Part shown: piece by piece, positions 1-64,000 of the stretch
How positions within the stretch are numbered: position 1 is the stretch's first letter
Layout: every line of letters starts with the position of its first letter
Notes under the pieces: model-generated
What the model saw: the letters and a program-made list of their open reading frames with translations, nothing else
Told to the model about the DNA's origin: nothing
Databases searched by the model: none
Assembly (NCBI GenBank): GCA_013816485.1
Contig: JACDEI010000024.1
Coordinates: forward strand, 1 to 64,000
DNA from: Planctomycetota bacterium
Lineage (GTDB): Bacteria > Planctomycetota > UBA11346
Length of the DNA stretch: 64,000 nt
Reading direction: 5' to 3'
Made by a program: the position numbers and the translations under genes

Positions 1-397
1 TCGACGCCATGATCACCGAAGCGCGACGACACGCCTATAAACCGCGGCCGGGACGATCATTTCCTCGTGTTTCCAAACTGCCGTTCGGACGCACGGAACG
101 GGGTGGGTAAAGTGAACGGCATTGGGGCAGGGGCAGGGGCGGACAGAAAGGGCCGACCCCCAGCCCTCGCTGAGCTGGGTCGGGCTACGCGGGCCGGACG
201 CCGCGCAGGGCGAAGCCGGATGCCCTTTGGGGCATCCGTGGAGGCGTCCTACGCCGGGGCGGCGTACCCGCTTCGCGGTTCGAATCCCTCGTTGCAGGTG
301 ACGACGCGTCTTCGGTTTTCTGCCTTCCGCCCCTGGGACCGCGGGCCACTGGCCCGCATGTCTTTAGCCTTCCACCCTCGGAGTTGGAAATTTAAAT
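1..397. other. Intergenic stretch without a recognisable gene
   Basis: No open frame here has a credible start, ribosome binding site or family resemblance. It contains short G-rich repeats near 125-145 and a REP-like hairpin at 341-357. The first bases may be the upstream region of a minus-strand gene lying outside the window, but nothing proves it. Confidence 0.5.
328..358. repeat. REP-like hairpin repeat, copy 1
   Basis: A CCTGGGA box is followed by the perfect hairpin GCGGGCC-ACT-GGCCCGC (341-357). The same 31 bases occur identically at 45990-46020. The hairpin lies just past the 3' end of the lipoprotein gene, a usual place for REP-type repeats, and may protect or terminate its mRNA. 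Confidence 0.7.
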
Positions 398-832
398 CTA
401 AGGCGATGGACGAACGAAGGGGATCTTTACCTTGTATCGCCCATTGATCGAAGCCGGGCCGCCATTCCAAAGGAGCTGCAGTTCGACGCCATCGCGGAAG
501 ATGGCGATCCATCCACCGTCGATTTCCTTTACCTCCTGATGATCGCGGATGAACACGCGGACCTCAGTATATTTCAGCGTTTTGACAGGTCGTTCAGGGA
601 GATTTGTCTGCAAGTCGTAGTCACTCGGGTTGTAACGGTAGTCGCCCGGCGGCAGCGTGATGGTGATCGTCTGGTGCAGGGTCGCAGGCCAAGGACGAAG
701 CTCTTCACGGATGATCAGACGGTTGTCTGGATCTCTGCTCGTTTCGACCCGCACGGCATGATGCGTACATCCAGTGAACAAGAGCAGGCATGCTGTTACG
801 ACGATGACGCTATTCGTGCGGGGAATGATCAT
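398..832 (-). CDS. Small predicted lipoprotein
   Basis: A 144-residue protein with a hydrophobic N-terminal segment ending in the lipobox LFTGC at about residues 18-22, so it is probably acylated on Cys22 and anchored in a membrane facing the periplasm. The mature part is hydrophilic and rich in predicted beta segments (for example QTITITLPPGDYRY and YTEVRVFIRDHQ). I do not recognise a family. It lies downstream of the 874-2097 gene on the same strand with about 40 bases between, so the two may be co-transcribed. Confidence 0.7.
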   Translation of the reverse strand: MIIPRTNSVIVVTACLLLFTGCTHHAVRVETSRDPDNRLIIREELRPWPATLHQTITITLPPGDYRYNPSDYDLQTNLPERPVKTLKYTEVRVFIRDHQEVKEIDGGWIAIFRDGVELQLLWNGGPASINGRYKVKIPFVRPSP

Positions 833-873
833 TGGACCTCGACGTGATGCATCGGATGACAGAGCCTCTCGAC

Positions 874-2097
874 TCAGTCGAGTTTGGCCGGCAGGCCTTC
901 AACCGTGAACGGAATCTCCGTCTCCGCACTCTGACTCCAGAACTGGATCAGCAGGGTGGCGTCGTCGGGAATGTCGTTGCTGTAAGTACGGGTGACGGTT
1001 TCGCCGTCGTCGCTGCTGCTCCAGCTTTGGCTGAGGGCTTCGCCGTTGGTGTCGATGGGGCGGAATTCGCTGATGCGGTCGGGCCAGCCGCTGGGGCTGC
1101 GCATGATGAGGTTGTTGTCCTGGTCGCGCTCGAAGGCGAGTTCGATGTCGAACGCGGCGAGGGGGATCGATTTTCCGAGCAGGTCGCCGATCGGGCCAAG
1201 GGCGATCTCCAGGAGTTCACCGCCGACGACGGACAGGCGGATGTTACCGGCGAGCGCCTTCAAGCCGGTGAAGGCCTTCTGCGGGGCGGCGAGCGCGAAG
1301 CGGGCGTAGACCTCGTGGCGTTCGCGTTCCCAGGAGGCGTAGCTCTCGGAGCCGAGGTCGGGGTTGGCGTCGATCGGGGCGAGGTTCTCGCCTGTGATCG
1401 CGGTGGCCTCGGTGATGGTCACGCCGCGGCAGGCGTTGGCGGTCCATGACGGGTCGAGGTCGAACAGCACACGCACGGACAATTCGGTGGAGGGCGCGAA
1501 GTCATCGTTGGGATCGCTGCGCTGGATGCGGCGCCGCAGATCGAGTTCAGTGAGGTGGGCGGTGAGCGATTCGGGTAGGGCGACGCCAGCACTCGGCAGT
1601 CGATCATCAGCCGCGATGCGGCGGGCGGAGGGTCCGCTGTTTTCGGATGAAGAGGAACCGCCGCCGAACGCGCTGCTCATCGCGTTGCCCATGGCTTCCA
1701 TCGCCTCACCGAGTGGTGCGACCGCTTCGCGCAACGCGTCGCCCATCATCTCCAACGGATCACCGCCGAAGGTGGCTTTGAGCGATTCATTCAGATCGAC
1801 GCCCCAACGATCCTCCACTGGTCGCACGACGAAGACGAACCGTTGATCACTGCCGTCTGGACCATTGAGTCGTGCCGGCACATGCACGTTGCCCTCGACC
1901 GTCAGTGGTTCGTCGAGCGCGACGCCGGTGATGCCTGGGGGTGACTTCACATCGCCATTGATGCTGGCGAGACAGTCGGGATGCAGTTCAGCGGCGGCAG
2001 CGGCGTTGTCGCCAGCTTCGCCAGCAAGGATGAAGCGGACCACGCAGCCCACCGGGCCGCGATCGTCGGCGTCGCCGCCGGTGATGGAGAAAGACAT
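874..2097 (-). CDS. Hypothetical protein, 407 residues
   Basis: No family recognised. The protein is acidic, has no signal peptide or membrane segment, and looks cytoplasmic. Three parts can be seen: residues 1-110 with a predicted alpha/beta pattern ending in VFVVRPVEDRWGVDL; a low-complexity linker at about 115-165 (Met/Ala-rich, then GGGSSSS); and a C-terminal 240-residue beta-rich part beginning around LPSAGVALPESLTAHLTELDL. Codon use is like that of its neighbours. It is followed by the lipoprotein gene and preceded by the btuF-like gene, all on the minus strand. Start chosen as the first Met of the frame with MSFSITGGDADDRGP. Confidence 0.65.
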   Translation of the reverse strand: MSFSITGGDADDRGPVGCVVRFILAGEAGDNAAAAAELHPDCLASINGDVKSPPGITGVALDEPLTVEGNVHVPARLNGPDGSDQRFVFVVRPVEDRWGVDLNESLKATFGGDPLEMMGDALREAVAPLGEAMEAMGNAMSSAFGGGSSSSENSGPSARRIAADDRLPSAGVALPESLTAHLTELDLRRRIQRSDPNDDFAPSTELSVRVLFDLDPSWTANACRGVTITEATAITGENLAPIDANPDLGSESYASWERERHEVYARFALAAPQKAFTGLKALAGNIRLSVVGGELLEIALGPIGDLLGKSIPLAAFDIELAFERDQDNNLIMRSPSGWPDRISEFRPIDTNGEALSQSWSSSDDGETVTRTYSNDIPDDATLLIQFWSQSAETEIPFTVEGLPAKLD

Positions 2098-2180
2098 GTC
2101 GGCCTCGTTGGAGGTGGCTCAGGATCCACGCGCATCCTGAGCGACTCGGGTCCGTCCGACAAGCCACGGCTGCCGGATGC

Positions 2181-3245
2181 TCAGGGCTTGGTGTCGCCCG
2201 CGGGTGTCGGCGACGCAGCGGCGGGCGTGGGCGCGGGTGCAGGTGCAGGTGCAGGTGCAGGTGCAGGTGCAGGTGCAGGTGCAGGCGTCGGATAGGCGAG
2301 GCGGAAAAGCGCCTCCGCCGCATCCAGGAGCCCAGGGCCCGGATCTTCCAGCAGGTCGTCATCAAGGATCAGCAGATGGCCGTCAGTGACGGCGCGCAGG
2401 GCTTCGATCCCAGGCAAGGCACGCAGGGCGGTGGCGCTTCCCGCGGAGAGCACGATCACCTCAGGATTGAGCGCGATGACATCTTCGAGCGATAATTTCG
2501 GCCAGCCGCGATACTGCTCCGCCGCGACATCGATGAGTCCCGCAGCGGTCAGCACATCGTGGTAGCTGCTGCCACGGGTGCCGCCGTAGATTTCGCGGCC
2601 ATAGACCCCGAGGTAGAGTGCGCGTCGGCGCACCTGCGCTGGCGGAAGCGATGCCGCAACATTGCCGAGGCGGCGGGTGAAGGTCGCAACGAAACGGTCG
2701 GCACGCACATCCGCACCAATCAGCGCACCGATCAGTCGGGCGTTGGGCATGAGTGATTCCACGCCACGCTGTGGTCCCAGATTGCACACCGTCAGTCCCG
2801 CCTGACGCAGTCGGGCGATGCGATCGAGCTGATCCGCCGCGCTCGACACCAGCACCAGGTCCGGGGCCAGTGTGATCACCGATTCCAGATCATCGAGCCC
2901 GGCGAAACGCGGCAGTCCGGCAAGGCGCAGGGCCGTGACACCACGGTGGTAAATACTTACACCAGCCAGGCGATCACGCTCACACAACTCGGCCAGCAGC
3001 GCATCGGATTCCAGGCCGAGGCTGACGATGCGGGTGTAGTGTCCCAGCGGAATCGCGCTGCCCTGGGCATCACGTACCGCCGGACGGCCATCGTCGAGCA
3101 GCACGCGTGGAATGCCGACATCCGATTCGAGCGCCGGGCTCGCCGTGCTGCTCGCGGATGGGCGGGTGAACTGCAACGTGCCAACCGCAGACACTGCCAG
3201 CGCGATCAGCAAGGCGGCAAGATTCACCCCATCGAGCCGGCTCAT
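2181..3245 (-). CDS. btuF: Periplasmic cobalamin/iron-siderophore binding protein, BtuF-like
   Basis: A 354-residue ABC-importer substrate-binding protein of the BtuF/FhuD/TroA-fold class. An N-terminal hydrophobic segment (LAALLIALAVSAVGTL) serves as signal or anchor. The core has the usual arrangement TRIVSLGLESDALLAELCERDRLAGVS, the ITLAPDLVLVSS strand and ALNPEVIVLSAG. Together with the ATPase and permease genes it forms a 4-base-overlapping operon, and the gene upstream is a B12-riboswitch-controlled btuB, so cobalamin is the likely ligand. Oddity: the C-terminus ends in a long Pro-Ala repeat encoded by tandem hexamers. Confidence 0.85.
   Translation of the reverse strand: MSRLDGVNLAALLIALAVSAVGTLQFTRPSASSTASPALESDVGIPRVLLDDGRPAVRDAQGSAIPLGHYTRIVSLGLESDALLAELCERDRLAGVSIYHRGVTALRLAGLPRFAGLDDLESVITLAPDLVLVSSAADQLDRIARLRQAGLTVCNLGPQRGVESLMPNARLIGALIGADVRADRFVATFTRRLGNVAASLPPAQVRRRALYLGVYGREIYGGTRGSSYHDVLTAAGLIDVAAEQYRGWPKLSLEDVIALNPEVIVLSAGSATALRALPGIEALRAVTDGHLLILDDDLLEDPGPGLLDAAEALFRLAYPTPAPAPAPAPAPAPAPAPAPTPAAASPTPAGDTKP
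2239..2280. repeat. Tandem hexamer GCAGGT x7 in the 3' end of btuF
   Basis: Seven perfect GCAGGT copies, read on the minus strand as Ala-Pro codons, extend the BtuF-like protein with a proline-alanine tail. Six-base units keep the frame, so copy number can vary without inactivating the gene. Confidence 0.9.
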
Positions 3246-4168
3246 GGTGATTCCACCGGTTGGGTCCGCGGCTCGGACAAGCGGAAGGCGAGTGCGCCGG
3301 CGGGATCGGGCTCGACGCCGAAGGCCGCGGTGAGGTGGGCCGAGGTCATCACCGCATCGGGAGTGCCGGTGATCGCCACGCGACCCTGGTTGAGCAGCAC
3401 CGCATGATCAGCGACACGCCGGACCTCATCGAGTTGATGCAACGCCACCAATACCGTGCAGCCGTTGGCTGCCAGACGCCGCAAGAGTGCGAGCAGCGAC
3501 AAGGCATGGCCAATGTCGAGCGCGGCGGTGGGCTCGTCGAGCAACAAGGTCTGTGCGCCTCCTGCAAGCGCCCGTGCCACCAGCACCCGTTGCGCTTCGC
3601 CGGCCGAGAGTTCGTTGAAACGTCGCTCGGCCAAGGCGGTGGCGTCGACGGCCGCCAGGGCTGCATCGACCGCTCGGCGGTTGGCACCGAATATGCCACT
3701 CAGGCCACCACTGAGTGCGTAACGACCGAGTGCCACCACCTCGCGCACCGGCAGCGGTGCACTCAGGCGACTGCGTTGCGGCACATATCCGATGAGTCGT
3801 GCACGTGCACGGCGGTCGAGGCGCAGCAGATCCTGCCCGAGGAGGTGGATGCGGCCATGATCACATGGCACCAGACCGAGCGCAGCATTGATCAGCGTCG
3901 ACTTGCCCGCGCCATTGGGGCCGATCAATGCCGTGACCTGCCCCATCGCCACGCTCACTGACACGTCATCGAGCACCACGCGCGAACCCCGCCAGATGGT
4001 GAGACCGGTGATGACGAGCGCTGGGGCGGTATCCCTGGGAGCGCCGACCTCGGTCGCAGCAGGGAGATGCTCGGTGGTGCGCGCTGACGCAGGTGATTCC
4101 GCGGCAGGCTCCGACGGCGGCACGTCCGGAGGAACGCCATCAGCGTTCGGTGGTGTCTCGTCGCTCAT
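3242..4168 (-). CDS. btuD: Cobalamin/iron-complex ABC transporter ATPase, BtuD/FecE type
   Basis: ATP-binding subunit that powers import through the FecCD-type permease encoded just upstream. Walker A GPNGAGKST, signature LSAGEAQR, Walker B LLLDEPT and switch His in VALHQLD are all present, so it should be active. Before the ATPase domain is an unusual Pro/Ala/Glu-rich leader of about 55 residues, probably disordered. The stop and the btuF start overlap by four bases (ATGA), and its own start overlaps the permease stop in the same way, so all three are translationally coupled. Confidence 0.9.
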   Translation of the reverse strand: MSDETPPNADGVPPDVPPSEPAAESPASARTTEHLPAATEVGAPRDTAPALVITGLTIWRGSRVVLDDVSVSVAMGQVTALIGPNGAGKSTLINAALGLVPCDHGRIHLLGQDLLRLDRRARARLIGYVPQRSRLSAPLPVREVVALGRYALSGGLSGIFGANRRAVDAALAAVDATALAERRFNELSAGEAQRVLVARALAGGAQTLLLDEPTAALDIGHALSLLALLRRLAANGCTVLVALHQLDEVRRVADHAVLLNQGRVAITGTPDAVMTSAHLTAAFGVEPDPAGALAFRLSEPRTQPVESP

Positions 4169-5142
4169 GCCAACTCCCGGTGCGAACGCAGCAGCACGAC
4201 GATAAACAGCGGTGCACCGATCAGCCCAGTGACGACGCCGAGCGGCAGCTCACCAGTGGTCGGTAGTGCACGGGCGAGATTGTCGCAGGCGACCAAGAAC
4301 ACCGCACCACCGAGCGCGGACGCTGGCAGCAAACGACGATGGGTCACACCCACCAAACCACGCATAACGTGCGGCACGATCAGACCGACAAACACTGCCG
4401 CACCACCGAGCGCCACTGCCGCAGCGGTGAGCGTCGCGGTCCAGATCAGCGCCCAGCGGCGCACCTGGGGTACATCCACACCGAGCGCGGCGGCCTCGTG
4501 TTCACCCGACAGCAGCACGTCGAGTGGACGACCCCAGCCCCACGCGCACAGACCAGCGATGAACACCAAGGGCGCACCGAGTGCGAGTTGCGCCGGCCCG
4601 GTGCCATCGACACCACCCAGGCTGAGTCCCTGGAGCGCACGCATCAGTTCCCACTGATCACGGCTGAGGCTGGTCAGCAACGTCCCGGCCGAAGAACCCA
4701 ACGCGGCGAGCAGGAACCCGACCACCAGCACGGTGGTGAGTCCGCTCGCGCGTTCGGCCAACCACAACAACGCCGCAAGCGCAGCGGCAGCACCAATCAG
4801 ACAACCGATTGGTAACAACAGCTCCGCTGGCAACCACACCGGCAACGCCGCACCGGCCAGCACCACCAGCACCAGCACGATCTGTCCGCCGAGCAACGCG
4901 AACGCGGTGGTGCCGAGCAGATCCGGACTGGCGAGCGGATTGCGGAACAGGCCCTGCATCAGCACGCCACCCATGCCCAGCGCAGCGCCGGCAAGTGCGG
5001 CAGCGGCGATGCGCCACGTGCGCAGTTCGAGGAACACCGCACCGTTCTGGCCCGACAGATCGCCGCGTCCGATGCTGAGGCCGAGCACGGCGATCACGCC
5101 GAGCAACAGGGCGGCACCAATAAAGATCAGCGTGGTACGCAT
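4165..5142 (-). CDS. btuC: Cobalamin/iron-complex ABC transporter permease, BtuC/FecCD type
   Basis: Inner-membrane permease of 325 residues with the FecCD family pattern: about ten hydrophobic segments, the RLPR-region equivalent LRTWRIAAAALAGAALGMGGVLMQGLFRNPLASPDLLG near the N-terminus, and the C-terminal GLIVPHVMRGLVGVTHRRLLPASALGGA followed by GELPLGVVTGLIGAPLFIVVLLR. It pairs with the ATPase and binding protein encoded downstream. The gene begins 60 bases after btuB and probably shares its riboswitch-controlled transcript. Confidence 0.92.
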   Translation of the reverse strand: MRTTLIFIGAALLLGVIAVLGLSIGRGDLSGQNGAVFLELRTWRIAAAALAGAALGMGGVLMQGLFRNPLASPDLLGTTAFALLGGQIVLVLVVLAGAALPVWLPAELLLPIGCLIGAAAALAALLWLAERASGLTTVLVVGFLLAALGSSAGTLLTSLSRDQWELMRALQGLSLGGVDGTGPAQLALGAPLVFIAGLCAWGWGRPLDVLLSGEHEAAALGVDVPQVRRWALIWTATLTAAAVALGGAAVFVGLIVPHVMRGLVGVTHRRLLPASALGGAVFLVACDNLARALPTTGELPLGVVTGLIGAPLFIVVLLRSHRELA

Positions 5143-5202
5143 TCGTGGTCAGTCTGGCGCAGCCGCCGGCCACTGAAAGCCATGGTCGGCATGGTCGACC
5201 GC

Positions 5203-7152
5203 TTAGAAGGTCGCACGCACGCCGCCATACGCCGCACGCCTGGGCGTGGCGTAGCTGGGCTGGATCTCGTAGTCCTCGTCGAGCAAGTTGTCGGCGCGGC
5301 CGTAGATCTCCCAGTTCCTGGAGATCGCCCAACCGGCGCTGGCACCGACCACAGTGTAGGGTGGCAAGTCCTGGCCACCGGAGAGGCGCGACCACTGGCG
5401 TTCGGCATACAGACGCAGCCAGCCGTCGAACACGCGTCCGGTGCCGGCGATCATCAGCTTGTGATCCGGCAGTTGTGGCAACGACGCACCGTCGCCGTCG
5501 TCGCTGTCCTGCCACGTATAGGTTGCTGCGATGCCGCCGTGGGTGCCGTTCCAAGCCAGCGCGTTCTCGATGCCGTGGATGCGCGCATCGCTGGGCAGGT
5601 TGATGCTGACGAAGGTGTTCGGATCGAAGGTGATGGCGTCCTTGTAACGCGTGAGGAAGCCGGTGTTGGTCAGCGACCAGCCGCTGCCGGCCGGACGGAT
5701 GGTGTGTCCCAGGTCGGCGCTCAGCGAGGTCTGCGGTTCGAGGTCGGGATTGCCGTAGAACGGGTCGTAGAGTTCGTAGAGCGACGGCGCACGGAAGCCG
5801 CTGCCGGCCGAAGCGAAGACCTTGTACTGCTGCTCGAACCAGAAGGTCGCCGCACCGACACGCCAGGTGTCGGCATCGCCTTCACGGCTGTGGTCATCAT
5901 GCCGGCCGGTGGCGCTGAGCGCGAGCCACGGCAGGTCGTAGGCCAACGTCAGCCACACGCCGATCAGACGCGCCGATTCATCGATGCTGGCGCTGCCGGC
6001 GGCATCGATCAGTTCTGCCTGTTGCCACAGGCCATCGACGCCGAGGTCGGCGGAGAAATCACCCGGTAGGCCAGCGTGTGCGCGCACGTTGGCGAACAGG
6101 TCGTCGGCGAGAAACTCCTTGGTGTAGGTGGTCTCCTGGGGGTAACGCCGCTCGCTGGCGGTGTAGGCGACATCGCTGGCGATGGTCACCTGCTGACGTG
6201 GCCGCCATTCGCCGCCGCCGGCGATCCGCCACGAGTCGAGTTCCTGCGTCGAGTCGCGATCGTCGGGCGCGAGCGTGAAGGTCGGCGGTGGGAAGCCGTC
6301 GAAATCCTGCGTCGCCTCGACCACGTTGCTGGAGAGGTACAACAGACCGTGCTTGCCGGTATGTTGCAGGCGCAGGTTGGCACCCAGGCGCTCGATGCCG
6401 TCGGCTTCGTGGTCGCGTGGATCGCCATTGGCGTCGGCATCGGTCGCGGTGCTGAAGCCATCGCTCACCAGACCGCCGATCCCGACGACGTAGCCGAGTC
6501 CGCCCACCAGCGGACCGCTCGCCTGGGCTCCGCCGGCGAGGGTCGCATGGCTGCCGCCTTCCAGACGTACGCCCATCCGGTGAGCGCTGGTGGGACGCGC
6601 GCTGATCAGATTGACCACGCCGCCATTGGCCCCCGAACCGTAGAGTCCGCTCTGCGATCCGCGCACCACTTCAACGCGCTCAAGTCCCAAGGGATCGAAC
6701 AACTCGATCAGCGGGCCGTTGTCGATCGCGCTGGCGTCGGTGACCGGGATGCCATCGCGCAGGAAACGCGTCTCGCCGGATTTCGCGCCGCGCAGGCGGA
6801 CCTGGGTGGTGCCGGCGAAACCGCCGCCGGTCTGGTTGACATCCACACCGGGCAAGCCGCGCAGCCAGTCATGGATGAATGGTTGGTAACCGCGTTCACG
6901 CACCTCTTCCTGACCCACCACGTCGATGCTGGCAAAGGTGCGGTCCTTGACCGTTTCGCGGCGATCGGCGGTGACCACCAGCGCCTGGTCATCCGCGTGC
7001 TCGTCGACCAGCGTCGGCGTCGCCGGCGGTGCGATGGGGACCTCCGCCGCGCTCACAGAAGTGATGAGGGAGAAAGGACTCGCCAGGACGGCGAGCAACG
7101 GAACCAGGGATTGCAGACGCACGACATCGCTCCACGGCCAGCCACGGGCCAT
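5203..7152 (-). CDS. btuB: TonB-dependent outer-membrane cobalamin receptor
   Basis: A 649-residue receptor that takes up vitamin B12 across the outer membrane using TonB energy. Seen in order: signal peptide ending about SVSAA (residue 36), a TonB-box-like segment DQALVVTADRRE, the plug domain (FIHDWLRGLPGVDVNQTGGG, TQVRLRGAKSGETRFLRDGIPV, VEVVRGSQSGLYGSGANGGVVNLI) and a beta-barrel ending in the aromatic terminal strand YGGVRATF. It follows a cobalamin riboswitch and precedes the btuCDF-type genes, which is strong contextual support for the substrate. Confidence 0.93.
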   Translation of the reverse strand: MARGWPWSDVVRLQSLVPLLAVLASPFSLITSVSAAEVPIAPPATPTLVDEHADDQALVVTADRRETVKDRTFASIDVVGQEEVRERGYQPFIHDWLRGLPGVDVNQTGGGFAGTTQVRLRGAKSGETRFLRDGIPVTDASAIDNGPLIELFDPLGLERVEVVRGSQSGLYGSGANGGVVNLISARPTSAHRMGVRLEGGSHATLAGGAQASGPLVGGLGYVVGIGGLVSDGFSTATDADANGDPRDHEADGIERLGANLRLQHTGKHGLLYLSSNVVEATQDFDGFPPPTFTLAPDDRDSTQELDSWRIAGGGEWRPRQQVTIASDVAYTASERRYPQETTYTKEFLADDLFANVRAHAGLPGDFSADLGVDGLWQQAELIDAAGSASIDESARLIGVWLTLAYDLPWLALSATGRHDDHSREGDADTWRVGAATFWFEQQYKVFASAGSGFRAPSLYELYDPFYGNPDLEPQTSLSADLGHTIRPAGSGWSLTNTGFLTRYKDAITFDPNTFVSINLPSDARIHGIENALAWNGTHGGIAATYTWQDSDDGDGASLPQLPDHKLMIAGTGRVFDGWLRLYAERQWSRLSGGQDLPPYTVVGASAGWAISRNWEIYGRADNLLDEDYEIQPSYATPRRAAYGGVRATF

Positions 7153-7292
7153 CGGGGTGAACGGCCAGCAGACGACGTGTCCGCTGTACCCATGCGATGC
7201 ATCGAGGTGGAATGGAGCCGTGCCACGTGATCACCGCAGAGCAGTGATCGCGTGACTGGCCGTACCCCGTTCCACGAGGGTAGCGCCGCAAG

Positions 7293-7455
7293 GCCCAGGC
7301 AGGTCTCCTGACTTCCGGATCAGCCTGCCTCAGCGCCTTCCCGCATCACTGATGTAGTGGTGCAGTGGCTCGTGCTGAGCAGTCCCCGGTTACAGTGGCG
7401 GGTCCGCGCCGGAATTGCCGCGTTTGCACGCAGCGCACCGGCTTCCCTTTTCACC
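7293..7455 (-). promoter_or_regulatory. Cobalamin riboswitch controlling btuB
   Basis: Read on the minus strand, the element starts with AAAAGGGAAGCCGGTGCG, has the B12 box CCCGCCACTGTAA followed by CCGGGGA, a second GCCACTG, the GGGAAGGCGC segment and the closing AGTCAGGAGACCTGCCT (complement of 7301-7317). These are the hallmark conserved blocks of class I cobalamin riboswitches in the correct order. It ends about 140 bases before the btuB start and should repress the whole uptake operon when B12 is plentiful. Confidence 0.96.
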
Positions 7456-7524
7456 AACGCGCGTACGCGTCGGCACCTAGGCGGGCGGAGGTGTAGGGAG
7501 CGACTATGTCCTCGCAAGTCCGAT

Positions 7525-7573
7525 GTCCGATGTGCGATGTCCTGCCTTCGACATCGGACATCGCACATCGGAC
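7525..7573. repeat. Inverted short-repeat array, unit GATGTSC (7 bp)
   Basis: An 18-base perfect inverted repeat (7525-7542 and 7556-7573) around a 13-base loop. The left arm reads as successive 7-mers GATGTCC, GATGTGC, GATGTCC; the right arm is the reverse complement. It is the first of the intergenic inverted arrays in this window and sits between the riboswitch and the plus-strand gene at 7630. Confidence 0.85.
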
Positions 7574-7629
7574 GGAAGTCGACCGATCTACACATTGCCC
7601 GCCAATTACCGCACTTCACACTAGGCCCC

Positions 7630-9003
7630 ATGTCCGACCTTCTCGATCGCCAACTCGATCGCCTGCATCGGCAGCGACGTCTCCAACGCGCGTTCGACCA
7701 CCTGCTGCCGGCGCTTGGTCTGGGCCTGGGTGCCGCGGCGTTGGCGGTGATGGTGGTGCGTCTGGCGATCCCTGGAGCCGACTGGCTGGCGCTGCCGTTG
7801 GCTGCCGCCGGCTTGCTCGCTCCCATCCTGGTGGTGCCGCGCGCGTTCGCTGTGCGGGATGAACGGGCGATGCTGATGGGTCATCTCGATCGTGGATGTT
7901 CCGCGCAGGGCTTGGCGATGGCGCTCGCGGCGTTGCCGGCATCACAACGTGATGGCGACTGGATGGCGCGTCTGCGCCGTCCGCTGGAAGACCTCGCGCT
8001 GCCGCCGCTACGCTGGGCGGCGGGTCGTGGTGCGTTGTTCGCCGTGGTCTGCCTGCTGGTGGCGCTGGCGTTGCCGCAGCGTGACCTCGTCGCGTCCTTG
8101 CCGACTGTGGTCGGGAGTTTCTTTCGCCAAGCGAGCGAGCGTGTTGCGGCGCTGGAACAGGCGGGCGTCATCCCGCCGGCGGAGAGCGAACAGGCGCGCA
8201 CTGATCTGGCGCACCTCCAGGAGCGCGCCACCGATCAGGGCATGGACCAACCGACCTGGGAAGCGCTCGACCGCATCAGACAGCGGCTTGATCGCAGCGT
8301 GAGCGCGACCAATCAGCGGCTGGCGCAGTCATTGGCGCTCAGCCAGTCCGTCGCCCAGGCGCCCGACCAGGCACCCAAGTCGCAGGATGGCGCACGGCTG
8401 GCGCAGGCGGTGGCGGAACTCGCGACCCGTGCGCCTGGGCTGGTGCCGAAACTCCCGGCAGGTGCCGGCGAGGAGGAGCTGGCCGCCGCCTTGGCGCAAG
8501 CTGCCGCCGCCGGTGCCCTCAGCGCGGAGCAGGCAGAGGCGGTCAAGCAGCTCGGCCTGCTGCGACCACAAGCCGGTCGTCGGCTCGACGCCGCGCAGGC
8601 ACGTAAACTCGGTGAACATCTGGCGAAGGAATTGGCCAAGGCCCGTGAAGCGCTGAAAAAGCTCGGTGAATGTCAGGGCGGAGATGACGATGGTGGCAGA
8701 CCGAATCGTCCAGGTCGTGGCGGAGTCATCCGTGGTCCTGGGCATACCGATCTGACCTGGAACGATCCGCTGCGCACCCACGGTGGCGGCGTCGAAGGCC
8801 TGCCGGCCGGCGCACAACTCAATCCCGATGGCTCGGTCACGCTCGCGGAACAGGTGCGCGATGCGGAGATCGACGAAGCGGTGCAGCAGGCGGCGGTGCG
8901 TGCCGCGGCGCGCGCCTTCGATCCGACCGCCGCTGACGCCCGTCGTGCTGCGGTCGCACCACGTCATCGCGCGGTGGTCGAACGCTATTTCGCCAGCGAA
9001 TAG
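7630..9003 (+). CDS. Hypothetical membrane protein with coiled-coil C-terminal half
   Basis: A 457-residue protein not assigned to a named family. An N-terminal block has two adjacent hydrophobic stretches (LGLGAAALAVMVVRL and LALPLAAAGLLAPILVV, residues 25-75) and a third membrane segment near ALFAVVCLLVALAL at about 140. The rest is Ala/Glu/Gln-rich and helical, then a Gly-rich linker and a short conserved-looking end. Architecture and position recall DUF4175-type planctomycete membrane proteins, but I cannot confirm this. The start at MSDLLDRQLDRLHRQ was chosen because the upstream part of the frame crosses the inverted repeat at 7525-7573 and the riboswitch. Confidence 0.65.
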   Translation: MSDLLDRQLDRLHRQRRLQRAFDHLLPALGLGLGAAALAVMVVRLAIPGADWLALPLAAAGLLAPILVVPRAFAVRDERAMLMGHLDRGCSAQGLAMALAALPASQRDGDWMARLRRPLEDLALPPLRWAAGRGALFAVVCLLVALALPQRDLVASLPTVVGSFFRQASERVAALEQAGVIPPAESEQARTDLAHLQERATDQGMDQPTWEALDRIRQRLDRSVSATNQRLAQSLALSQSVAQAPDQAPKSQDGARLAQAVAELATRAPGLVPKLPAGAGEEELAAALAQAAAAGALSAEQAEAVKQLGLLRPQAGRRLDAAQARKLGEHLAKELAKAREALKKLGECQGGDDDGGRPNRPGRGGVIRGPGHTDLTWNDPLRTHGGGVEGLPAGAQLNPDGSVTLAEQVRDAEIDEAVQQAAVRAAARAFDPTAADARRAAVAPRHRAVVERYFASE

Positions 9004-9107
9004 TCCAGTCGCGATTTGCCATGCCTGCGCACCTGAGCGGAAGCCGTACGGGGCAGCAGAACCCGCGCTTCCCTAATCGGGGGTGAGTCCCTACACCCTC
9101 CCCGCCA

Positions 9108-9917
9108 ATGACTGCCAGCCGCATCCTCCATGACCGCGTCCAGGTGTGCGCCCGCACCGAACTACCCGTTCGCTGGGCGACAGAGCTGGCGCGCGCCATG
9201 GTTCCTGAACTGCCGGCGGCCACCATCGAGCTGGCTCAGGAACGGGTGGTGCCGCTGGGCGACGGTGTGCAGTTGGCGCACGTACGTACGCCAGCGGTCG
9301 AACAGTGCACCATCGCCGCTTTCAAGGCCAGCGATGTCGACAGCGAACCCGAGGCTGATTGGTTGTGGCTGGTGGTGCTGATGCCCGATGGCGAGGTCGC
9401 GCGCCACCTGGGCTGGCTGGCGCATCTCGCGGCCGTGCTACGCGATGACGACAATATCCGGCGGCTGAAGATGGCGACCAGCGGTGGCAAGGTCGCCGAG
9501 ACCCTCGAAGCGGTGTTGGCGGTCGACAGCCGGCGTAATTCCCGCTCCGGTACGCAGGTGGTGGTGCGCAAGTCCACCACCACGGTCGCCAATCGCATGG
9601 TGGTGGCGGTGCTCAAGGGTGATGAAGCGGTCGATCAACTGCTGACCTTGTTCGTCGAACACGATGTGCACGGCGCGACCATCATCGATGGCATCGGCAT
9701 GGGTGAACATCTTGCTGCACACTTGAGCCTGTTTGCCGGCTTCCGCATGGCCTTCAAATCCGTCGGCAAGAGCCACGTGGTGATGGCGGTGGTGCCGGCC
9801 GAGCGCAGTGACGAAGTGCTGGAGTTGGCGCGCATCGCCATCACCGGTACCGGTGGCGGAACCGGTGTGGCGTGGGCGATCGATCTGGCGGGGTTCATCG
9901 CTCCGGGCGGTGGCTGA
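9108..9917 (+). CDS. PTS EIIA-like and P-II-like two-domain regulator
   Basis: 269 residues in two parts. Residues 1-150 resemble the PTS EIIA type 2 (fructose/Ntr) fold: GVQLAHVRTPAVEQ sits where EIIA proteins carry the phosphorylatable His of the IPHA/GR motif, and HLGWLAHLAAVLRDDDNIRRLKMA matches the helix after it. Residues 170-269 look like a ferredoxin-fold P-II/CutA-type domain (MVVAVLKGDEAVDQLLTLFVEHDVHGATIIDG). Its stop overlaps the start of the next antiporter gene (TGATG), and a second antiporter follows, so a role in gating these transporters is likely. Start at MTASRILHD; a later in-frame start cannot be excluded. Confidence 0.7.
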   Translation: MTASRILHDRVQVCARTELPVRWATELARAMVPELPAATIELAQERVVPLGDGVQLAHVRTPAVEQCTIAAFKASDVDSEPEADWLWLVVLMPDGEVARHLGWLAHLAAVLRDDDNIRRLKMATSGGKVAETLEAVLAVDSRRNSRSGTQVVVRKSTTTVANRMVVAVLKGDEAVDQLLTLFVEHDVHGATIIDGIGMGEHLAAHLSLFAGFRMAFKSVGKSHVVMAVVPAERSDEVLELARIAITGTGGGTGVAWAIDLAGFIAPGGG

Positions 9918-11146
9918 TGCCGCCGGATGGCGAACTGGTCGCGCTGTTGCCGACAGCTCCGACGGCAGTGGTGGCGACCAATCTGGATGCGTTGGTGCTG
10001 TTGCTGCTTGGTGGATTGTTCGCCCTGGGCATGCCACGCATCACCGTACGCGGTCGTCGGCGTTTTTGGCACGCATGGGCGAACAGTGGCCTGCTGCCAC
10101 TCTTGCTCGGCTTGGCCGTCGGCCCGACCCAACTCGGATGGATCAGTGACGAGGCCAGTTCCGCCCTGCGTCCGTTGCTCGGCCTAGTGTTGGCCGCTGC
10201 GGGCGTGCTGGTCGGTACGCAGTTGCGTTTTGCCTACCTGCGTGGTGCCGGTTGGGGATTTCTTGGCCGACACAGCGGCTCTGCATTGGTCCAATTCATT
10301 CTGGTGTTCGTGCCGCTGGCCTTGGCGGCGTCCACCGCATTGCCGTGGGCGATGGCGCTCGGAGCTGCCGGCTTGGTGAGCGCGTGTGCGGTGGCGTCCA
10401 CGCAGCGTCCGCCGTTGTCGACCGAAGACCGTCTCCCACCGCGCGAAGTGGTGATGGGTCACGTGGTGCCGTGCGGGTGGTGGAACGTGCTGGCTCTGGT
10501 CGGTGGCAGCCTGGCACTCAGCATCGGTTTTCAGAATCATGAGCTATTGACGGAACAGCTCGCATCACCCCCTGCTCTGTTGTTCGGCACGCCGGTGGTG
10601 TTGGGTCTGGTGTGCGGTTGGTTGACGCTGCGGGCTCCGAACCGTGACGATTTGTATTTGTTCCTCATGGCGGTGCTGGCACTCAGCGGTGGCTTGGCGC
10701 TGGCGGTGAACGCTGTCCCACTGTTCTTCGGCATTCTGGTTGGCGTGGTGCTGGTCAACGTCGCGGCGCGACGGTCCACTCATCTGGAAGGTGTGCTGGA
10801 GGAATTGGAACAACCCTTGGCCATGGGTACGGGGCTGCTGGCGGGTCTGTGTCTTACCCATCTGGTGGTCGATCCGTGGGTGTGGTTGCTGATGCCGGTG
10901 TTGATCCTGGGCCGCTGGGGTGTGCGTGGACGCTTGGGGCCAACCAGCAGTGCGATCGGCCATCTACGTGAGCGGCGTTTCTCCCCACCTGGCAGTGCCT
11001 GCATCCTGTTGATCGGTGCGGCGGTGCTGGCACCGGATCCAGCACCGGTGTTGGTGGTGCCACTGATCGCTGCGCTCACCATCGCAACCTTGATCAGCGA
11101 CGTGGTTGAACGTCGTGCAGCGCCTGCCAGTGAGGTGGTCAAGTGA
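9917..11146 (+). CDS. CPA2-type cation:proton antiporter, first of a tandem pair
   Basis: 409 residues and about eleven or twelve hydrophobic segments, organised like the membrane domain of KefB/NhaS3-type antiporters. There is no C-terminal RCK/TrkA domain. The ATG at 9917 shares bases with the stop of the EIIA/P-II-like gene, which makes it the natural start even though the frame is open a little further upstream. The 3' end overlaps the second antiporter by four bases. The tandem pair may form a hetero-oligomer, or one may be a non-transporting partner; that is inference. Ion specificity cannot be read from the sequence. Confidence 0.75.
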   Translation: MPPDGELVALLPTAPTAVVATNLDALVLLLLGGLFALGMPRITVRGRRRFWHAWANSGLLPLLLGLAVGPTQLGWISDEASSALRPLLGLVLAAAGVLVGTQLRFAYLRGAGWGFLGRHSGSALVQFILVFVPLALAASTALPWAMALGAAGLVSACAVASTQRPPLSTEDRLPPREVVMGHVVPCGWWNVLALVGGSLALSIGFQNHELLTEQLASPPALLFGTPVVLGLVCGWLTLRAPNRDDLYLFLMAVLALSGGLALAVNAVPLFFGILVGVVLVNVAARRSTHLEGVLEELEQPLAMGTGLLAGLCLTHLVVDPWVWLLMPVLILGRWGVRGRLGPTSSAIGHLRERRFSPPGSACILLIGAAVLAPDPAPVLVVPLIAALTIATLISDVVERRAAPASEVVK

Positions 11147-12555
11147 TCCGCCGCCTACTCGGATTTGGCAACGGCCTGATGGATACTGTGGGCGTGCTCC
11201 TGGGGCTGACGGCGTTGTGGATCTATCCACATCTGCCTGGGAGCGATTCGCCGGTGGCGACGTTGTTGTTCCTGGCTGGCGTGGTGTTGGTGCTGGGCGC
11301 GTTTGCTGGCCATGTGGCGCAACAGGTCAACCTGCCACGTATCACCGGCTGCATCCTGGTCGGCGTGCTGATCAATCCGACGTTGCCGGATGTGTGGCCA
11401 CTGCTTGCTGGACTGCGCCTAGTCGACGCCCAGCAGATGCAGGGGCTCACCCTCATCAATGATCTGGCGATCGGTCTGATTGCGCTGATGGCGGGTGCCG
11501 AGGTCCGCCTTTCCTGGCTGCGCGCGCGTTTGGCGGCGATCCTGGCCATTACCGGTGTCTCATCGCTGCTGGTCCCTGGGTTGCTGATGGGTGCGCTGTT
11601 GGTGCTGCCCTACATCCCCGGTATCGGTGCCATCCCGTTCATGGATCAGGCTGTCGCTGCCGGTATTCCGTCCTGGGCGGTGGCGGGTTTGGCCGGCGTG
11701 ATCTTCCTGGCCAACAGTCCGACAGTGGTGGTGTCGGTGATCAAGGAGAGCCGCGCCGATGGGCCGATGTCACAGACCGTGATGGGTGTGTCGGTGGTGG
11801 TGGACGTCCTGGTGATCCTGTTGTTCACCTTGTTGATGGCCTTGATCACGGTGATGAGCGATGGCCAGGGCTCGGTCGCCACGGCGGTCGGTCAGACTGC
11901 AGGCAGCATCGTGATGTCGGTGGCGGTTGGTGTGCTGGTGGGCATCGGTCTGGCGCACTACACCGAGCAGAGCGATCATCGTTTGAGTTGGACCCTGGTC
12001 GGTCTGGCACTTGCCGTGGCCACGCTTGGTCCGCTCATTCATCTCAAGCCGTTGTTTTGCTTGCTGGCTGCGGGATTCGCCTGTGAGAATCTCACGCGCC
12101 GTCGTACCACGTTGGGTTCGCATCGTCTTGAAGCCGGTTTGGCGCGGGTCGCCAATCCGGTGTTCGTGATGTTCTTCGTCGTTGCCGGGATGGGTCTCAA
12201 CCTCAGTGCCTTGATGGGCACCTGGGTGATCGTGTTGGCCTTGTCGTTCGTGCGTTTTGTCGCGGTCTGGTGGTCGACGCGGCTCGGTGCCCACCTGGGC
12301 GGCGCTGACCCGGCAGTGCCGCAGTACGGATGGATCGGACTGTTGTCACAAGCCGGCGTGACCCTGGCGTTGGTGCCGATTGTCGCGCAACGATTCCCAG
12401 GCTGGGGCGATGAGTTGGCGACCATCATCGTCGCCATGGTTGCGGTCCATCAGATCATCGGGCCGGCGGCTTTTGCGTGGGCGATCAGGCGTGCGGGCGA
12501 GGCTGCTCCCGTAGAGGCTGCTCCCGTACGGGCCAACACCCTTGGCGGACATTGA
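11143..12555 (+). CDS. CPA2-type sodium (potassium):proton antiporter
   Basis: 470 residues with an antiporter fold of about thirteen membrane segments. Recognisable family segments are VAQQVNLPRITGCILVGVLINP, LALIGLIALMAGAEVRLSWL-like region (ALAIGLIALMAGAEVRL), and the C-terminal WIGLLSQAGVTLALVPIVAQRFPGWG that is typical of cation antiporters. It starts with GTG inside the previous stop (GTGA), so three genes from 9108 are translationally coupled. No cytoplasmic RCK domain is attached; the EIIA/P-II-like protein encoded first may supply regulation instead. Confidence 0.8.
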   Translation: MIRRLLGFGNGLMDTVGVLLGLTALWIYPHLPGSDSPVATLLFLAGVVLVLGAFAGHVAQQVNLPRITGCILVGVLINPTLPDVWPLLAGLRLVDAQQMQGLTLINDLAIGLIALMAGAEVRLSWLRARLAAILAITGVSSLLVPGLLMGALLVLPYIPGIGAIPFMDQAVAAGIPSWAVAGLAGVIFLANSPTVVVSVIKESRADGPMSQTVMGVSVVVDVLVILLFTLLMALITVMSDGQGSVATAVGQTAGSIVMSVAVGVLVGIGLAHYTEQSDHRLSWTLVGLALAVATLGPLIHLKPLFCLLAAGFACENLTRRRTTLGSHRLEAGLARVANPVFVMFFVVAGMGLNLSALMGTWVIVLALSFVRFVAVWWSTRLGAHLGGADPAVPQYGWIGLLSQAGVTLALVPIVAQRFPGWGDELATIIVAMVAVHQIIGPAAFAWAIRRAGEAAPVEAAPVRANTLGGH

Positions 12556-12567
12556 TTCGCGCAGCGC

Positions 12568-12993
12568 TCAGCGCCGGGGGCGCAGCGCCAACGGTTTGTC
12601 GAGCACTTCGCGCAGCACGATCATTTCGCGCAGCGCGCCGGGATGGCGGACCAAGCGGGCGATGCGCCTGGGATCGACGGCGCCGCTGGCATGGACCACG
12701 CGTGCCGCCTCGACCGTCTGCTGTTGACGCTGGCGCTGGCGCTGGCGTTCGCCGTCGCGTTGCTGCGTCTCGTACTGACGTTGCTGTTCTGCGCGCTGCT
12801 CTTCGGCGTCGCGTCGCGCCTGTTCCTGGTCCATACGTGCCTGGACTACGCGGTTGGCCCTCACCTGACGCAAGGTCGCGATCTCGTCCTCAGTATACTC
12901 CGGTGCCGGAGCGGCTGGCGGACGTTTGCCCCGCTGGTTGGCCTCGTCGATGGATTCCTTGGCCAGGAGGATCAGTTGTTCGATCAGGCCCAT
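12568..12993 (-). CDS. Hypothetical coiled-coil protein
   Basis: 141 residues, very rich in Arg, Gln and Glu in the middle (residues 45-95), a strong predicted coiled coil. A conserved-looking short helix MGLIEQLILLAKESIDEANQRGK at the N-terminus may be amphipathic and membrane-associated. No family recognised. It is the last gene of the minus-strand floA/nfeD cluster, separated from floA by an inverted repeat array, and converges with the antiporter operon only 13 bases away. Confidence 0.6.
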   Translation of the reverse strand: MGLIEQLILLAKESIDEANQRGKRPPAAPAPEYTEDEIATLRQVRANRVVQARMDQEQARRDAEEQRAEQQRQYETQQRDGERQRQRQRQQQTVEAARVVHASGAVDPRRIARLVRHPGALREMIVLREVLDKPLALRPRR

Positions 12994-13005
12994 GGATGAC
13001 TCCTA

Positions 13006-13132
13006 GTGCGAGGTGCGAGGTGCGAGGCGCGAGGCGCGAGGCGCGAGGTTCCGTCGCCAAATCTTGTGCTTGGTGGGGAGTGCGATGCGCGCCGGCTGTC
13101 CGACCTCGCACCTCGCACTCCGCACCTCGCAC
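13006..13132. repeat. Inverted short-repeat array, unit GTGCGAG (7 bp)
   Basis: Six 7-mers (GTGCGAG/GCGCGAG) on the left (13006-13048) and about four reverse-complement units (CTCGCAC) on the right (13104-13132), separated by 55 bases of non-repeat sequence. It fills the gap between floA and the next minus-strand gene. Confidence 0.9.
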
Positions 13133-13137
13133 GGTTG

Positions 13138-14193
<1,056 letters not shown>

Positions 14194-14252
14194 GCGGGAT
14201 CCTTAATGGTTATTCAGGTGATGAATTTGGTGAAGAGGGGATGAAAGGCAGA

Positions 14253-14918
14253 TCAGACCAGCGCTGGCTCGACCGTCACGGTAATACCATCGACGATGGT
14301 CACCCGCACCGGGTCACCAGCGTTGGGGACGGTGCGCGACCGTACCACCACGTCTAGTTCGCCTTGTGGGAAACGCACGCGGGCGGTCATGCGCGGCGGA
14401 TCGGTGATGGTGCCGGCGGTCCCTGGGGCGGCCTGCAGCAGGACGGTCGCGGGATTGACTGGTGCGCGGTCAGGCGCCAAGCCCCCACCTGTCGGTGGGT
14501 GGATCTTGCTCGCCTCATGCACCGCATCGCCGATCAGTTGCAGCGGATCCTGGCCGACCAGATCGACCGCACAGGCGCGTTCGAGCGTCAGCGGGATGGC
14601 GAAACGTTTGGCCGACAACAGTGCGGCGACCACCACGCGGATGTTGCCGCCGGCGAGGTGATGCGCCGCGAGCAGGTCGGCGCCGACCTCGAGGTTGTTC
14701 TGCTTGGCCACCAGCAGTTGGTTGACCAGCAAGGTGGTGTCGATGCGGCGCAGGTGCATCAGCATGAGCTCGGTGATGCCGATATGCACGCCTTTCATCC
14801 AGGCGCTCAGACAGAGCAGCCACGCGCGCAGCCACATCAGGCCGGCGGTGGTGACCAGCGGCGTCGCGATCAGGACGAAGGTCAGCCACAGCCAATTGTC
14901 GGCGAGGAATTCACTCAT
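14253..14918 (-). CDS. FloA-like/NfeD-like hybrid membrane protein
   Basis: 221 residues. The first two thirds resemble the N-terminal half of FloA: a membrane segment (WLWLTFVLIATPLVTTAGLMWL), then LMLMHLRRIDTTLLVNQLLVAKQNNLEVGADLLAAHHLAGGNIRVVVAALLSAKRFAIPLTLERACAVDL, closely parallel to FloA residues 60-130. The end (MTARVRFPQGELDVVVRSRTVPNAGDPVRVTIVDGITVTVEP) looks like the OB-fold C-terminus of NfeD. The SPFH core and coiled coil of FloA are missing. The true start at 14918 is given by the ATGA overlap with the upstream NfeD gene; the open frame further upstream is spurious. Confidence 0.8.
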   Translation of the reverse strand: MSEFLADNWLWLTFVLIATPLVTTAGLMWLRAWLLCLSAWMKGVHIGITELMLMHLRRIDTTLLVNQLLVAKQNNLEVGADLLAAHHLAGGNIRVVVAALLSAKRFAIPLTLERACAVDLVGQDPLQLIGDAVHEASKIHPPTGGGLAPDRAPVNPATVLLQAAPGTAGTITDPPRMTARVRFPQGELDVVVRSRTVPNAGDPVRVTIVDGITVTVEPALV

Positions 14919-15469
14919 GGAGGGGTTCCGGGATCGGCAGAGACGACGACGGTCGGGCCTTCGATGCGCAGGACGGTGATCACCGTGCCTTTGTTGGCCG
15001 CGGGGCCTTCCACCTGCACATCGATGTCGCCGCCGGGGAAACGCGCGCGTCCGGTTGGCAGGGCGTCGGTGACAAGGGTGCCGCGCGCACCGACGGTGAT
15101 GCCCAGGCTTTCGGTGGCGTGCCGGTAGCCGGCATTGCCGCTGATCTCCTCCTTGGGCACGAGGTCGGAGCGCGCCAAGCGCCGCAGACCCCAAGCGATC
15201 ACCAACGCGGCCATGATCGGCGTCGCTGCCAGCAAGGTCCAGCCGACTACCGGCGACGAGCCGAAGCCGAGCACGATGCCGGCGATGGCACAGCCGAGGG
15301 CGGCGATGGCGAGTAGACCATAACTGACCACCAGGAATTCGAGCAACAGTAGGATGCCGGCGAGCGCCAACAGCGCGACGGCGAGCAGCGCATCGTTGAA
15401 CATCGTCACCGATGAGGTGGCGGGGGTGGTGGTCTCGCTTACCTGAAGGAGAAAGGTGGGCGGTATCAT
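14915..15469 (-). CDS. NfeD family protein, short form
   Basis: 184 residues: a hydrophobic N-terminal block of three to four membrane segments (LLAVALLALAGILLLLEFLVVSYGLLAIAALG and following) and a C-terminal OB-fold domain (LGITVGARGTLVTDALPTGRARFPGGDIDVQVEGPAANKGTVITVLRIEGPTVVV). NfeD proteins accompany flotillins and may modulate them. Both ends overlap neighbours by four bases (ATGA), so it is translationally coupled to the NfeD protease upstream and to the hybrid protein downstream. Confidence 0.85.
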   Translation of the reverse strand: MIPPTFLLQVSETTTPATSSVTMFNDALLAVALLALAGILLLLEFLVVSYGLLAIAALGCAIAGIVLGFGSSPVVGWTLLAATPIMAALVIAWGLRRLARSDLVPKEEISGNAGYRHATESLGITVGARGTLVTDALPTGRARFPGGDIDVQVEGPAANKGTVITVLRIEGPTVVVSADPGTPP

Positions 15470-17034
15470 GACTCGGTCACTGCTTGCACGATCGCCTCGC
15501 CGAAACGCATGCCGACGATTTCCACCGGTGTACCGGCCTTGATGAACTCGCCATGTTGCGCTTCGGCGCTGATCTCGCGTCCGGCGAGGACGATGTAGCC
15601 GTTGGGAGCGAGGTCGCTGCGTGCCACGCCGCGGCTGCCGATCCCGGCGAGGTTGGTCACCGCGGTGGCGGAGTCGCTGGTGGCGGTGGCGGTGATCTCC
15701 GCGGTCGAGGCCATGTTGCTCGCCACTGCGAGGCGCGGCAGCGCCATGATCAACGCGATCATGCCGCCGCCCGCCGCCAGCATGGCGAACATGCTGCTGA
15801 TCAACGCATCCATCAAGCTGCCACCCCAGCCTGGAGTTCCGGGAGAGAACTGGCTCGCATCTGGCATGAAGGCGAGCACCAAGCCGATCATGGCGATGCC
15901 GACGCCACCGAGCGCCAGCATGCCGCCAGTCGGCAGCAGGAAGATTTCCAGCGCGATCGCCACTATGCCGAGCATCACCAGGATGACTTCCGGGTAGCTG
16001 GCGAGTTCGAGGTAAAACTGGCAGACAAAGAACAGCACGCCACAGATGCCACCCAGGGTGGCCCAGATGCCGATGCCCGGTGCCTTGAGTTCAAAAATGA
16101 TGAACAGCACCGCCAACGCGGCGAGGATCGAGGTATAACCGCTGAGCACCCAGCTCAGCTCCTCGCTGGCGCTTGGTGCGAGATCAAGCACCGTCGCCGG
16201 ATCGCCGCCAAGCTCGCGGTAGAGCGCCGGCAGATCCTTCACCAGACCGTTGGCCATGTGTTCATCGAAGGCTTCCTTGGCGGTGTAGCTCAGCAGGCGA
16301 TCTTCACCGAGGATCAGTACCTTCTGTTCAGTTTTCACCTCCGGATGGGCGGCAAGGAAACGGCCGAGGTCATCTTCGATCACCCACTGCGGACCATCAG
16401 GCAGATCGAAGCGGTAGAGATCCTGGTTGCGCGCGGTCATCTTCATCAGCTTCGCTTCGCTCCAGCCGTTCTTCTGCGCCACTGAGCGCAGCAGGACGCG
16501 GATGACGGTCTCGATCTTCTCCGGCCCGTATTCGATCTTGCCGTCGGCGGTCTGGAAAATCACACCGATGTTGCCGATGGTGGCGACATCGGTCAGGTAA
16601 ACTCGTTGGTGGGCAAAGGCGATGAGCGAACCGGCGCTGTACGATTCGCGATCGACGAAGGCTACCGTGAGCGGACCGTCCGCTGGCATCGCCAATGCTT
16701 TATGGGTCATCTCGATCGCGCTGCCGACACCCCCGCCGGGCGTGGTCATGTGCACCACCACCGCATCGACCTTGGCGGCGATCGCAGCATCCATCGCCCG
16801 ACGGTAGTACGCGGCGCGGTTCTGGTCGATCTCGCCATCGATCTTCACGTAGGCGATGCGTTTGGCCGGCGGCGTGTCAGCACTCGGGCCGGCTTCCGGT
16901 TTTGCCGGATCAACGACCGGGGTCGCGGTTGGTGCCGCTGTTGGTGCTGTAGGGGGGCTCGTGGGGTCTGCGGCACCCAAGGTGGCGGTGACCAACAGGG
17001 AGCAGAGCAACAGCAGGGTGCGCAGCGCGATCAT
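15466..17034 (-). CDS. NfeD-type membrane serine protease with ClpP-like domain
   Basis: 522 residues. Signal peptide LRTLLLLCSLLVTATLGAA, a Pro/Thr/Ala linker, then a ClpP-like protease domain (YVKIDGEIDQNRAAYYRRAMDAA, VVHMTTPGGGVGSAIEM, and the nucleophile region DRESYSAGSLIAFAHQRVYL), four to five membrane segments (SWVLSGYTSILAALAVLFIIFELKAPGIGIWATLGGICG and on) and a C-terminal NfeD OB-fold (SRGVARSDLAPNGYIVLAGREISAEAQHGEFIKAGTPVEIVGM). This full-length form probably cleaves membrane or stomatin-like proteins. Start set at MIALRTLLLLCS, since upstream residues would put a hydrophilic stretch before the signal peptide. Confidence 0.9.
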   Translation of the reverse strand: MIALRTLLLLCSLLVTATLGAADPTSPPTAPTAAPTATPVVDPAKPEAGPSADTPPAKRIAYVKIDGEIDQNRAAYYRRAMDAAIAAKVDAVVVHMTTPGGGVGSAIEMTHKALAMPADGPLTVAFVDRESYSAGSLIAFAHQRVYLTDVATIGNIGVIFQTADGKIEYGPEKIETVIRVLLRSVAQKNGWSEAKLMKMTARNQDLYRFDLPDGPQWVIEDDLGRFLAAHPEVKTEQKVLILGEDRLLSYTAKEAFDEHMANGLVKDLPALYRELGGDPATVLDLAPSASEELSWVLSGYTSILAALAVLFIIFELKAPGIGIWATLGGICGVLFFVCQFYLELASYPEVILVMLGIVAIALEIFLLPTGGMLALGGVGIAMIGLVLAFMPDASQFSPGTPGWGGSLMDALISSMFAMLAAGGGMIALIMALPRLAVASNMASTAEITATATSDSATAVTNLAGIGSRGVARSDLAPNGYIVLAGREISAEAQHGEFIKAGTPVEIVGMRFGEAIVQAVTES

Positions 17035-17093
17035 GGGCGGGAGTGTGTAAGCAGCTGACGGAGTGGCCAGCGGAAGCCACCGTCCTGTCAACT

Positions 17094-17208
17094 AGCTACG
17101 AGCTACGAGCTACGAGCTACGAGCTACGAGTTCATCTCGACCCCCAGTGCTGACGTGCTCGTAGCTCGTAGCTCGTAGCTCGTAGCTCGTAGCTCGTAGC
17201 TCGTAGCT
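17094..17208. repeat. Inverted short-repeat array, unit AGCTACG (7 bp)
   Basis: Left arm of five perfect AGCTACG copies (17094-17130), 27-base spacer, right arm of seven reverse-complement copies (17158-17208). Arm copy number is unequal. It lies between the divergently transcribed NfeD protease gene and the phosphofructokinase gene. The same unit is used in the array at 30414-30488. Confidence 0.95.
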
Positions 17209-17285
17209 CCCTCCCCATGCCCATTTCCGCGTGCTTGCCGCGCGCGACGGGCTCCCCATAACCCGCCTCCCCACGAGGAATCCCC

Positions 17286-18536
17286 ATGCCCGCTTCCAAC
17301 CTGCCGTCCGCGCCAACACCCGGCAACGTCGTCATCGGTCAGTCCGGCGGTCCGACCGCGGTCATCAACCAGACGCTGATCGGGGTCGCCAAGGAAGCGC
17401 TGCGCCATCCTCAGACTTTCAAGAAGGTCTATGGCGCAATCCACGGCATCCAGGGCATCCTCGACGGCAATTTCTGTGATTTTGCCGAGGAGGATCCGGC
17501 GAATCTCGAGATCGTTGCCGGCACGCCGTCCGCCGCGCTCAAGTCCGTCCGCCTCAAACCGACGCCGCAGATCTGCGCGCAGGTGTTGGCGCGCTTCAAA
17601 GAACACGACGTCCGCTACTTCTTCTACATCGGCGGCAACGACACCGCGGAAACCGCGCACATCATCAATGAGATGGCGATCGCTGACGGCTATCAGCTGA
17701 CCTGCATCCACTGCCCCAAGACCATCGACAACGATCTGCGCGTCACCGACCACTGCCCAGGCTACGGCTCGGCGGCCAAGTTCGTCGCGCAGGCGTTCAT
17801 GGGTGACAACCTCGACAACCGCTCGCTCGGCGGCATCAAGATCAACGTGGTGATGGGCCGCAACGCCGGCTGGTTGACCGCCGCGAGCGCCCTCGCGCGC
17901 CAGTTCCCCGATGACGGCCCGCACCTGATCTATTGCCCGGAGACGGATTTCTCCATGCAGCAGTTCGGTTCCGACGTGCTCAAGGTCTCCCAGAAGCTCG
18001 GCCGCTGCGTCATCGCGGTCAGCGAAGGCATCCATGGCATCGGCGGCGCCGACATCATCAACCTGGGCGAAACCGACAGTCACGGCAACAAACAGCTTTC
18101 CGGTTCGGGTGCGCTCGGCGATTACCTGGCGGCGCAGCTCAAGAACTTCCTGGGCAAGGCCCAGCCCGGCGTCAAACACCGCATCCGCGCCGATACGTTC
18201 GGCTACCTGCAACGCTGCTTCCCAGGGGTGGTCAGCGAGGTCGATGCGCGTGAAGCGCGTCAGGCCGGCACCGCCGCCGTTGAAGCCGCCATTGCCGGCA
18301 CCACCAGCGGCTCGGTCGCCTTCAGGCGCATCGGCGACGGTGCCGCCTATGCCATCGAGACCTTCATCACTCCGTTGCACACCGTGGCGAAGGAGACCAA
18401 ACACATGCCGCGCGAGCTACTCAACGCAGCAGGCAATGATGTGGTGATGGAGAAGCTGATGCCCTACCTCAAGCCCCTGGTCGGCACGCTGCCGGCAATC
18501 GGGCGGTTGGCGATGGTCGGGGCGAAGAAGGCGTAG
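17286..18536 (+). CDS. pfp: Pyrophosphate-dependent 6-phosphofructokinase
   Basis: 416 residues. Converts fructose 6-phosphate and pyrophosphate to fructose 1,6-bisphosphate (reversible) in glycolysis. The N-terminal VIGQSGGPTAVINQTL binds the phosphoryl donor. Two residues point to pyrophosphate: GGNDT has Asp where ATP enzymes have Gly in GGDGS/T, and PKTIDNDL has Lys where ATP enzymes have Gly in PGTIDND. VMGRNAGWLTAASALA is the substrate loop with the MGR motif. The gene stands alone between two inverted repeat arrays. Start at MPASNLPSAP, preceded by an AGGAAT-type ribosome binding site. Confidence 0.94.
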   Translation: MPASNLPSAPTPGNVVIGQSGGPTAVINQTLIGVAKEALRHPQTFKKVYGAIHGIQGILDGNFCDFAEEDPANLEIVAGTPSAALKSVRLKPTPQICAQVLARFKEHDVRYFFYIGGNDTAETAHIINEMAIADGYQLTCIHCPKTIDNDLRVTDHCPGYGSAAKFVAQAFMGDNLDNRSLGGIKINVVMGRNAGWLTAASALARQFPDDGPHLIYCPETDFSMQQFGSDVLKVSQKLGRCVIAVSEGIHGIGGADIINLGETDSHGNKQLSGSGALGDYLAAQLKNFLGKAQPGVKHRIRADTFGYLQRCFPGVVSEVDAREARQAGTAAVEAAIAGTTSGSVAFRRIGDGAAYAIETFITPLHTVAKETKHMPRELLNAAGNDVVMEKLMPYLKPLVGTLPAIGRLAMVGAKKA

Positions 18537-18539
18537 GCG

Positions 18540-18722
18540 TCCGAGGGATCCGAGGGGCACGAAGGGTACGAAGGGTACGAAGGGTACGAAGGGTACGAAG
18601 GGTACGAGAGGTCGGAAGGGTTCCGATCCCTCACGGCCTTTTGGTTTCCGGACCCTTCGTACCCTTCGTACTTTTCGTACCCTTCGTACCGCTCGTACCG
18701 CTCGCACCTTTCGGACCTTTCT
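18540..18722. repeat. Inverted short-repeat array, unit GAAGGGTAC (9 bp)
   Basis: Left arm (about 18540-18622) carries six GAAGGGTAC-type units with decay at its outer end (GAGGGATCC, GAGGGGCAC). Right arm (18648-18722) carries the complement CCCTTCGTA with variants (TTTTCGTAC, GCTCGTACC). About 25 bases lie between. It fills most of the gap before the MFS transporter. No gene is visible in this gap. Confidence 0.92.
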
Positions 18723-18878
18723 CCACAAAGGTCTGACCACTTTCAGACACCGACCCGCACTAGGGGGTTGGAAGGGCTTCCTTTTCCAAGGCGGTCCGCT
18801 ACCACCCCGCCTTCCCGTCTGACAACGCGCGAAAGCGCCGCAAGTATTCTTGCCACCCAAACCATTGGAGCATTCCAC

Positions 18879-20378
18879 ATGAGTCTCGTACCCAAGTCTG
18901 ACAAGTGGTTGTTCTGGGGCTGTTTCATCGCCCTGATCACCACTGCCTTCGGCTTCCTGCTGCGCATCTTCCTGATGGATGGCTGGGCGAAGGAATTCAA
19001 CTTCACTGAGACTCAAAAGGGTGAGCTCTTCGGCGTCGGTCTGTGGCCCTTCGCCATCAGCATCGTGATCTTCAGCCTGATCATCGACAAGATCGGTTAC
19101 AAGGTCGCGATGTTCTTCGGTTTCGCCTGTCACATCGTCTCGTTGATCATGACGGTCACGGCCGGCAGCTATGAAACGCTCTACTGGGCAAACTTCGTGG
19201 TGGCACTCGGCAACGGTACGGTTGAAGCCTACATCAACCCAGTGGTCGCGACGCAATTCCAGAAGGAAAAATCGCGTTGGCTCAACATCCTGCACGCTGG
19301 TTGGCCGGGTGGTATGGTGGTCGCTGGCGTGCTCGCCCTGAGCCTGCCTGCTGACATGGCTTGGCAGAGCAAGATGTGGCTGCTGGCTATCCCTGCGGTG
19401 ATCTACGTGGTCATCCTGGCGTTCCAGGATTTCCCGGTGAACGAGCGAGTAGCGGCGGGCAGTTCCTACATGGACATGCTCAAGGAGGTCGGCGCAGCCG
19501 GCACCTTCATCATCGTCTGGTTGATGGCGGTGGAATTCGTGCGTTCGACCACCAACTCGGAAAGTCCGATGATTGTCGGTACCATCATCGCTGCGGTCGC
19601 CGCAGTGGCGATGTTCGCCGTGACCAGGTCTTTCGGCCGTCCACTCTTCGTTCTGTTGCTGCTGGTGATGGTGCCCTTGGCCACCACCGAACTGGGTGTC
19701 GACAGCTGGGTAAGCGATCTGATGACCCCGATCCTGGGCGCGAATGGCCTGTACGTGCTGCTCTACACCTCGCTGCTGATGATGATCCTGCGCTTCTGCT
19801 CGGGTCCGATCATCAACAAGCTCTCGCCGCTGGGCGTGTTGGCGACCTGCTCAATTCTGGCTGCCCTTGGTCTGATCGCCCTGTCGCATGCCACCACCGG
19901 CGCGTTGATCTTCGCCGCTGCTACTCTGTACGCGGTCGGCAAGACCTTCTTCTGGCCCACCATGCTCGGCGTCGTTGCTGAGCAGTGCCCCAAAGGCGGC
20001 GCGCTGACGCTCAACGCCACGGGTGGCGTGGGTATGCTCGGCGTGGGGGTGATCGGTGCGATGCTGCTCGGTTTCATGCAGGACACGACCCTTGATGGCA
20101 ACATCAAGAAGTCGGCTCCCCAGGTGCATGAGCAGGTGATGAGCGAGAAGGTCGGTCTCCTCGGTGCCTACAAGGCGATCGATGAGGAGAAACTCAAAGC
20201 AGTGACCGACGAAGATCGCAAGGTCGTCACCGAAGCGCGCGCCGGTGTGAAGCAGGCCACCTTGCAAAAGGTCGCGATCTTCCCGATCGGCATGTTCCTG
20301 GTCTACCTCGGCATGCTGCTCTACTTCCGTAGCCGCGGCGGTTACAAGCCGGTGGACGCGTCGGCGTCAGCTCACTGA
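18879..20378 (+). CDS. MFS transporter, probably for sugars
   Basis: 499 residues with about twelve to fourteen membrane segments of the major facilitator superfamily. It starts MSLVPKSDKWLFWGCFIALITTAFGFLLRIFLMDGWAKEF, after a TTGGAG ribosome binding site eight bases upstream, so the longer open frame is not used. A large hydrophilic loop at about residues 400-460 (DGNIKKSAPQVHEQVMSEKVG...EARAGVKQATLQ) lies before the last membrane segment. It faces a sugar-isomerase-like gene across a shared terminator, which suggests a carbohydrate substrate, but that is inference. Confidence 0.85.
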   Translation: MSLVPKSDKWLFWGCFIALITTAFGFLLRIFLMDGWAKEFNFTETQKGELFGVGLWPFAISIVIFSLIIDKIGYKVAMFFGFACHIVSLIMTVTAGSYETLYWANFVVALGNGTVEAYINPVVATQFQKEKSRWLNILHAGWPGGMVVAGVLALSLPADMAWQSKMWLLAIPAVIYVVILAFQDFPVNERVAAGSSYMDMLKEVGAAGTFIIVWLMAVEFVRSTTNSESPMIVGTIIAAVAAVAMFAVTRSFGRPLFVLLLLVMVPLATTELGVDSWVSDLMTPILGANGLYVLLYTSLLMMILRFCSGPIINKLSPLGVLATCSILAALGLIALSHATTGALIFAAATLYAVGKTFFWPTMLGVVAEQCPKGGALTLNATGGVGMLGVGVIGAMLLGFMQDTTLDGNIKKSAPQVHEQVMSEKVGLLGAYKAIDEEKLKAVTDEDRKVVTEARAGVKQATLQKVAIFPIGMFLVYLGMLLYFRSRGGYKPVDASASAH

Positions 20379-20408
20379 CCCATCGCCTCATAGTCCACCG
20401 CATGGACG

Positions 20409-20442
20409 CAAGAAACCCCCGGCGATTGCCGGGGGTTTCTTG
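20409..20442. terminator. Bidirectional rho-independent terminator
   Basis: A perfect 15-bp stem CAAGAAACCCCCGGC with a GATT loop. Because the outer stem contains AAGAAA/TTTCTT and TTT follows on the plus strand, it can stop transcription from both the MFS gene (plus) and the convergent isomerase gene (minus). Confidence 0.92.
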
Positions 20443-20492
20443 TTTGAGACCGAAAGCAAGCGCGCGCCGGGATCACCGGCGCGCGTTGTCGT

Positions 20493-21440
20493 TCACTTCT
20501 TCTTGCCGGGCTTCTTCTTGGCCTTGGCTTTCGCTTTGGCAGCCGGCTTCTTGGCTTTCGCCTTCGGCGCAGCCTTCTTCTTCGCCGCACCCCAGCGCTT
20601 GGCGACTTCGCGCTTCATGAACTTCAGGCCGTCGCCGGCGAGTTGTTCCTCGCTGACGAACATCTTGCGCCAGATCTTGGTCGCAGCGGCGAGGCTCGGC
20701 AGGGCGAGGCCGAAGGCTTCGATGGTTAGCCAGCCGTCGTATTTGATCTTCTTCAGTGCGTCGAAGGTCTCCTGCCAATTCACCTGGCCTTTGCCTGGGG
20801 TGCTGCGGTCGTTCTCGCTGATGTGTACGTGGGCCATCACGTCGGCGCAGGATTTGAGCGCTTCGGTGATGCTCTTCTCTTCAATGTTCGCATGGAAGGT
20901 GTCGTACATCATCTTGCATGCGGGGTGGTTCACCTCGCGGACGAAACGCGCGGCATCGGCGGAACAGTTGAGCAGGTAGATCTCGAAGCGGTTGAGGAAC
21001 TCCGGCACCAGGACGATGCCGAGATCACCGGCGTATTCCGCCACGGGCTTCATGCTCTCGACGCCCCACTTCCATTCGTCCTTGGTCGGGCCCGCGCCGC
21101 TGAAGTGGCCGAGCGCAGCGTAGTACGGACCGGCAAGGTGCGTCGCGCCGACGGCCTTGCAGCAGTCGAGGACCTTTTTGGTCAGTTCGATGCCCTTGGC
21201 GCGCACGGCAGGATCCGGGCTGATGGGATTGTCATCGACTCCACGCACCGTCACCGCGGTGCGGCCCAGGCCGAGTTTGTCGAGCTTGGCGCCGAGTGCT
21301 TCCCAGCGCGCCACGTCGAGGTTGAACACCGGCAGTTCGACGCCGTCGAAGCCCATCTTCTTGAGCTTCTCAATCACCGGGAAGAACGACTCCTGCGTGG
21401 GGTCGTCGGTCCAGAGCAGCAGGTTCATGCCGAATTTCAT
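20493..21440 (-). CDS. Sugar phosphate isomerase/epimerase with Lys/Ala-rich tail
   Basis: 315 residues. Residues 1-275 form an AP-endonuclease-2-type TIM barrel like D-tagatose/psicose 3-epimerases: MKFGMNLLLWTD, KLKKMGFDGVELPVFN, LVPEFLNRFEIYLLN, MMYDTFHANIEEKS and AHVHISENDRSTPGKG carry the usual metal ligands (Glu, Asp, His, Glu). The last 35 residues are almost only Lys, Ala and Pro, like a histone H1 tail, which is not normal for the family. Start at 21440 is fixed by a GAGGA ribosome binding site and the barrel start. It converges on the MFS gene. Confidence 0.88.
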   Translation of the reverse strand: MKFGMNLLLWTDDPTQESFFPVIEKLKKMGFDGVELPVFNLDVARWEALGAKLDKLGLGRTAVTVRGVDDNPISPDPAVRAKGIELTKKVLDCCKAVGATHLAGPYYAALGHFSGAGPTKDEWKWGVESMKPVAEYAGDLGIVLVPEFLNRFEIYLLNCSADAARFVREVNHPACKMMYDTFHANIEEKSITEALKSCADVMAHVHISENDRSTPGKGQVNWQETFDALKKIKYDGWLTIEAFGLALPSLAAATKIWRKMFVSEEQLAGDGLKFMKREVAKRWGAAKKKAAPKAKAKKPAAKAKAKAKKKPGKKK

Positions 21441-21986
21441 GGGAGTCCTCGCGGGATGGGCAGCGCCCTGCTGCTCGAGCCGGGCGCGGCGGTTGAAGTG
21501 ATGTCGCAGTGAAACGGAGCGGGCCGCGAGGCTGTGCGCGCGCACCCGGCGCGCAAGGTCAGCACGGTCATCAGCGCCTGATCGATGCCGTGGGTGTCTC
21601 AAAGTGGGGAGGGGATTTTCGCCACTCCACTAAGGCACGAAGACACGAAGGGGAGAGCAGTCCGCCTTCCCAACGTCGGGTCTTCGCGGTGATACGTCCG
21701 TTTGGGGTCGGTCCGTGGTTGGTCGCATTTCTCGGACAAACCGTGAAACGTCGGTTGCCGACGCCACATCCACCTCGGCGGATGGTGTGACTCCCAGGCG
21801 TGTGCCCGTGTATCCCCGCGGGTGTCGTGTTTCCGGAATCGGGATAAACATCACGGCCGGAACGTCACCACGCCGCCATCAAGGCGTTGCCCTGGATCGA
21901 GCGCGACGGTCAGCACGTTCCAACGTCCATCACCGTCGCCCGTATTGCTGAGGTACCGGCTATTCCCGCCCAGGAGTCCTTCGCCC
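21441..21986. other. Intergenic region with a half array of the CACGAAGAC unit
   Basis: No gene recognised in this 546-base divergent gap. At about 21612-21660 there is a single arm of the inverted-array class (GGATTTTCGCCAC..., then GGCACGAAGACACGAAGG) that resembles the left end of the element at 27876-27998; a right arm is only hinted at by GTCTTCGCGG at 21685. The rest must contain the promoters of both flanking genes, but I cannot place them. Confidence 0.5.
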
Positions 21987-23960
21987 ATGTCGATCCGTCG
22001 TCACCTGCTCATCCTCGCTTTTGCCGTCGTGTCGCCCTGGTGCGTCGCGGAGGACGATGGCTTCAAGCCGCTGTTCAACGGCGAAGACCTCACCGGCTGG
22101 TCTGGTGACCCGCAGTTCTGGCGCATCGAGGACGGTGCCATCGTCGGTCAGACCACCGCCGAGAAGCCCACCAACGGCAACACCTTCTGCATCTGGAAGG
22201 GCGGCGAACTCGACGACTTCGAACTGAAGGCCAGCTTCAAGATCATCGGCGGCAATTCCGGCATCCAGTACCGTTCAAAGGATCTCGGCAACTGGGTGGT
22301 CGCGGGTTACCAGGCCGACTTCGAGGCCGGTGACGGCTGGGGCGGCACCAACTACGAAGAGAAGGGCCGCGGTGTGCTCGCGAAGCGCGGGCAGAAGACC
22401 GAGATCGGCGCCGATGGCAAAGTCAGCGAGACCGGTTCGGTCGGCGATCCCGGCGAGATCCAGGCCGCGATCAAGAAGGAGGATTGGAACGACTATCGCA
22501 TTGTCGCGGTCGGCAACCGCCTCCAGCAGTACATCAACGGCAAGCTCACCGCTGATGTCACCGACAACCATGCGGAGAAGCGCATGCTGTCGGGCATCCT
22601 CGCACTCCAGTTGCATGCCGGTCCGCCGATGCAGGTGTCCTTCAAGGACATCGCGCTCAAGCGCCTGAAGCTCTCCGACAACCGCAAGAAGATCGTGTTG
22701 ATCGCCGGCCCCAACAGCCACGGCAATGGTGAACACGAGTTCGAAGCCGGCACCTACGCGCTGCGTCGTTGTCTGGACAAGGTTCCGACCGTGGTCGCGA
22801 CACACTACTTCAAAGGTTGGCCACAGAACGATCCGACTGCTTTCGACAACGCTGATGCGGTGATCATCTACTGCGACGGCGGTGGTGGACACCAGGTGCT
22901 CAAGGACAACCGTCTAGCTACCGTGCAGGCGCTGGCCAAACGCGGTGTCGGCCTCGGCTTCATGCACTACGGCGTCGAGGTGCCCAAGGACAAAGGTGGC
23001 GACGCCTTCCTCGAATTGATTGGTGGCCACTACCAACACGAGTTCTCGTGCAATCCGATGTGGGAGCCCGACTACCAGAAGTTCCCCGACCATCCGATCG
23101 CCCGCGGGGTCAAACCATTCAGCACACGTGATGAGTGGTACTTCAATATGCGCTTCCGCGAAGATCAGTCCGGCATCGTGCCGATTCTGAAAGCCGCGCC
23201 GTCCGATAAGGTGCGCGATGGCCCCTATGTCTGGCCGAGTGGCCCGTACGCGCACATCGTCGCCAACAAGGGCCGCGCCGAGACTATGATGTGGGTGGTC
23301 GACAATGCCGGTGCCAACCGTGGTTACGGCTACACCGGCGGTCACTTCCACAAGAACTGGGCCGAGCCCAACACGCGCAAGGTGGTGCTCAACGCGATGT
23401 TGTGGATCGCGCGCGCCGAGGTGCCGGCGGACGGCGTCGAGAGCAACCCGAGCGACCTCGAACTCAACGGCATGCTGCGCAGCCGCGCGAAAACCGACGG
23501 CACGCCGGGTGACGGCACGCCGGTGGTCGATCCGGCGAAGGCGAAGTTCAGCAGCAAGATCGTCACCGAGGGCACCATCGACATCGATGTCGATATCACC
23601 GGCGCGAAACAGCTCCAACTGGTCGTCACCGACGGCGGCAACGGCTTCGCCTGCGACTGGGCCGACTGGATCGACCCGGTGCTGGTCGGACCCAACGGCG
23701 AGGTGAAGCTCACCGATCTGAAGTGGACGAGCGCCACCAGCGGCTGGGGCGAAGTGCGCGTCGGCAAGAACGTCGGCGGCGGTGAGCTCAAGGTCGCTGG
23801 CAATCCGGTGAAGGGCATCGGCGTGCACGCCAACTCGACGATCATCTACGACATTTCGGGCAAGGGCTTCACCCGCTTCAAGGCCAAGGGCGGCATCGAC
23901 AACGGCGGCTCCGACCAAAACGGCGGCAGCTCGGTGCAGTTCCTGGTGATCACGCCCTGA
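21987..23960 (+). CDS. Secreted DUF1080 / ThuA-like / NPCBM-type multidomain protein
   Basis: 657 residues, exported by signal peptide HLLILAFAVVSPWCVAE. Domain order: DUF1080 (3-keto-disaccharide hydrolase type, concanavalin-like) at residues 23-215, beginning GFKPLFNGEDLTGWSGDPQFWRIEDG and including GNSGIQYRSKD; a ThuA-like trehalose-utilisation domain at about 230-460 (VLIAGPNSHGNGEHEFEAGTYALRRCL, HFHKNW); and an NPCBM-like carbohydrate-binding domain at about 515-657. The C-terminal domain is closely similar to the N-terminal domain of the next protein, so both may bind the same glycan. Start at 21987 follows a CAGGAG site. Confidence 0.93.
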   Translation: MSIRRHLLILAFAVVSPWCVAEDDGFKPLFNGEDLTGWSGDPQFWRIEDGAIVGQTTAEKPTNGNTFCIWKGGELDDFELKASFKIIGGNSGIQYRSKDLGNWVVAGYQADFEAGDGWGGTNYEEKGRGVLAKRGQKTEIGADGKVSETGSVGDPGEIQAAIKKEDWNDYRIVAVGNRLQQYINGKLTADVTDNHAEKRMLSGILALQLHAGPPMQVSFKDIALKRLKLSDNRKKIVLIAGPNSHGNGEHEFEAGTYALRRCLDKVPTVVATHYFKGWPQNDPTAFDNADAVIIYCDGGGGHQVLKDNRLATVQALAKRGVGLGFMHYGVEVPKDKGGDAFLELIGGHYQHEFSCNPMWEPDYQKFPDHPIARGVKPFSTRDEWYFNMRFREDQSGIVPILKAAPSDKVRDGPYVWPSGPYAHIVANKGRAETMMWVVDNAGANRGYGYTGGHFHKNWAEPNTRKVVLNAMLWIARAEVPADGVESNPSDLELNGMLRSRAKTDGTPGDGTPVVDPAKAKFSSKIVTEGTIDIDVDITGAKQLQLVVTDGGNGFACDWADWIDPVLVGPNGEVKLTDLKWTSATSGWGEVRVGKNVGGGELKVAGNPVKGIGVHANSTIIYDISGKGFTRFKAKGGIDNGGSDQNGGSSVQFLVITP

Positions 23961-23975
23961 GGTCGAAGGGAATCG

Positions 23976-24062
23976 ACTGACATGGAGGACCGGAGCACCG
24001 GAGCGGCAGAGAGGAATGGTCATCTCGAATTCTTCTCCGGTTCTCCGGTCCTCCATGTCAGT
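23976..24062. repeat. Inverted short-repeat array, unit ACCGGAG (7-8 bp)
   Basis: Two 28-base arms (23976-24003 and 24035-24062), inverted and matching at 27 of 28 positions, around a 31-base loop. The inner half of each arm repeats ACCGGAG; the outer part (ACTGACATGGAGG) is unique. It sits 16 bases after the previous gene. Confidence 0.92.
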
Positions 24063-24122
24063 CATGATTTCTCGTCGCACACGCGTCGACCACACGTTTG
24101 TTTCGATAACCACGGAGGTTTC

Positions 24123-26549
24123 ATGCGCATCCTGTCCACCTGTCTGCTGGCACTCTCGCTCGGTCTGCCGAGCGCACTGGTCGCTGCTGACGCTGCGGGC
24201 AAGCCGCTGTTCGCCAGCAAGGTCATCAACGAAAACTCGGTCGACATCGATATCGACATCACCGGTGCCAAAGAATTGTGGCTGGTGGTGACCGACGCCG
24301 GCGACGGCTTCGGCGCCGACTGGGCCGACTGGGTCGATCCGGTGGTCGTGGGTCCCGATGGCGAGATCAAGCTCAGCGGCGTGAAACCCAAGGTCGCCAA
24401 CACCGGCTGGGGTGCCATCGGCATCGACAAGAATGCCGATGGCAAGGACATGAAGATCGCCGGCAAACCGGTCACCGGCATCGGCGTGCATGCGCCTTCG
24501 TCGCTGGTGTTCGACATCGCTGGCAAGGGCTACACCCGCTTCAAAGCCAAGGGCGGCGTCGACAACGGCGGCACGGATCAGGGCGGCACCTCGGTGTCGT
24601 TCATGATCTTCACCACCAAGCCGGCGCAGAAGTACCTGAGCCCATCGGCCCAGAGCGGGCGCGATCTAACGGCGGCACTCGCTGCGCTTGAAGTCGCGCC
24701 AGGTTTGGCGGCGACCACCTGGGCGTCGGAGCCGTTGTTTTCCAACCCGACCAATATCGACATCGACCACAAAGGTCGCGTGTGGGTGTGCGAGGGCGTG
24801 AACTACCGTCGTTGGAACGCCAACAAGAGCGAGGGTGATCGCATCGTCGTGCTTGAAGACAAGGACCTTGATGGTGTTGCCGAGACCTCGACGGTGTTTT
24901 ACCAGGGCACCGACGTCAACGCGGCGCTCGGCATCTGTGTGCTCGGCAATCGAGTGATCGTCTCCTGTTCGCCTCACGTCTTTGTCTTCACCGACACCGA
25001 CGGAGATCTGAAGGCCGACAAAAAGGAAGTGCTCTTCAGCGGCATCGCCGGGCATCAGCACGACCATGGCATGCACGCCTTCCAGGCCGGCCCTGACGGC
25101 AAACTATATTTCAACTTCGGCAACGATGGCCACCAGTTGAAGGACAAGGACGGCAAACCGGTCATCGATCTGGCCGGTAACGAGATCAGTCATCGTGGCA
25201 AACCCTATCGCCAGGGCATGGTGTTCCGCTGTGATCCCGACGGCTCGAACGTGGAGACGCTCGGCCACAACTTTCGCAACAACTACGAGGTCGCCGTCGA
25301 CTCCTTCGGCGCGATGTGGCAGTCGGACAACGACGACGACGGCAACAAGGCCGTGCGTATCAACTACGTGATGGACTACGGCAACTTCGGCTACACCGAC
25401 GAGTTCACGGGAGCCGGCTGGGGACAGAAGCGCACCAACATGGAAGCGGACATTCCCAGTCGGCATTGGCACCTGAACGACCCAGGCGTGGTGCCGACCA
25501 TGCTGATCACCGGCGCGGGATCGCCGACCGGCATCACGGTGTACGAGGGCGATCTGCTGCCGGAGGTATTCCGCAATCAGATCATTCATACCGACGCCGG
25601 CCCGAATGTCTGTCGGGCGTATCCCACTACGCCGGATGGCGCCGGGTACAGCGCGACGATGCTCAACGTCATCAAGGCCACGGATTCGTGGTTCCGGCCG
25701 TCTGATGTGGCGGTGATGCCCGATGGTTCGCTGATCGTTGCCGACTGGTACGATCCGGGCGTCGGTGGCCACAACATGGGGGATAACACTCCTGGTGAGA
25801 CCAAGGGCCGGCTCTACCGCGTCGCGCCTCCCGGCCACAAGCCAGTGGTGCCGAAGCTCGATCTGACCAGCGCCGCTGGCGCGGTCGAAGCGCTGAAGTC
25901 GCCGAACTACGAAGCGCGCTTCCTGGCGGTGACCAAACTCAAAGAACTCGGCGCCGCTGCGGCCCCTGATCTCACCAAGCTGTGGGGTTCGACCAATCCG
26001 CGTCTGCGCGCGCGTGCGCTGTGGGTCCTCGGTCAGATCAAGGGCCAGGAAGCCAAGTGGATCGACACCGCGATCAAGGATGCCAACGCCGACATCGTCA
26101 GCGTCGGACTACGCTTGGCGCGTGAGCTGAAAGTCGACCTGTTGCCGTTGGTGCAGTCGCTGACGAAGAATCCCTCGCCGCAGGTGCGCCGCGAGTGCGC
26201 CATCGCGCTGCGTTTTCAGAAGACCCCCGCTGCCGCTGCTTTGTGGGCCGATCTCGCCGCACAGCATGACGGCAAGGACCGCTGGTACCTCGAAGCGCTC
26301 GGCATCGGCGCTGCGCTGAATGAAGACGCCTGCTTCGAGGCGTGGAGCAAGAAGGTCGGTGACGGCTGGAACACGCCGGCTGGTCGCGACATCGTCTGGC
26401 GCTCGCGCTCAGCCAAGGCCCTGCCGTTCCTGGTGAAGATCATCAAGGACGCCAAGACCCCGGAAGCCGAGCAGGCCCGCTACATGCGCGCGTTCGACTT
26501 CCACACCGGCGCGGCGAAGGATGAGGCGCTCAAGAGCCTGCTCGATTGA
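24123..26549 (+). CDS. Secreted PVC-type sugar dehydrogenase-like protein with NPCBM and HEAT domains
   Basis: 808 residues. Signal peptide ILSTCLLALSLGLPSALVAA; NPCBM-like domain at 25-165 (ENSVDIDIDITGAKELWLVVTDAG, GIGVHAPSSLVFDI); a six-blade beta-propeller of the PVC membrane-bound dehydrogenase class (TIGR02604-type) at about 190-590, with TNIDIDHKGRVWVCEGVNYRRW, AGHQHDHGMHAFQAGPDGKLYFNFGNDG and DVAVMPDGSLIVADWYDPGVGGHNM; and HEAT-like repeats at 610-808. In many planctomycetes a haem domain is fused at the end; here it is in the next gene. A GGAGG site precedes ATG 24123. Confidence 0.92.
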   Translation: MRILSTCLLALSLGLPSALVAADAAGKPLFASKVINENSVDIDIDITGAKELWLVVTDAGDGFGADWADWVDPVVVGPDGEIKLSGVKPKVANTGWGAIGIDKNADGKDMKIAGKPVTGIGVHAPSSLVFDIAGKGYTRFKAKGGVDNGGTDQGGTSVSFMIFTTKPAQKYLSPSAQSGRDLTAALAALEVAPGLAATTWASEPLFSNPTNIDIDHKGRVWVCEGVNYRRWNANKSEGDRIVVLEDKDLDGVAETSTVFYQGTDVNAALGICVLGNRVIVSCSPHVFVFTDTDGDLKADKKEVLFSGIAGHQHDHGMHAFQAGPDGKLYFNFGNDGHQLKDKDGKPVIDLAGNEISHRGKPYRQGMVFRCDPDGSNVETLGHNFRNNYEVAVDSFGAMWQSDNDDDGNKAVRINYVMDYGNFGYTDEFTGAGWGQKRTNMEADIPSRHWHLNDPGVVPTMLITGAGSPTGITVYEGDLLPEVFRNQIIHTDAGPNVCRAYPTTPDGAGYSATMLNVIKATDSWFRPSDVAVMPDGSLIVADWYDPGVGGHNMGDNTPGETKGRLYRVAPPGHKPVVPKLDLTSAAGAVEALKSPNYEARFLAVTKLKELGAAAAPDLTKLWGSTNPRLRARALWVLGQIKGQEAKWIDTAIKDANADIVSVGLRLARELKVDLLPLVQSLTKNPSPQVRRECAIALRFQKTPAAAALWADLAAQHDGKDRWYLEALGIGAALNEDACFEAWSKKVGDGWNTPAGRDIVWRSRSAKALPFLVKIIKDAKTPEAEQARYMRAFDFHTGAAKDEALKSLLD

Positions 26550-26564
26550 TCTGACCACCAGATC

Positions 26565-26629
26565 AACCGCCGAGGACGCCGAGGGCACCGAGAAGATTCA
26601 CCTCGGCGAACTCGGCGTCCTCGGCGGTT
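26565..26629. repeat. Inverted short-repeat array, unit GCCGAGGAC (9 bp)
   Basis: Two 28-base inverted arms (26565-26592 and 26602-26629) with three mismatches and a nine-base loop; the units are GCCGAGGAC, GCCGAGGGC and variants. It lies exactly where the dehydrogenase and its cytochrome partner, fused in many relatives, are separated here. Confidence 0.9.
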
Positions 26630-26665
26630 AATTCGCTGTCCTCTTCATTCCCAGGATTCCGTTCC

Positions 26666-27796
26666 ATGTCGTTTCGCACGCAGACTCCTTCCTGTTGGTT
26701 GCTCGCCGGCCTGCTGCTGGCCAGTGTCACCTCCGCGTCGTTCGCCGAGGACGCACCCGTCGACGCCGAGAAACTGCGCAAGGCCAAGCTCTATGCCGAT
26801 GTCGTGATGCGTCTGAAGGGCACCGACCTCAGCACCGATGCCAAGACCAAAGGCATGGTCGAGAAAGCGCTCACCGCCAATGAAGGCCTGCCCGCCTATG
26901 TCGAGATCATCGAGGCGTTCGCGTTGCAGGACCATGACGATCAGCTTGTCACCATCGCTGCGGCACATCCCGATGACGCCACCGGTGCGTCGGCGCTGCG
27001 CGTGGTGCTGGCCAACAACAACCTTGATGCGGTGACACGCGGACTGGCGTCGCCCACTGGTGCAGCGTTGGCCCGTGCGCTCGGTAACGCCAACGATCAG
27101 AAGGCGGTCGCCCTGCTGCTGCCGATCGTCAGCGACAAGACCCGCGATCTGCCGCTGCGCCAGGACAGCGTGCGGGCGCTCGGCAAGATCGAGCAGGGGG
27201 CCAAGGCGTTGCTCGACCTGGTGGTCGCCGGCCAAGCGAAGGACCTCAAGGTGCTAATGGGAGGGGTGCTGAACAACGCGCCGTGGGATGCGATCCGTGA
27301 AGCGGCGGCCAAACACTTCCCGCCGCCCCAGAGCAAGGACAACCAGATCCTGCCGAGCAACGCCGAGCTGGCCAAACGCAGCGGTGATGCCGCGCATGGC
27401 GAGAAGGTCTTCAACACCATCTGCGCCATGTGCCACCTGGTGAACGGCAAGGGCATCGACTACGGCCCGGCCCTCGGCGAAATCGGCAGCAAGTTGGGCA
27501 AGGACGCGATGTACGAGGCCGTCCTCTTCCCCAGCAACGGCATCGAACACAACTACGCGACCACCTCGCTCACCCTCAAGGACGGCAACAGCGCCCTGGG
27601 CATCCAGGTCAGCGAGACCGAAGGCGAGATCGCCCTCAAAGCCATCGGCGGCATCGTCTCCACCTACAAGCAGGCCGACATCGCCCAGAAAACGATCCTG
27701 AAGACCTCGTCCATGCCCGCCGGCCTGCAGGCAGCGATGACGCAGCAGGAGCTGGTCGACTTGGTCGAATACCTAGTGTCGCTGAAGAAGAAGTAA
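26666..27796 (+). CDS. Secreted HEAT-repeat protein with C-terminal cytochrome c domain
   Basis: 376 residues. Signal peptide CWLLAGLLLASVTSASFAE; alpha-helical HEAT-like region at 40-225; then a monohaem cytochrome c domain of the planctomycete TIGR02603 type with haem motif CAMCH in GEKVFNTICAMCHLVNGKGIDYGPALGEIGSKLGKDAMYEAVLFPSNGIEHNY and a distal Met in KTSSMPAGLQAAMTQQELVDLVEYL. It probably accepts electrons from the dehydrogenase-like protein encoded 117 bases upstream. It has its own export signal, so the pair is a true two-gene version of the usual fusion. Confidence 0.92.
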   Translation: MSFRTQTPSCWLLAGLLLASVTSASFAEDAPVDAEKLRKAKLYADVVMRLKGTDLSTDAKTKGMVEKALTANEGLPAYVEIIEAFALQDHDDQLVTIAAAHPDDATGASALRVVLANNNLDAVTRGLASPTGAALARALGNANDQKAVALLLPIVSDKTRDLPLRQDSVRALGKIEQGAKALLDLVVAGQAKDLKVLMGGVLNNAPWDAIREAAAKHFPPPQSKDNQILPSNAELAKRSGDAAHGEKVFNTICAMCHLVNGKGIDYGPALGEIGSKLGKDAMYEAVLFPSNGIEHNYATTSLTLKDGNSALGIQVSETEGEIALKAIGGIVSTYKQADIAQKTILKTSSMPAGLQAAMTQQELVDLVEYLVSLKKK

Positions 27797-27801
27797 GAGG
27801 G

Positions 27802-28235
27802 ATTGCCACGGTCCGGAAGTCCGGGGTCCGGGGTCTGTCCGTTACCCATAAGTCGATCGGCGAAGAGATCGCCTGATTTTTCGCCACGAAGGCACGAAGA
27901 CGCGAAGGTCAGACAGGAATCATCGCATTCATCCGGTTGCCAAGAGCCTGACAGGAAGGGTGGATTTCTTCGTGCCTTCGTGCCTCGTGGCCAAAAATCG
28001 ATCCGGTTCGGGCCGGAGGCGGACTTATGGGTAATGGGCAGGGTCCGGGGTCCGGGGTCTGAGCGACCAGTGTCCCAGACGGTTGCTGTTGTGCGGAAAT
28101 GAGGGATTCTGCCACGTTTTTCACGCCGTTTTGTGGCGTGGCATCTGCCGGCCGGCTGAGGTCCGCGCAGCGCGACCCCGGACCCCGGACCCCGGACCCC
28201 GGACCCCGGACCCCGGACTTCCGCACCGTGGCAAT
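27802..28235. repeat. Three-level nested inverted repeat element
   Basis: Outer arms: 27802-27835 and 28173-28235, built of the 8-bp unit TCCGGGGT and ending in ATTGCCACGGTCCGG or its complement. Middle arms: 27839-27854 and 28022-28038 (CCCATAAGTC / GACTTATGGG), the right one followed by another TCCGGGGT array. Inner arms: 27876-27911 and 27968-27998, unit CACGAAGGC, ending in ATTTTT-GCCACGA. It looks like one array element inserted inside another. The 545-base gap holds no gene. Confidence 0.9.
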
Positions 28236-28341
28236 TGTGTTCGCCGTGCTTGACACCCAGGGTCACCACTCTAGCCTCCCCGTCCCTTTCAGGGAGGCGC
28301 GGGGAATTCGCCGGCTCCGCGCCGTTTTACGCTCAGGTTTC

Positions 28342-28414
28342 GCCACCTTAGCTCAGCTGGTAGAGCAACTGTTTTGTAAACAGTAGGTCGCCGGTTCGAG
28401 TCCGGCCGGTGGCT
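28342..28414 (+). tRNA. thrU: tRNA-Thr (TGT)
   Basis: Full cloverleaf: acceptor GCCACC/GGTGGC, D-arm AGCTCAGCTGGTAGAGC, anticodon arm ACTGT-TTTGTAA-ACAGT giving TGT, and T-arm GCCGG-TTCGAGT-CCGGC. No CCA is encoded. First of four tRNAs before tuf, in the same order as thrU-tyrU-glyT-thrT-tufB of E. coli. Confidence 0.97.
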
Positions 28415-28469
28415 CCGCTCTTTGTCATTCTCACAACTGTGGACTTCATCTGATCGACACCGGGCGCCC

Positions 28470-28555
28470 GGGTAGATACCGAAGTGGCCAAACGGGGCAG
28501 ACTGTAAATCTGCTGGCTCACGCCTTCGAAGGTTCGAATCCTTCTCTGCCCACCA
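28470..28555 (+). tRNA. tyrU: tRNA-Tyr (GTA)
   Basis: Class II tRNA with a long variable arm. Acceptor GGGTAGA/TCTGCCC with one G-T pair, anticodon loop CTGTAAA with GTA, T-arm GAAGG-TTCGAAT-CCTTC, and encoded CCA at 28553-28555. Confidence 0.97.
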
Positions 28556-28594
28556 TCCGTGCGCTTCCGCGGTCTGCATACGCAGACACCAACC

Positions 28595-28668
28595 GCGGGT
28601 GTAGCTCAATGGTAGAGCGACAGCCTTCCAAGCTGACGACGAGGGTTCGATTCCCTTCACCCGCTCCA
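28595..28668 (+). tRNA. glyT: tRNA-Gly (TCC)
   Basis: Acceptor GCGGGTG/CACCCGC, anticodon loop CTTCCAA with TCC, T-arm with GGTTCGATTCC, and encoded CCA at 28666-28668. Confidence 0.97.
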
Positions 28669-28699
28669 TTCAGATGAATTCCATAGCACCCGTCACGGT

Positions 28700-28775
<76 letters not shown>

Positions 28776-28855
28776 CTCACTCAACACAACGGGCTTTGTC
28801 CGTTGTCCACTTCCAAATCGGTCGCCACCGCGGCCGTCAGTCCCAGGAGCCCGTC

Positions 28856-30064
28856 ATGGCCAAGGAAAAGTTCATCCGCAACAAGCCGCACGTCAATGTC
28901 GGCACCATTGGTCACATTGACCATGGCAAGTCCACCCTGACCGCTGCGCTCGTGCACGTCTGCTCGCTGATCGATCCGAAGGCCACTCCGCCCCGGACCT
29001 ACGCTGAGATCACCAAGGGCGGCACCGTCCGTGACTCGAACAAGACCGTGACCATCGCGGCCTCGCACGTGGAATACAGCAGCGACAAGCGCCACTACGC
29101 GCACGTCGACTGCCCAGGCCACGCCGACTTCGTCAAGAACATGATCACCGGTGCCGCCCAGATGGACGGCGCGATCCTGGTGGTGTCCGCCGGCGACGGC
29201 CCCATGCCCCAGACCAAAGAGCACGTGCTGCTCGCCCGTCAGGTCGGCGTGAACCACATGGTGGTGTTCCTCAACAAGGTCGACCTCGTTGATGACCCCG
29301 ATCTCATTGAGCTGGTCGAGGAAGAAATCCGCGACCTGCTCAACAAGTACGGCTTCCCAGGCAAGACCACCCCGATCATCCGCGGTCGTTCCAATGCCGC
29401 GCTGGCCGCCACCGACGCCAAGGGTGCCGATGCCAAACCGATCATCGATCTGCTCAAGGCCCTGGATGAGTTCATCCCCGAGCCGACCCGCGAGGCCGAC
29501 AAGCCCTTCCTCATGCCGGTCGAAGACGTGTTCTCGATCGAAGGTCGCGGCACCGTGGCCACTGGTCGTGTCGAACGCGGCGCGCTCAAGCTCGGCGAAC
29601 CCCTCGAAATCGTCGGCCTGCGCGACGAGCCCCTGGCCACTGTGGCCACCGGCATCGAGATGTTCCGCAAGGAGATGGATTCCACCATCGCTGGCGACAA
29701 CGCAGGCATCCTGCTGCGCGGTATTGCCAAGGAAGCCATCGAACGCGGCATGGTGCTGTGCAAGCCCAAGACCGTGAACGTGCACACCAAGTTCGAAGCC
29801 GAGGTGTACATCCTCAAGGCCGAAGAAGGCGGTCGTAAGACTCCGTTCATCAAGGGCTACCGCCCGCAGTTCTACTTCCGTACGACCGACGTCACCGGCA
29901 CCATCGAGCTGCCGGCCGACAAGGAAATCGTCATGCCGGGTGATAACATCCGTCTGACGGTGACCCTGATCAACAAGATCGCGATGGAAGAGAAGCTCCG
30001 CTTCGCCATCCGCGAAGGCGGCCACACGGTCGGTTCGGGCGTCGTCTCGAAGATCCTCCAGTGA
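28856..30064 (+). CDS. tuf: Elongation factor Tu
   Basis: 402-residue GTPase that delivers aminoacyl-tRNA to the ribosome. P-loop [13 protein letters not shown]3 DCPGHADF, G4 NKVD and domain 2/3 sequences ([32 protein letters not shown]) are all present. Switch I departs from the usual ERGITI form: the stretch reads [23 protein letters not shown], keeping the Thr of TVTI and the HVEY that follows. I recall this form from planctomycete EF-Tu proteins. Start at ATG 28856 after CCCAGGAGCC; a hairpin terminator follows the gene. Confidence 0.97.
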
Positions 30065-30070
30065 TTCTGC

Positions 30071-30106
30071 GGCCAGCGCCCGTGCGGGCGCTGGCCAGGT
30101 TTTCGT
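30071..30106 (+). terminator. Rho-independent terminator after tuf
   Basis: Perfect 11-bp stem GGCCAGCGCCC / GGGCGCTGGCC with a GTGC loop, followed by AGGTTTTCGTT. It begins six bases after the tuf stop codon. Confidence 0.88.
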
Positions 30107-30247
30107 TACCAAGTCTGTGCTGCTGGTGAGCTTCGGGTTGCGGTTCGGTCGAAAGACCAGCCGGGGTCCGAAGCTCTCAGCTTCCCAGCCGCAGCCACGG
30201 TTTCCGTCCGTGGTGCGCCTCTCAAAAAAGCGAGTGAAGGACAGCAA

Positions 30248-30409
30248 ATGGCTAAGGATAAACGCGAACGCGTGGTGATGGTCTGCCAGGAATCCGGCGA
30301 CCTGAACTACTACACCAGCCGGTCGAAGACCGCCGAGAAGCTGGAGCTGAAGAAGTACAATCCGCGTTTGCGCAAGCACACGCTGCACAAAGAGAAGAAG
30401 CGCAAGTAA
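30248..30409 (+). CDS. rpmG: 50S ribosomal protein L33
   Basis: A 53-residue basic protein, [20 protein letters not shown], then [33 protein letters not shown] without gaps, which matches the L33 family in length and pattern. Only one Cys of the zinc-type Cys pairs remains (MVCQESG), so this is a form without the zinc site. GAAGGA ribosome binding site seven bases upstream. Position between tuf and secE is the usual one. Confidence 0.95.
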
Positions 30410-30413
30410 GCCA

Positions 30414-30488
30414 GGTAGCTACGAGCTACGAGCTACCAGCTACGAGTTGAGCAAACTCGCAGCTCGAAACTTGAAGCTCGAAGCTACC
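30414..30488. repeat. Inverted short-repeat array, unit AGCTACG (7 bp)
   Basis: Arms of 33 bases at 30414-30446 and 30456-30488 with a nine-base loop. Left units are AGCTACG; the right arm has drifted (GCTCGAA, GCTCGCA). It starts five bases after the rpmG stop and ends six bases before tRNA-Trp, and uses the same unit as the array at 17094-17208. Confidence 0.9.
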
Positions 30489-30494
30489 ACCCAT

Positions 30495-30570
30495 ACGGGG
30501 GTAGCTCAGCTGGTAGAGCAGCGGATTCCAAATCCGCCGGTCGGGGGTTCAAATCCCTCCTCCCGTGCCA
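30495..30570 (+). tRNA. trpT: tRNA-Trp (CCA)
   Basis: Acceptor ACGGGGG/CTCCCGT with one G-T pair, D-arm AGCTCAGCTGGTAGAGC, anticodon arm GCGGA-TTCCAAA-TCCGC giving CCA, and an encoded CCA end at 30568-30570. tRNA-Trp directly before secE is a widely conserved arrangement. Confidence 0.97.
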
Positions 30571-30598
30571 CATTAAAAAACGCTCGGAACTTTGTCAC

Positions 30599-30994
30599 AT
30601 GTACAAATGGCCTCAAGGACGCATCGTCCGCATCGTCTGCCTGTTGTTGACTGCGCTGGTGACCTTCGATCTGGCCTATAATGGGGCCTACGGTCCGCTC
30701 ACCGCCGGTGAGGGCACCAAGCAGTTCGTAGTCGGCATCGTTTTCTGTGTTCTGGCTTTCGCGGCCCTGGTCAGTGGCCTAGTCGCTGCGGGGTTCCACC
30801 CGAAGGCCGTCGACTTCCTCATCGAGGTCGAACAGGAGATGGTGCGCGTCGAATGGCCGGCCACCAACGTGCTCATCCGCAGCACGCTGATCATCGCGGT
30901 GGCCATCGTCGTGATGGCGGTGATGATTCTTGGTGTCGATCTGGTCAATCTTCAATTCCTCGATCTCGTCCGTTGGCTGGGAGGCAAGCTCTGA
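30599..30994 (+). CDS. secE: Preprotein translocase subunit SecE
   Basis: 131 residues, essential subunit of the SecYEG channel. The conserved amphipathic helix and final membrane segment are clear: FLIEVEQEMVRVEWPATNVLIRSTLIIAVAIVVMAVMILGVDLV. Two further hydrophobic segments come before it (VRIVCLLLTALVTFDLAY and QFVVGIVFCVLAFAALVSGLVAAG), so this is the longer, three-segment type of SecE. The stop overlaps the nusG start (TGATG). Confidence 0.95.
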   Translation: MYKWPQGRIVRIVCLLLTALVTFDLAYNGAYGPLTAGEGTKQFVVGIVFCVLAFAALVSGLVAAGFHPKAVDFLIEVEQEMVRVEWPATNVLIRSTLIIAVAIVVMAVMILGVDLVNLQFLDLVRWLGGKL

Positions 30995-31542
30995 TGTCGA
31001 AACGCTGGTATGTCATTAAGGCGGTCTCTGGCCGCGAGAGTTCGATCAAGGAGTTGATCCACTCCCAACTCAAGGGCCGCAAGCTCGATGTGCATGTGGG
31101 CGAAATGCTGATCCCTGCCGAACGCATCACGGAAGTGAAGCGCGGCAAGAAGGTCTCCACCGAGCGCAAGCTGTACCCGGGCTACATCTATATCGAGATG
31201 GAGCTCAACCACGACGTGCTTGAAACCATCAAGGATGTCGACGGCGTAACCGGTTTCCTGGGTGCCGATCCGCGCAACCCGGATCCACTGACGGTGAAGG
31301 AGGCGGAGCAGATCATCAAGGTCGCCACCGCCCAGTCGCCGGAAGAGCAGCGCCAGGCCTTGGTCCAGATCCCCTTTCACTTGGAAGACCGGGTCAAGGT
31401 CAAGGAAGGCACCTTCGCCGGCATGGAAGGCGTCGTCGCCGAGATCAACCCGCAAAAGGGCGAGGTCCGCGTGATGATCACGGTCTTCGGTCGTCAGACG
31501 CCCGTGTGGCTTGAGGTCTGGCAGGCGGAAGCCGTCGTCTGA
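30994..31542 (+). CDS. nusG: Transcription termination/antitermination factor NusG
   Basis: 182 residues. NGN domain MSKRWYVIKAVSGRESSIKELI with KLYPGYIYIEMELN, and C-terminal KOW domain FHLEDRVKVKEGTFAGMEGVVAEINPQKGEVRVMITVFGRQTPVWLE. Binds RNA polymerase and links it to Rho or the ribosome. The ATG at 30994 overlaps the secE stop, which rules out the longer upstream frame. Confidence 0.97.
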   Translation: MSKRWYVIKAVSGRESSIKELIHSQLKGRKLDVHVGEMLIPAERITEVKRGKKVSTERKLYPGYIYIEMELNHDVLETIKDVDGVTGFLGADPRNPDPLTVKEAEQIIKVATAQSPEEQRQALVQIPFHLEDRVKVKEGTFAGMEGVVAEINPQKGEVRVMITVFGRQTPVWLEVWQAEAVV

Positions 31543-31553
31543 CGACGACGGAG

Positions 31554-31652
31554 CGACTAGGGACTAGGGGATAGGGTCGACGCACCACGGTGACCTCGGA
31601 TCTGGCGGCGACACCCGCATCACGGCCCTAATCCCTAAGCTCTAATTCCCGC
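31554..31652. repeat. Inverted short-repeat array, unit ACTAGGG (7 bp)
   Basis: Left arm 31554-31579 (GACTAGG, GACTAGG, GGATAGG) and right arm 31626-31652 (CCCTAATCCCTAAGC and on) with a 46-base spacer. It is inserted between nusG and rplK, genes that are adjacent in most bacteria. Confidence 0.85.
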
Positions 31653-31752
31653 CAGCCAGTCGCGTGAAGCGCCAATTTCCCTCTTTCAATTTCAAACACG
31701 GGCACATACTCCGCGCCCCGCTTTTCACCCCTCTTTCCGTTTCGAGTCAGTC

Positions 31753-32184
31753 ATGGCCAAAGCCAAAGAAATCATCGGCGAAATCAAACTGGTCATCTCT
31801 GGCGGCGCTGCGACCCCCGCGCCGCCCGTCGGCCCGGCGCTCGGCGCCAAGGGCGTCAACATCGGCGCGTTCGTCAAGCAGTTCAACGACGCTACCGCGA
31901 AGATGAAGGGTGAAACCATCCCGGTCATCATCACCGTCTTCAAGGACAAGACCTTCACCTTCGTTCTGAAGCAGCCCCCGGTCAGCGCCCAGATCAAGAA
32001 GGCGGCTGGCGTCGAGAGCGGCTCGAAGACCCCGAACGCGATGGACGGCGGCAAGATCACCAAGGCCCAGGTCGAAGAGATCGCCAAAAAGAAGATCGCG
32101 GAGATGACCGCGGCCTCGCTGCCCGCCGCGATGAAGACCGTCGCCGGCACCGCCCGTTCGATGGGCATTGTGGTTACGGACTAA
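31753..32184 (+). CDS. rplK: 50S ribosomal protein L11
   Basis: 143 residues. N-terminal ISGGAATPAPPVGPALGAKGVNIGAFVKQFND and C-terminal RNA-binding part IKKAAGVESGSKTPN, VEEIAKKKIAEMTAASLPAAMKTVAGTARSMGI are characteristic of L11, which forms the GTPase-associated centre with the L10-L12 stalk. The normal length of the family (about 142) is kept. Its stop codon falls inside a tandem repeat (32179-32208). Confidence 0.97.
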   Translation: MAKAKEIIGEIKLVISGGAATPAPPVGPALGAKGVNIGAFVKQFNDATAKMKGETIPVIITVFKDKTFTFVLKQPPVSAQIKKAAGVESGSKTPNAMDGGKITKAQVEEIAKKKIAEMTAASLPAAMKTVAGTARSMGIVVTD

Positions 32185-32208
32185 AGCCGACTAAAGCCGA
32201 CTAAAGGG
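32179..32208 (+). repeat. Direct tandem repeat GACTAAAGCC x3
   Basis: Two perfect copies and one partly changed copy of a 10-bp unit, the first containing the rplK TAA stop. Unlike the other intergenic arrays there is no inverted arm nearby. Confidence 0.85.
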
Positions 32209-32288
32209 TCGCCGACTAACAAGTTCTCGCATTCACACCCGTGGGAGATCAGCCTCGCGCTGATCGCCTGGACCACGAAAGGATACGC

Positions 32289-32993
32289 ATGACGAATCGC
32301 AGCAAGCGCTACCGCGCGCTCATCAAAGACGCGGGTATCGATCTGAAGCAGCCCCAGCCGGTGAATTCCGCTGTTGGCGTGGTGAAGAAACTGGCCAAGG
32401 CCAAGTTCACCGAGAGCGTGGAACTCGCCGTCCACCTCAATCTCGACACCAAGAAGACCGACCAGCAGTTCCGCGGCAATTTCAGCATGCCGCACGGAAC
32501 CGGTCGTGATGTGCGCGTGATCGTGTTCTGCGACGACGGCGAGAAGATCCAGGCCGCCACTGCGGCCGGCGCGGTCAAGTCCGGCGGCGAAGATATCGTC
32601 AATGAGGTCCTCGGCGGCTTCATCGATTTCGACATCGCCATCGCCACCCCGAAGATGATGCGTCTCGTCGGTAAGCTCGGCAAGGTCCTCGGCCCGCGTG
32701 GTCTGATGCCCTCGCCCAAGGCTGGCAGCGTGACTGACGATGTGGTCAAGGCCGTCACCGAGTTCAAGGGCGGCAAGATCGAGTACCGCGCTGATGCCGC
32801 CGGCAACGTCCAGGTGCGCGTCGGTACCGCGAAATTCGACGAAAAGCAGCTCGCTGAAAACGTCTCCGCCTTCCTCGAGCACGTCGCGGAACACCGCCCG
32901 TCCTCGGTGAAGGGCGAGTTCATCAAGAACATCGTGGTGTGCTCGACCATGGGACCCGGTGTCAAAGTCGCCTTCTCGGCGAAGGAGGCCTGA
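32289..32993 (+). CDS. rplA: 50S ribosomal protein L1
   Basis: 234 residues, the usual length. Family segments: SVELAVHLNLDTKKTDQQFRGNFSMPHGTGRDVRVIVF, LGPRGLMPSPKAGSVTDDV and KGGKIEYRADAAGNVQVRVG. It binds 23S rRNA at the L1 stalk and in other bacteria also represses its own rplKA mRNA. Start at ATG 32289 after GAAAGGATACGC; the upstream extension of the frame has no L1 similarity. Confidence 0.97.
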   Translation: MTNRSKRYRALIKDAGIDLKQPQPVNSAVGVVKKLAKAKFTESVELAVHLNLDTKKTDQQFRGNFSMPHGTGRDVRVIVFCDDGEKIQAATAAGAVKSGGEDIVNEVLGGFIDFDIAIATPKMMRLVGKLGKVLGPRGLMPSPKAGSVTDDVVKAVTEFKGGKIEYRADAAGNVQVRVGTAKFDEKQLAENVSAFLEHVAEHRPSSVKGEFIKNIVVCSTMGPGVKVAFSAKEA

Positions 32994-32995
32994 TC

Positions 32996-33484
32996 ATGCC
33001 GAACTTCATCAACCAGATGATGCTCGCCGAGGTCAAGACGCTGGTCGACGCCAGCCCGTCGCTGATCGTCCTCGACCCGGCCAAGCTCAACAGCGCCCAG
33101 ACGCTCAAGCTGCGCGCTGACCTGCGTGCCGCCGGTGCCCAGCTGAAGGTGGCGAAGGTCGCCATCCTTGAGCGTTGTGTGCCGGAAGGCGCCAAAGCGA
33201 TGCTCAACAACAAGTCGACCATCGGCTTGGTGCTGGCCAAGGACATGCTCAGTGCGGCCAAGGTCGTCGCTGAACTGGCCAAGGACGACAAGATCACCCT
33301 CAAGGGTGGCGTGATGGATGGCAAGGTGGTCGACACCGCCAGCATCAAGCGTCTCGCCGAACTGCCGGATCAGCTCACGCTGCGCGGCATGTTGGTGAAC
33401 ATCCTGGCTGCGCCGCTCACCGGCATGGCTCGCGTCATCGCCGAGATCCACAAGAAGAAGGCGGGCGACGCGCCCGCTGCCTGA
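32996..33484 (+). CDS. rplJ: 50S ribosomal protein L10
   Basis: 162 residues, base of the L12 stalk. Seen: the N-terminal MLAEVKTLVDASPSLIVLDPAKLNSAQTLKLRADLRAAGAQLKVAKVAILERC, KSTIGLVLAKDMLSAAKVVAELAKDDKITLKGG, and the C-terminal L12-binding helix. Only two bases separate it from rplA, so the two are translationally coupled; rplL follows after 69 bases. Confidence 0.96.
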   Translation: MPNFINQMMLAEVKTLVDASPSLIVLDPAKLNSAQTLKLRADLRAAGAQLKVAKVAILERCVPEGAKAMLNNKSTIGLVLAKDMLSAAKVVAELAKDDKITLKGGVMDGKVVDTASIKRLAELPDQLTLRGMLVNILAAPLTGMARVIAEIHKKKAGDAPAA

Positions 33485-33553
33485 TTCCATCCCTTTACAA
33501 CCGGCTGCGCGATCCACGCGCCAAGCCATTAGCCATCTGATAAGGAATATCCC

Positions 33554-33946
33554 ATGACTGAAGTCGCCAACAGCAAGCTCGCCGGCATCATCGACGCCGT
33601 GAAGGGCCTGTCCGTCATCGAACTCGCCGACCTGGTGAAGGCTCTGGAGAAGGAATTCGGCGTCAGCGCCGCTGCCGTCGCCGTCCAGGGTGGTGGAGCT
33701 GCTCCGGCCGCCGCCGTCGAAGCTCCGACCTCGTTCACCGTGACGATGGTCGAGATCCCGGCCGAAAAGAAGATCCAGGGCATCAAGCTCATCCGCGAAA
33801 TCCTCGGCCTCGGCCTCGCCGACGCGAAGGGCTTCGTCGAGAGCCTGCCCAAGGTCGTCAAAGATGGCCTGGAGAAGCCGGCCGCCGACGAGCTGTCGAA
33901 GAAGCTCCAGGACGCTGGTGCCAAGGTCAAAGTCGAAGGCGCGTAA
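33554..33946 (+). CDS. rplL: 50S ribosomal protein L7/L12
   Basis: 130 residues. N-terminal dimerisation domain (IIDAVKGLSVIELADLVKALEKEFGV), Ala/Gly/Val-rich hinge (AAVAVQGGGAAPAAAVEA), and C-terminal factor-binding domain (EKKIQGIKLIREILGLGLADAKGFVESLPKVVKDGL). It recruits translational GTPases such as the EF-Tu encoded upstream. A GATAAGGAATA ribosome binding region precedes the start. Confidence 0.97.
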   Translation: MTEVANSKLAGIIDAVKGLSVIELADLVKALEKEFGVSAAAVAVQGGGAAPAAAVEAPTSFTVTMVEIPAEKKIQGIKLIREILGLGLADAKGFVESLPKVVKDGLEKPAADELSKKLQDAGAKVKVEGA

Positions 33947-33996
33947 GCCTTTCTGGCGGTGGGTGGCAGCAGCCATCCACTGCGGTTTTTGCGCCC

Positions 33997-34021
33997 CCGG
34001 CCAGGAGTCCTGGCTGGGGTG
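33997..34021 (+). terminator. Possible attenuator between rplL and rpoB
   Basis: An 11-bp stem (CCCCGGCCAGG / CCTGGCTGGGG, one G-T pair) with an AGT loop about 50 bases after rplL. There is no good U-tract behind it. Many bacteria have a partial terminator here that sets the ratio of ribosomal protein to polymerase mRNA; the role is inferred from position. Confidence 0.4.
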
Positions 34022-34222
34022 CTTGTCATCGGCTCACCACTTGCTAGCGTCCGCTCCCCTTTCAGCGCAGCCGTCCGCGACGGCCATCCACGAATAGGAT
34101 GGTTCCTGCTCCATGGTTCCGGTGTCTCCACCGCTGACCTGCAGGTACGATGAGAGGGTGGAAGGTCGTGCTACGGCACGACTGGCGAATGACTTAGCTG
34201 ATCACTGACTTCGGGAGGTTCC

Positions 34223-38059
<3,837 letters not shown>

Positions 38060-38146
38060 GCTGAGTTAGCATTTGCAGGATCCGTGCGGGGCTCCCCCGC
38101 GCGGTGCGTGACCGACACCTTCTCCTCTCACGGGACACCCAGCACC

Positions 38147-41100
38147 ATGATCGACATGCTCGACCCGACGACCCTGCAGAGCCCCGACTACAATGCGGTC
38201 TCTATTCGCTTGGCGTCGCCGGAAGTCATCCGCTCTTGGAGCCAGGGGGAGGTCAAGCGGCCCGAGACCATCAACTACCGCAACTACAAAGCGGAGCGCG
38301 ATGGCCTGTTCTGTGAGAAGATCTTCGGACCGACCAAGGACTGGGAGTGCTTCTGCGGCAAGTACTCTGGCGTGAAGTACAAGGGTATCGTCTGCGAAAA
38401 GTGCGGTGTGCTGGTCACCCACAGCCGCGTGCGCCGTGAGCGCATGGGCCACATCAACCTGGTCAGCCCCGTCGCGCACATCTGGTTCTTCAAGACCATG
38501 CCCTCGCGCCTGGGCATCCTGCTCGGCATGAAGTCGTCGAACCTGCAGCAGGTGGTCTACTTCCAGAAGTACATCGTCACCGATCCGGGCACCACTCCGC
38601 TGGAGTACATGGAAGTCCTGACCGAGGAGCAGTACCGCAAGGCGCAAGAGAAGTACGGCGATGACTTCAAGGCCATGATGGGCGCCGAGGCCGCGCAGGA
38701 ACTGATCCGCCACCTCGACACCGATCGTCTGATCAGTGAGCTGCGCGAGGAACTCGCGTCGACCCGTGCCAAGCAGAAGATCGAGAAGATCATCAAGCGT
38801 CTGAAGCTGGCCGAAGAGCTGAAATCCTCGGGCAACGATCCGCAGTGGATGATCATGACCACTGTGCCGGTCATCCCGCCGGACCTGCGTCCGCTTGTCC
38901 CGCTGGAGAACGGTAACTTTGCCACCAGCGATCTGAACGACCTCTACCGTCGCGTGATCTACCGTAACAACCGTCTGAAGAAGCTGGTCGAGCTCAACGC
39001 CCCCAGCATCATCATCCGCAACGAGAAGCGCATGCTTCAGCAGGCGGTCGACGCGTTGTTCGACAACGGCCGCTGCCAGCGCGCCGTGTTCGGCTCGGGC
39101 AACCGCCCACTCAAGTCGCTCACCGACATGATCAAGGGCAAGCAGGGTCGGTTCCGTGAGAACTTGCTCGGCAAGCGCGTCGACTACTCGGCACGTTCGG
39201 TCATCGTGGTTGGCCCGCGCCTCAAGCTGCACCAGTGCGGCCTGCCGAAGAGCATCATCCTCGAACTGTTCCAGCCCTTCATCATTCGCGCGCTCAAAGA
39301 GCGCGGCTACGCCGAGACCGTTAAGGCCGCCAAGCGTAAGCTGGAACGCCGCGACGAAGAGGTCTGGGAAGTCCTCGACGACGTGATCAAGGGCCGCGTG
39401 GTGATGCTCAACCGCGCACCCACGCTGCACCGCATGGGTATCCAGGCCTTCGAAGTGGTGATGATCGATGGCTCGGCCATCCAGCTCCACCCGCTGGTCT
39501 GTCAGGGTTTCAACGCCGACTTCGACGGTGACCAGATGGCCGTCCATCTGCCGCTCTCGATCGAAGCGCAGACCGAAGCGCGCGTGCTGATGTTGTCGAC
39601 CAACAACATCTTCTCACCCTCGAACGGCAACCCGATCATCTCGGCTGACCAAGACATCGTGCTTGGTTGCTACTTCCTGTCCCTGGCCAAGGAAAACCAG
39701 CCGGGCGAAGGCAAGGTGTTCAGCTCCTTCAGCGAGATGCTGATGGCGCTCGACAGCAAGGTCGTCGGCTTGCACACGCTCGTGCGCATCCAACTCCCAA
39801 AGGGCCACCGCATCGATGATGGCGGCCCGGTGAAGAAGACCCTGCCGGCCACCACGCTCGTCGAAACGACGCCCGGCCGCATGATCTTCAACGAAGCGCT
39901 GCCCAAGGGCATGCCGTTCTACAACAAGACCCAGGACAAGCAGGGTCTGCGTCGTGTGATCGCCGACTGCTTCGAGTACCTCGACCGCCGCAGCACCATC
40001 GAGGTGCTCGACTCGATCAAGGAACTCGGCTTCAAGTACTCGACCCACTCGGGCATGTCGTTCGGCGCTGCCGACCTCTACGTGCCGGAAGAGAAGGGCG
40101 CGATCGTCGCCGAAGCGGACAAGAAGGCGCAGAAGTACAACAAGGCCTACCAGCGCGGTCTCATCACCGCGTCGGAAAAGCACCGCAACATCGTCGAGAC
40201 CTGGACGCACGCGACCGAAGAGCTGTCGAAAGCGCTGATGGAACGTCTGCGCAACGACACGCGTTATGGTGATGACTACATCAATCCGGTGTACGTCATG
40301 GCGACCTCGGGTGCTCGTGGTTCGGTGGCTCAGATCCGTCAGCTCTGCGGTATTCGCGGCCTGATGGCCAAGCCGAACGGCGAAATCATCGAGACGCCTA
40401 TCCGCGCGAACTTCCGCGAAGGCCTGAAGGTGCTCGAGTACTTCACCTCGACGCACGGCGCGCGTAAGGGTCTGGCCGACACCGCGCTCAAGACCGCCGA
40501 CTCGGGTTACCTGACCCGTAAGCTGGTCGACGTATCGCAGGACGTCATCGTCGCCCACCTCGATTGCGGCACCGTCGGCGGCATCACCAAAGCGGTGGTG
40601 TACGAAGGCGACATCATCAAGTTGTCGCTCTCCGACGCGATCAACGGCCGTACGGCGCGTGATACCATCGTCGACATCATCACCGACGAGGTGATCGTGC
40701 GCGAGAACGACATCATCTCACGCGACAAGGCCAAGGCCATCGAAGCGCTCGGCTTCGAGAAAATCCGCGTGCGCAGCCCGCTGACCTGTGAAGCCAAGAC
40801 CGGCATCTGTCAGAAGTGCTATGGCATGGATCTGAGCCGTGGTCTGGCGGTCGAGTTCGGCGTCGCGGCCGGCATCATTGCCGCGCAGTCGATCGGCGAG
40901 CCGGGCACCCAGCTCACCATGCGTACTTTCCACATCGGTGGCGTCGCCGGCGTGAAGACCGAAGAAACCAACTACAAGGCGCGCAAGCCGGGTAAGCTGG
41001 TGTACGAGAATCTGCGCACCGTCATCAACGACGCCAAGGAAGTGGTCGTGCTCAACCGTAACGGTGAGCTCGCCATCCTCGACAAGAACAACCGCGCGAT

Positions 41101-42280
41101 CGAGCGCTTTAAAGTTCCGGTCGGTTCCAAGCTGCTCGCCAAGGACGGCGCGATCATCGAGAAGGGCTTGATGGTTGCGGAGTGGGAAGCGGCCAACATC
41201 CCGATCCTCTCCGACGTCGGTGGTACCGTGCGCTTCGAGCACGTCATCCCCGAGGTCACCATGCGCGAAGAGCGCGACCCGGCGACCGGCATCATCAACC
41301 GCATCATCCTTGAGGGTAAGGGCGACCTGCACCCCCAGATCCTGCTGGAAGACGACAACGGCAAGACCATCGCGCACTACCCGATCCCGGAAAAGGCCAC
41401 GCTGCGCGTGGCCGAGGGCAGCAAGATCGCCGGTGGTACGCTGTTGGCCTCGACGCCACGCGAAATCGCCGGTACGCACGACATCACTGGTGGTCTCCCA
41501 CGCGTGACTGAGTTGTTCGAAGCTCGTCCGCCGAAGGAACCGGCAGTCATGGCTGAAATCGACGGCACCGTCGACTTCGGCGAGCGCAAGCGCGGCAAGC
41601 GTACCATCGTGGTGCGCGGCGACTCGGGCACCGAGGTCGAGCACTCGATCCCACAGGGAAAACACTACCGCGTGCACAAGGGCGACCGCGTAAAAGCGGG
41701 CGATGCCTTGGTCGACGGCGTGTTGGTACCGAAGGACCTGCTGCGCATCTGCGGCGAAGAAGCCCTGCAGGATTACCTGCTTGGCGAAATTCAGGCGGTG
41801 TACCGCGCGCAGAACGTGAAGATCGACGACAAGCACATCGAGACCATCATCCGTCAGATGCTGCGTAAGATCGAGATCATGGATGCGGGCGATCTGCCGT
41901 ACCTCCAGGGTCAGTTGGTCGACAAGATCCGCGTCCGCGAAGAGAACCAGCGCGCCATCGCCGAGGGCAAGCGCCCGGCGACCTTCGAGCCCAAGCTCAT
42001 GGGTATCACCCGTGCAGCCCTGCAGTCGGAAAGCTTCATCTCGGCGGCCTCCTTCCAGGAGACCACCAAGGTGCTGGCCGACGCTGCCCTCGCCGGCCGT
42101 CGCGATCCGCTCGCCGGCCTCAAGGAAAACGTCATCCTGGGCCACTTGATCCCCTGTGGCACCGGGTTCTTCACCTACAAGGGCGCCCAGATCGAGAAGC
42201 TCGGGGAGCCGGTTGTAATCCCGGAAACCGTTGCTAGCGTCCGCGCCCCCGTTCAGGAGTCCGTCAGTGCCCACGATTAA
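38147..42280 (+). CDS. rpoC: DNA-directed RNA polymerase subunit beta'
   Basis: 1377 residues. The catalytic [16 protein letters not shown] with the three Mg-binding Asp residues is intact. Zinc site 1 is [21 protein letters not shown] near the N-terminus and zinc site 2 is [13 protein letters not shown]; the trigger-loop region [20 protein letters not shown] is also clear. The start is taken at [29 protein letters not shown] 38156 is a possible alternative. The 3' end overlaps rpsL by 14 bases. Confidence 0.97.
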
Positions 42281-42644
42281 TCAGCTGATCCGCAAGGGAC
42301 GCACGTCTCAGACCACCAAGAGCAAGAGCCCGCAGCTTGAGAACAACCCGTTCAAGCGCGGCGTCTGCCTGCAGGTCAAGACCATGACCCCGAAGAAGCC
42401 GAACTCGGCGCTGCGTAAAATCGCGCGCGTTCGTCTGTCGAACGGCAAGGAAATCACCGCCTACATCGGTGGTGAGAAGCACAACCTCCAGGAACACAGC
42501 CTCGTGCTGATCCGCGGCGGTCGCGTGCATGACCTTCCCGGCGTGCGCTATCACATTGTTCGCGGCAAGCTCGACTGCCAGGGCGTCCAGGGTCGCAACC
42601 AGGGTCGTTCGCTCTACGGCACCAAGCGTCCGAAGAAGAAGTGA
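42267..42644 (+). CDS. rpsL: 30S ribosomal protein S12
   Basis: 125 residues. Starts with GTG ([12 protein letters not shown], read as Met), fixed by a CAGGAG site eight bases upstream and by the family N-terminus; it overlaps the end of rpoC. The decoding-centre segments [20 protein letters not shown] and [22 protein letters not shown] are conserved, including the Lys residues whose change gives streptomycin resistance in other bacteria. Confidence 0.97.
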
Positions 42645-42653
42645 TCGTTGTGG

Positions 42654-42760
42654 TTGGGGGGCAGCGCCCCCCAACAACGGCCCTCCGGGCCTGCCCCCGC
42701 AGTTTCGCTTGGGGGGCCGACGCCCCCCAAGAACGGTCCTGCGGACCTGCCCCCAGTTCT
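42654..42760. repeat. Two tandem hairpin repeats of about 53 bp between rpsL and rpsG
   Basis: Two direct copies (42654-42708 and 42709-42760), each beginning with a hairpin TTGGGGGGC-(n)-GCCCCCCAA, followed by AACGGNCCTNCGGNCCTGCCCCC. They differ at only a few positions. This is the only interruption in the rpoC-rpsL-rpsG stretch and could weaken transcription between the genes. Confidence 0.85.
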
Positions 42761-42839
42761 TAGTTTTCAATCCGATCTAACCCGCGGCGACAGCCGCAGT
42801 ACCTCCTGGGCACAAGTCCTGGGATAAAGGGAAACAAAC

Positions 42840-43454
42840 ATGGCCTTCCCCCCACGTAAGCCCCGTCACGACGAACCCACCGGCGAAGAGCTGCAGGAAG
42901 CTGCCGCCGCCGTTGCTGGCGAAGCTGCGGCCGTTGTGGTCAACGAAGACGGTTCGATCACCGTTGCCGACAGCACGCTCGCGAAGGGCCCCGCGCCCCA
43001 GCGTTGGACCGGCGGCGGCGTCAAACCGGATGGCCGTTACAACAGCCTGCTGGTCTCCAAGTTCGTGAACTGCCTGATGTACGACGGCAAGAAGGTCACC
43101 GCCGAGGCGATTTTCTACGGCGCGATGAAGCAGATCGCCGACAAACTCAAGGCCGACCCGCTGCCGGTCTTCGAGCAGGCGCTCGAAAACGTCAAGCCGC
43201 TGGTGGAAGTCCGTTCGAAGCGCATCGGTGGTGCGAACTACCAGGTGCCCGTCGAAGTGAACCGCAAGCGTCAGCAGACCCTCGCGATCCGCTGGATCCT
43301 CGAAGCCGTGCGCACCCGCAAGGGCCGCCCGATCGCCGAGAAGCTCGCGCAGGAACTGACCGACTGCTACAACAAGACCGGCACGACCATCCAGAAGCGT
43401 GAGAACACGCACCGCATGGCCGAAGCCAACAAGGCGTTCTCGCACTTTGCGTGA
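42840..43454 (+). CDS. rpsG: 30S ribosomal protein S7 with N-terminal extension
   Basis: 204 residues. The S7 core begins about residue 60 ([37 protein letters not shown]) and includes [27 protein letters not shown] and [14 protein letters not shown], ending [15 protein letters not shown]7 is normally about 156 residues; here some 48 extra residues lead in, a Glu/Ala/Val-rich stretch ([21 protein letters not shown]). The start has a good upstream context (AAAGGGAAAC) and no closer in-frame Met, so the extension seems real. fusA does not follow. Confidence 0.95.
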
Positions 43455-43889
43455 ACGGCCGCTGGCGCGGCCCACCGGCTGCGCCAGTGCGATCAGCTTC
43501 GCTGATCGGTTGACTAGTTTTCCACGGGGGGAGCGGAAATCCGCTCCCCCCGCTTCGTTCGGCTCCCTGCGGTCGCCTCTCTCCCCCCATGTTGTTCAGT
43601 GCGGCTGACGCGGCGCGCCCGGGCGCGCTTTCGTGATCGACGTCCGCGGACACTCCGCTTCGCGGAGCCCGGGTGCTGCGCAACCGGTGATCGGCGTCGC
43701 CGATCCGTCCACGTGGTGGGGTGCAATAAATTTCGATGAAAACCACTGATTTCACCAATTTATCTCACTGGGATCGCCGACTGCCAGCCGGCCAGCGGCA
43801 ATCCGACCCTCACCTTGTCGTGGGCCCACCCTGCACCGGTGACCAGATGAACGCTTGAACCTCGCAGCCTGGGCGTCAGCCTCCGCCAC
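43455..43889. other. Gene-free gap with several hairpins after rpsG
   Basis: No gene recognised. It contains GATCAGC-TTC-GCTGATC (43490-43508), the strong hairpin at 43526-43551, and GC-rich palindromic pieces around 43610-43680. The promoter of the prepilin gene should be near the end of this gap, where base composition becomes AT-richer (about 43725-43765). Confidence 0.5.
43526..43551 (+). terminator. Strong hairpin, probable terminator of the rpsLG transcript
   Basis: Perfect 11-bp stem GGGGGGAGCGG / CCGCTCCCCCC with an AAAT loop, 72 bases after the rpsG stop. Downstream T content is low (CGCTTCGTTC) on the plus strand; on the minus strand the stem is followed by GTGGAAAACT. Termination is likely from stem strength and position, not from a perfect U-tract. 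Confidence 0.5.
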
Positions 43890-44564
43890 ATGGCGGTGCC
43901 TTCCTGTCGTTCCCGAGCCGCTCTGACGCTCATCGAGGTCATGATCGTCGTCGGGATCATCGTGTTGTTGGCTGCGTTGCTGGTGCCGACGATTGGCTGG
44001 CTGCGTTCCCAGGCCAAGCAGACCGCGTGCAGCAGCAATCTCGCGCAGCTTGGCGCTGCGACATTGATCTATGCCGAACTGGAAGGTGGGCGTCTGCCAG
44101 CCAGCCAGAACTGGAAGGCGAGCAAGCCCGAACGCAGCAGCTCGTGGTTCAACCAACTCCCGCGCCTGATCAATGAACGCAAGATCAACCGGCCGGGCTC
44201 GATCTTCCAGTGTCCGTCGTTCACCGGTGCCGCCCCCGGACTCATCCGCAACGAGGTGCCGAAGAGTTACAAGATGAATCAGGACCTTGATCGCGTGCGC
44301 GGTCCTGGACGCAGCTTCCGTCACCAAGCCTTCTTCATCAACCGCATCAGTGATGGCGAGCAGGTGGTGTTGTTCTTCGACGGCATCACCACCGGTGGCA
44401 AAGGTCAGTGGGGTTATGGTGGCACGGCGGAAGTCGACGACTCGCGTCACCTGGGGTGGATCGGCTCGGTGATGGCCGATGGCCGGGTGGTGCGGACCGT
44501 GCCCACGACCGAGGCCCGTGCCGGTTCGCCGACGCTCCGTTGGATCAGCGCCGATTGGGAATGA
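43890..44564 (+). CDS. Type II secretion/prepilin-like protein (H-X9-DG type)
   Basis: 224 residues. Prepilin signature ALTLIEVMIVVGIIVLLAALLVPTIGWLR close to the N-terminus, with Glu at +5 of the predicted cleavage after Ala, then the single hydrophobic helix. The C-terminal part has DDSRHLGWIGSVMADGRVVRTV, the His-X9-Asp-Gly pattern of the large pseudopilin family in Planctomycetota and relatives. It would be exported, cleaved by a prepilin peptidase and built into a pseudopilus. It is 45 bases upstream of the Mur ligase gene. Confidence 0.85.
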   Translation: MAVPSCRSRAALTLIEVMIVVGIIVLLAALLVPTIGWLRSQAKQTACSSNLAQLGAATLIYAELEGGRLPASQNWKASKPERSSSWFNQLPRLINERKINRPGSIFQCPSFTGAAPGLIRNEVPKSYKMNQDLDRVRGPGRSFRHQAFFINRISDGEQVVLFFDGITTGGKGQWGYGGTAEVDDSRHLGWIGSVMADGRVVRTVPTTEARAGSPTLRWISADWE

Positions 44565-44609
44565 CGTCCACCGCTGGCCAGTCCGGCGACGTCGCGTACA
44601 CCACTGCCC

Positions 44610-45983
44610 ATGTCAACGCAGCGTTACCACTTCTCCGGCATTGCCGGAGCCGGCATGAATCCACTCGCTCAGCTCATGGGCGCCTGGGGCCACACGGTGC
44701 AGGGCAGCGACCGCTCCATCGATCAGGGCAAACATCCCGAGCTGGTGGCACGTCTGCGTGCGCAGGGCATCACCGTGCTGCCGCAGGATGGCTCGGCGGT
44801 GGTCGCGGGCATTGAGCGCTTCATCTACTCGACCGCGGTGGAGCAGGACACGCCGGAGATGCGTGCGGCGAAGCAGCACGGCGCGACGTTGGTGTCACGC
44901 CCCGCCTTGTTGGCCGAGGTCATCAACGCCGGCAAGCCAGGCGTCGCCATCGCCGGCACCTCGGGCAAGAGTACCGTCACCGGCATGGTCGCGTGGATCC
45001 TGCGGCAGTGCCGCGTGCCGGCGACGATCCTCGCAGGTGCGCCGCTCGCTGGTGATGACGCGGGTGCGGGATTTACCGCCGGACCGCAGGATGCCCCGGT
45101 GGTGGCCGAGGCCTGCGAAGCCAGCGGTGCACTTGCCGACTACCACCCAGGCATCGGCCTCATCCACAACATCACGCGCGATCACGCCGAGCTTGATGAG
45201 CTGCATCGCCAGTTCGACGCCTTCGCGGCACAGAGCCGCCTGCTGTTGGTGAACACCGCCTGTTCTGAAGCGATGAAGGCGGCCGGTGCACATCCCAACC
45301 AGCGCCGCTATGGCACTGCCGGACGCGCCGACTACCCGCTGGAGGTGATCGCCACCGGCCCTGAGCGTTCGCAGGGCATCGTCGGTCTGCCGCAGGGGGG
45401 CGAGGTCGCACTCGACCTGCCACAGCCTGGTGCGCACAATCTGGAAAACGCCGCCGCCGCGTTGGCGGTGTGCTGCGAACTCGGCGTTGCCCCCGTCGCC
45501 ATCGCCGCGGCGCTGCGTGCGTTCCCAGGCGTCGCCCGGCGTTTTGAGGTCATCGGCACCACCGACACCGGCATCCGCGTGGTCGACGACTACGCGCACA
45601 ATGGCGAGAAGATCCGCGCGGCCATCCTCGCCGCGCAGGCGGGAGCCGACCGCTTGCTCGCGATCTTCCAGCCGCACGGGTTCGGTCCCGCGCGTTTTTT
45701 GCGCCCGGAGTTGAAGGACATTCTTCCGCGTGTGCTGCGCCCGCAGGATCGTTTCTGCTACAGCGAGATCTTCTACGCCGGCGGCACCGTGGCGCAGGAC
45801 ATCAGCAGCCGCGATCTGGTCAGCGATCTACCCGCGCGTCTGAAGTGCGGCTACGCCGCCAACCATCAGGAGGTGGTGCGCTGGGCCGCCGAGACCGCCA
45901 TCCCAGGCGACACCGTGCTGCTGATGGGCGCACGTGATCCCGAACTCCCGCGCCTAGCGCGCGCGATCCACGGGATGTTGTGA
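44610..45983 (+). CDS. Mur ligase family protein, MurC/Mpl-like
   Basis: 457 residues. N-terminal Rossmann domain YHFSGIAGAGMNPLAQLMGAWGHTVQGSD, ATP-binding AGTSGKSTVT, central EACEASGAL and HNITRDHAELDEL, and C-terminal DDYAHNGEKIRAAI. This is the pattern of UDP-N-acetylmuramate:L-alanine ligase (MurC) and of the recycling ligase Mpl. MurC normally has GTHGKT; here it reads GTSGKS, and the gene is not in a dcw cluster, so an Mpl-like or specialised role is possible. No partner gene nearby helps decide. Confidence 0.8.
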   Translation: MSTQRYHFSGIAGAGMNPLAQLMGAWGHTVQGSDRSIDQGKHPELVARLRAQGITVLPQDGSAVVAGIERFIYSTAVEQDTPEMRAAKQHGATLVSRPALLAEVINAGKPGVAIAGTSGKSTVTGMVAWILRQCRVPATILAGAPLAGDDAGAGFTAGPQDAPVVAEACEASGALADYHPGIGLIHNITRDHAELDELHRQFDAFAAQSRLLLVNTACSEAMKAAGAHPNQRRYGTAGRADYPLEVIATGPERSQGIVGLPQGGEVALDLPQPGAHNLENAAAALAVCCELGVAPVAIAAALRAFPGVARRFEVIGTTDTGIRVVDDYAHNGEKIRAAILAAQAGADRLLAIFQPHGFGPARFLRPELKDILPRVLRPQDRFCYSEIFYAGGTVAQDISSRDLVSDLPARLKCGYAANHQEVVRWAAETAIPGDTVLLMGARDPELPRLARAIHGML

Positions 45984-45989
45984 ATCCGT

Positions 45990-46020
45990 CGCCCCTGGGA
46001 CCGCGGGCCACTGGCCCGCA
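45990..46020. repeat. REP-like hairpin repeat, copy 2
   Basis: Identical over 31 bases to 328-358: CCTGGGA box and hairpin GCGGGCC-ACT-GGCCCGC (46003-46019). It lies seven bases after the Mur ligase stop. Confidence 0.75.
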
Positions 46021-46166
46021 AACGACATCATGCAGGCCAATGGCCAATGCGAGAAAGCAGACGAATTCCAAAGGCCTTGAAGTTTTCCGTCGAGTGACTG
46101 CGTTGGCTTTCCAACTTTGGCCAGCGGTCCAGGCACCAGGGACGAACGTCAAGTGAGTGATCGCCG

Positions 46167-47411
46167 ATGAAAGGTGATGCGCTGGCCGATCTGGCATCGT
46201 CACTTCCTGACGGTGACGCCTTCCTGCGCAGCGTCGCCAGTCCTTTCCGCCGTGCGATCCGCGTGCATCCACGTCGCGGTCAGCCAAGCGGCTGGGGCGA
46301 CCTAGTGCCGATCCCGTGGAATCCCGCGGGCTTCTTCACCACCGCCGACTGCGACCCTGGCGATTTCCTCGACTACCACACCGGCACGATCTATCCGCAG
46401 GACGCAGCGAGTCAGGTGCCGGTGCTGTTGCTCGCGCCACAGCCGGGCGAAGTGATCGTCGACACCTGCGCTGCACCGGGCTCGAAGTCGACGCAGATCG
46501 GCCTCGCGCTGGGCGATGACGGACTCCTGGTGTGCGTCGACGCCGCCGCGCCACGTCGTCGCGTGCTGGCGGAAAACCTCGCGCGCCAGGGCATCACTGG
46601 TGGCGTGGTGACGCCCATGCCGCTCCACGTCCTGGCTGAACGTCATCCCCACGTCGCCGACGGAGTGCTGGTCGATGCGCCATGCAGTGGCCATGAACCG
46701 CGCTCGCAGAAGCAGGTTGCGCGCATGGCCGAGCGGCAACTAACGCTGCTCACGGAAGCGGCCCGGCTGGTGCGTGGTGATGGTCGACTGGTGTATAGCA
46801 CCTGCACGCCCTACGTCGCCGAGAACGAAGGCGTCATCCAGGCGTTCCTCGCCGCGCATCCAGGATGGCGCGTGGACGTGGTGACGCTCCCTGGCTGCGA
46901 TGTTGATCTCGCGGGCCTCGGTGCCGTTCGCCTGTGGCCGCAACGCCAGGGCACCGAACCGTTCTTCGCCTGCCGCCTGCGCGCGCCCGAAGATCTGCCG
47001 GGCTCGGATTCCCTGCGTGGCCGCGAACCGCCTGCCGACCGAGCGCTCAGCCGTTGGTTGCCGGACTCACCGCTGCGCTGCTGGAACAACGGTCGTACCA
47101 GCTTCATCGCCACCGTAGCGGCAGCCGCCTGCGCGCTGCCATCAGAGGCGCGTGGTCTGGTGCTGGCGCATGGCGAGGGCGGGCCGGAGCCGTGGACCGC
47201 CCAGATGCTGATCGATCGTGGTGCTGCGAGCATCGAGGTCGATGCGACCACCGCGAAACACCTGTGGGCCGGTGAGTCGTTGGCGCTCAGCGCGCCACCG
47301 TCGGTGTTCGTGCGTCGCACCAGCGGTGCGCCGCTGGGCCTGCTGGGCGGAGCCGTCGATGCCCGTCGCCTGTCGTTGCCGAGCCGGCTCTTCCGCAGCG
47401 CGCTGCGCTGA
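46167..47411 (+). CDS. RsmB/RsmF-type RNA cytosine-C5 methyltransferase
   Basis: 414 residues, SAM-dependent methyltransferase of the NOL1/NOP2/Sun family acting on rRNA (or tRNA) cytosine. SAM-binding VDTCAAPGSKSTQIGLAL, the two catalytic Cys motifs DAPCSGHEP and YSTCTP, and an N-terminal HTGTIYPQDAASQVPVLLL are in the expected order. The last 120 residues (from about 285) resemble the C-terminal RNA-binding part of RsmF (ATTAKHLWAGESLALSAPPSVFVRRTSGAPLGLLGG). Target position cannot be told from sequence. Confidence 0.9.
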   Translation: MKGDALADLASSLPDGDAFLRSVASPFRRAIRVHPRRGQPSGWGDLVPIPWNPAGFFTTADCDPGDFLDYHTGTIYPQDAASQVPVLLLAPQPGEVIVDTCAAPGSKSTQIGLALGDDGLLVCVDAAAPRRRVLAENLARQGITGGVVTPMPLHVLAERHPHVADGVLVDAPCSGHEPRSQKQVARMAERQLTLLTEAARLVRGDGRLVYSTCTPYVAENEGVIQAFLAAHPGWRVDVVTLPGCDVDLAGLGAVRLWPQRQGTEPFFACRLRAPEDLPGSDSLRGREPPADRALSRWLPDSPLRCWNNGRTSFIATVAAAACALPSEARGLVLAHGEGGPEPWTAQMLIDRGAASIEVDATTAKHLWAGESLALSAPPSVFVRRTSGAPLGLLGGAVDARRLSLPSRLFRSALR

Positions 47412-47416
47412 ACGCC

Positions 47417-48640
47417 TCAGGGCGCTGGCTTTTCCGCCGTCGGTTCGACCGCTGCTGGTGCCGGAGCTGTGCCGGCATCCGGCGCGACGATCACCGGCGG
47501 CACCGCTGGCGTGGGCGGTACCGGAGTCTCGGTCGGCGTGGTCGCGGTGGATTTCGCCGCCGGTTTCCCATCCCCACCGAACAGCACAAAGCCGACGATC
47601 GCCACTCCGAACATGCCGATGAGCATCAGCCATACGAGTACCCGTTCACGCGTGGTGGTGTGCACCACCGTCTTGCCATCGACCTCGCTGCTGGTCCCGC
47701 CCAGGCGGCTTTCGAGGAAGCCGACGATGTTGCGGAAATCCGAAGCACTGCTGCCGCTGCCGTTGCCGCCGGTGGCGGAACTCGACGAGCCGGTTTTCCC
47801 GCGGCTGTGTGCGCCGGTGATGATGCGGCGGATGTCGGCGACGATCTCGCGTGCGTGCTGGTAGCGCTGCTCGCGCTGTGGTTGCATCAGCTTCTTGATG
47901 ATGGCGATGGTCGGTTTGCCACAGCTGGTCGGCAGGCCGAAGTTGGCCTTGCCGCCCAGATGGCCGTTGGCGACCTGGACCATGGTGCCGCTGTAGGGCA
48001 GTTGACCGAAGGCGAGTTGATAGCCGATAACGCCGAGCGAATAGAGATCGCAGCGGTAGTCGACGGTGACGCCAGGAGTCAGGCTTTCTGGCGACATGAA
48101 GGCGGGCGAGCCGACCATGACCTTTTCACGCGTCAGCGCGGCACCGCCGTCCTCCTTAGCCAGACCCAGGTCAGCGATCTTCAGCACGCCCTTGCGGTTC
48201 AGCAGCAGGTTCGCTGGTTTCAGGTCGCGGTGGATGATGCCTTCGTCGTGCGCGGTCACGAGGGCATTGGCCACCGCCAGCAGCACGCGCTGCACGGTGG
48301 TCTCGTTCACCGACTCGTCGCGGCGGCGCAGGTACTCCTCGAAGGAGAAACCGTCCACCAGCTCCATCACCATGTAGGGAACACCATCCTTATCACCGAA
48401 ATCGAGCACGCGCACGATGCCGGGATGGTTCAGGCGAGCCGCGAGCTGGGCTTCACGACGGAAGCGGTCGGTGTAGCGATGGGCGACGCCGTTGGCGCTG
48501 TCGATCTTCAGCACCTTCACCGCGACGTTCAGGCCGAGCGTCAGGTGATGGCCTTGGTAGACCACGCCCATCGCGCCTTCACCCAGAAACTTGTCGAGTC
48601 GGACGTTGCCGAGGACCTGACCAGAGGAGATCTCGCTCAC
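47417..48640 (-). CDS. Membrane-anchored Ser/Thr protein kinase
   Basis: 407 residues. Eukaryotic-type kinase domain at about 12-270 with GEGAMGVVYQGHH, VAVKVLK, catalytic HRDLKPANLLLN, DLGLAKEDGG in the place of DFG and APE-like SPESLTPG. Then a Ser/Gly linker, one membrane segment (VLVWLMLIGMFGVAIVGFVLFG) and a Pro/Ala/Thr-rich extracytoplasmic tail of about 60 residues. The DLG instead of DFG is tolerated in bacterial kinases. Its start overlaps the end of the ammonium-transporter extension by four bases, so the two are co-translated. Confidence 0.93.
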   Translation of the reverse strand: MSEISSGQVLGNVRLDKFLGEGAMGVVYQGHHLTLGLNVAVKVLKIDSANGVAHRYTDRFRREAQLAARLNHPGIVRVLDFGDKDGVPYMVMELVDGFSFEEYLRRRDESVNETTVQRVLLAVANALVTAHDEGIIHRDLKPANLLLNRKGVLKIADLGLAKEDGGAALTREKVMVGSPAFMSPESLTPGVTVDYRCDLYSLGVIGYQLAFGQLPYSGTMVQVANGHLGGKANFGLPTSCGKPTIAIIKKLMQPQREQRYQHAREIVADIRRIITGAHSRGKTGSSSSATGGNGSGSSASDFRNIVGFLESRLGGTSSEVDGKTVVHTTTRERVLVWLMLIGMFGVAIVGFVLFGGDGKPAAKSTATTPTETPVPPTPAVPPVIVAPDAGTAPAPAAVEPTAEKPAP

Positions 48641-49263
48641 GCGCGGCCTCCACGGATGTTGCCGGCAATCTGATCAAGTTGCCCACTGGTATGGCGGACG
48701 GTATCGAACGATTTCATGATGCGTGGCAGGGCAGAGGTCAGGGCATCGATGCGGCCCTGCACCAGGCGGATAAGATCGGTGAGCATGGCATTGGCGCTGG
48801 CCTGTGTGGTGTCTTCGCGGAGGAATTTCAGCACGTTCTCCAACGTTTCATGCGTGGCCTTGAGTTCCTCCAGCGAGGTCGAGGCGGTCGACGCACCTAG
48901 GTGCTGCTGTTCGAGCAGCGAATGTTTGAGACCTTCGATGGCCTGAGCCCACGATTCCGCATTGCGTTTGGCCCCGGCGTGGCGGTTGACCAGCACCTTC
49001 ACCGCCCGCGCCAGCGCCACCAGGTCGCCTTCACGCACGTTGTCGAGCATGACCAGGCCCTTGTCCTTGCCGGCAACGGCGCTCACCACCGCGTTGGTCA
49101 GGTCGAGCATCGGATCGTCGACCTTGTGCTCACTGTAGTTCATGCCGACTTCTTCCTCCGCCGGGCCGATGCGCAGCGAACTGATGCGACCGACGATCTT
49201 CCACAGGATCAGGCCAAGGACGTAGCTCCACACCGCCGCGGTCGTGGCGCCAATGATCTGCAC
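48637..49263 (-). CDS. C-terminal part of the ammonium transporter plus helical extension (frame-broken from amtB)
   Basis: 208 residues as an independent frame, but residues 1-50 (QIIGATTAAVWSYVLGLILWKIV... GMNYSEHKVDD) are the last membrane helix and the conserved end of an Amt protein, so this is the rest of the amtB gene at 49130-50350 read in the +1 frame. After the SEH motif follow about 160 residues with no counterpart in ordinary AmtB: a helical, coiled-coil-like region with a Ser/Thr-rich turn (LGASTASTSLEELKATHETLENVLKFL). It could be a signalling module for the kinase encoded next. Confidence 0.75.
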   Translation of the reverse strand: MQIIGATTAAVWSYVLGLILWKIVGRISSLRIGPAEEEVGMNYSEHKVDDPMLDLTNAVVSAVAGKDKGLVMLDNVREGDLVALARAVKVLVNRHAGAKRNAESWAQAIEGLKHSLLEQQHLGASTASTSLEELKATHETLENVLKFLREDTTQASANAMLTDLIRLVQGRIDALTSALPRIMKSFDTVRHTSGQLDQIAGNIRGGRA

Positions 49264-50350
49264 GACGATCAGATTGCCGCGGCTGATCGGTGAGGAAACG
49301 CGATTCGCAGAACACTCCGGTAGCGACCACGCCGGCGAACCCGGCGACGCCGTGCACCGGCACCGCGCCCACGGCGTCGTCCAGCTTCCAGCGCTCCATC
49401 AACCGGCACCCGATCACTACCGTCACGCCGCCGATGATGCCGATCAGGGCCGACGCGGTCGGCGTCACACAGTCAGCACCAGCGGTGATCGCCACCAATC
49501 CACCGAGCACGCCGTTGAGGATGAGGTCTGCTTCTGCTAGTCCGCCAGTAGCCCACACCACCAGCATCGACGCCAAACCGCCGAAGCAGGCGGCGATCAA
49601 GGTGTTGGTGATGATGGTGGCGGTCTGTGCGCCAAGCGGCGCCGAGCCGCCGTTGAAGCCGATCCAGCCGAAGGCCAGGATCACCACGCCGATCGACACC
49701 AGTGGCAGGCTCGACGCCGGAATGCGGTGCGCTTTGCCCTGTGCATCGAAGCGGCCGAGGCGCGAACCCAGGACGTGGATGCCGGCGAGCGCCACCCCAG
49801 CGCCGACCATGTGTACCACGGATGAGCCGGCGAAGTCATGGTACTTGAGCTGGGCCAGCCAGCCGCCGCCCCACACCCAGTGGCCGAACAACGGATAGAT
49901 GACCAGCGCCACGCCGAGCGTCACCAGCACATAGGCCATGAAGCGGCAGCGCTCGGCCACGCCGCCAGAGACGATGGTCGCAGCGGTGTTGCAGAAGGTC
50001 ACCTGGAAGAGGAAGAACGCCATGGTGGTGACGCTGATGGCGGTGGTGGCGGTCTCGATGTTGGTCAGGAACAGCGTCGGCGTGCCGATGATGCCCCAGC
50101 CGCCGACCTGGATGCTGGCTCCAAACATCAGCGAGTAGCCGACGACGAAGAACGCCGCGAACGACACACACAGGTCGATGACGTTCTTCAGCGCGACGTT
50201 GATCGAGTTCTTGTAGCGCACCGATCCGGTTTCGACCGCGGCGAAGCCCGCCTGCATGAAGAGCACGAGTCCGGCGCTGACCAGCAGCCACGCGAGCTTC
50301 GCTAGGTCCGATGCGCCGGTGATCCCTGCAGCGATGGCATCCTGTTCCAT
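49130..50350 (-). CDS. amtB: Ammonium transporter AmtB (frameshifted near its 3' end)
   Basis: Amt/Mep/Rh channel with ten of eleven helices: AGFAAVETGSVRYKNSINVALKNVIDL, WGGGWLAQLKYHDFAGSSVVHMVGAG (first pore His), FGWIGFNGGSAPLG, and AVPVHGVAGFAGVVATGVF (second pore His). After GVF the frame changes to non-family sequence. Removing one A on the plus strand at about 49309 restores GVF-ANRVSSPISRGNLIVVQIIG and joins the frame of 48637-49263, giving a protein of about 570 residues. It may be a sequencing error or a real lesion. No glnK gene is adjacent. Confidence 0.88.
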   Translation of the reverse strand: MEQDAIAAGITGASDLAKLAWLLVSAGLVLFMQAGFAAVETGSVRYKNSINVALKNVIDLCVSFAAFFVVGYSLMFGASIQVGGWGIIGTPTLFLTNIETATTAISVTTMAFFLFQVTFCNTAATIVSGGVAERCRFMAYVLVTLGVALVIYPLFGHWVWGGGWLAQLKYHDFAGSSVVHMVGAGVALAGIHVLGSRLGRFDAQGKAHRIPASSLPLVSIGVVILAFGWIGFNGGSAPLGAQTATIITNTLIAACFGGLASMLVVWATGGLAEADLILNGVLGGLVAITAGADCVTPTASALIGIIGGVTVVIGCRLMERWKLDDAVGAVPVHGVAGFAGVVATGVFCESRFLTDQPRQSDRRADHWRHDRGGVELRPWPDPVEDRRSHQFAAHRPGGGRSRHELQ

Positions 50351-50654
50351 GACGACCAGCTCCTTCAGTGAGCACGCGGCTCAGCCGACGTGGTGAAGTG
50401 GTCATGGTAGCGAAGCATGGCGGGTATCGTCAAGGCGGGTCGGACTGTCCAATCACGCTGCAAAGTCCGGTGGCTGCTGTCGCCGGAGAGCGACTAAATG
50501 CGACGTTGGCAACATTTACGCACGGCGAGTGTCCTGTCCGCCGACAAAAAATGATGATCCATTAAACAAAAATAACGGATGGACGGCACCCGGTCTGCGA
50601 CTGTCGCGCACATCATCGCATCTGCGCCCGGTCACTCCCGGCACCATCAGCGCA
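50351..50654. other. Divergent or promoter gap between nadA and amtB
   Basis: No gene recognised. Bases 50545-50580 form a short AT-rich island in otherwise GC-rich DNA, a plausible promoter area for the minus-strand amtB operon, but no convincing -10/-35 or sigma-54 pair could be fixed. Confidence 0.4.
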
Positions 50655-51626
50655 TCACCCGATGGCGATCATCCGCTCGATCGGCAGGCGCGCGCGTTCG
50701 ATCAGCGCCGGATCCAGGCGCAGTTCCGGCGCGCGGTTGCGCATGCACCAGTAGAGCTTCTCCAGCGTGTTGCGGCGCATGTGCGGGCAGGTGTTGCAGT
50801 GCGAGCACGAGCCCTGCTGAGTGCCGCCGACTGCCGCCGGCGCCATCAAGAACGTCGCGTCAGGAGCGGCCTTCTCCATCTGGTGGATGATGCCGGGCTC
50901 GGTGACGACGATGTAGGTCGCGCGTGGCGCGCCCTTTTTTACCGCACCAAGCAACTGGCTGGTGCTGCCGACCACGTCGGCCAGCGCGCGAATCGGCAGC
51001 GGGCATTCCGGATGTACCAACGTCAGCGCCTCCGGATGTTCCTGCTGCAGATCGATCAGCGCCTGCTGACTGAAGTTTTCGTGCACCTCGCAGCTGCCCA
51101 GCCACATCACCAGCTCGCGGCCGGTCTCGCGGCTGACCCAGTCGCCCAGGAATTGATCGGGGGCGAAGATGATCGGCTGGTCCTTGGGGATGGAGTTTAC
51201 CACCGCGCAGGCATTGGATGAAGTGACGCAGAAATCGCTGAGCGCCTTGACCTCCGCCGAGGAATTGACGTAGGTGACGACCACGTGTCCCGGATGGCGA
51301 TCAATGAAAGCCTTGAAGCGATCCGCCGGGCACGAGTCCGACAACGAGCACCCAGCTTCCAGATCCGGCAGCAGCACCTGCTTGTGTGGGTTGAGGATCT
51401 TCGCGGTCTCGGCCATGAAGTGCACGCCGCAAAAGACGATGACGTCGGCGTTGGTGGTGGCGGCTTGGCGCGCAAGCTGCAACGAGTCGCCGATGAAGTC
51501 GGAGACGTCCTGGATCTCATCCGACTGGTAGTAGTGCCCCAGGATCACCGCGTTCATCGAGCGCTTGAGGTCCGCGATGGCGGCAACGAATTCGGCGGGG
51601 GTCTTCGGGATGGCGGTAGCGATCAT
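50655..51626 (-). CDS. nadA: Quinolinate synthase A
   Basis: 323 residues. Condenses iminoaspartate with dihydroxyacetone phosphate to quinolinate in NAD synthesis, using a [4Fe-4S] cluster. Family segments: ILGHYYQSDEIQDVSDFIGDSLQLAR, VFCGVHFMAETAKILNP, LPDLEAGCSLSDSCP, TSSNA, and the C-terminal GSCSHCNTCPHMRRNTLEKLY. Cys in FCGVHF, GSCEVH and the CSHCNTCPHM segment can supply the cluster ligands. No other nad gene is adjacent. Confidence 0.97.
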   Translation of the reverse strand: MIATAIPKTPAEFVAAIADLKRSMNAVILGHYYQSDEIQDVSDFIGDSLQLARQAATTNADVIVFCGVHFMAETAKILNPHKQVLLPDLEAGCSLSDSCPADRFKAFIDRHPGHVVVTYVNSSAEVKALSDFCVTSSNACAVVNSIPKDQPIIFAPDQFLGDWVSRETGRELVMWLGSCEVHENFSQQALIDLQQEHPEALTLVHPECPLPIRALADVVGSTSQLLGAVKKGAPRATYIVVTEPGIIHQMEKAAPDATFLMAPAAVGGTQQGSCSHCNTCPHMRRNTLEKLYWCMRNRAPELRLDPALIERARLPIERMIAIG

Positions 51627-51731
51627 GGTTTGAAAAGGCTAGCCAGCGGATCGGCGAGGAAACCCCGAGCCGTGGCAGGTCGAACCCTGGGAGCGCCTAT
51701 CATCCGGACTGGGGCTGTCCTGGCGTTCCGA

Positions 51732-52322
51732 TTACGGCGCTGAGGTCCAACTAGTCAGGTCATCCGCGGTACCATCGACGCCATCGGGACCGGCGGACCA
51801 GATGCCGAATCCCGTGGTGCCATAGATCTTCACAGAGAAAGCGATGCGCAGGGGGCCGCTTCCATGCGTCGAGCGGCTGCTGGTTTTTAGCGAGGGACGA
51901 TTTTTCAGCAGTGATCCGGTCATCGCGACGAAGCCGCGGTAGCCGGAGGCGAGGATCTCCGGAGTGAATCCCCCATCAACCTCTGTCGAAGCCGTCACAC
52001 CTGGTGCACCATCGATCAGACCATCACGGTTGAGATCGAAGAGCTGACCACTGCGGTTGCCTCAGGCTTCCTGCCAAGTCCAGATCTTCGTGCTGTACGT
52101 GGTGAGCTGCGTAGCCACGGAACTGACCAGCGTATGGGTGGAGCTGATGGCAGCACGCGAACGCAGCATGCCCCAGACCACGAAGCCGATGGCGAGCAAC
52201 GCCACCAGTATGCAGATGACGATCATCAACTCGACGAAGCTCCAGCCGATGCGGTGATGCGGATGGGAGCATGCCATATGATGAGGATACCTCAGACGGG
52301 CATCGTGGTCATCACCGGACAC
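51732..52322 (-). pseudogene. Prepilin-like protein interrupted by an in-frame stop
   Basis: One reading frame, broken by a TGA at 52062-52064. The upstream part has the prepilin signature GWSFVELMIVICILVALLAIGFVVWGMLRSR (cleavage after Gly, Glu at +5), with a likely start at 52277 (MACSHPHHRIG). The part after the TGA, in the same frame, reads GNRSGQLFDLNRDGLIDGAPGVT and continues to 51732 with a normal pseudopilin-like body. The in-frame continuity shows a single nonsense change or a sequence error rather than two genes. Confidence 0.75.
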
Positions 52323-52356
52323 CGGTCGGGATTTCGCCCAGGCGGTTATACGACAG

Positions 52357-53649
52357 CTATTTGCGATACTGTTTTAGAATCGTCTGGAGTCGCTCGCGCA
52401 CGGCGTTGTCGGTCTCGTCTTCGGCCTGTCGCTCCAGCAGGGACAACACACCCTCGTGATGATCGACGCCATGGATCAACCGAGTGGCGTCCCGCTGGTG
52501 TTCCAGTAGTGTCAGCAGTTCAAGGATGCGTGCGCGATCCCATTGGTGGACGAACAGACCGCCATTCAGGAGTTTGTCTTCGTACATCTGTTGGATGGAT
52601 TCGGTACTCGGTTGCGTGCTGAGATAGAGCAGCACTACCAACGGATCTAGATTTGGTTTACGACCGTCTGGTCGTGGTGGCGGATACCAATGTGGCGGCA
52701 GATCAGCGGGAAAATGTTTTCCCAGGAGCGCAAAACCGGTGACCAGATCCCCAGTCGTCATCGCCTGCTCAATACGTCGGCGGAGCTGCTGCTCGGGTTG
52801 AGTGGTGGGCAACCACAAGCACCACCAGGCAATAACTGCGATTGCCACGTACATCAGTGGCGCCAAACGCACCTGCGTGGTGGCGATATTCCAACCCCAG
52901 CGTTTACGATCGGCGAACGAAATCAGCCATGCGAGTGCGAGCACGATTAATGCCAGAGTTCCAAGAAATTGTCCGATGAAGGCCGCACCTGCCAACACTC
53001 GCTCTGCTTCTCCCAGTTGTACGCCGCCCATGATGGCAAAGATCGACACCGGCACGTACGACAACGCGATCAGCATCAGTACATCGCCGAACAGGAGAAC
53101 GATGACGCCCGCCAACACCGGGCGGATGCCATAGATCACAGTGAGCACGCGGATCATCAGCACCACGCGCCACAACGCGACCAGTTGCAGAGTCCATAGG
53201 TTGGTGGAGGCCGCTTCGCCCGCAGACATCAGGCGCTCGTAAGGGATGCCATAGAACCAGGCGAGCGGCGCGGTCAGCCAGAACAAACCAAGGAACGCGA
53301 GGTAGCTGTCGAGTAGACGCGGCACCCGCTTGACCGGTGACCACGCCCACCGTCCGACACCACTCAGCTGCACCAATAACCACAACGCCGTCGCCGCCAC
53401 CCACGACGCCCCGGGCGCGATCAGCAGGTGCCACGGTTCGGCGAGCAGATCCTCGGCGTCATATTCCCGGGCCAGGCCCGCGCTGAACGTGAACAGCAGC
53501 CCCACCAGCCAGAGGTGTCGCGTGGCGGCAAAACGGCGGATGGCCTCGCCGTTCCCGAGGAAGAACAGCCCAAATGTGGCCAGCGACCCGCGTGGGGGAC
53601 GCTCCAAGTGCTCCACCGGCACGATGTCAGATGCGGGCTTGTCTTCCAT
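52357..53649 (-). CDS. Hypothetical multi-pass membrane protein
   Basis: 430 residues, no recognised family. About seven or eight hydrophobic segments, in the first 300 residues (HLWLVGLLFTFSAGLAR, WVAATALWLLVQLSGVGRW, AFLGLFWLTAPLAWFYGIP, VLAGVIVLLFGDVLMLIALSYVPVSIFAIMGG, FLGTLALIVLALAWLISF, MYVAIAVIAWWCLWLP), then a cytoplasmic or periplasmic helical domain of about 130 residues. Start taken at MEDKPASDIVPVEHLERPP; the frame upstream of it overlaps the divergent gene at 53675. It diverges from that gene with 25 bases between starts. Confidence 0.7.
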   Translation of the reverse strand: MEDKPASDIVPVEHLERPPRGSLATFGLFFLGNGEAIRRFAATRHLWLVGLLFTFSAGLAREYDAEDLLAEPWHLLIAPGASWVAATALWLLVQLSGVGRWAWSPVKRVPRLLDSYLAFLGLFWLTAPLAWFYGIPYERLMSAGEAASTNLWTLQLVALWRVVLMIRVLTVIYGIRPVLAGVIVLLFGDVLMLIALSYVPVSIFAIMGGVQLGEAERVLAGAAFIGQFLGTLALIVLALAWLISFADRKRWGWNIATTQVRLAPLMYVAIAVIAWWCLWLPTTQPEQQLRRRIEQAMTTGDLVTGFALLGKHFPADLPPHWYPPPRPDGRKPNLDPLVVLLYLSTQPSTESIQQMYEDKLLNGGLFVHQWDRARILELLTLLEHQRDATRLIHGVDHHEGVLSLLERQAEDETDNAVRERLQTILKQYRK

Positions 53650-53674
53650 AAACGATCGTTTACTTACTCCAGGT

Positions 53675-54064
53675 ATGGACCAGGTCAACCTCATCGCCGG
53701 CTGGATCGGCATCCTGTGTGGCATGGTCAGCGGCGCTGTCCATGGGCTGTGGTTCCACCGTGTGGAGTGGCTCGGCGGGTACGCCGCCTGGCCGCGTCGC
53801 CTGACACGGCTCGGGCACATCAGCTTCTTCGGCCTCGCCTTCATCAACCTTGCCTTCGCCTGGTCGCTGCCAGCGCTGCCAGCGGCGCATCAGGGACCGG
53901 CGTTGGATGTCGCCGCCTGGGCCCTGGTGGTCGGTGCCTTCACCATGCCACTGTGCTGTTATGCGGCTGCCTTCATCCCGTCCGCGCGCCATGCCTTCGT
54001 CGTGCCGGTGACGAGTCTGATCACCGGCGTCAGCGTGTTCATCGTGAAAGGATTGCTGCCATGA
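53675..54064 (+). CDS. Small integral membrane protein
   Basis: 129 residues, four predicted membrane segments (LIAGWIGILCGMVSGAVHGLWF, ISFFGLAFINLAFAWSLPAL, AAWALVVGAFTMPLCCYAAAF, VVPVTSLITGVSVFIVKGLL). No family recognised. Its stop overlaps the start of the radical SAM gene (ATGA), so the two products are likely used together. Confidence 0.7.
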   Translation: MDQVNLIAGWIGILCGMVSGAVHGLWFHRVEWLGGYAAWPRRLTRLGHISFFGLAFINLAFAWSLPALPAAHQGPALDVAAWALVVGAFTMPLCCYAAAFIPSARHAFVVPVTSLITGVSVFIVKGLLP

Positions 54065-55371
54065 AGATCGCCTTCATCGCCATGAGTGGCGTGCGCGTCG
54101 TCGACGCCGAGCTGCTGCGCATCGGTCTGACGCTTCCGGGATTCGTCGAGCGCGGGCAGGTGATCGCCTCGCTGCCCAGCCTTGGACTGCTGACGCTCGC
54201 CGGCATGACGCCACCGTGGCACGAGGTCAGCTACCACGAGGTCGCCGATCTGCGCGCGGTGCAGGGCGTTCCCGTACACGCGGATCTGGTGGCGATCAGC
54301 ACGTTTAGCGCGCAGGTGCGCGAAGCCTATGAACTCGCGGATCGTTTCCATGCGCTCGGCACGCGTGTGGTCATCGGCGGTCCGCACGTCAGCGTCCTGC
54401 CGGATGAGGCTGCGGCCCACGTCGATACGGTGGTCATCGGCGAAGGCGAACTGGTATGGCCGCAGCTCATCGCCGACGCTGAAGCCGGCCGCTTGCAACC
54501 GCAGTATGGCCAGCGAGGCGTACCGTTCGATCTGAACCAAGCACCATCACCACGCGTCGAACTGCTCGACGTGGCGCGCTACAACCGCATCACCGTGCAG
54601 ACCGCACGCGGTTGTCCGCACCGCTGCGAATTCTGCGCCTCGACGCCGCTGATGACACCCGGCTACCGCCAGAAACCCGCGGCCAAGGTGCTGGCGGAGA
54701 TCGACCGCATCCGCGCCATCTGGCCGCATCCCTTCATCGAATTCGCCGACGACAATACCTTCATCGATCGCGCGTATTGGAAGGCGTTGCTGCCGGAGTT
54801 GGCGAAACGCCGAATCCGCTGGTTCACCGAGACCGATCTCAGCGTCGCCGAGGATAACGACTTGTTGTCACTGATGCGTGACGCCGGTTGTGCGCAGGTA
54901 CTGATCGGCCTGGAGAGTCCGACGCCAGACGCGCTCACCGGCATCGACACCCACGGCTGGAAACGCAAACGCTTCGACCGCTACCGCGCCGCCATCACGC
55001 GCATCCAATCCCATGGCATCAGCGTCAACGGCTGCTTCATTCTTGGCTTGGATGCGCACGACGCCGGCATCTTCAACGCAGTCGACACCTTCGTGCGCGA
55101 GTCGGACCTCACCGAGGTCCAGGTCACGGTGCAAACTGCGTTCCCAGGCACCGTGCTCTATGAACGCCTGCTGAAAGCTGGGCGATTGATCGAACCGACC
55201 AATTGGAACCTCTGCACGCTCTTCGATGTGAATTTCCACCCGGAAAAGATGACCGCGCTGGAACTGCGGGACGGTTTTCGGGGGCTGGTCAGCACGCTCT
55301 ATTCGCGCGAACGCACGGATGCACGTCGTCTGCGCTTTCGTGAACTACGCCGCGCCGCTCGCGCCGCGTGA
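54061..55371 (+). CDS. B12-binding radical SAM protein
   Basis: 436 residues. N-terminal cobalamin-binding-like Rossmann domain (LPSLGLLTLAGMTPP, VAISTFSAQVREAYELADRFHALGTRVVIGGPHVSVLPDEAAAHVDTVVIGEGE) and a radical SAM TIM barrel with the cluster motif CPHRCEFC in TARGCPHRCEFCASTPLMTPGYRQKP. This is the BchE/hopanoid-type group that carries out methylations and cyclisations. The substrate cannot be told. Start at 54061 overlaps the previous stop; the longer upstream frame is spurious. Confidence 0.9.
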   Translation: MKIAFIAMSGVRVVDAELLRIGLTLPGFVERGQVIASLPSLGLLTLAGMTPPWHEVSYHEVADLRAVQGVPVHADLVAISTFSAQVREAYELADRFHALGTRVVIGGPHVSVLPDEAAAHVDTVVIGEGELVWPQLIADAEAGRLQPQYGQRGVPFDLNQAPSPRVELLDVARYNRITVQTARGCPHRCEFCASTPLMTPGYRQKPAAKVLAEIDRIRAIWPHPFIEFADDNTFIDRAYWKALLPELAKRRIRWFTETDLSVAEDNDLLSLMRDAGCAQVLIGLESPTPDALTGIDTHGWKRKRFDRYRAAITRIQSHGISVNGCFILGLDAHDAGIFNAVDTFVRESDLTEVQVTVQTAFPGTVLYERLLKAGRLIEPTNWNLCTLFDVNFHPEKMTALELRDGFRGLVSTLYSRERTDARRLRFRELRRAARAA

Positions 55372-55372
55372 C

Positions 55373-55468
55373 CCTGGGAGAGGCGAGCCCTAGCTCGCCT
55401 CACGGTGACGAAAGCAAACGGACGACTTTGATCAAAGGCAAGGCGAGCTGGGGCTCGCCTCTCCCAGG
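55373..55468. repeat. Paired REP-like hairpins with CCTGGGAG ends
   Basis: Outer inverted boxes CCTGGGAG (55373) and CTCCCAGG (to 55468) enclose two hairpins of the same stem, AGGCGAGC-CCTA-GCTCGCCT (55381-55400) and AGGCGAGC-TGGG-GCTCGCCT (55441-55460). The box is shared with the REP-like repeats at 328 and 45990, but the hairpin is different. It lies between two convergent genes. Confidence 0.85.
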
Positions 55469-55469
55469 C

Positions 55470-56249
55470 CTATCGACGATGGCGTTCCTGAGCCCGATTC
55501 CACGCCACGCAGTCGACATACGTCACGCCGCTGCCACCAAAAATGTCAAGCGCACTGCCGTACGTCAGGTCGACGCGCCCTTTGCTCAGACGATCCACCA
55601 GAATCAGATCTTCGATCGACTTGCCGCCGCCGGCGTAGACGCACGGGATTGGCGACCACTTGCCGAGCACGGTGACCAGGTCCTGGTCGATACCCTGGCA
55701 CAGGCCTTCGACATCGGCGGCATGGATCAGCAGCTCGCTGCACGACGCGGCAATCAGCGCGAGGTTGGCCTCGGTGATGGCGAAGCTGGTCAGCGTCTGC
55801 CAGCGGTTCATCGCCACCACCCAGCCGTCGCCGACGCGGCGGCAACTTAGGTCGACCACCAGGCGGTCCTTCGACAGGCGGTTGCTCAGCGCGGTGAGGC
55901 GTTCCTGGGCGAACACGCCGTTTGGGAACAACCACGAGGTGACGATCACCTTGCTCGCACCTTGTTCGATCCATGGCTGCGCGTTGTCGATGTCGATGCC
56001 GCCGCCGAGGTGCAGGTGGTCCGGCCACGCGGCGAGCGCGCGTTTGGCCGCGTCGTCATTGCCAGGTCCAAGCTTGATCACGTGGCCGCCTTCGAGGCGA
56101 TCGTCGCGGTACTTGCCGGCAAAAAACTCCGGCGGCTGACTGGCGACGAAGTTGGTCTTCAGTCCGGCACCGCTGTCGTGCAGGCTGCCGCCGACGATCT
56201 GTTTCACCTGACCGTCGTGGAGGTCGATGCAGGGTTTGAAGAGGGTCAT
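55470..56249 (-). CDS. hisA: HisA-like isomerase of the eukaryotic (HIS6) type
   Basis: 259 residues. Phosphoribosylformimino-AICAR ribotide isomerase of histidine synthesis; TIM barrel starting [20 protein letters not shown], with catalytic Asp in [59 protein letters not shown] and [13 protein letters not shown]. The segment spacing and the IVGGSLHD and VIVTSWLF forms fit the fungal/plant HIS6 branch better than the usual bacterial HisA. No other his gene lies nearby. Confidence 0.85.
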
Positions 56250-56257
56250 GGGACAGC

Positions 56258-56513
56258 CGTCCGAAGGGTCCGAGGGGTACGAGGGGTCCGAAGGGTCCGA
56301 GATGCTGGTGCAGTCATCACTCTAGGTGCTGTTCATGGCCGACCAAGTCGACCGTCTACTTCAGCGCATGCCGGATGCTGTCTCTGGACCTTTCGTACCT
56401 TTCGTACCTTTCGTACCTTTCGAACCTTTCGAACCTTTCGTACCCCTCGTACCCCTCGTACCCCTCGTACCTTTCGTACCCCTCGTACCCCTCGTACTTT
56501 CCAGACCGTGGCA
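56258..56513. repeat. Inverted short-repeat array, unit GGTACGAAA/GGTCCGAAG (9 bp)
   Basis: Short left arm 56258-56301 (about five 9-mers such as GAAGGGTCC and GAGGGGTAC), an 80-base spacer, and a long right arm 56385-56512 (about thirteen complement units, CCTTTCGTA and CCCCTCGTA). The outer right end reads TGCCACGGTCTGG on the minus strand, matching the end box of the arrays at 27802 and 57389. It fills the livF-hisA gap to within a few bases. Confidence 0.92.
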
Positions 56514-56514
56514 T

Positions 56515-57261
56515 TTATTCGCCGAGGTAGGCTTCCTGCACCTTCGGATCCGCCAGCAGACGTTTAGCGTCGTCTTCCATGACGATGCGGCCGGTCTCAA
56601 TGACGTAGCCGCGGTGCGCGAGTTTGAGCGCCAGCCGGGCGTTCTGTTCGACCAGCAGGACCGACAGGCCTTCGCGATTGAGCGTGCGGATAGTCTCGAA
56701 GATCTTCAGCACCAGCAGGGGGGCGACGCCCATCGAGGGCTCGTCCATCAGCAGTACCCGCGGTTTGGACATCAGCGCCCGACCGATGGCGAGCATCTGC
56801 TGTTCGCCACCCGACAACGTGCCGCCGGCTTGGTGCCGGCGTTCTGCCAAGATAGGGAACAGCGTGAACGCATGGTCGATGCTGGCGGCGATCTCTGTCG
56901 GATCACTACGGGTGAACGCGCCGAGGCGGAGGTTCTCCAGCACGCTCAGGCGTGGGAAGATCTTGCGGCCCTCGGGAACCTGCGCGATGCCATGGCGCAC
57001 GATGGCATGGGCCGGCTGGCCGTGGATCGCCTGACCTGCGAAGCGGATCGCACCGCTCGTCGGCGTCACGATGCCGGAGCAGCACAGCAGCGTGGTGGTC
57101 TTACCCGCACCATTGGCACCGATGAGCGTAACGATCTCGCCAGCGCGGACGTTCAGGGTGATGCCGTGCAGAGCGCGAATGGGGCCGTAGCCGGCGTCGA
57201 CGTTTTCGAGGGACAAGAGAATGTCCGGGGTCCGGGGTCCGGGGTCCGGGGTCTCGTTCAT
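56515..57261 (-). CDS. livF: Branched-chain amino acid ABC transporter ATPase LivF
   Basis: 248 residues. Walker A GANGAGKTT, Q-loop, signature LSGGEQQM, Walker B VLLMDEPSMGVAP, switch His position replaced by Glu in LLVEQN, as is usual for LivF. It energises import through LivHM with LivG. The chosen start, MNETPDPGPRTPDILLSLENV, has about eight residues (PDPGPRTPD) encoded by an arm of the inverted array at 57222-57389. A start further inside (TTG near LLSLENV) is possible. Confidence 0.92.
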   Translation of the reverse strand: MNETPDPGPRTPDILLSLENVDAGYGPIRALHGITLNVRAGEIVTLIGANGAGKTTTLLCCSGIVTPTSGAIRFAGQAIHGQPAHAIVRHGIAQVPEGRKIFPRLSVLENLRLGAFTRSDPTEIAASIDHAFTLFPILAERRHQAGGTLSGGEQQMLAIGRALMSKPRVLLMDEPSMGVAPLLVLKIFETIRTLNREGLSVLLVEQNARLALKLAHRGYVIETGRIVMEDDAKRLLADPKVQEAYLGE

Positions 57262-57389
57262 CGCGCGCCATTTCTGCGCATGACGCACCAGAGGGATTCG
57301 ATCCGTCGAACAGACCAGGGCAAAGCAAACAACAACGCTGGAGCACGGGACCCCGGACCCCGGACCCCGGACATCGGACCGTGGCAATT
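57222..57389. repeat. Inverted short-repeat array, unit TCCGGGGT (8 bp)
   Basis: Left arm 57222-57253 with four TCCGGGGT units, right arm 57349-57389 with three complement units and the outer end GTCCGATGT...GACCGTGGCAATT, the reverse complement of AATTGCCACGGTCC. The left arm lies inside the coding sequence of livF; the livF start codon lies in the spacer. The right arm ends six bases before the livG stop codon. Confidence 0.93.
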
Positions 57390-57394
57390 CCCGT

Positions 57395-58420
57395 TCATCC
57401 GAGTTCCTCCTTGCCCAGGTACGCCTCGATCACCTGCGGATTCGCGCGGACCTCTGCCGGCGTGCCTTCGGCGATCTTGTTACCGTAATGTAGCACCGCG
57501 ATGCGGTCGCTGATACCCATCACCACCTTCATGTGGTGTTCGATCAGCACGACGGTGATGCCGCGGTCGCGGATGCGTTTGATCAGCTCCATCAGCTTGG
57601 TCGCCTCGGCCGGATTCATCCCGGCGGCCGGCTCGTCGAGCAGGAGCAGCGACGGACGCGTGGCGAGCGCGCGGGCGATCTCCAGCCGTCGCTGATGCCC
57701 ATACGGCAACGACCCGGCGGGCAGGTGGGCGCTGGTGCCAAGGCTGACGAATTCCAGTTCGCGCAGCGCGGTCTCTCTCGCGTCACGTTCCTCGCGGCGA
57801 TGGCGCGGCAGGCGCAGCGCGGCATCCCAGCCACGGGCGTGCAGGTGGCGATCCATGCCCACCAGCACGTTGTCGAGCGCGCTCAGATCGCGGAACAGCC
57901 GAATGTTCTGGAAGGTGCGCGCAACGCCGGCGCGTGCCACGGCGTCGGGTGTACAACGGCCCATGCGCCAGGCGTTCCACGCCGCACCGACGCCGATCGC
58001 CGCACCGATGGCGAGCGGCACCGTGGTCCAAGGGCCCTGCAGCGCGCTCGCGACGAGGGCGTTCCACGAGGTGCTCCAGGGGAACGGTTGGAGATGCGCA
58101 CTCTGGTTGATCGCGGCGTCCCACAGGGTGTTGGCGTTGATCGCCACGGCCGCGCCGAGCCCGGTGGCGAGTCCGACGAGGCCCCAGCGCACAACGTCAG
58201 CCGGTTCCGGCAGTGCCCGTACGGTACGTCCATCGATCCGCACGCACCCACTGCTCGGCTGGTAGAGTCCGGTGATGGCGTTGAACACCGAGGTCTTGCC
58301 CGCGCCATTGGGTCCGATGACGGCGAAGATCTGTCCGCGTTCGACGCTGATGCTGACATCGTTGACCGCCGTCAGGCCGCCGAAACGCAGGGTCAGGCGA
58401 TCGAGTTGGAGCAGTGCCAT
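57395..58420 (-). CDS. livG: Branched-chain amino acid ABC transporter ATPase LivG with internal insertion
   Basis: 341 residues. Walker A GPNGAGKTS, ARTFQNIRLF Q-loop, signature region LPYGHQRRLEIARAL, Walker B LLLLDEPAAGMNP and IEHHMKVVM are present, so it is a full LivG. Between the strand after Walker A and the Q-loop there is an insertion of about 95 residues holding two hydrophobic stretches (VVRWGLVGLATGLGAAVAINA and VPLAIGAAIGVGAAWNAW). Ordinary LivG proteins lack this. Start overlaps the livM stop (TAATG). Confidence 0.92.
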   Translation of the reverse strand: MALLQLDRLTLRFGGLTAVNDVSISVERGQIFAVIGPNGAGKTSVFNAITGLYQPSSGCVRIDGRTVRALPEPADVVRWGLVGLATGLGAAVAINANTLWDAAINQSAHLQPFPWSTSWNALVASALQGPWTTVPLAIGAAIGVGAAWNAWRMGRCTPDAVARAGVARTFQNIRLFRDLSALDNVLVGMDRHLHARGWDAALRLPRHRREERDARETALRELEFVSLGTSAHLPAGSLPYGHQRRLEIARALATRPSLLLLDEPAAGMNPAEATKLMELIKRIRDRGITVVLIEHHMKVVMGISDRIAVLHYGNKIAEGTPAEVRANPQVIEAYLGKEELG

Positions 58421-59517
58421 TAGTTGGCTCCCGCCGGCGCTTTGTCGCGGTCGCGGTCGCGGTCGCGGTAGCGCAGCTCGGCCGGGACCTCCTTGGCCGG
58501 CAGCAGGCCCTTGGGACGCAGCCGCATCATCAGGATCAGTGCGATGCCGTAGAGCATGAACTTCCAATTCCCAGGCGACGCCAACACGTTGTCGCCAGTC
58601 CAGCCATTGCGCGACATCATCTCGGTGAGCTTGGTCAACACGATGCTGTTGAAGCCGACCATGATACACGCGCCCAGCAGCACGCCGGTGATGTTGCCCA
58701 TGCCCCCGACGATGACGATGCACAGGATGATCACCGACTGTTGGAAGTCGTAGAATCCCGGCTCGATGCTGGTGCCTGCCAAGCTGGCGAACATCGCTCC
58801 GCCGGTAGCGCACAACGCCGATCCTAACGCGAAGGCGATCTGTTTGATCCATGGTGTTGGCAACCCCATCGACCGCGCAGCAAGTTCGTCCTCCCGCACC
58901 GCGACCCATGACCGCCCGAGTCGCGAATACCGCAGGTTGTGGCAGAGCCACACCACCGCGATCAGCAGCACTAGGTAGAGGTAGTACCACGGCACGTAAT
59001 TGCCGACCGAGAAGCTCACTCCCGGCATTGCTGGCACGGCCACTGGATTGAGTCCCTGGGTGCCCTTGGTCACCGCATCGAGATTCTTCAAGACATCCTG
59101 CACGATCTCACCAAACCCGAGCGTCACGATCGCCACGTAGTCCCCGCGCAGTCGCATCACCGGCAACGACAGCAGCAAACCCGCAATCCCGCCCATCGCC
59201 GTCGCCGCAAGCAGTCCGGGGAAAAACCCGATCTGGAACGGATAGATCGGACAGGTGAGGATCGCGAACGTGTAGGCCCCAATTGCCATGAACGCCGCGC
59301 TGCCCAAATTGAACAACCCAGTGAAGCCGGTGATGAGGTTCAACCCCAACCCGATGATGGCGTAGACCATGATCGCCGGCACCAGCGAGGCGAACTTCCA
59401 GGTAGTCGGCAGCAACAAGTCGATCGCGGGAAGAAGTGCGACCAGCAAAAAGGCAGACAACCTAGCCACAGAGGCCACAGAGGCCACAGAGGCCACAGAG
59501 AGCACAGAGGGGATCAT
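58420..59517 (-). CDS. livM: Branched-chain amino acid ABC transporter permease LivM
   Basis: 365 residues, membrane permease with the LivM pattern (MVYAIIGLGLNLITGFTGLFNLGSAAFMAIGAY, MRLRGDYVAIVTLGFGEIVQ, GLPTPWIKQIAFALGSALCATGGAMFASLAG, VIVGGMGNITGVLLGA). Two oddities. The first 18 residues (MIPSVLSVASVASVASVA) are encoded by the left arm of the array at 59446-59993, and the ATG overlaps the stop of the GxxExxY gene (ATGA). The C-terminal RDRDRDRD is made by a GTCGCG hexamer repeat. Confidence 0.92.
   Translation of the reverse strand: MIPSVLSVASVASVASVARLSAFLLVALLPAIDLLLPTTWKFASLVPAIMVYAIIGLGLNLITGFTGLFNLGSAAFMAIGAYTFAILTCPIYPFQIGFFPGLLAATAMGGIAGLLLSLPVMRLRGDYVAIVTLGFGEIVQDVLKNLDAVTKGTQGLNPVAVPAMPGVSFSVGNYVPWYYLYLVLLIAVVWLCHNLRYSRLGRSWVAVREDELAARSMGLPTPWIKQIAFALGSALCATGGAMFASLAGTSIEPGFYDFQQSVIILCIVIVGGMGNITGVLLGACIMVGFNSIVLTKLTEMMSRNGWTGDNVLASPGNWKFMLYGIALILMMRLRPKGLLPAKEVPAELRYRDRDRDRDKAPAGAN
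58444..58467. repeat. Hexamer GTCGCG x4 in the 3' end of livM
   Basis: Four perfect copies read on the minus strand as Arg-Asp dipeptides at the end of LivM. In-frame repeat, like the GCAGGT hexamers in btuF. Confidence 0.9.
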
Positions 59518-59993
59518 AGGATCACCCGTCGGATGCCGTGACGGAGCACCTTGACGTTGAAATTAAGCAGCAGCCCGAGCCTCAAGCCTGAAAGCCGGAG
59601 GTACGACAACAATTGTGCTTCATGGAGTGATTCGAGACGGTCTGTTGCCTTCAGTTCGCAGATCAACTGATGATCAACCAGGAGAGCAATGCGATAGGCA
59701 CTGGGAATTTCCATACCCTTGTAACGCAATGGCAGTGCAACTTGGCGTTGGACGTGGTGCTTGGCCAATTCCAATTCGTGAACCAGACACGCTTCGTAAG
59801 CGGATTCCAGCAAACCAGGCCCAAGATGTCTATGTACCTCAATGGCGCACCCGAGGATGCTCTCGGTGATGAGGTTGAGCTGTCGGGTCCCCTCTGTGGC
59901 CTCTGTGGCCTCTGTGGCCTCTGTGGCCTCTGTGGCCTCTGTGGCCTCTGTGGCCTCTGTGGCCTCTGTGGCCTCTGTGGCTAATGCCTTTTT
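59446..59993. repeat. Inverted CACAGAGGC-array cassette carrying a GxxExxY gene
   Basis: Left end AAAAAGGCAGACAACCTAG (59446) followed by five CCACAGAGG-type units (59466-59510). Right arm of ten perfect CCTCTGTGG units (59891-59980), then CTAATGCCTTTTT, the complement of AAAAAGGCATTAG. So both ends read AAAAAGGCA-n-TAG-(CCACAGAGG)n pointing inwards, like the terminal inverted repeats of a transposable element. Between the arms lies the GxxExxY gene. The cassette is inserted between livH and livM without breaking the operon. Confidence 0.8.
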
Positions 59994-60008
59994 CTCCATG
60001 TCCGACAT
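59514..60008 (-). CDS. GxxExxY family protein (PD-(D/E)XK nuclease superfamily)
   Basis: 164 residues. After MSDMEKKALA comes a Thr-Glu-Ala tripeptide repeat encoded by the right array arm, then the family domain: LITESILGCAIEVHRHLGPGLLESAYEACLVHEL (the GxxExxY motif is GLLESAY), LICELKATDRLESLHEAQLLSYLRLSGLRLGLLLNFNVKVL. ELK fits the (D/E)XK motif; the Asp normally found about twelve residues earlier looks replaced by Ala in YRIALLV, so activity is uncertain. Start overlaps the livH stop (TGATG), stop overlaps the livM start (ATGA). Confidence 0.88.
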   Translation of the reverse strand: MSDMEKKALATEATEATEATEATEATEATEATEATEATEGTRQLNLITESILGCAIEVHRHLGPGLLESAYEACLVHELELAKHHVQRQVALPLRYKGMEIPSAYRIALLVDHQLICELKATDRLESLHEAQLLSYLRLSGLRLGLLLNFNVKVLRHGIRRVIL

Positions 60009-60964
60009 CAGACCTTCTCCCGCACACGTGATCCCAGGATGCCCGTCGGCCGGAACACCAGCACCAGGATCAGCACACCGAAGACCACCGTGTTGCTCCA
60101 TTGCCCACCGTTTGGCACCCAGCCCTCCATCACGGCGCGCGCCAGACCGATGCAGAGTGCACCGAGCACCGCGCCTGGCAGGTTGCCGATGCCACCAAGC
60201 ACCGCGGCGGTGAAGGCATCAAGGCCGTTGCGGTAGCCCATCTGGAAACTGATCGAGGTGGTGTAGAGCGCGGCGACCACCGACGCCACACCGGCCAATG
60301 CGCCACCGATGATGAACGTTAGTCCAACCACGCGATTGGTGTCGATGCCCATGAGCTGCGCCGCGGTGGGATTCTGCGCCACCGCGCGCATCGCGGTGCC
60401 CAGGCGCGTGCGGCTGACGAACCAGGTGAGCAGGATCATCAGCGGCACGGTAATGACCGCGACCATCACTTCCTTGGAGGTGAGCTGAACCACTGCGTCG
60501 TTGCCCAGCAGGTTGTGGTAGCCGAGCAGATCAGGGAACGACTTCGCCGAGGCGGCCTGCGCTCCGCCGCCGAACACCTCCATCGGCAGCCCACCCCAGA
60601 ACATCCCGAGGTTGACGCACACGAACGACACGCCGATCGCCGACACCAGCACGGTCAGCTTCGGTGCGTTCCTCAGCGGTCGGTAGACGTGCCGATCGAT
60701 CATCCAGTTGAGGGCGGCACAGAACGGCGGCACCAACAGCAGCATCAGCCCGATCGCCAGCCACGGCGCCGCGACCTCGCCGCCCAGCAGACCGACAATG
60801 GTGAGCGCCAGGAAACAGCCGAGCATCATCACATCGCCATGGGCGAAATTGATCAGCTCGACGATGCCGTAGACCATGGTGTAGCCGAGCGCGATCAGCG
60901 CGATGATCAGGCCGTTGGCCAGACCGGTGATGAGCAGTTGCAGGATGATCTCCCAGGTGCTCAT
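60008..60964 (-). CDS. livH: Branched-chain amino acid ABC transporter permease LivH
   Basis: 318 residues, about eight membrane segments with LivH features: LITGLANGLIIALIALGYTMVYGIVELINFAHGDVMMLG near the start, SRTRLGTAMRAVAQNPTAAQLMGIDTNRVVGLTFIIGGALAGVA, and DAFTAAVLGGIGNLPGAVLGA. Forms the channel with LivM. Start overlaps no other gene; upstream lies a short array and then livK. Its stop is coupled to the GxxExxY gene rather than to livM. Confidence 0.95.
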   Translation of the reverse strand: MSTWEIILQLLITGLANGLIIALIALGYTMVYGIVELINFAHGDVMMLGCFLALTIVGLLGGEVAAPWLAIGLMLLLVPPFCAALNWMIDRHVYRPLRNAPKLTVLVSAIGVSFVCVNLGMFWGGLPMEVFGGGAQAASAKSFPDLLGYHNLLGNDAVVQLTSKEVMVAVITVPLMILLTWFVSRTRLGTAMRAVAQNPTAAQLMGIDTNRVVGLTFIIGGALAGVASVVAALYTTSISFQMGYRNGLDAFTAAVLGGIGNLPGAVLGALCIGLARAVMEGWVPNGGQWSNTVVFGVLILVLVFRPTGILGSRVREKV

Positions 60965-61011
60965 GACCAGAACCGCCCGGAAGTCCGCTGGTCCTCGCGC
61001 TGCATCCGCAG

Positions 61012-61090
61012 CGTGGCAGGAAGTCCGGAAGTCTCATCGTACGGGAAGACTTCCGGACTTCCGGACCTCCGGACTTCCGGACAGGTGGCC
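61012..61090. repeat. Inverted short-repeat array, unit CTTCCGGA (8 bp)
   Basis: Left arm 61012-61033 (GTGGCAGGAAGTCCGGAAGTC), 14-base spacer, right arm 61048-61090 (four complement units, ending ACAGGTGGCC). It lies between livK and livH, the third array in the same operon. Confidence 0.88.
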
Positions 61091-61097
61091 ATCACCC

Positions 61098-62291
61098 TTA
61101 CTGCCCCAGCAGTTTCACGAACGAGAACTGTCCTGCCTTCACCGTGTTGCCACTCATCACCATCAACGTGGTATCACCGTTCTCATCGAACGACCATTTG
61201 CCGAGGGCACCGTCAAAGTCCTTAGTCGCGCGCAGCGCCGCGAGCACTGCCGCGCGATCCTTCTTTCCCGCGCGGCTGATGGCGTCGATGGTGACCTTGG
61301 TCGCTTCGTAGGCGTAGATGGCGTACCCTTCCGGCTCGGTCTTGTAGAGCGTGAGGTAGGCTTCGACGAACGCCTTGCCCTTGCCGGTCTGCTGCTCCGG
61401 CGGCACGCCGCCGAAGGTGATGAACACGCGGCCTTCCAGCGCAGTGTCGCCGGCGGAGGTCATCAGCGCCGAATTGTAGAACGCGTCCGGGCCCATGAGT
61501 TTCGCCGTCAGGCCACCAGCGGCCATATCTTTGGCGAGTTGGCCGGCACCGGTCTCGGTGGTGCCGCCGAAATAGACCAGCTCAGGTTTCTGGCTGCGGA
61601 TCTTGTTGATCAACGATTTGAAGTTGCCGGACTTGCCGTCGACACCCTCGAAGCCGACCACGGTCAGGCCGAGTTTCTCGGCGTTCAGTTTGAACATCTT
61701 GGCGATGCCCTGGCCGTAGAGTTCGCGGTCATGCAGCACGAAGACCTTGGACGCGCCGAGTTCCTTCGCCCACTGTGCGCCCACCGCGCCTTGGATGTCA
61801 TCGGCGGGAACGACGCGGAAGTAGCTGACGTTGCCCGCCGGACGGTAAACCATCGGCTCGTTGGCTTCACCGATGCCGGGTTTGGTCAGGCCGGGCCAAG
61901 TGTTGGCAGGTGAGATCATCGCCAAGCCGGCCTGATTGAGCTTGGGCATGGCGATCTTCGCCGCGCCCGAGTTGTAGGTGCCGATATAGGCCATGACGTC
62001 GGCGTTGCGGATGGCCTTGTCGGCATTGGCCGCCTCGACCGCCGGATCCCACGCGCCGCGTTCGGGCGAAGCGTCGTCCCAGTCCTCATAGACGATGGTG
62101 TGTTCGACGCCGCCGAGCGTGACCTTGGCCCCGACCTCAGCGATAGCCATTTTGATACCGTTGATCATCGAAGTGGTCTGCGCATTGGCGCTGCCGGTGC
62201 GCGGCAGGCTGCTGACGATGGTCAGCGATTCGGCCGCTGCGGACCAGGAGGCGAGCGACAGCACGGCGGCGGCGAGGGCAGTGCGGATCAT
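61098..62291 (-). CDS. livK: Branched-chain amino acid ABC transporter binding protein LivK
   Basis: 397 residues, periplasmic type I binding protein. Signal peptide RTALAAAVLSLASWSAAAE, then the family pattern LTIVSSLPRTGSANAQTTSMINGIKMAI, DVMAYIGTYNSGAAKIAMPKLNQAGLAMISPANTWPGLT, YFRVVPADDIQGAVGAQWAKELG, VYFGGTTETGAGQLAKDM. It brings the amino acid (or a related amide or short-chain ligand) to LivHM. It is the first gene of the operon livK-livH-GxxExxY-livM-livG-livF. Confidence 0.94.
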   Translation of the reverse strand: MIRTALAAAVLSLASWSAAAESLTIVSSLPRTGSANAQTTSMINGIKMAIAEVGAKVTLGGVEHTIVYEDWDDASPERGAWDPAVEAANADKAIRNADVMAYIGTYNSGAAKIAMPKLNQAGLAMISPANTWPGLTKPGIGEANEPMVYRPAGNVSYFRVVPADDIQGAVGAQWAKELGASKVFVLHDRELYGQGIAKMFKLNAEKLGLTVVGFEGVDGKSGNFKSLINKIRSQKPELVYFGGTTETGAGQLAKDMAAGGLTAKLMGPDAFYNSALMTSAGDTALEGRVFITFGGVPPEQQTGKGKAFVEAYLTLYKTEPEGYAIYAYEATKVTIDAISRAGKKDRAAVLAALRATKDFDGALGKWSFDENGDTTLMVMSGNTVKAGQFSFVKLLGQ

Positions 62292-62369
62292 CAGTCGGAT
62301 CTCCTTGGCAGGTGCGGCGCAGGGTAGACGAAGAGGTCATGTGGCAAGACGCAACCACTGCTGCGGAAA

Positions 62370-62556
62370 GGGCTACAGACGACAGACCACAGGCTACAGG
62401 CTACAGGCTACAGGCTACAGGTGGTGGCCTCCGGTTAGGCGTGGTACTCATCATGTCACCGGTTTGAGGTGATCGGCAGGGCTGATGATTGGGCTGGCCG
62501 ATCACGATGCCACGTGTGGTCAACGATCTGGGTCTGTGGCCTGTGGTCTGTGCCCT
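62370..62556. repeat. Inverted short-repeat array, unit CTACAGG (7 bp)
   Basis: Left arm 62370-62425: GGCTACAGACGACAGACCAC followed by five CTACAGG-type units. Right arm 62530-62556 (GGTCTGTGGCCTGTGGTCTG) is shorter and matches the outer part of the left arm in reverse. The spacer of about 105 bases contains its own small inverted repeat (GTGATCGGC ... GCCGATCAC, 62468-62505). It lies upstream of livK, in a divergent gap of 341 bases without a gene. Confidence 0.85.
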
Positions 62557-62632
62557 GCATGGATTGTCTCCGTCCGACGACACGCCGCCGCCTCTTCCGT
62601 TCGCGGTGTCCGTTCGCTAGGGTCCTGCCATC

Positions 62633-62872
62633 ATGGCCGTCACGCGATGCGTCTGCTTTCAGAAGACCTTCTGCGATGTGCTCGCGGTCGCGCGCGAGAA
62701 CGGCTGGAGCACCGCGGCGGAAGTCAGTCTGAACATGCGCTGCGGTCTTGGCTGTGGCGGCTGCCGTCCGTACCTGCAGGCCATGCTCGACACCGGCGCG
62801 ACCTGTTTCGCCGTGCGCGTCGACGACCTGCCGCCCAAACCGTGCAAGCCGGAGCCGTGGGACATCCAATAA
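62633..62872 (+). CDS. BFD-like [2Fe-2S] protein
   Basis: 79 residues. Cys spacing CVCFQKTFCDVLAVARENGWSTAAEVSLNMRCGLGCGGCRPYLQAML matches the bacterioferritin-associated ferredoxin/NifU-central type domain: two Cys near the start and two in CGLGCGGC. Probably an iron-release or sensing ferredoxin. Divergent from livK, with no bacterioferritin gene in view. Confidence 0.8.
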   Translation: MAVTRCVCFQKTFCDVLAVARENGWSTAAEVSLNMRCGLGCGGCRPYLQAMLDTGATCFAVRVDDLPPKPCKPEPWDIQ

Positions 62873-62911
62873 CGTCCTGGTGCTGGTTTTCCTCGGAAGC
62901 GAAGAAAAACC

Positions 62912-63053
62912 AAAAGGCAGAAAATCTAGCCACAGAGCCCACAGAGCCCACAGAGAGCACAGAGCAAAGCCCTCTGTTTTCCCCTCTGTGGCCTCTGTGG
63001 CCTCTGTGGCCTCTGTGGCCTCAGTGGCCTCAGTGGCAAGCCGTCATGCCTTT
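62912..63053. repeat. Inverted CACAGAGGC array without a gene (empty form)
   Basis: Left end AAAAGGCAGAAAATCTAG then four CCACAGAGC-type units (62930-62965); only 16-20 bases of spacer; right arm of about seven CCTCTGTGG/CCTCAGTGG units to about 63037, then AAGCCGTCATGCCTTTCG, complement of a CGAAAGGCATG end. Same unit and similar outer boxes (AAAGGCA) as the GxxExxY cassette at 59446-59993. Confidence 0.88.
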
Positions 63054-63102
63054 CGCATCGACCTTAGCTTTACGCCATTGGGCGGTGCCCCCGACACCCC
63101 CC

Positions 63103-63170
63103 GAGTCCTTGAGAGCGGCGACTTCGCCAAACTTGACTCGGCAGGTCAAAATCGCCGCTCTCAAGGACTC
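63103..63170. repeat. 19-bp perfect inverted repeat
   Basis: Arms GAGTCCTTGAGAGCGGCGA (63103-63121) and its exact reverse complement (63152-63170) around a 30-base loop. It directly follows the array at 62912-63053 in a 409-base gap before the protease gene. No tandem unit is visible in it, so it may be a different repeat family. Confidence 0.88.
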
Positions 63171-63281
63171 TAGTGAGGCAGTCTCGAGCTGGTGCACCAC
63201 CCCCACGAAGTGGTCGACGGGCAGTTCCCGGGTATTAGCGTCGGCTTCCGTTGGGGCACCTACCCATCGGAGGGTTATGTC

Positions 63282-64000
63282 ATGAGTGCTGGATTCACCG
63301 CTCAGGAACAACAGATCCTGGCATCGTTCTCCGGCAACATCAGCCCGGTGCGGGTATCGTTTGGTTATGGCCTCGCGCTGATGCTGGTCGCTCTCTTGAT
63401 GGTACTTCTGCCGCTGATCTACCTGGGCATCGTCGGCTCGGTCAGCTGGTTGTGGTGGTGGTATGCGGTCCATGGTCTGGACCTGTTTGGCAGTGTGCAG
63501 GGCAGGAATGCCTCCAAGGGAATGTTGCTGTTGTATGTCGGGCCGCTGGTCATCGGTGGCATCCTGGTGTTGTTCATGTTCAAGCCGATCTTTGCCCGGG
63601 CGCCGAAAGGTGCGCGCCCTTTGTCGGTCGACGAACGGCGTGATCCGTTCCTCTTCGCCTTCGTCCGCCGCCTGTGCACTGCGGTCGGGGCTCCGGAGCC
63701 ACGTCGCATCGACATCACCTGCGAGGTCAATGCCTCGGCGTCGTTTCGGCGTGGAGCCTGGAGCATGCTCGGCAACGATCTGGTGCTGACCATCGGCCTG
63801 CCGCTGGTCGCCGGTCAGAACCTGCGCCAATTCACCGGCGTGCTGGCCCATGAATTCGGCCATTTCGCGCAAGGCTGGGCGATGCGCGCGAACTACCTCA
63901 TCCGTACGGTCAATCACTGGTTTGCGCGCGTGGTCTATCAGCGCGATCGAATGGACGAATGGCTGGTGGAGATGGCCAACAGCGATCTGCACTTCGCCAT
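63282..64000 (+). CDS. M48 family membrane metalloprotease, N-terminal part (runs off the window)
   Basis: At least 239 residues, open to the window edge. Starts MSAGFTAQEQQILASFSGNI after a GGAGGG ribosome binding site. Two strong membrane segments (VSFGYGLALMLVALLMVLLPLIYLGIVG and MLLLYVGPLVIGGILVLFMF), then the zinc-protease region LRQFTGVLAHEFGHFAQGWAMRANY with the HEXXH motif HEFGH. Resembles the HtpX/Ste24-like (M48) peptidases found in planctomycetes, acting on membrane proteins. The third zinc ligand lies beyond the end. Confidence 0.88.
   Translation, partial: MSAGFTAQEQQILASFSGNISPVRVSFGYGLALMLVALLMVLLPLIYLGIVGSVSWLWWWYAVHGLDLFGSVQGRNASKGMLLLYVGPLVIGGILVLFMFKPIFARAPKGARPLSVDERRDPFLFAFVRRLCTAVGAPEPRRIDITCEVNASASFRRGAWSMLGNDLVLTIGLPLVAGQNLRQFTGVLAHEFGHFAQGWAMRANYLIRTVNHWFARVVYQRDRMDEWLVEMANSDLHFA

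What the first reader, a model, noticed from the sequence alone, without database searches (positions are those of the whole stretch)
62912..63053. Gene-free sister of the GxxExxY cassette 3 kb away
It has the same 9-bp unit (CACAGAGGC/CACAGAGCC), the same outer AAAGGCA boxes and even a similar left flank (AAAAGGCAGA..TCTAGCCACAGAG against AAAAAGGCAGACAACCTAGCCACAGAG), but only a short spacer instead of a gene. This is the relation expected between a full element and its internally deleted, MITE-like derivative.
Basis: seen in the sequence. Interest (0 to 1): 0.7.

Follow-up and report, generated by a model that had tools for sequence, protein, structure and literature searches.

The report
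Jumping hairpin with inverted 9-bp arrays
The feature is a slightly truncated copy of a small non-coding jumping element: a hairpin of 9-bp repeats inside the ends of an IS4-type transposon, whose hairpin core also flanks a nuclease-like gene 3 kb away and across many bacterial phyla, where gene-free copies can arise by loss of that gene.

Summary
62912-63053 is the core of a larger element (62897-63079): inverted 9-bp arrays with AAGGCA boxes, inside a terminal inverted repeat (TIR, AATGGCGTAAAGCTAA) abutting a GGGN5CCC target. The genome holds 36 CACAGAG-array elements; only the window's GxxExxY cassette carries a gene (a second GxxExxY cassette uses a variant unit). Thirty-one two-ended elements with this TIR have matching 11-12 bp flanks far beyond shuffles; complete IS4-family transposons with such ends and duplications occur in relatives. 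The window copy is therefore an IS4-type MITE, left end lost. The same shell carries other arrays, and another shell with 8-bp duplications carries the same array. The cassette 3 kb away lacks the shell, so it is not the simple parent. Partly supported. New variant of a known kind (minisatellite-bearing MITE); the GxxExxY array cassette was not described in the papers searched.

The parts
62897..63079 (-). Gene-free array element, type A IS4 shell, reverse of the commoner drawing; left TIR and TSD lost
   Evidence: Left homology to other type A copies begins at AAGCGAAGAAAAACC; right TIR intact
62912..62919 (+). AAAAGGCA outer box (left)
   Evidence: conserved at sister ends
62929..62964 (+). 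Left 9-bp array (CACAGAG units), including one AGCACAGAG variant
62965..62982 (.). Spacer, no gene; 18-20 bp in most sister copies
62983..63037 (-). Right inverted 9-bp array (CCTCTGTGG / CCTCAGTGG)
63047..63053 (-). TGCCTTT outer box (right; complement of AAAGGCA)
63064..63079 (-). Right TIR, AATGGCGTAAAGCTAA on the minus strand
   Evidence: one mismatch to the searched pattern
63080..63090 (.). GGGCGGTGCCC, target site matching the GGGN5CCC seen at sister copies
63102..63172 (.). Second palindrome GAGTCCTTGAGAGCGGCGA..TCGCCGCTCTCAAGGACTC next to the target (approximate ends); same neighbour at other MITE copies with either core
62633..62872 (+). BFD-like [2Fe-2S] protein gene upstream; same-genus G001 has no such array element directly after it
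59448..59992 (-). GxxExxY cassette between livM and livH, bounded by AAGGCA boxes, no IS4 shell
59465..59510 (+). Cassette left array
59514..59890 (-). GxxExxY gene (TIGR04256 / PF13366); conserved Asp replaced by Ala
59891..59981 (-). Cassette right array, 10 units
58420..59517 (-). livM-type permease whose 5' codons are interrupted by the cassette; its new ATG overlaps the GxxExxY stop (ATGA)

Best explanation
The feature is a left-truncated copy of an IS4-family MITE. Its interior is a gene-free core of two inverted 9-bp tandem arrays that can fold into a hairpin. Shown: intact sisters have 16-18 bp TIRs (AATGGCG...) and 11-12 bp duplications of GGGN5CCC-like targets; complete IS4-family transposons with such ends and duplications exist in the same bacterial family; the same core also sits in other contexts, including around a GxxExxY gene. 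Inferred: an IS4-type transposase acting in trans cut and pasted this element next to the bfd-like gene, and its left end was then lost. Inferred: the core descends from an array cassette of the GxxExxY kind by loss of the gene, as seen directly in a relative, and was picked up into transposon ends more than once.
For: Element family and boundaries. TSDs: 31 automatically delimited elements score 191 against -100 (sd 19, maximum -31) in 5000 flank shuffles; a hand-delimited set agrees. Complete transposons: (L229 has GGCGTCTCGCCC on both sides; L228 11 of 12). The transposase remnant matches an IS4-family model (below the curated cut-off, as expected for a fragment) and holds the Y(2)R(3)E(6)K motif; published IS4-subgroup hallmarks are ends -AATR and 10-13 bp repeats (PMC2266710). 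Core homology. Internal deletions in G034. Arrays around GxxExxY in many phyla. The GxxExxY cassette site is empty in a same-genus relative.
Against: No intact IS4-family transposase was found in this genome, only two remnants; the assembly is 87% complete. The window copy has only one TIR, so its own TSD cannot be checked, and no orthologous empty site was recoverable for it. Gene-free copies here keep no gene remnant, so descent from a gene-bearing core rests on analogy with G034 and on matched polarity.
Confidence: 0.82

Rival explanations
1. The copy is a direct internally deleted derivative of the neighbouring GxxExxY cassette: the gene was lost and the empty cassette moved 3 kb.
For: Shared boxes, array unit, polarity and left flank; internal deletions of such cassettes are real in G034.
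Against: The cassette lacks the IS4-type shell present here and in sister copies. Sisters across the genome match this copy over its whole length, the cassette only over core and boxes. No gene remnant.
Confidence: 0.07
2. The arrays are a self-mobile element (GxxExxY as its nuclease) that inserts into palindromes and transposons; the IS4 and other shells are merely its targets, and the core moves on its own.
For: The same core lies in unrelated shells and shell-less in operons; a conserved gene-plus-inverted-array layout crosses phyla; an empty site exists at livH/livM.
Against: No target duplication of the core itself was found; most copies in this genome carry shells, and two-ended shells have TSDs, so those moved as whole MITEs.
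Confidence: 0.3
3. Ordinary minisatellite expansion in a transcription terminator or attenuator, with no mobility.
For: Strong hairpin just after a stop codon; arrays vary in length between copies.
Against: TIRs, target duplications, dozens of copies at unrelated loci and nested insertions.
Confidence: 0.03

Closest known systems
BrickBuilt MITE of Porphyromonas gingivalis (PMC4596501)
   Same: A minisatellite carried inside a MITE with IS-like TIRs, about 20 copies, intergenic, no transposase remnant.
   Different: BrickBuilt is one 23-nt direct array; here two inverted 9-bp arrays face each other, several array types share one shell, one array type occurs in several shells, and the arrays also flank a nuclease-like gene.
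IS4 family, subgroup IS4, and its non-autonomous derivatives (PMC2266710)
   Same: Ends -AATR, 10-13 bp direct repeats, YREK transposase motif in the transposase of this genome's remnant and its relatives.
   Different: The interior is not a deleted transposase gene but an array core unrelated to the transposon.
GxxExxY protein family (TIGR04256 / PF13366, PD-(D/E)XK superfamily)
   Same: The neighbour cassette's gene belongs to it; array-flanked members found in many phyla.
   Different: No published account of the inverted arrays, or of gene-free derivatives, was found in the open papers searched.
REP/BIME palindromes with RAYT transposases (recalled, not tested)
   Same: A non-coding palindrome family paired with a small gene, and many gene-free copies.
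   Different: Different gene family, tandem 8-10 bp units, and movement here by an IS4-type transposase with long target duplications.

Membership tests
MITE of the IS4 family | TIRs matching those of an autonomous element | tested here: met
   AATGGCG... ends in MITEs and in complete IS4-type elements L228-L230; one end intact in the window copy
MITE of the IS4 family | Target duplication of about 10-13 bp | tested here: met
   31 sister elements, score 191 vs -100 sd 19; not checkable at the window copy itself, whose left end is lost
MITE of the IS4 family | Short, no transposase gene, multicopy | tested here: met
   122-202 bp, 31 two-ended copies
MITE of the IS4 family | Autonomous partner with YREK DDE transposase in the same genome | tested here: inconclusive
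   Only remnants L069 and L070 here; complete copies in relatives
MITE of the IS4 family | Mobilised in trans by the transposase | not testable with these tools
   Needs a transposition assay
GxxExxY array cassette | Inverted short arrays with shared boxes | tested here: met
GxxExxY array cassette | GxxExxY gene between the arrays | tested here: not met
   19-bp spacer, no remnant
BrickBuilt | 23-nt direct minisatellite with leader and tail | tested here: not met
   9-bp inverted arrays
Known structured RNA (Rfam) | Match at the gathering score | tested here: not met
   Only sub-threshold hairpin matches
REP/RAYT | Y1-type transposase partner | not tested
   Not searched

The most novel reading that the evidence does not exclude
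GxxExxY genes with inverted 8-10 bp arrays (units like CRCRRAG) are an undescribed, cross-phylum class of mobile cassette whose PD-(D/E)XK-like protein acts on the arrays, and gene-free derivatives spread by hitching inside unrelated carriers (IS4 ends, an 8-bp-TSD transposon, attC-like ends).
Probability: 0.4. Interest if true: 0.8.

Novelty: new variant of a known kind. Interest (0 to 1): 0.6.

Why it matters
It turns an odd repeat into a testable system: a hairpin core shared between a nuclease-gene cassette and at least two unrelated transposon shells, with a visible series from full cassette to gene-deleted derivative in one relative. If the nuclease acts on the arrays, this would explain a common but unexplained type of tandem array near GxxExxY genes in environmental bacteria, and how minisatellites get into MITEs.

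Tried and rejected
Rfam gave only sub-threshold hairpin matches, taken as chance. Plasmid search: no match. Empty site for the window copy itself: the sequence after the bfd-like gene differs in all relatives read, so the insertion cannot be dated. Target duplication for the shell-less livH/livM and sucB/lpd cassettes: none seen by eye. Integron reading of the G034 copies: attC-like ends, but no integron integrase above the cut-off, left open. Gene remnants in this genome's gene-free spacers: none. Literature searches for the array sequences and for the gene family found nothing on the arrays; only open-licence papers are held, so absence is weak evidence. The name ISL3 for the 8-bp-TSD shell came from memory and was not tested, so it is not claimed.

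Full report
OBSERVATION. AAAAGGCA occurs three times in the window, all at these two elements. Across 37 array elements of this genome, an exact AAGGCA box is found within 26 nt of 41 of 74 array ends; shuffled ends give a mean of 1.5 and never more than 6. Part of that conservation reflects shared descent within subfamilies, but the box also recurs in copies with different outer ends. The single strand folds better than all 200 shuffles (z -4.85).

WHAT IT IS. The genome (5.2 Mb, 101 contigs) holds 143 matches to CCACAGAGNCCACAGAG and none to the reversed control. I delimited 36 two-armed CACAGAG elements, of which only the window's 59.4-60.0 kb cassette carries a gene; a second GxxExxY cassette has a CGCAGAG unit. 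Most gene-free copies have an 18-20 bp spacer.

THE SHELL. Many copies have outer ends of the form AATGGCGTAAAGCCAAGC...GCTTGGCTTTACGCCATT or a variant. Outside these ends lie 11-12 bp direct repeats, often GGGN5CCC-like, for example GGGCGAAGCCC on both sides of L066. In 31 automatically delimited elements the left and right flanks match with a total score of 191; shuffled pairings average -100 with sd 19 and never exceed -31. The genome has two remnants of DDE transposases; L070 ends CGCCATT|GGGCGTATCCC, and L069 on the other strand reads CCC|AATGCCG. Relatives have complete copies: L229 begins AATGGCGTTCAGTTAG and ends ATGCCATT between two copies of GGCGTCTCGCCC, and L228 is similar. The transposase has the Y(2)R(3)E(6)K motif, as read in YGERWGIETIYREMK, and its best NCBIfam match is IS4 family. 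Published hallmarks of the IS4 subgroup are ends -AATR and 10-13 bp repeats (PMC2266710). The shell is therefore an IS4-family MITE. The window copy keeps one TIR (63064-63079) next to GGGCGGTGCCC (63080-63090), and its left end is cut at 62897.

MIX AND MATCH. The same IS4-type shell carries arrays of at least four unit types: CACAGAG, CACGAAG, AACGGAG and ACCAGAG. Conversely the CACAGAG core occurs in a different shell, GGTTCTTCGGCGAG...CTCGCCGAAGAACC, with 8-bp duplications; in L040 this element sits inside a type C element between two copies of GTTTTTCT. The core also occurs with no recognisable shell tight between genes, as in L042 and L057.

RELATION TO THE GxxExxY CASSETTE. The cassette at 59448-59992 shares boxes, arrays and polarity with the gene-free element: variant unit AGAGCACAGAG in the left arm and inner TCCCCTCTGTG on the right in both. 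It has no IS4-type ends. It sits in the first codons of livM; a same-genus relative has livH and livM joined without it (L137). The gene's stop codon overlaps a new livM start. Its protein has Ala where about 30 homologues have Asp in RxD, so it is probably not an active nuclease; this is an inference.

ARE GENE-FREE COPIES DELETED CASSETTES? In this genome there is no direct trace: no gene remnant in the spacers. In G034, another family of the same phylum, there is. Using the full cassette L316 as reference, about twenty other loci keep both ends (mostly 83-99% identity) and lack part of the gene. The junction 184/189-409 recurs at L073, L081, L312, L305, L306 and L308, and other junctions (228-448, 106-329) recur too; the flanks printed for five of those six differ. 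Internally deleted derivatives that spread are thus real for this kind of cassette. Full cassettes and gene-free sisters also coexist in G059, G061, G066 and G067, reached through loci of a Phycisphaerae, a Phycisphaerales, an unclassified and a Synechococcales genome. Of 33 GxxExxY loci, 23 have at least two inverted CRCNRAG units on both sides, against 2 of 467 control placements. The motif was chosen after seeing on the same loci, so that contrast is descriptive, but the gap is large.

MECHANISM. Most likely an IS4-type transposase supplied in trans moved the MITE; the array hairpin is cargo whose origin is a GxxExxY-type array cassette that lost its gene. The IS4 step rests on sequence signatures; the origin of the core is by analogy. 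Why arrays keep being captured inside transposon ends is not known. The rival that the core moves by itself remains open at about 0.3.

NOVELTY. A minisatellite inside a MITE is known (BrickBuilt, PMC4596501). Paired inverted arrays, exchange of cores between shells and the link to a nuclease-like gene were not found in the papers searched. New variant of a known kind.

Noticed in passing
L189, L190, L197, L204, L214 (contig ends of the window's genome): Five contigs break in one nearly identical sequence directly after CCACGAAG inside CACGAAG arrays of the IS4-type MITE; it encodes LIACARKLLIRLNTIAAKAL, recalling an IS110-type C-terminus (family not tested). A repeated insertion sequence may target these arrays.
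   Followed up: partly
window 63102-63172 and L046, L055, L062, L191, L202, L211, L214: A second palindromic repeat (GAGTCCTTGAGAGCGGCGA...) lies next to the MITE target site at several copies, with either core type: a preferred insertion site.
   Followed up: partly
L316, L306, L308 and others in G034: The array cassettes of G034 start with GTTGGGC and end in attC-like sequence GCCCAACAAGCCGATGCAGCGGACGGCC; no integron integrase above cut-off was found.
   Followed up: partly
window 59514-59517: GxxExxY stop and new livM start overlap as ATGA; the 9-bp unit is open in all six frames, so the cassette sits in livM's first codons without ending the operon.
   Followed up: partly
L136 (G003), livH/livM junction: A different inverted array (unit near GTGCGGA), gene-free, sits at the same operon junction in another species of the genus.
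   Followed up: no
window 17094-17209, 18551-18721, 56259-56501: Other inverted tandem arrays with 7-9 bp units (AGCTACG, CGAAGGGTA, ACCTTTCGT), not examined.
   Followed up: no
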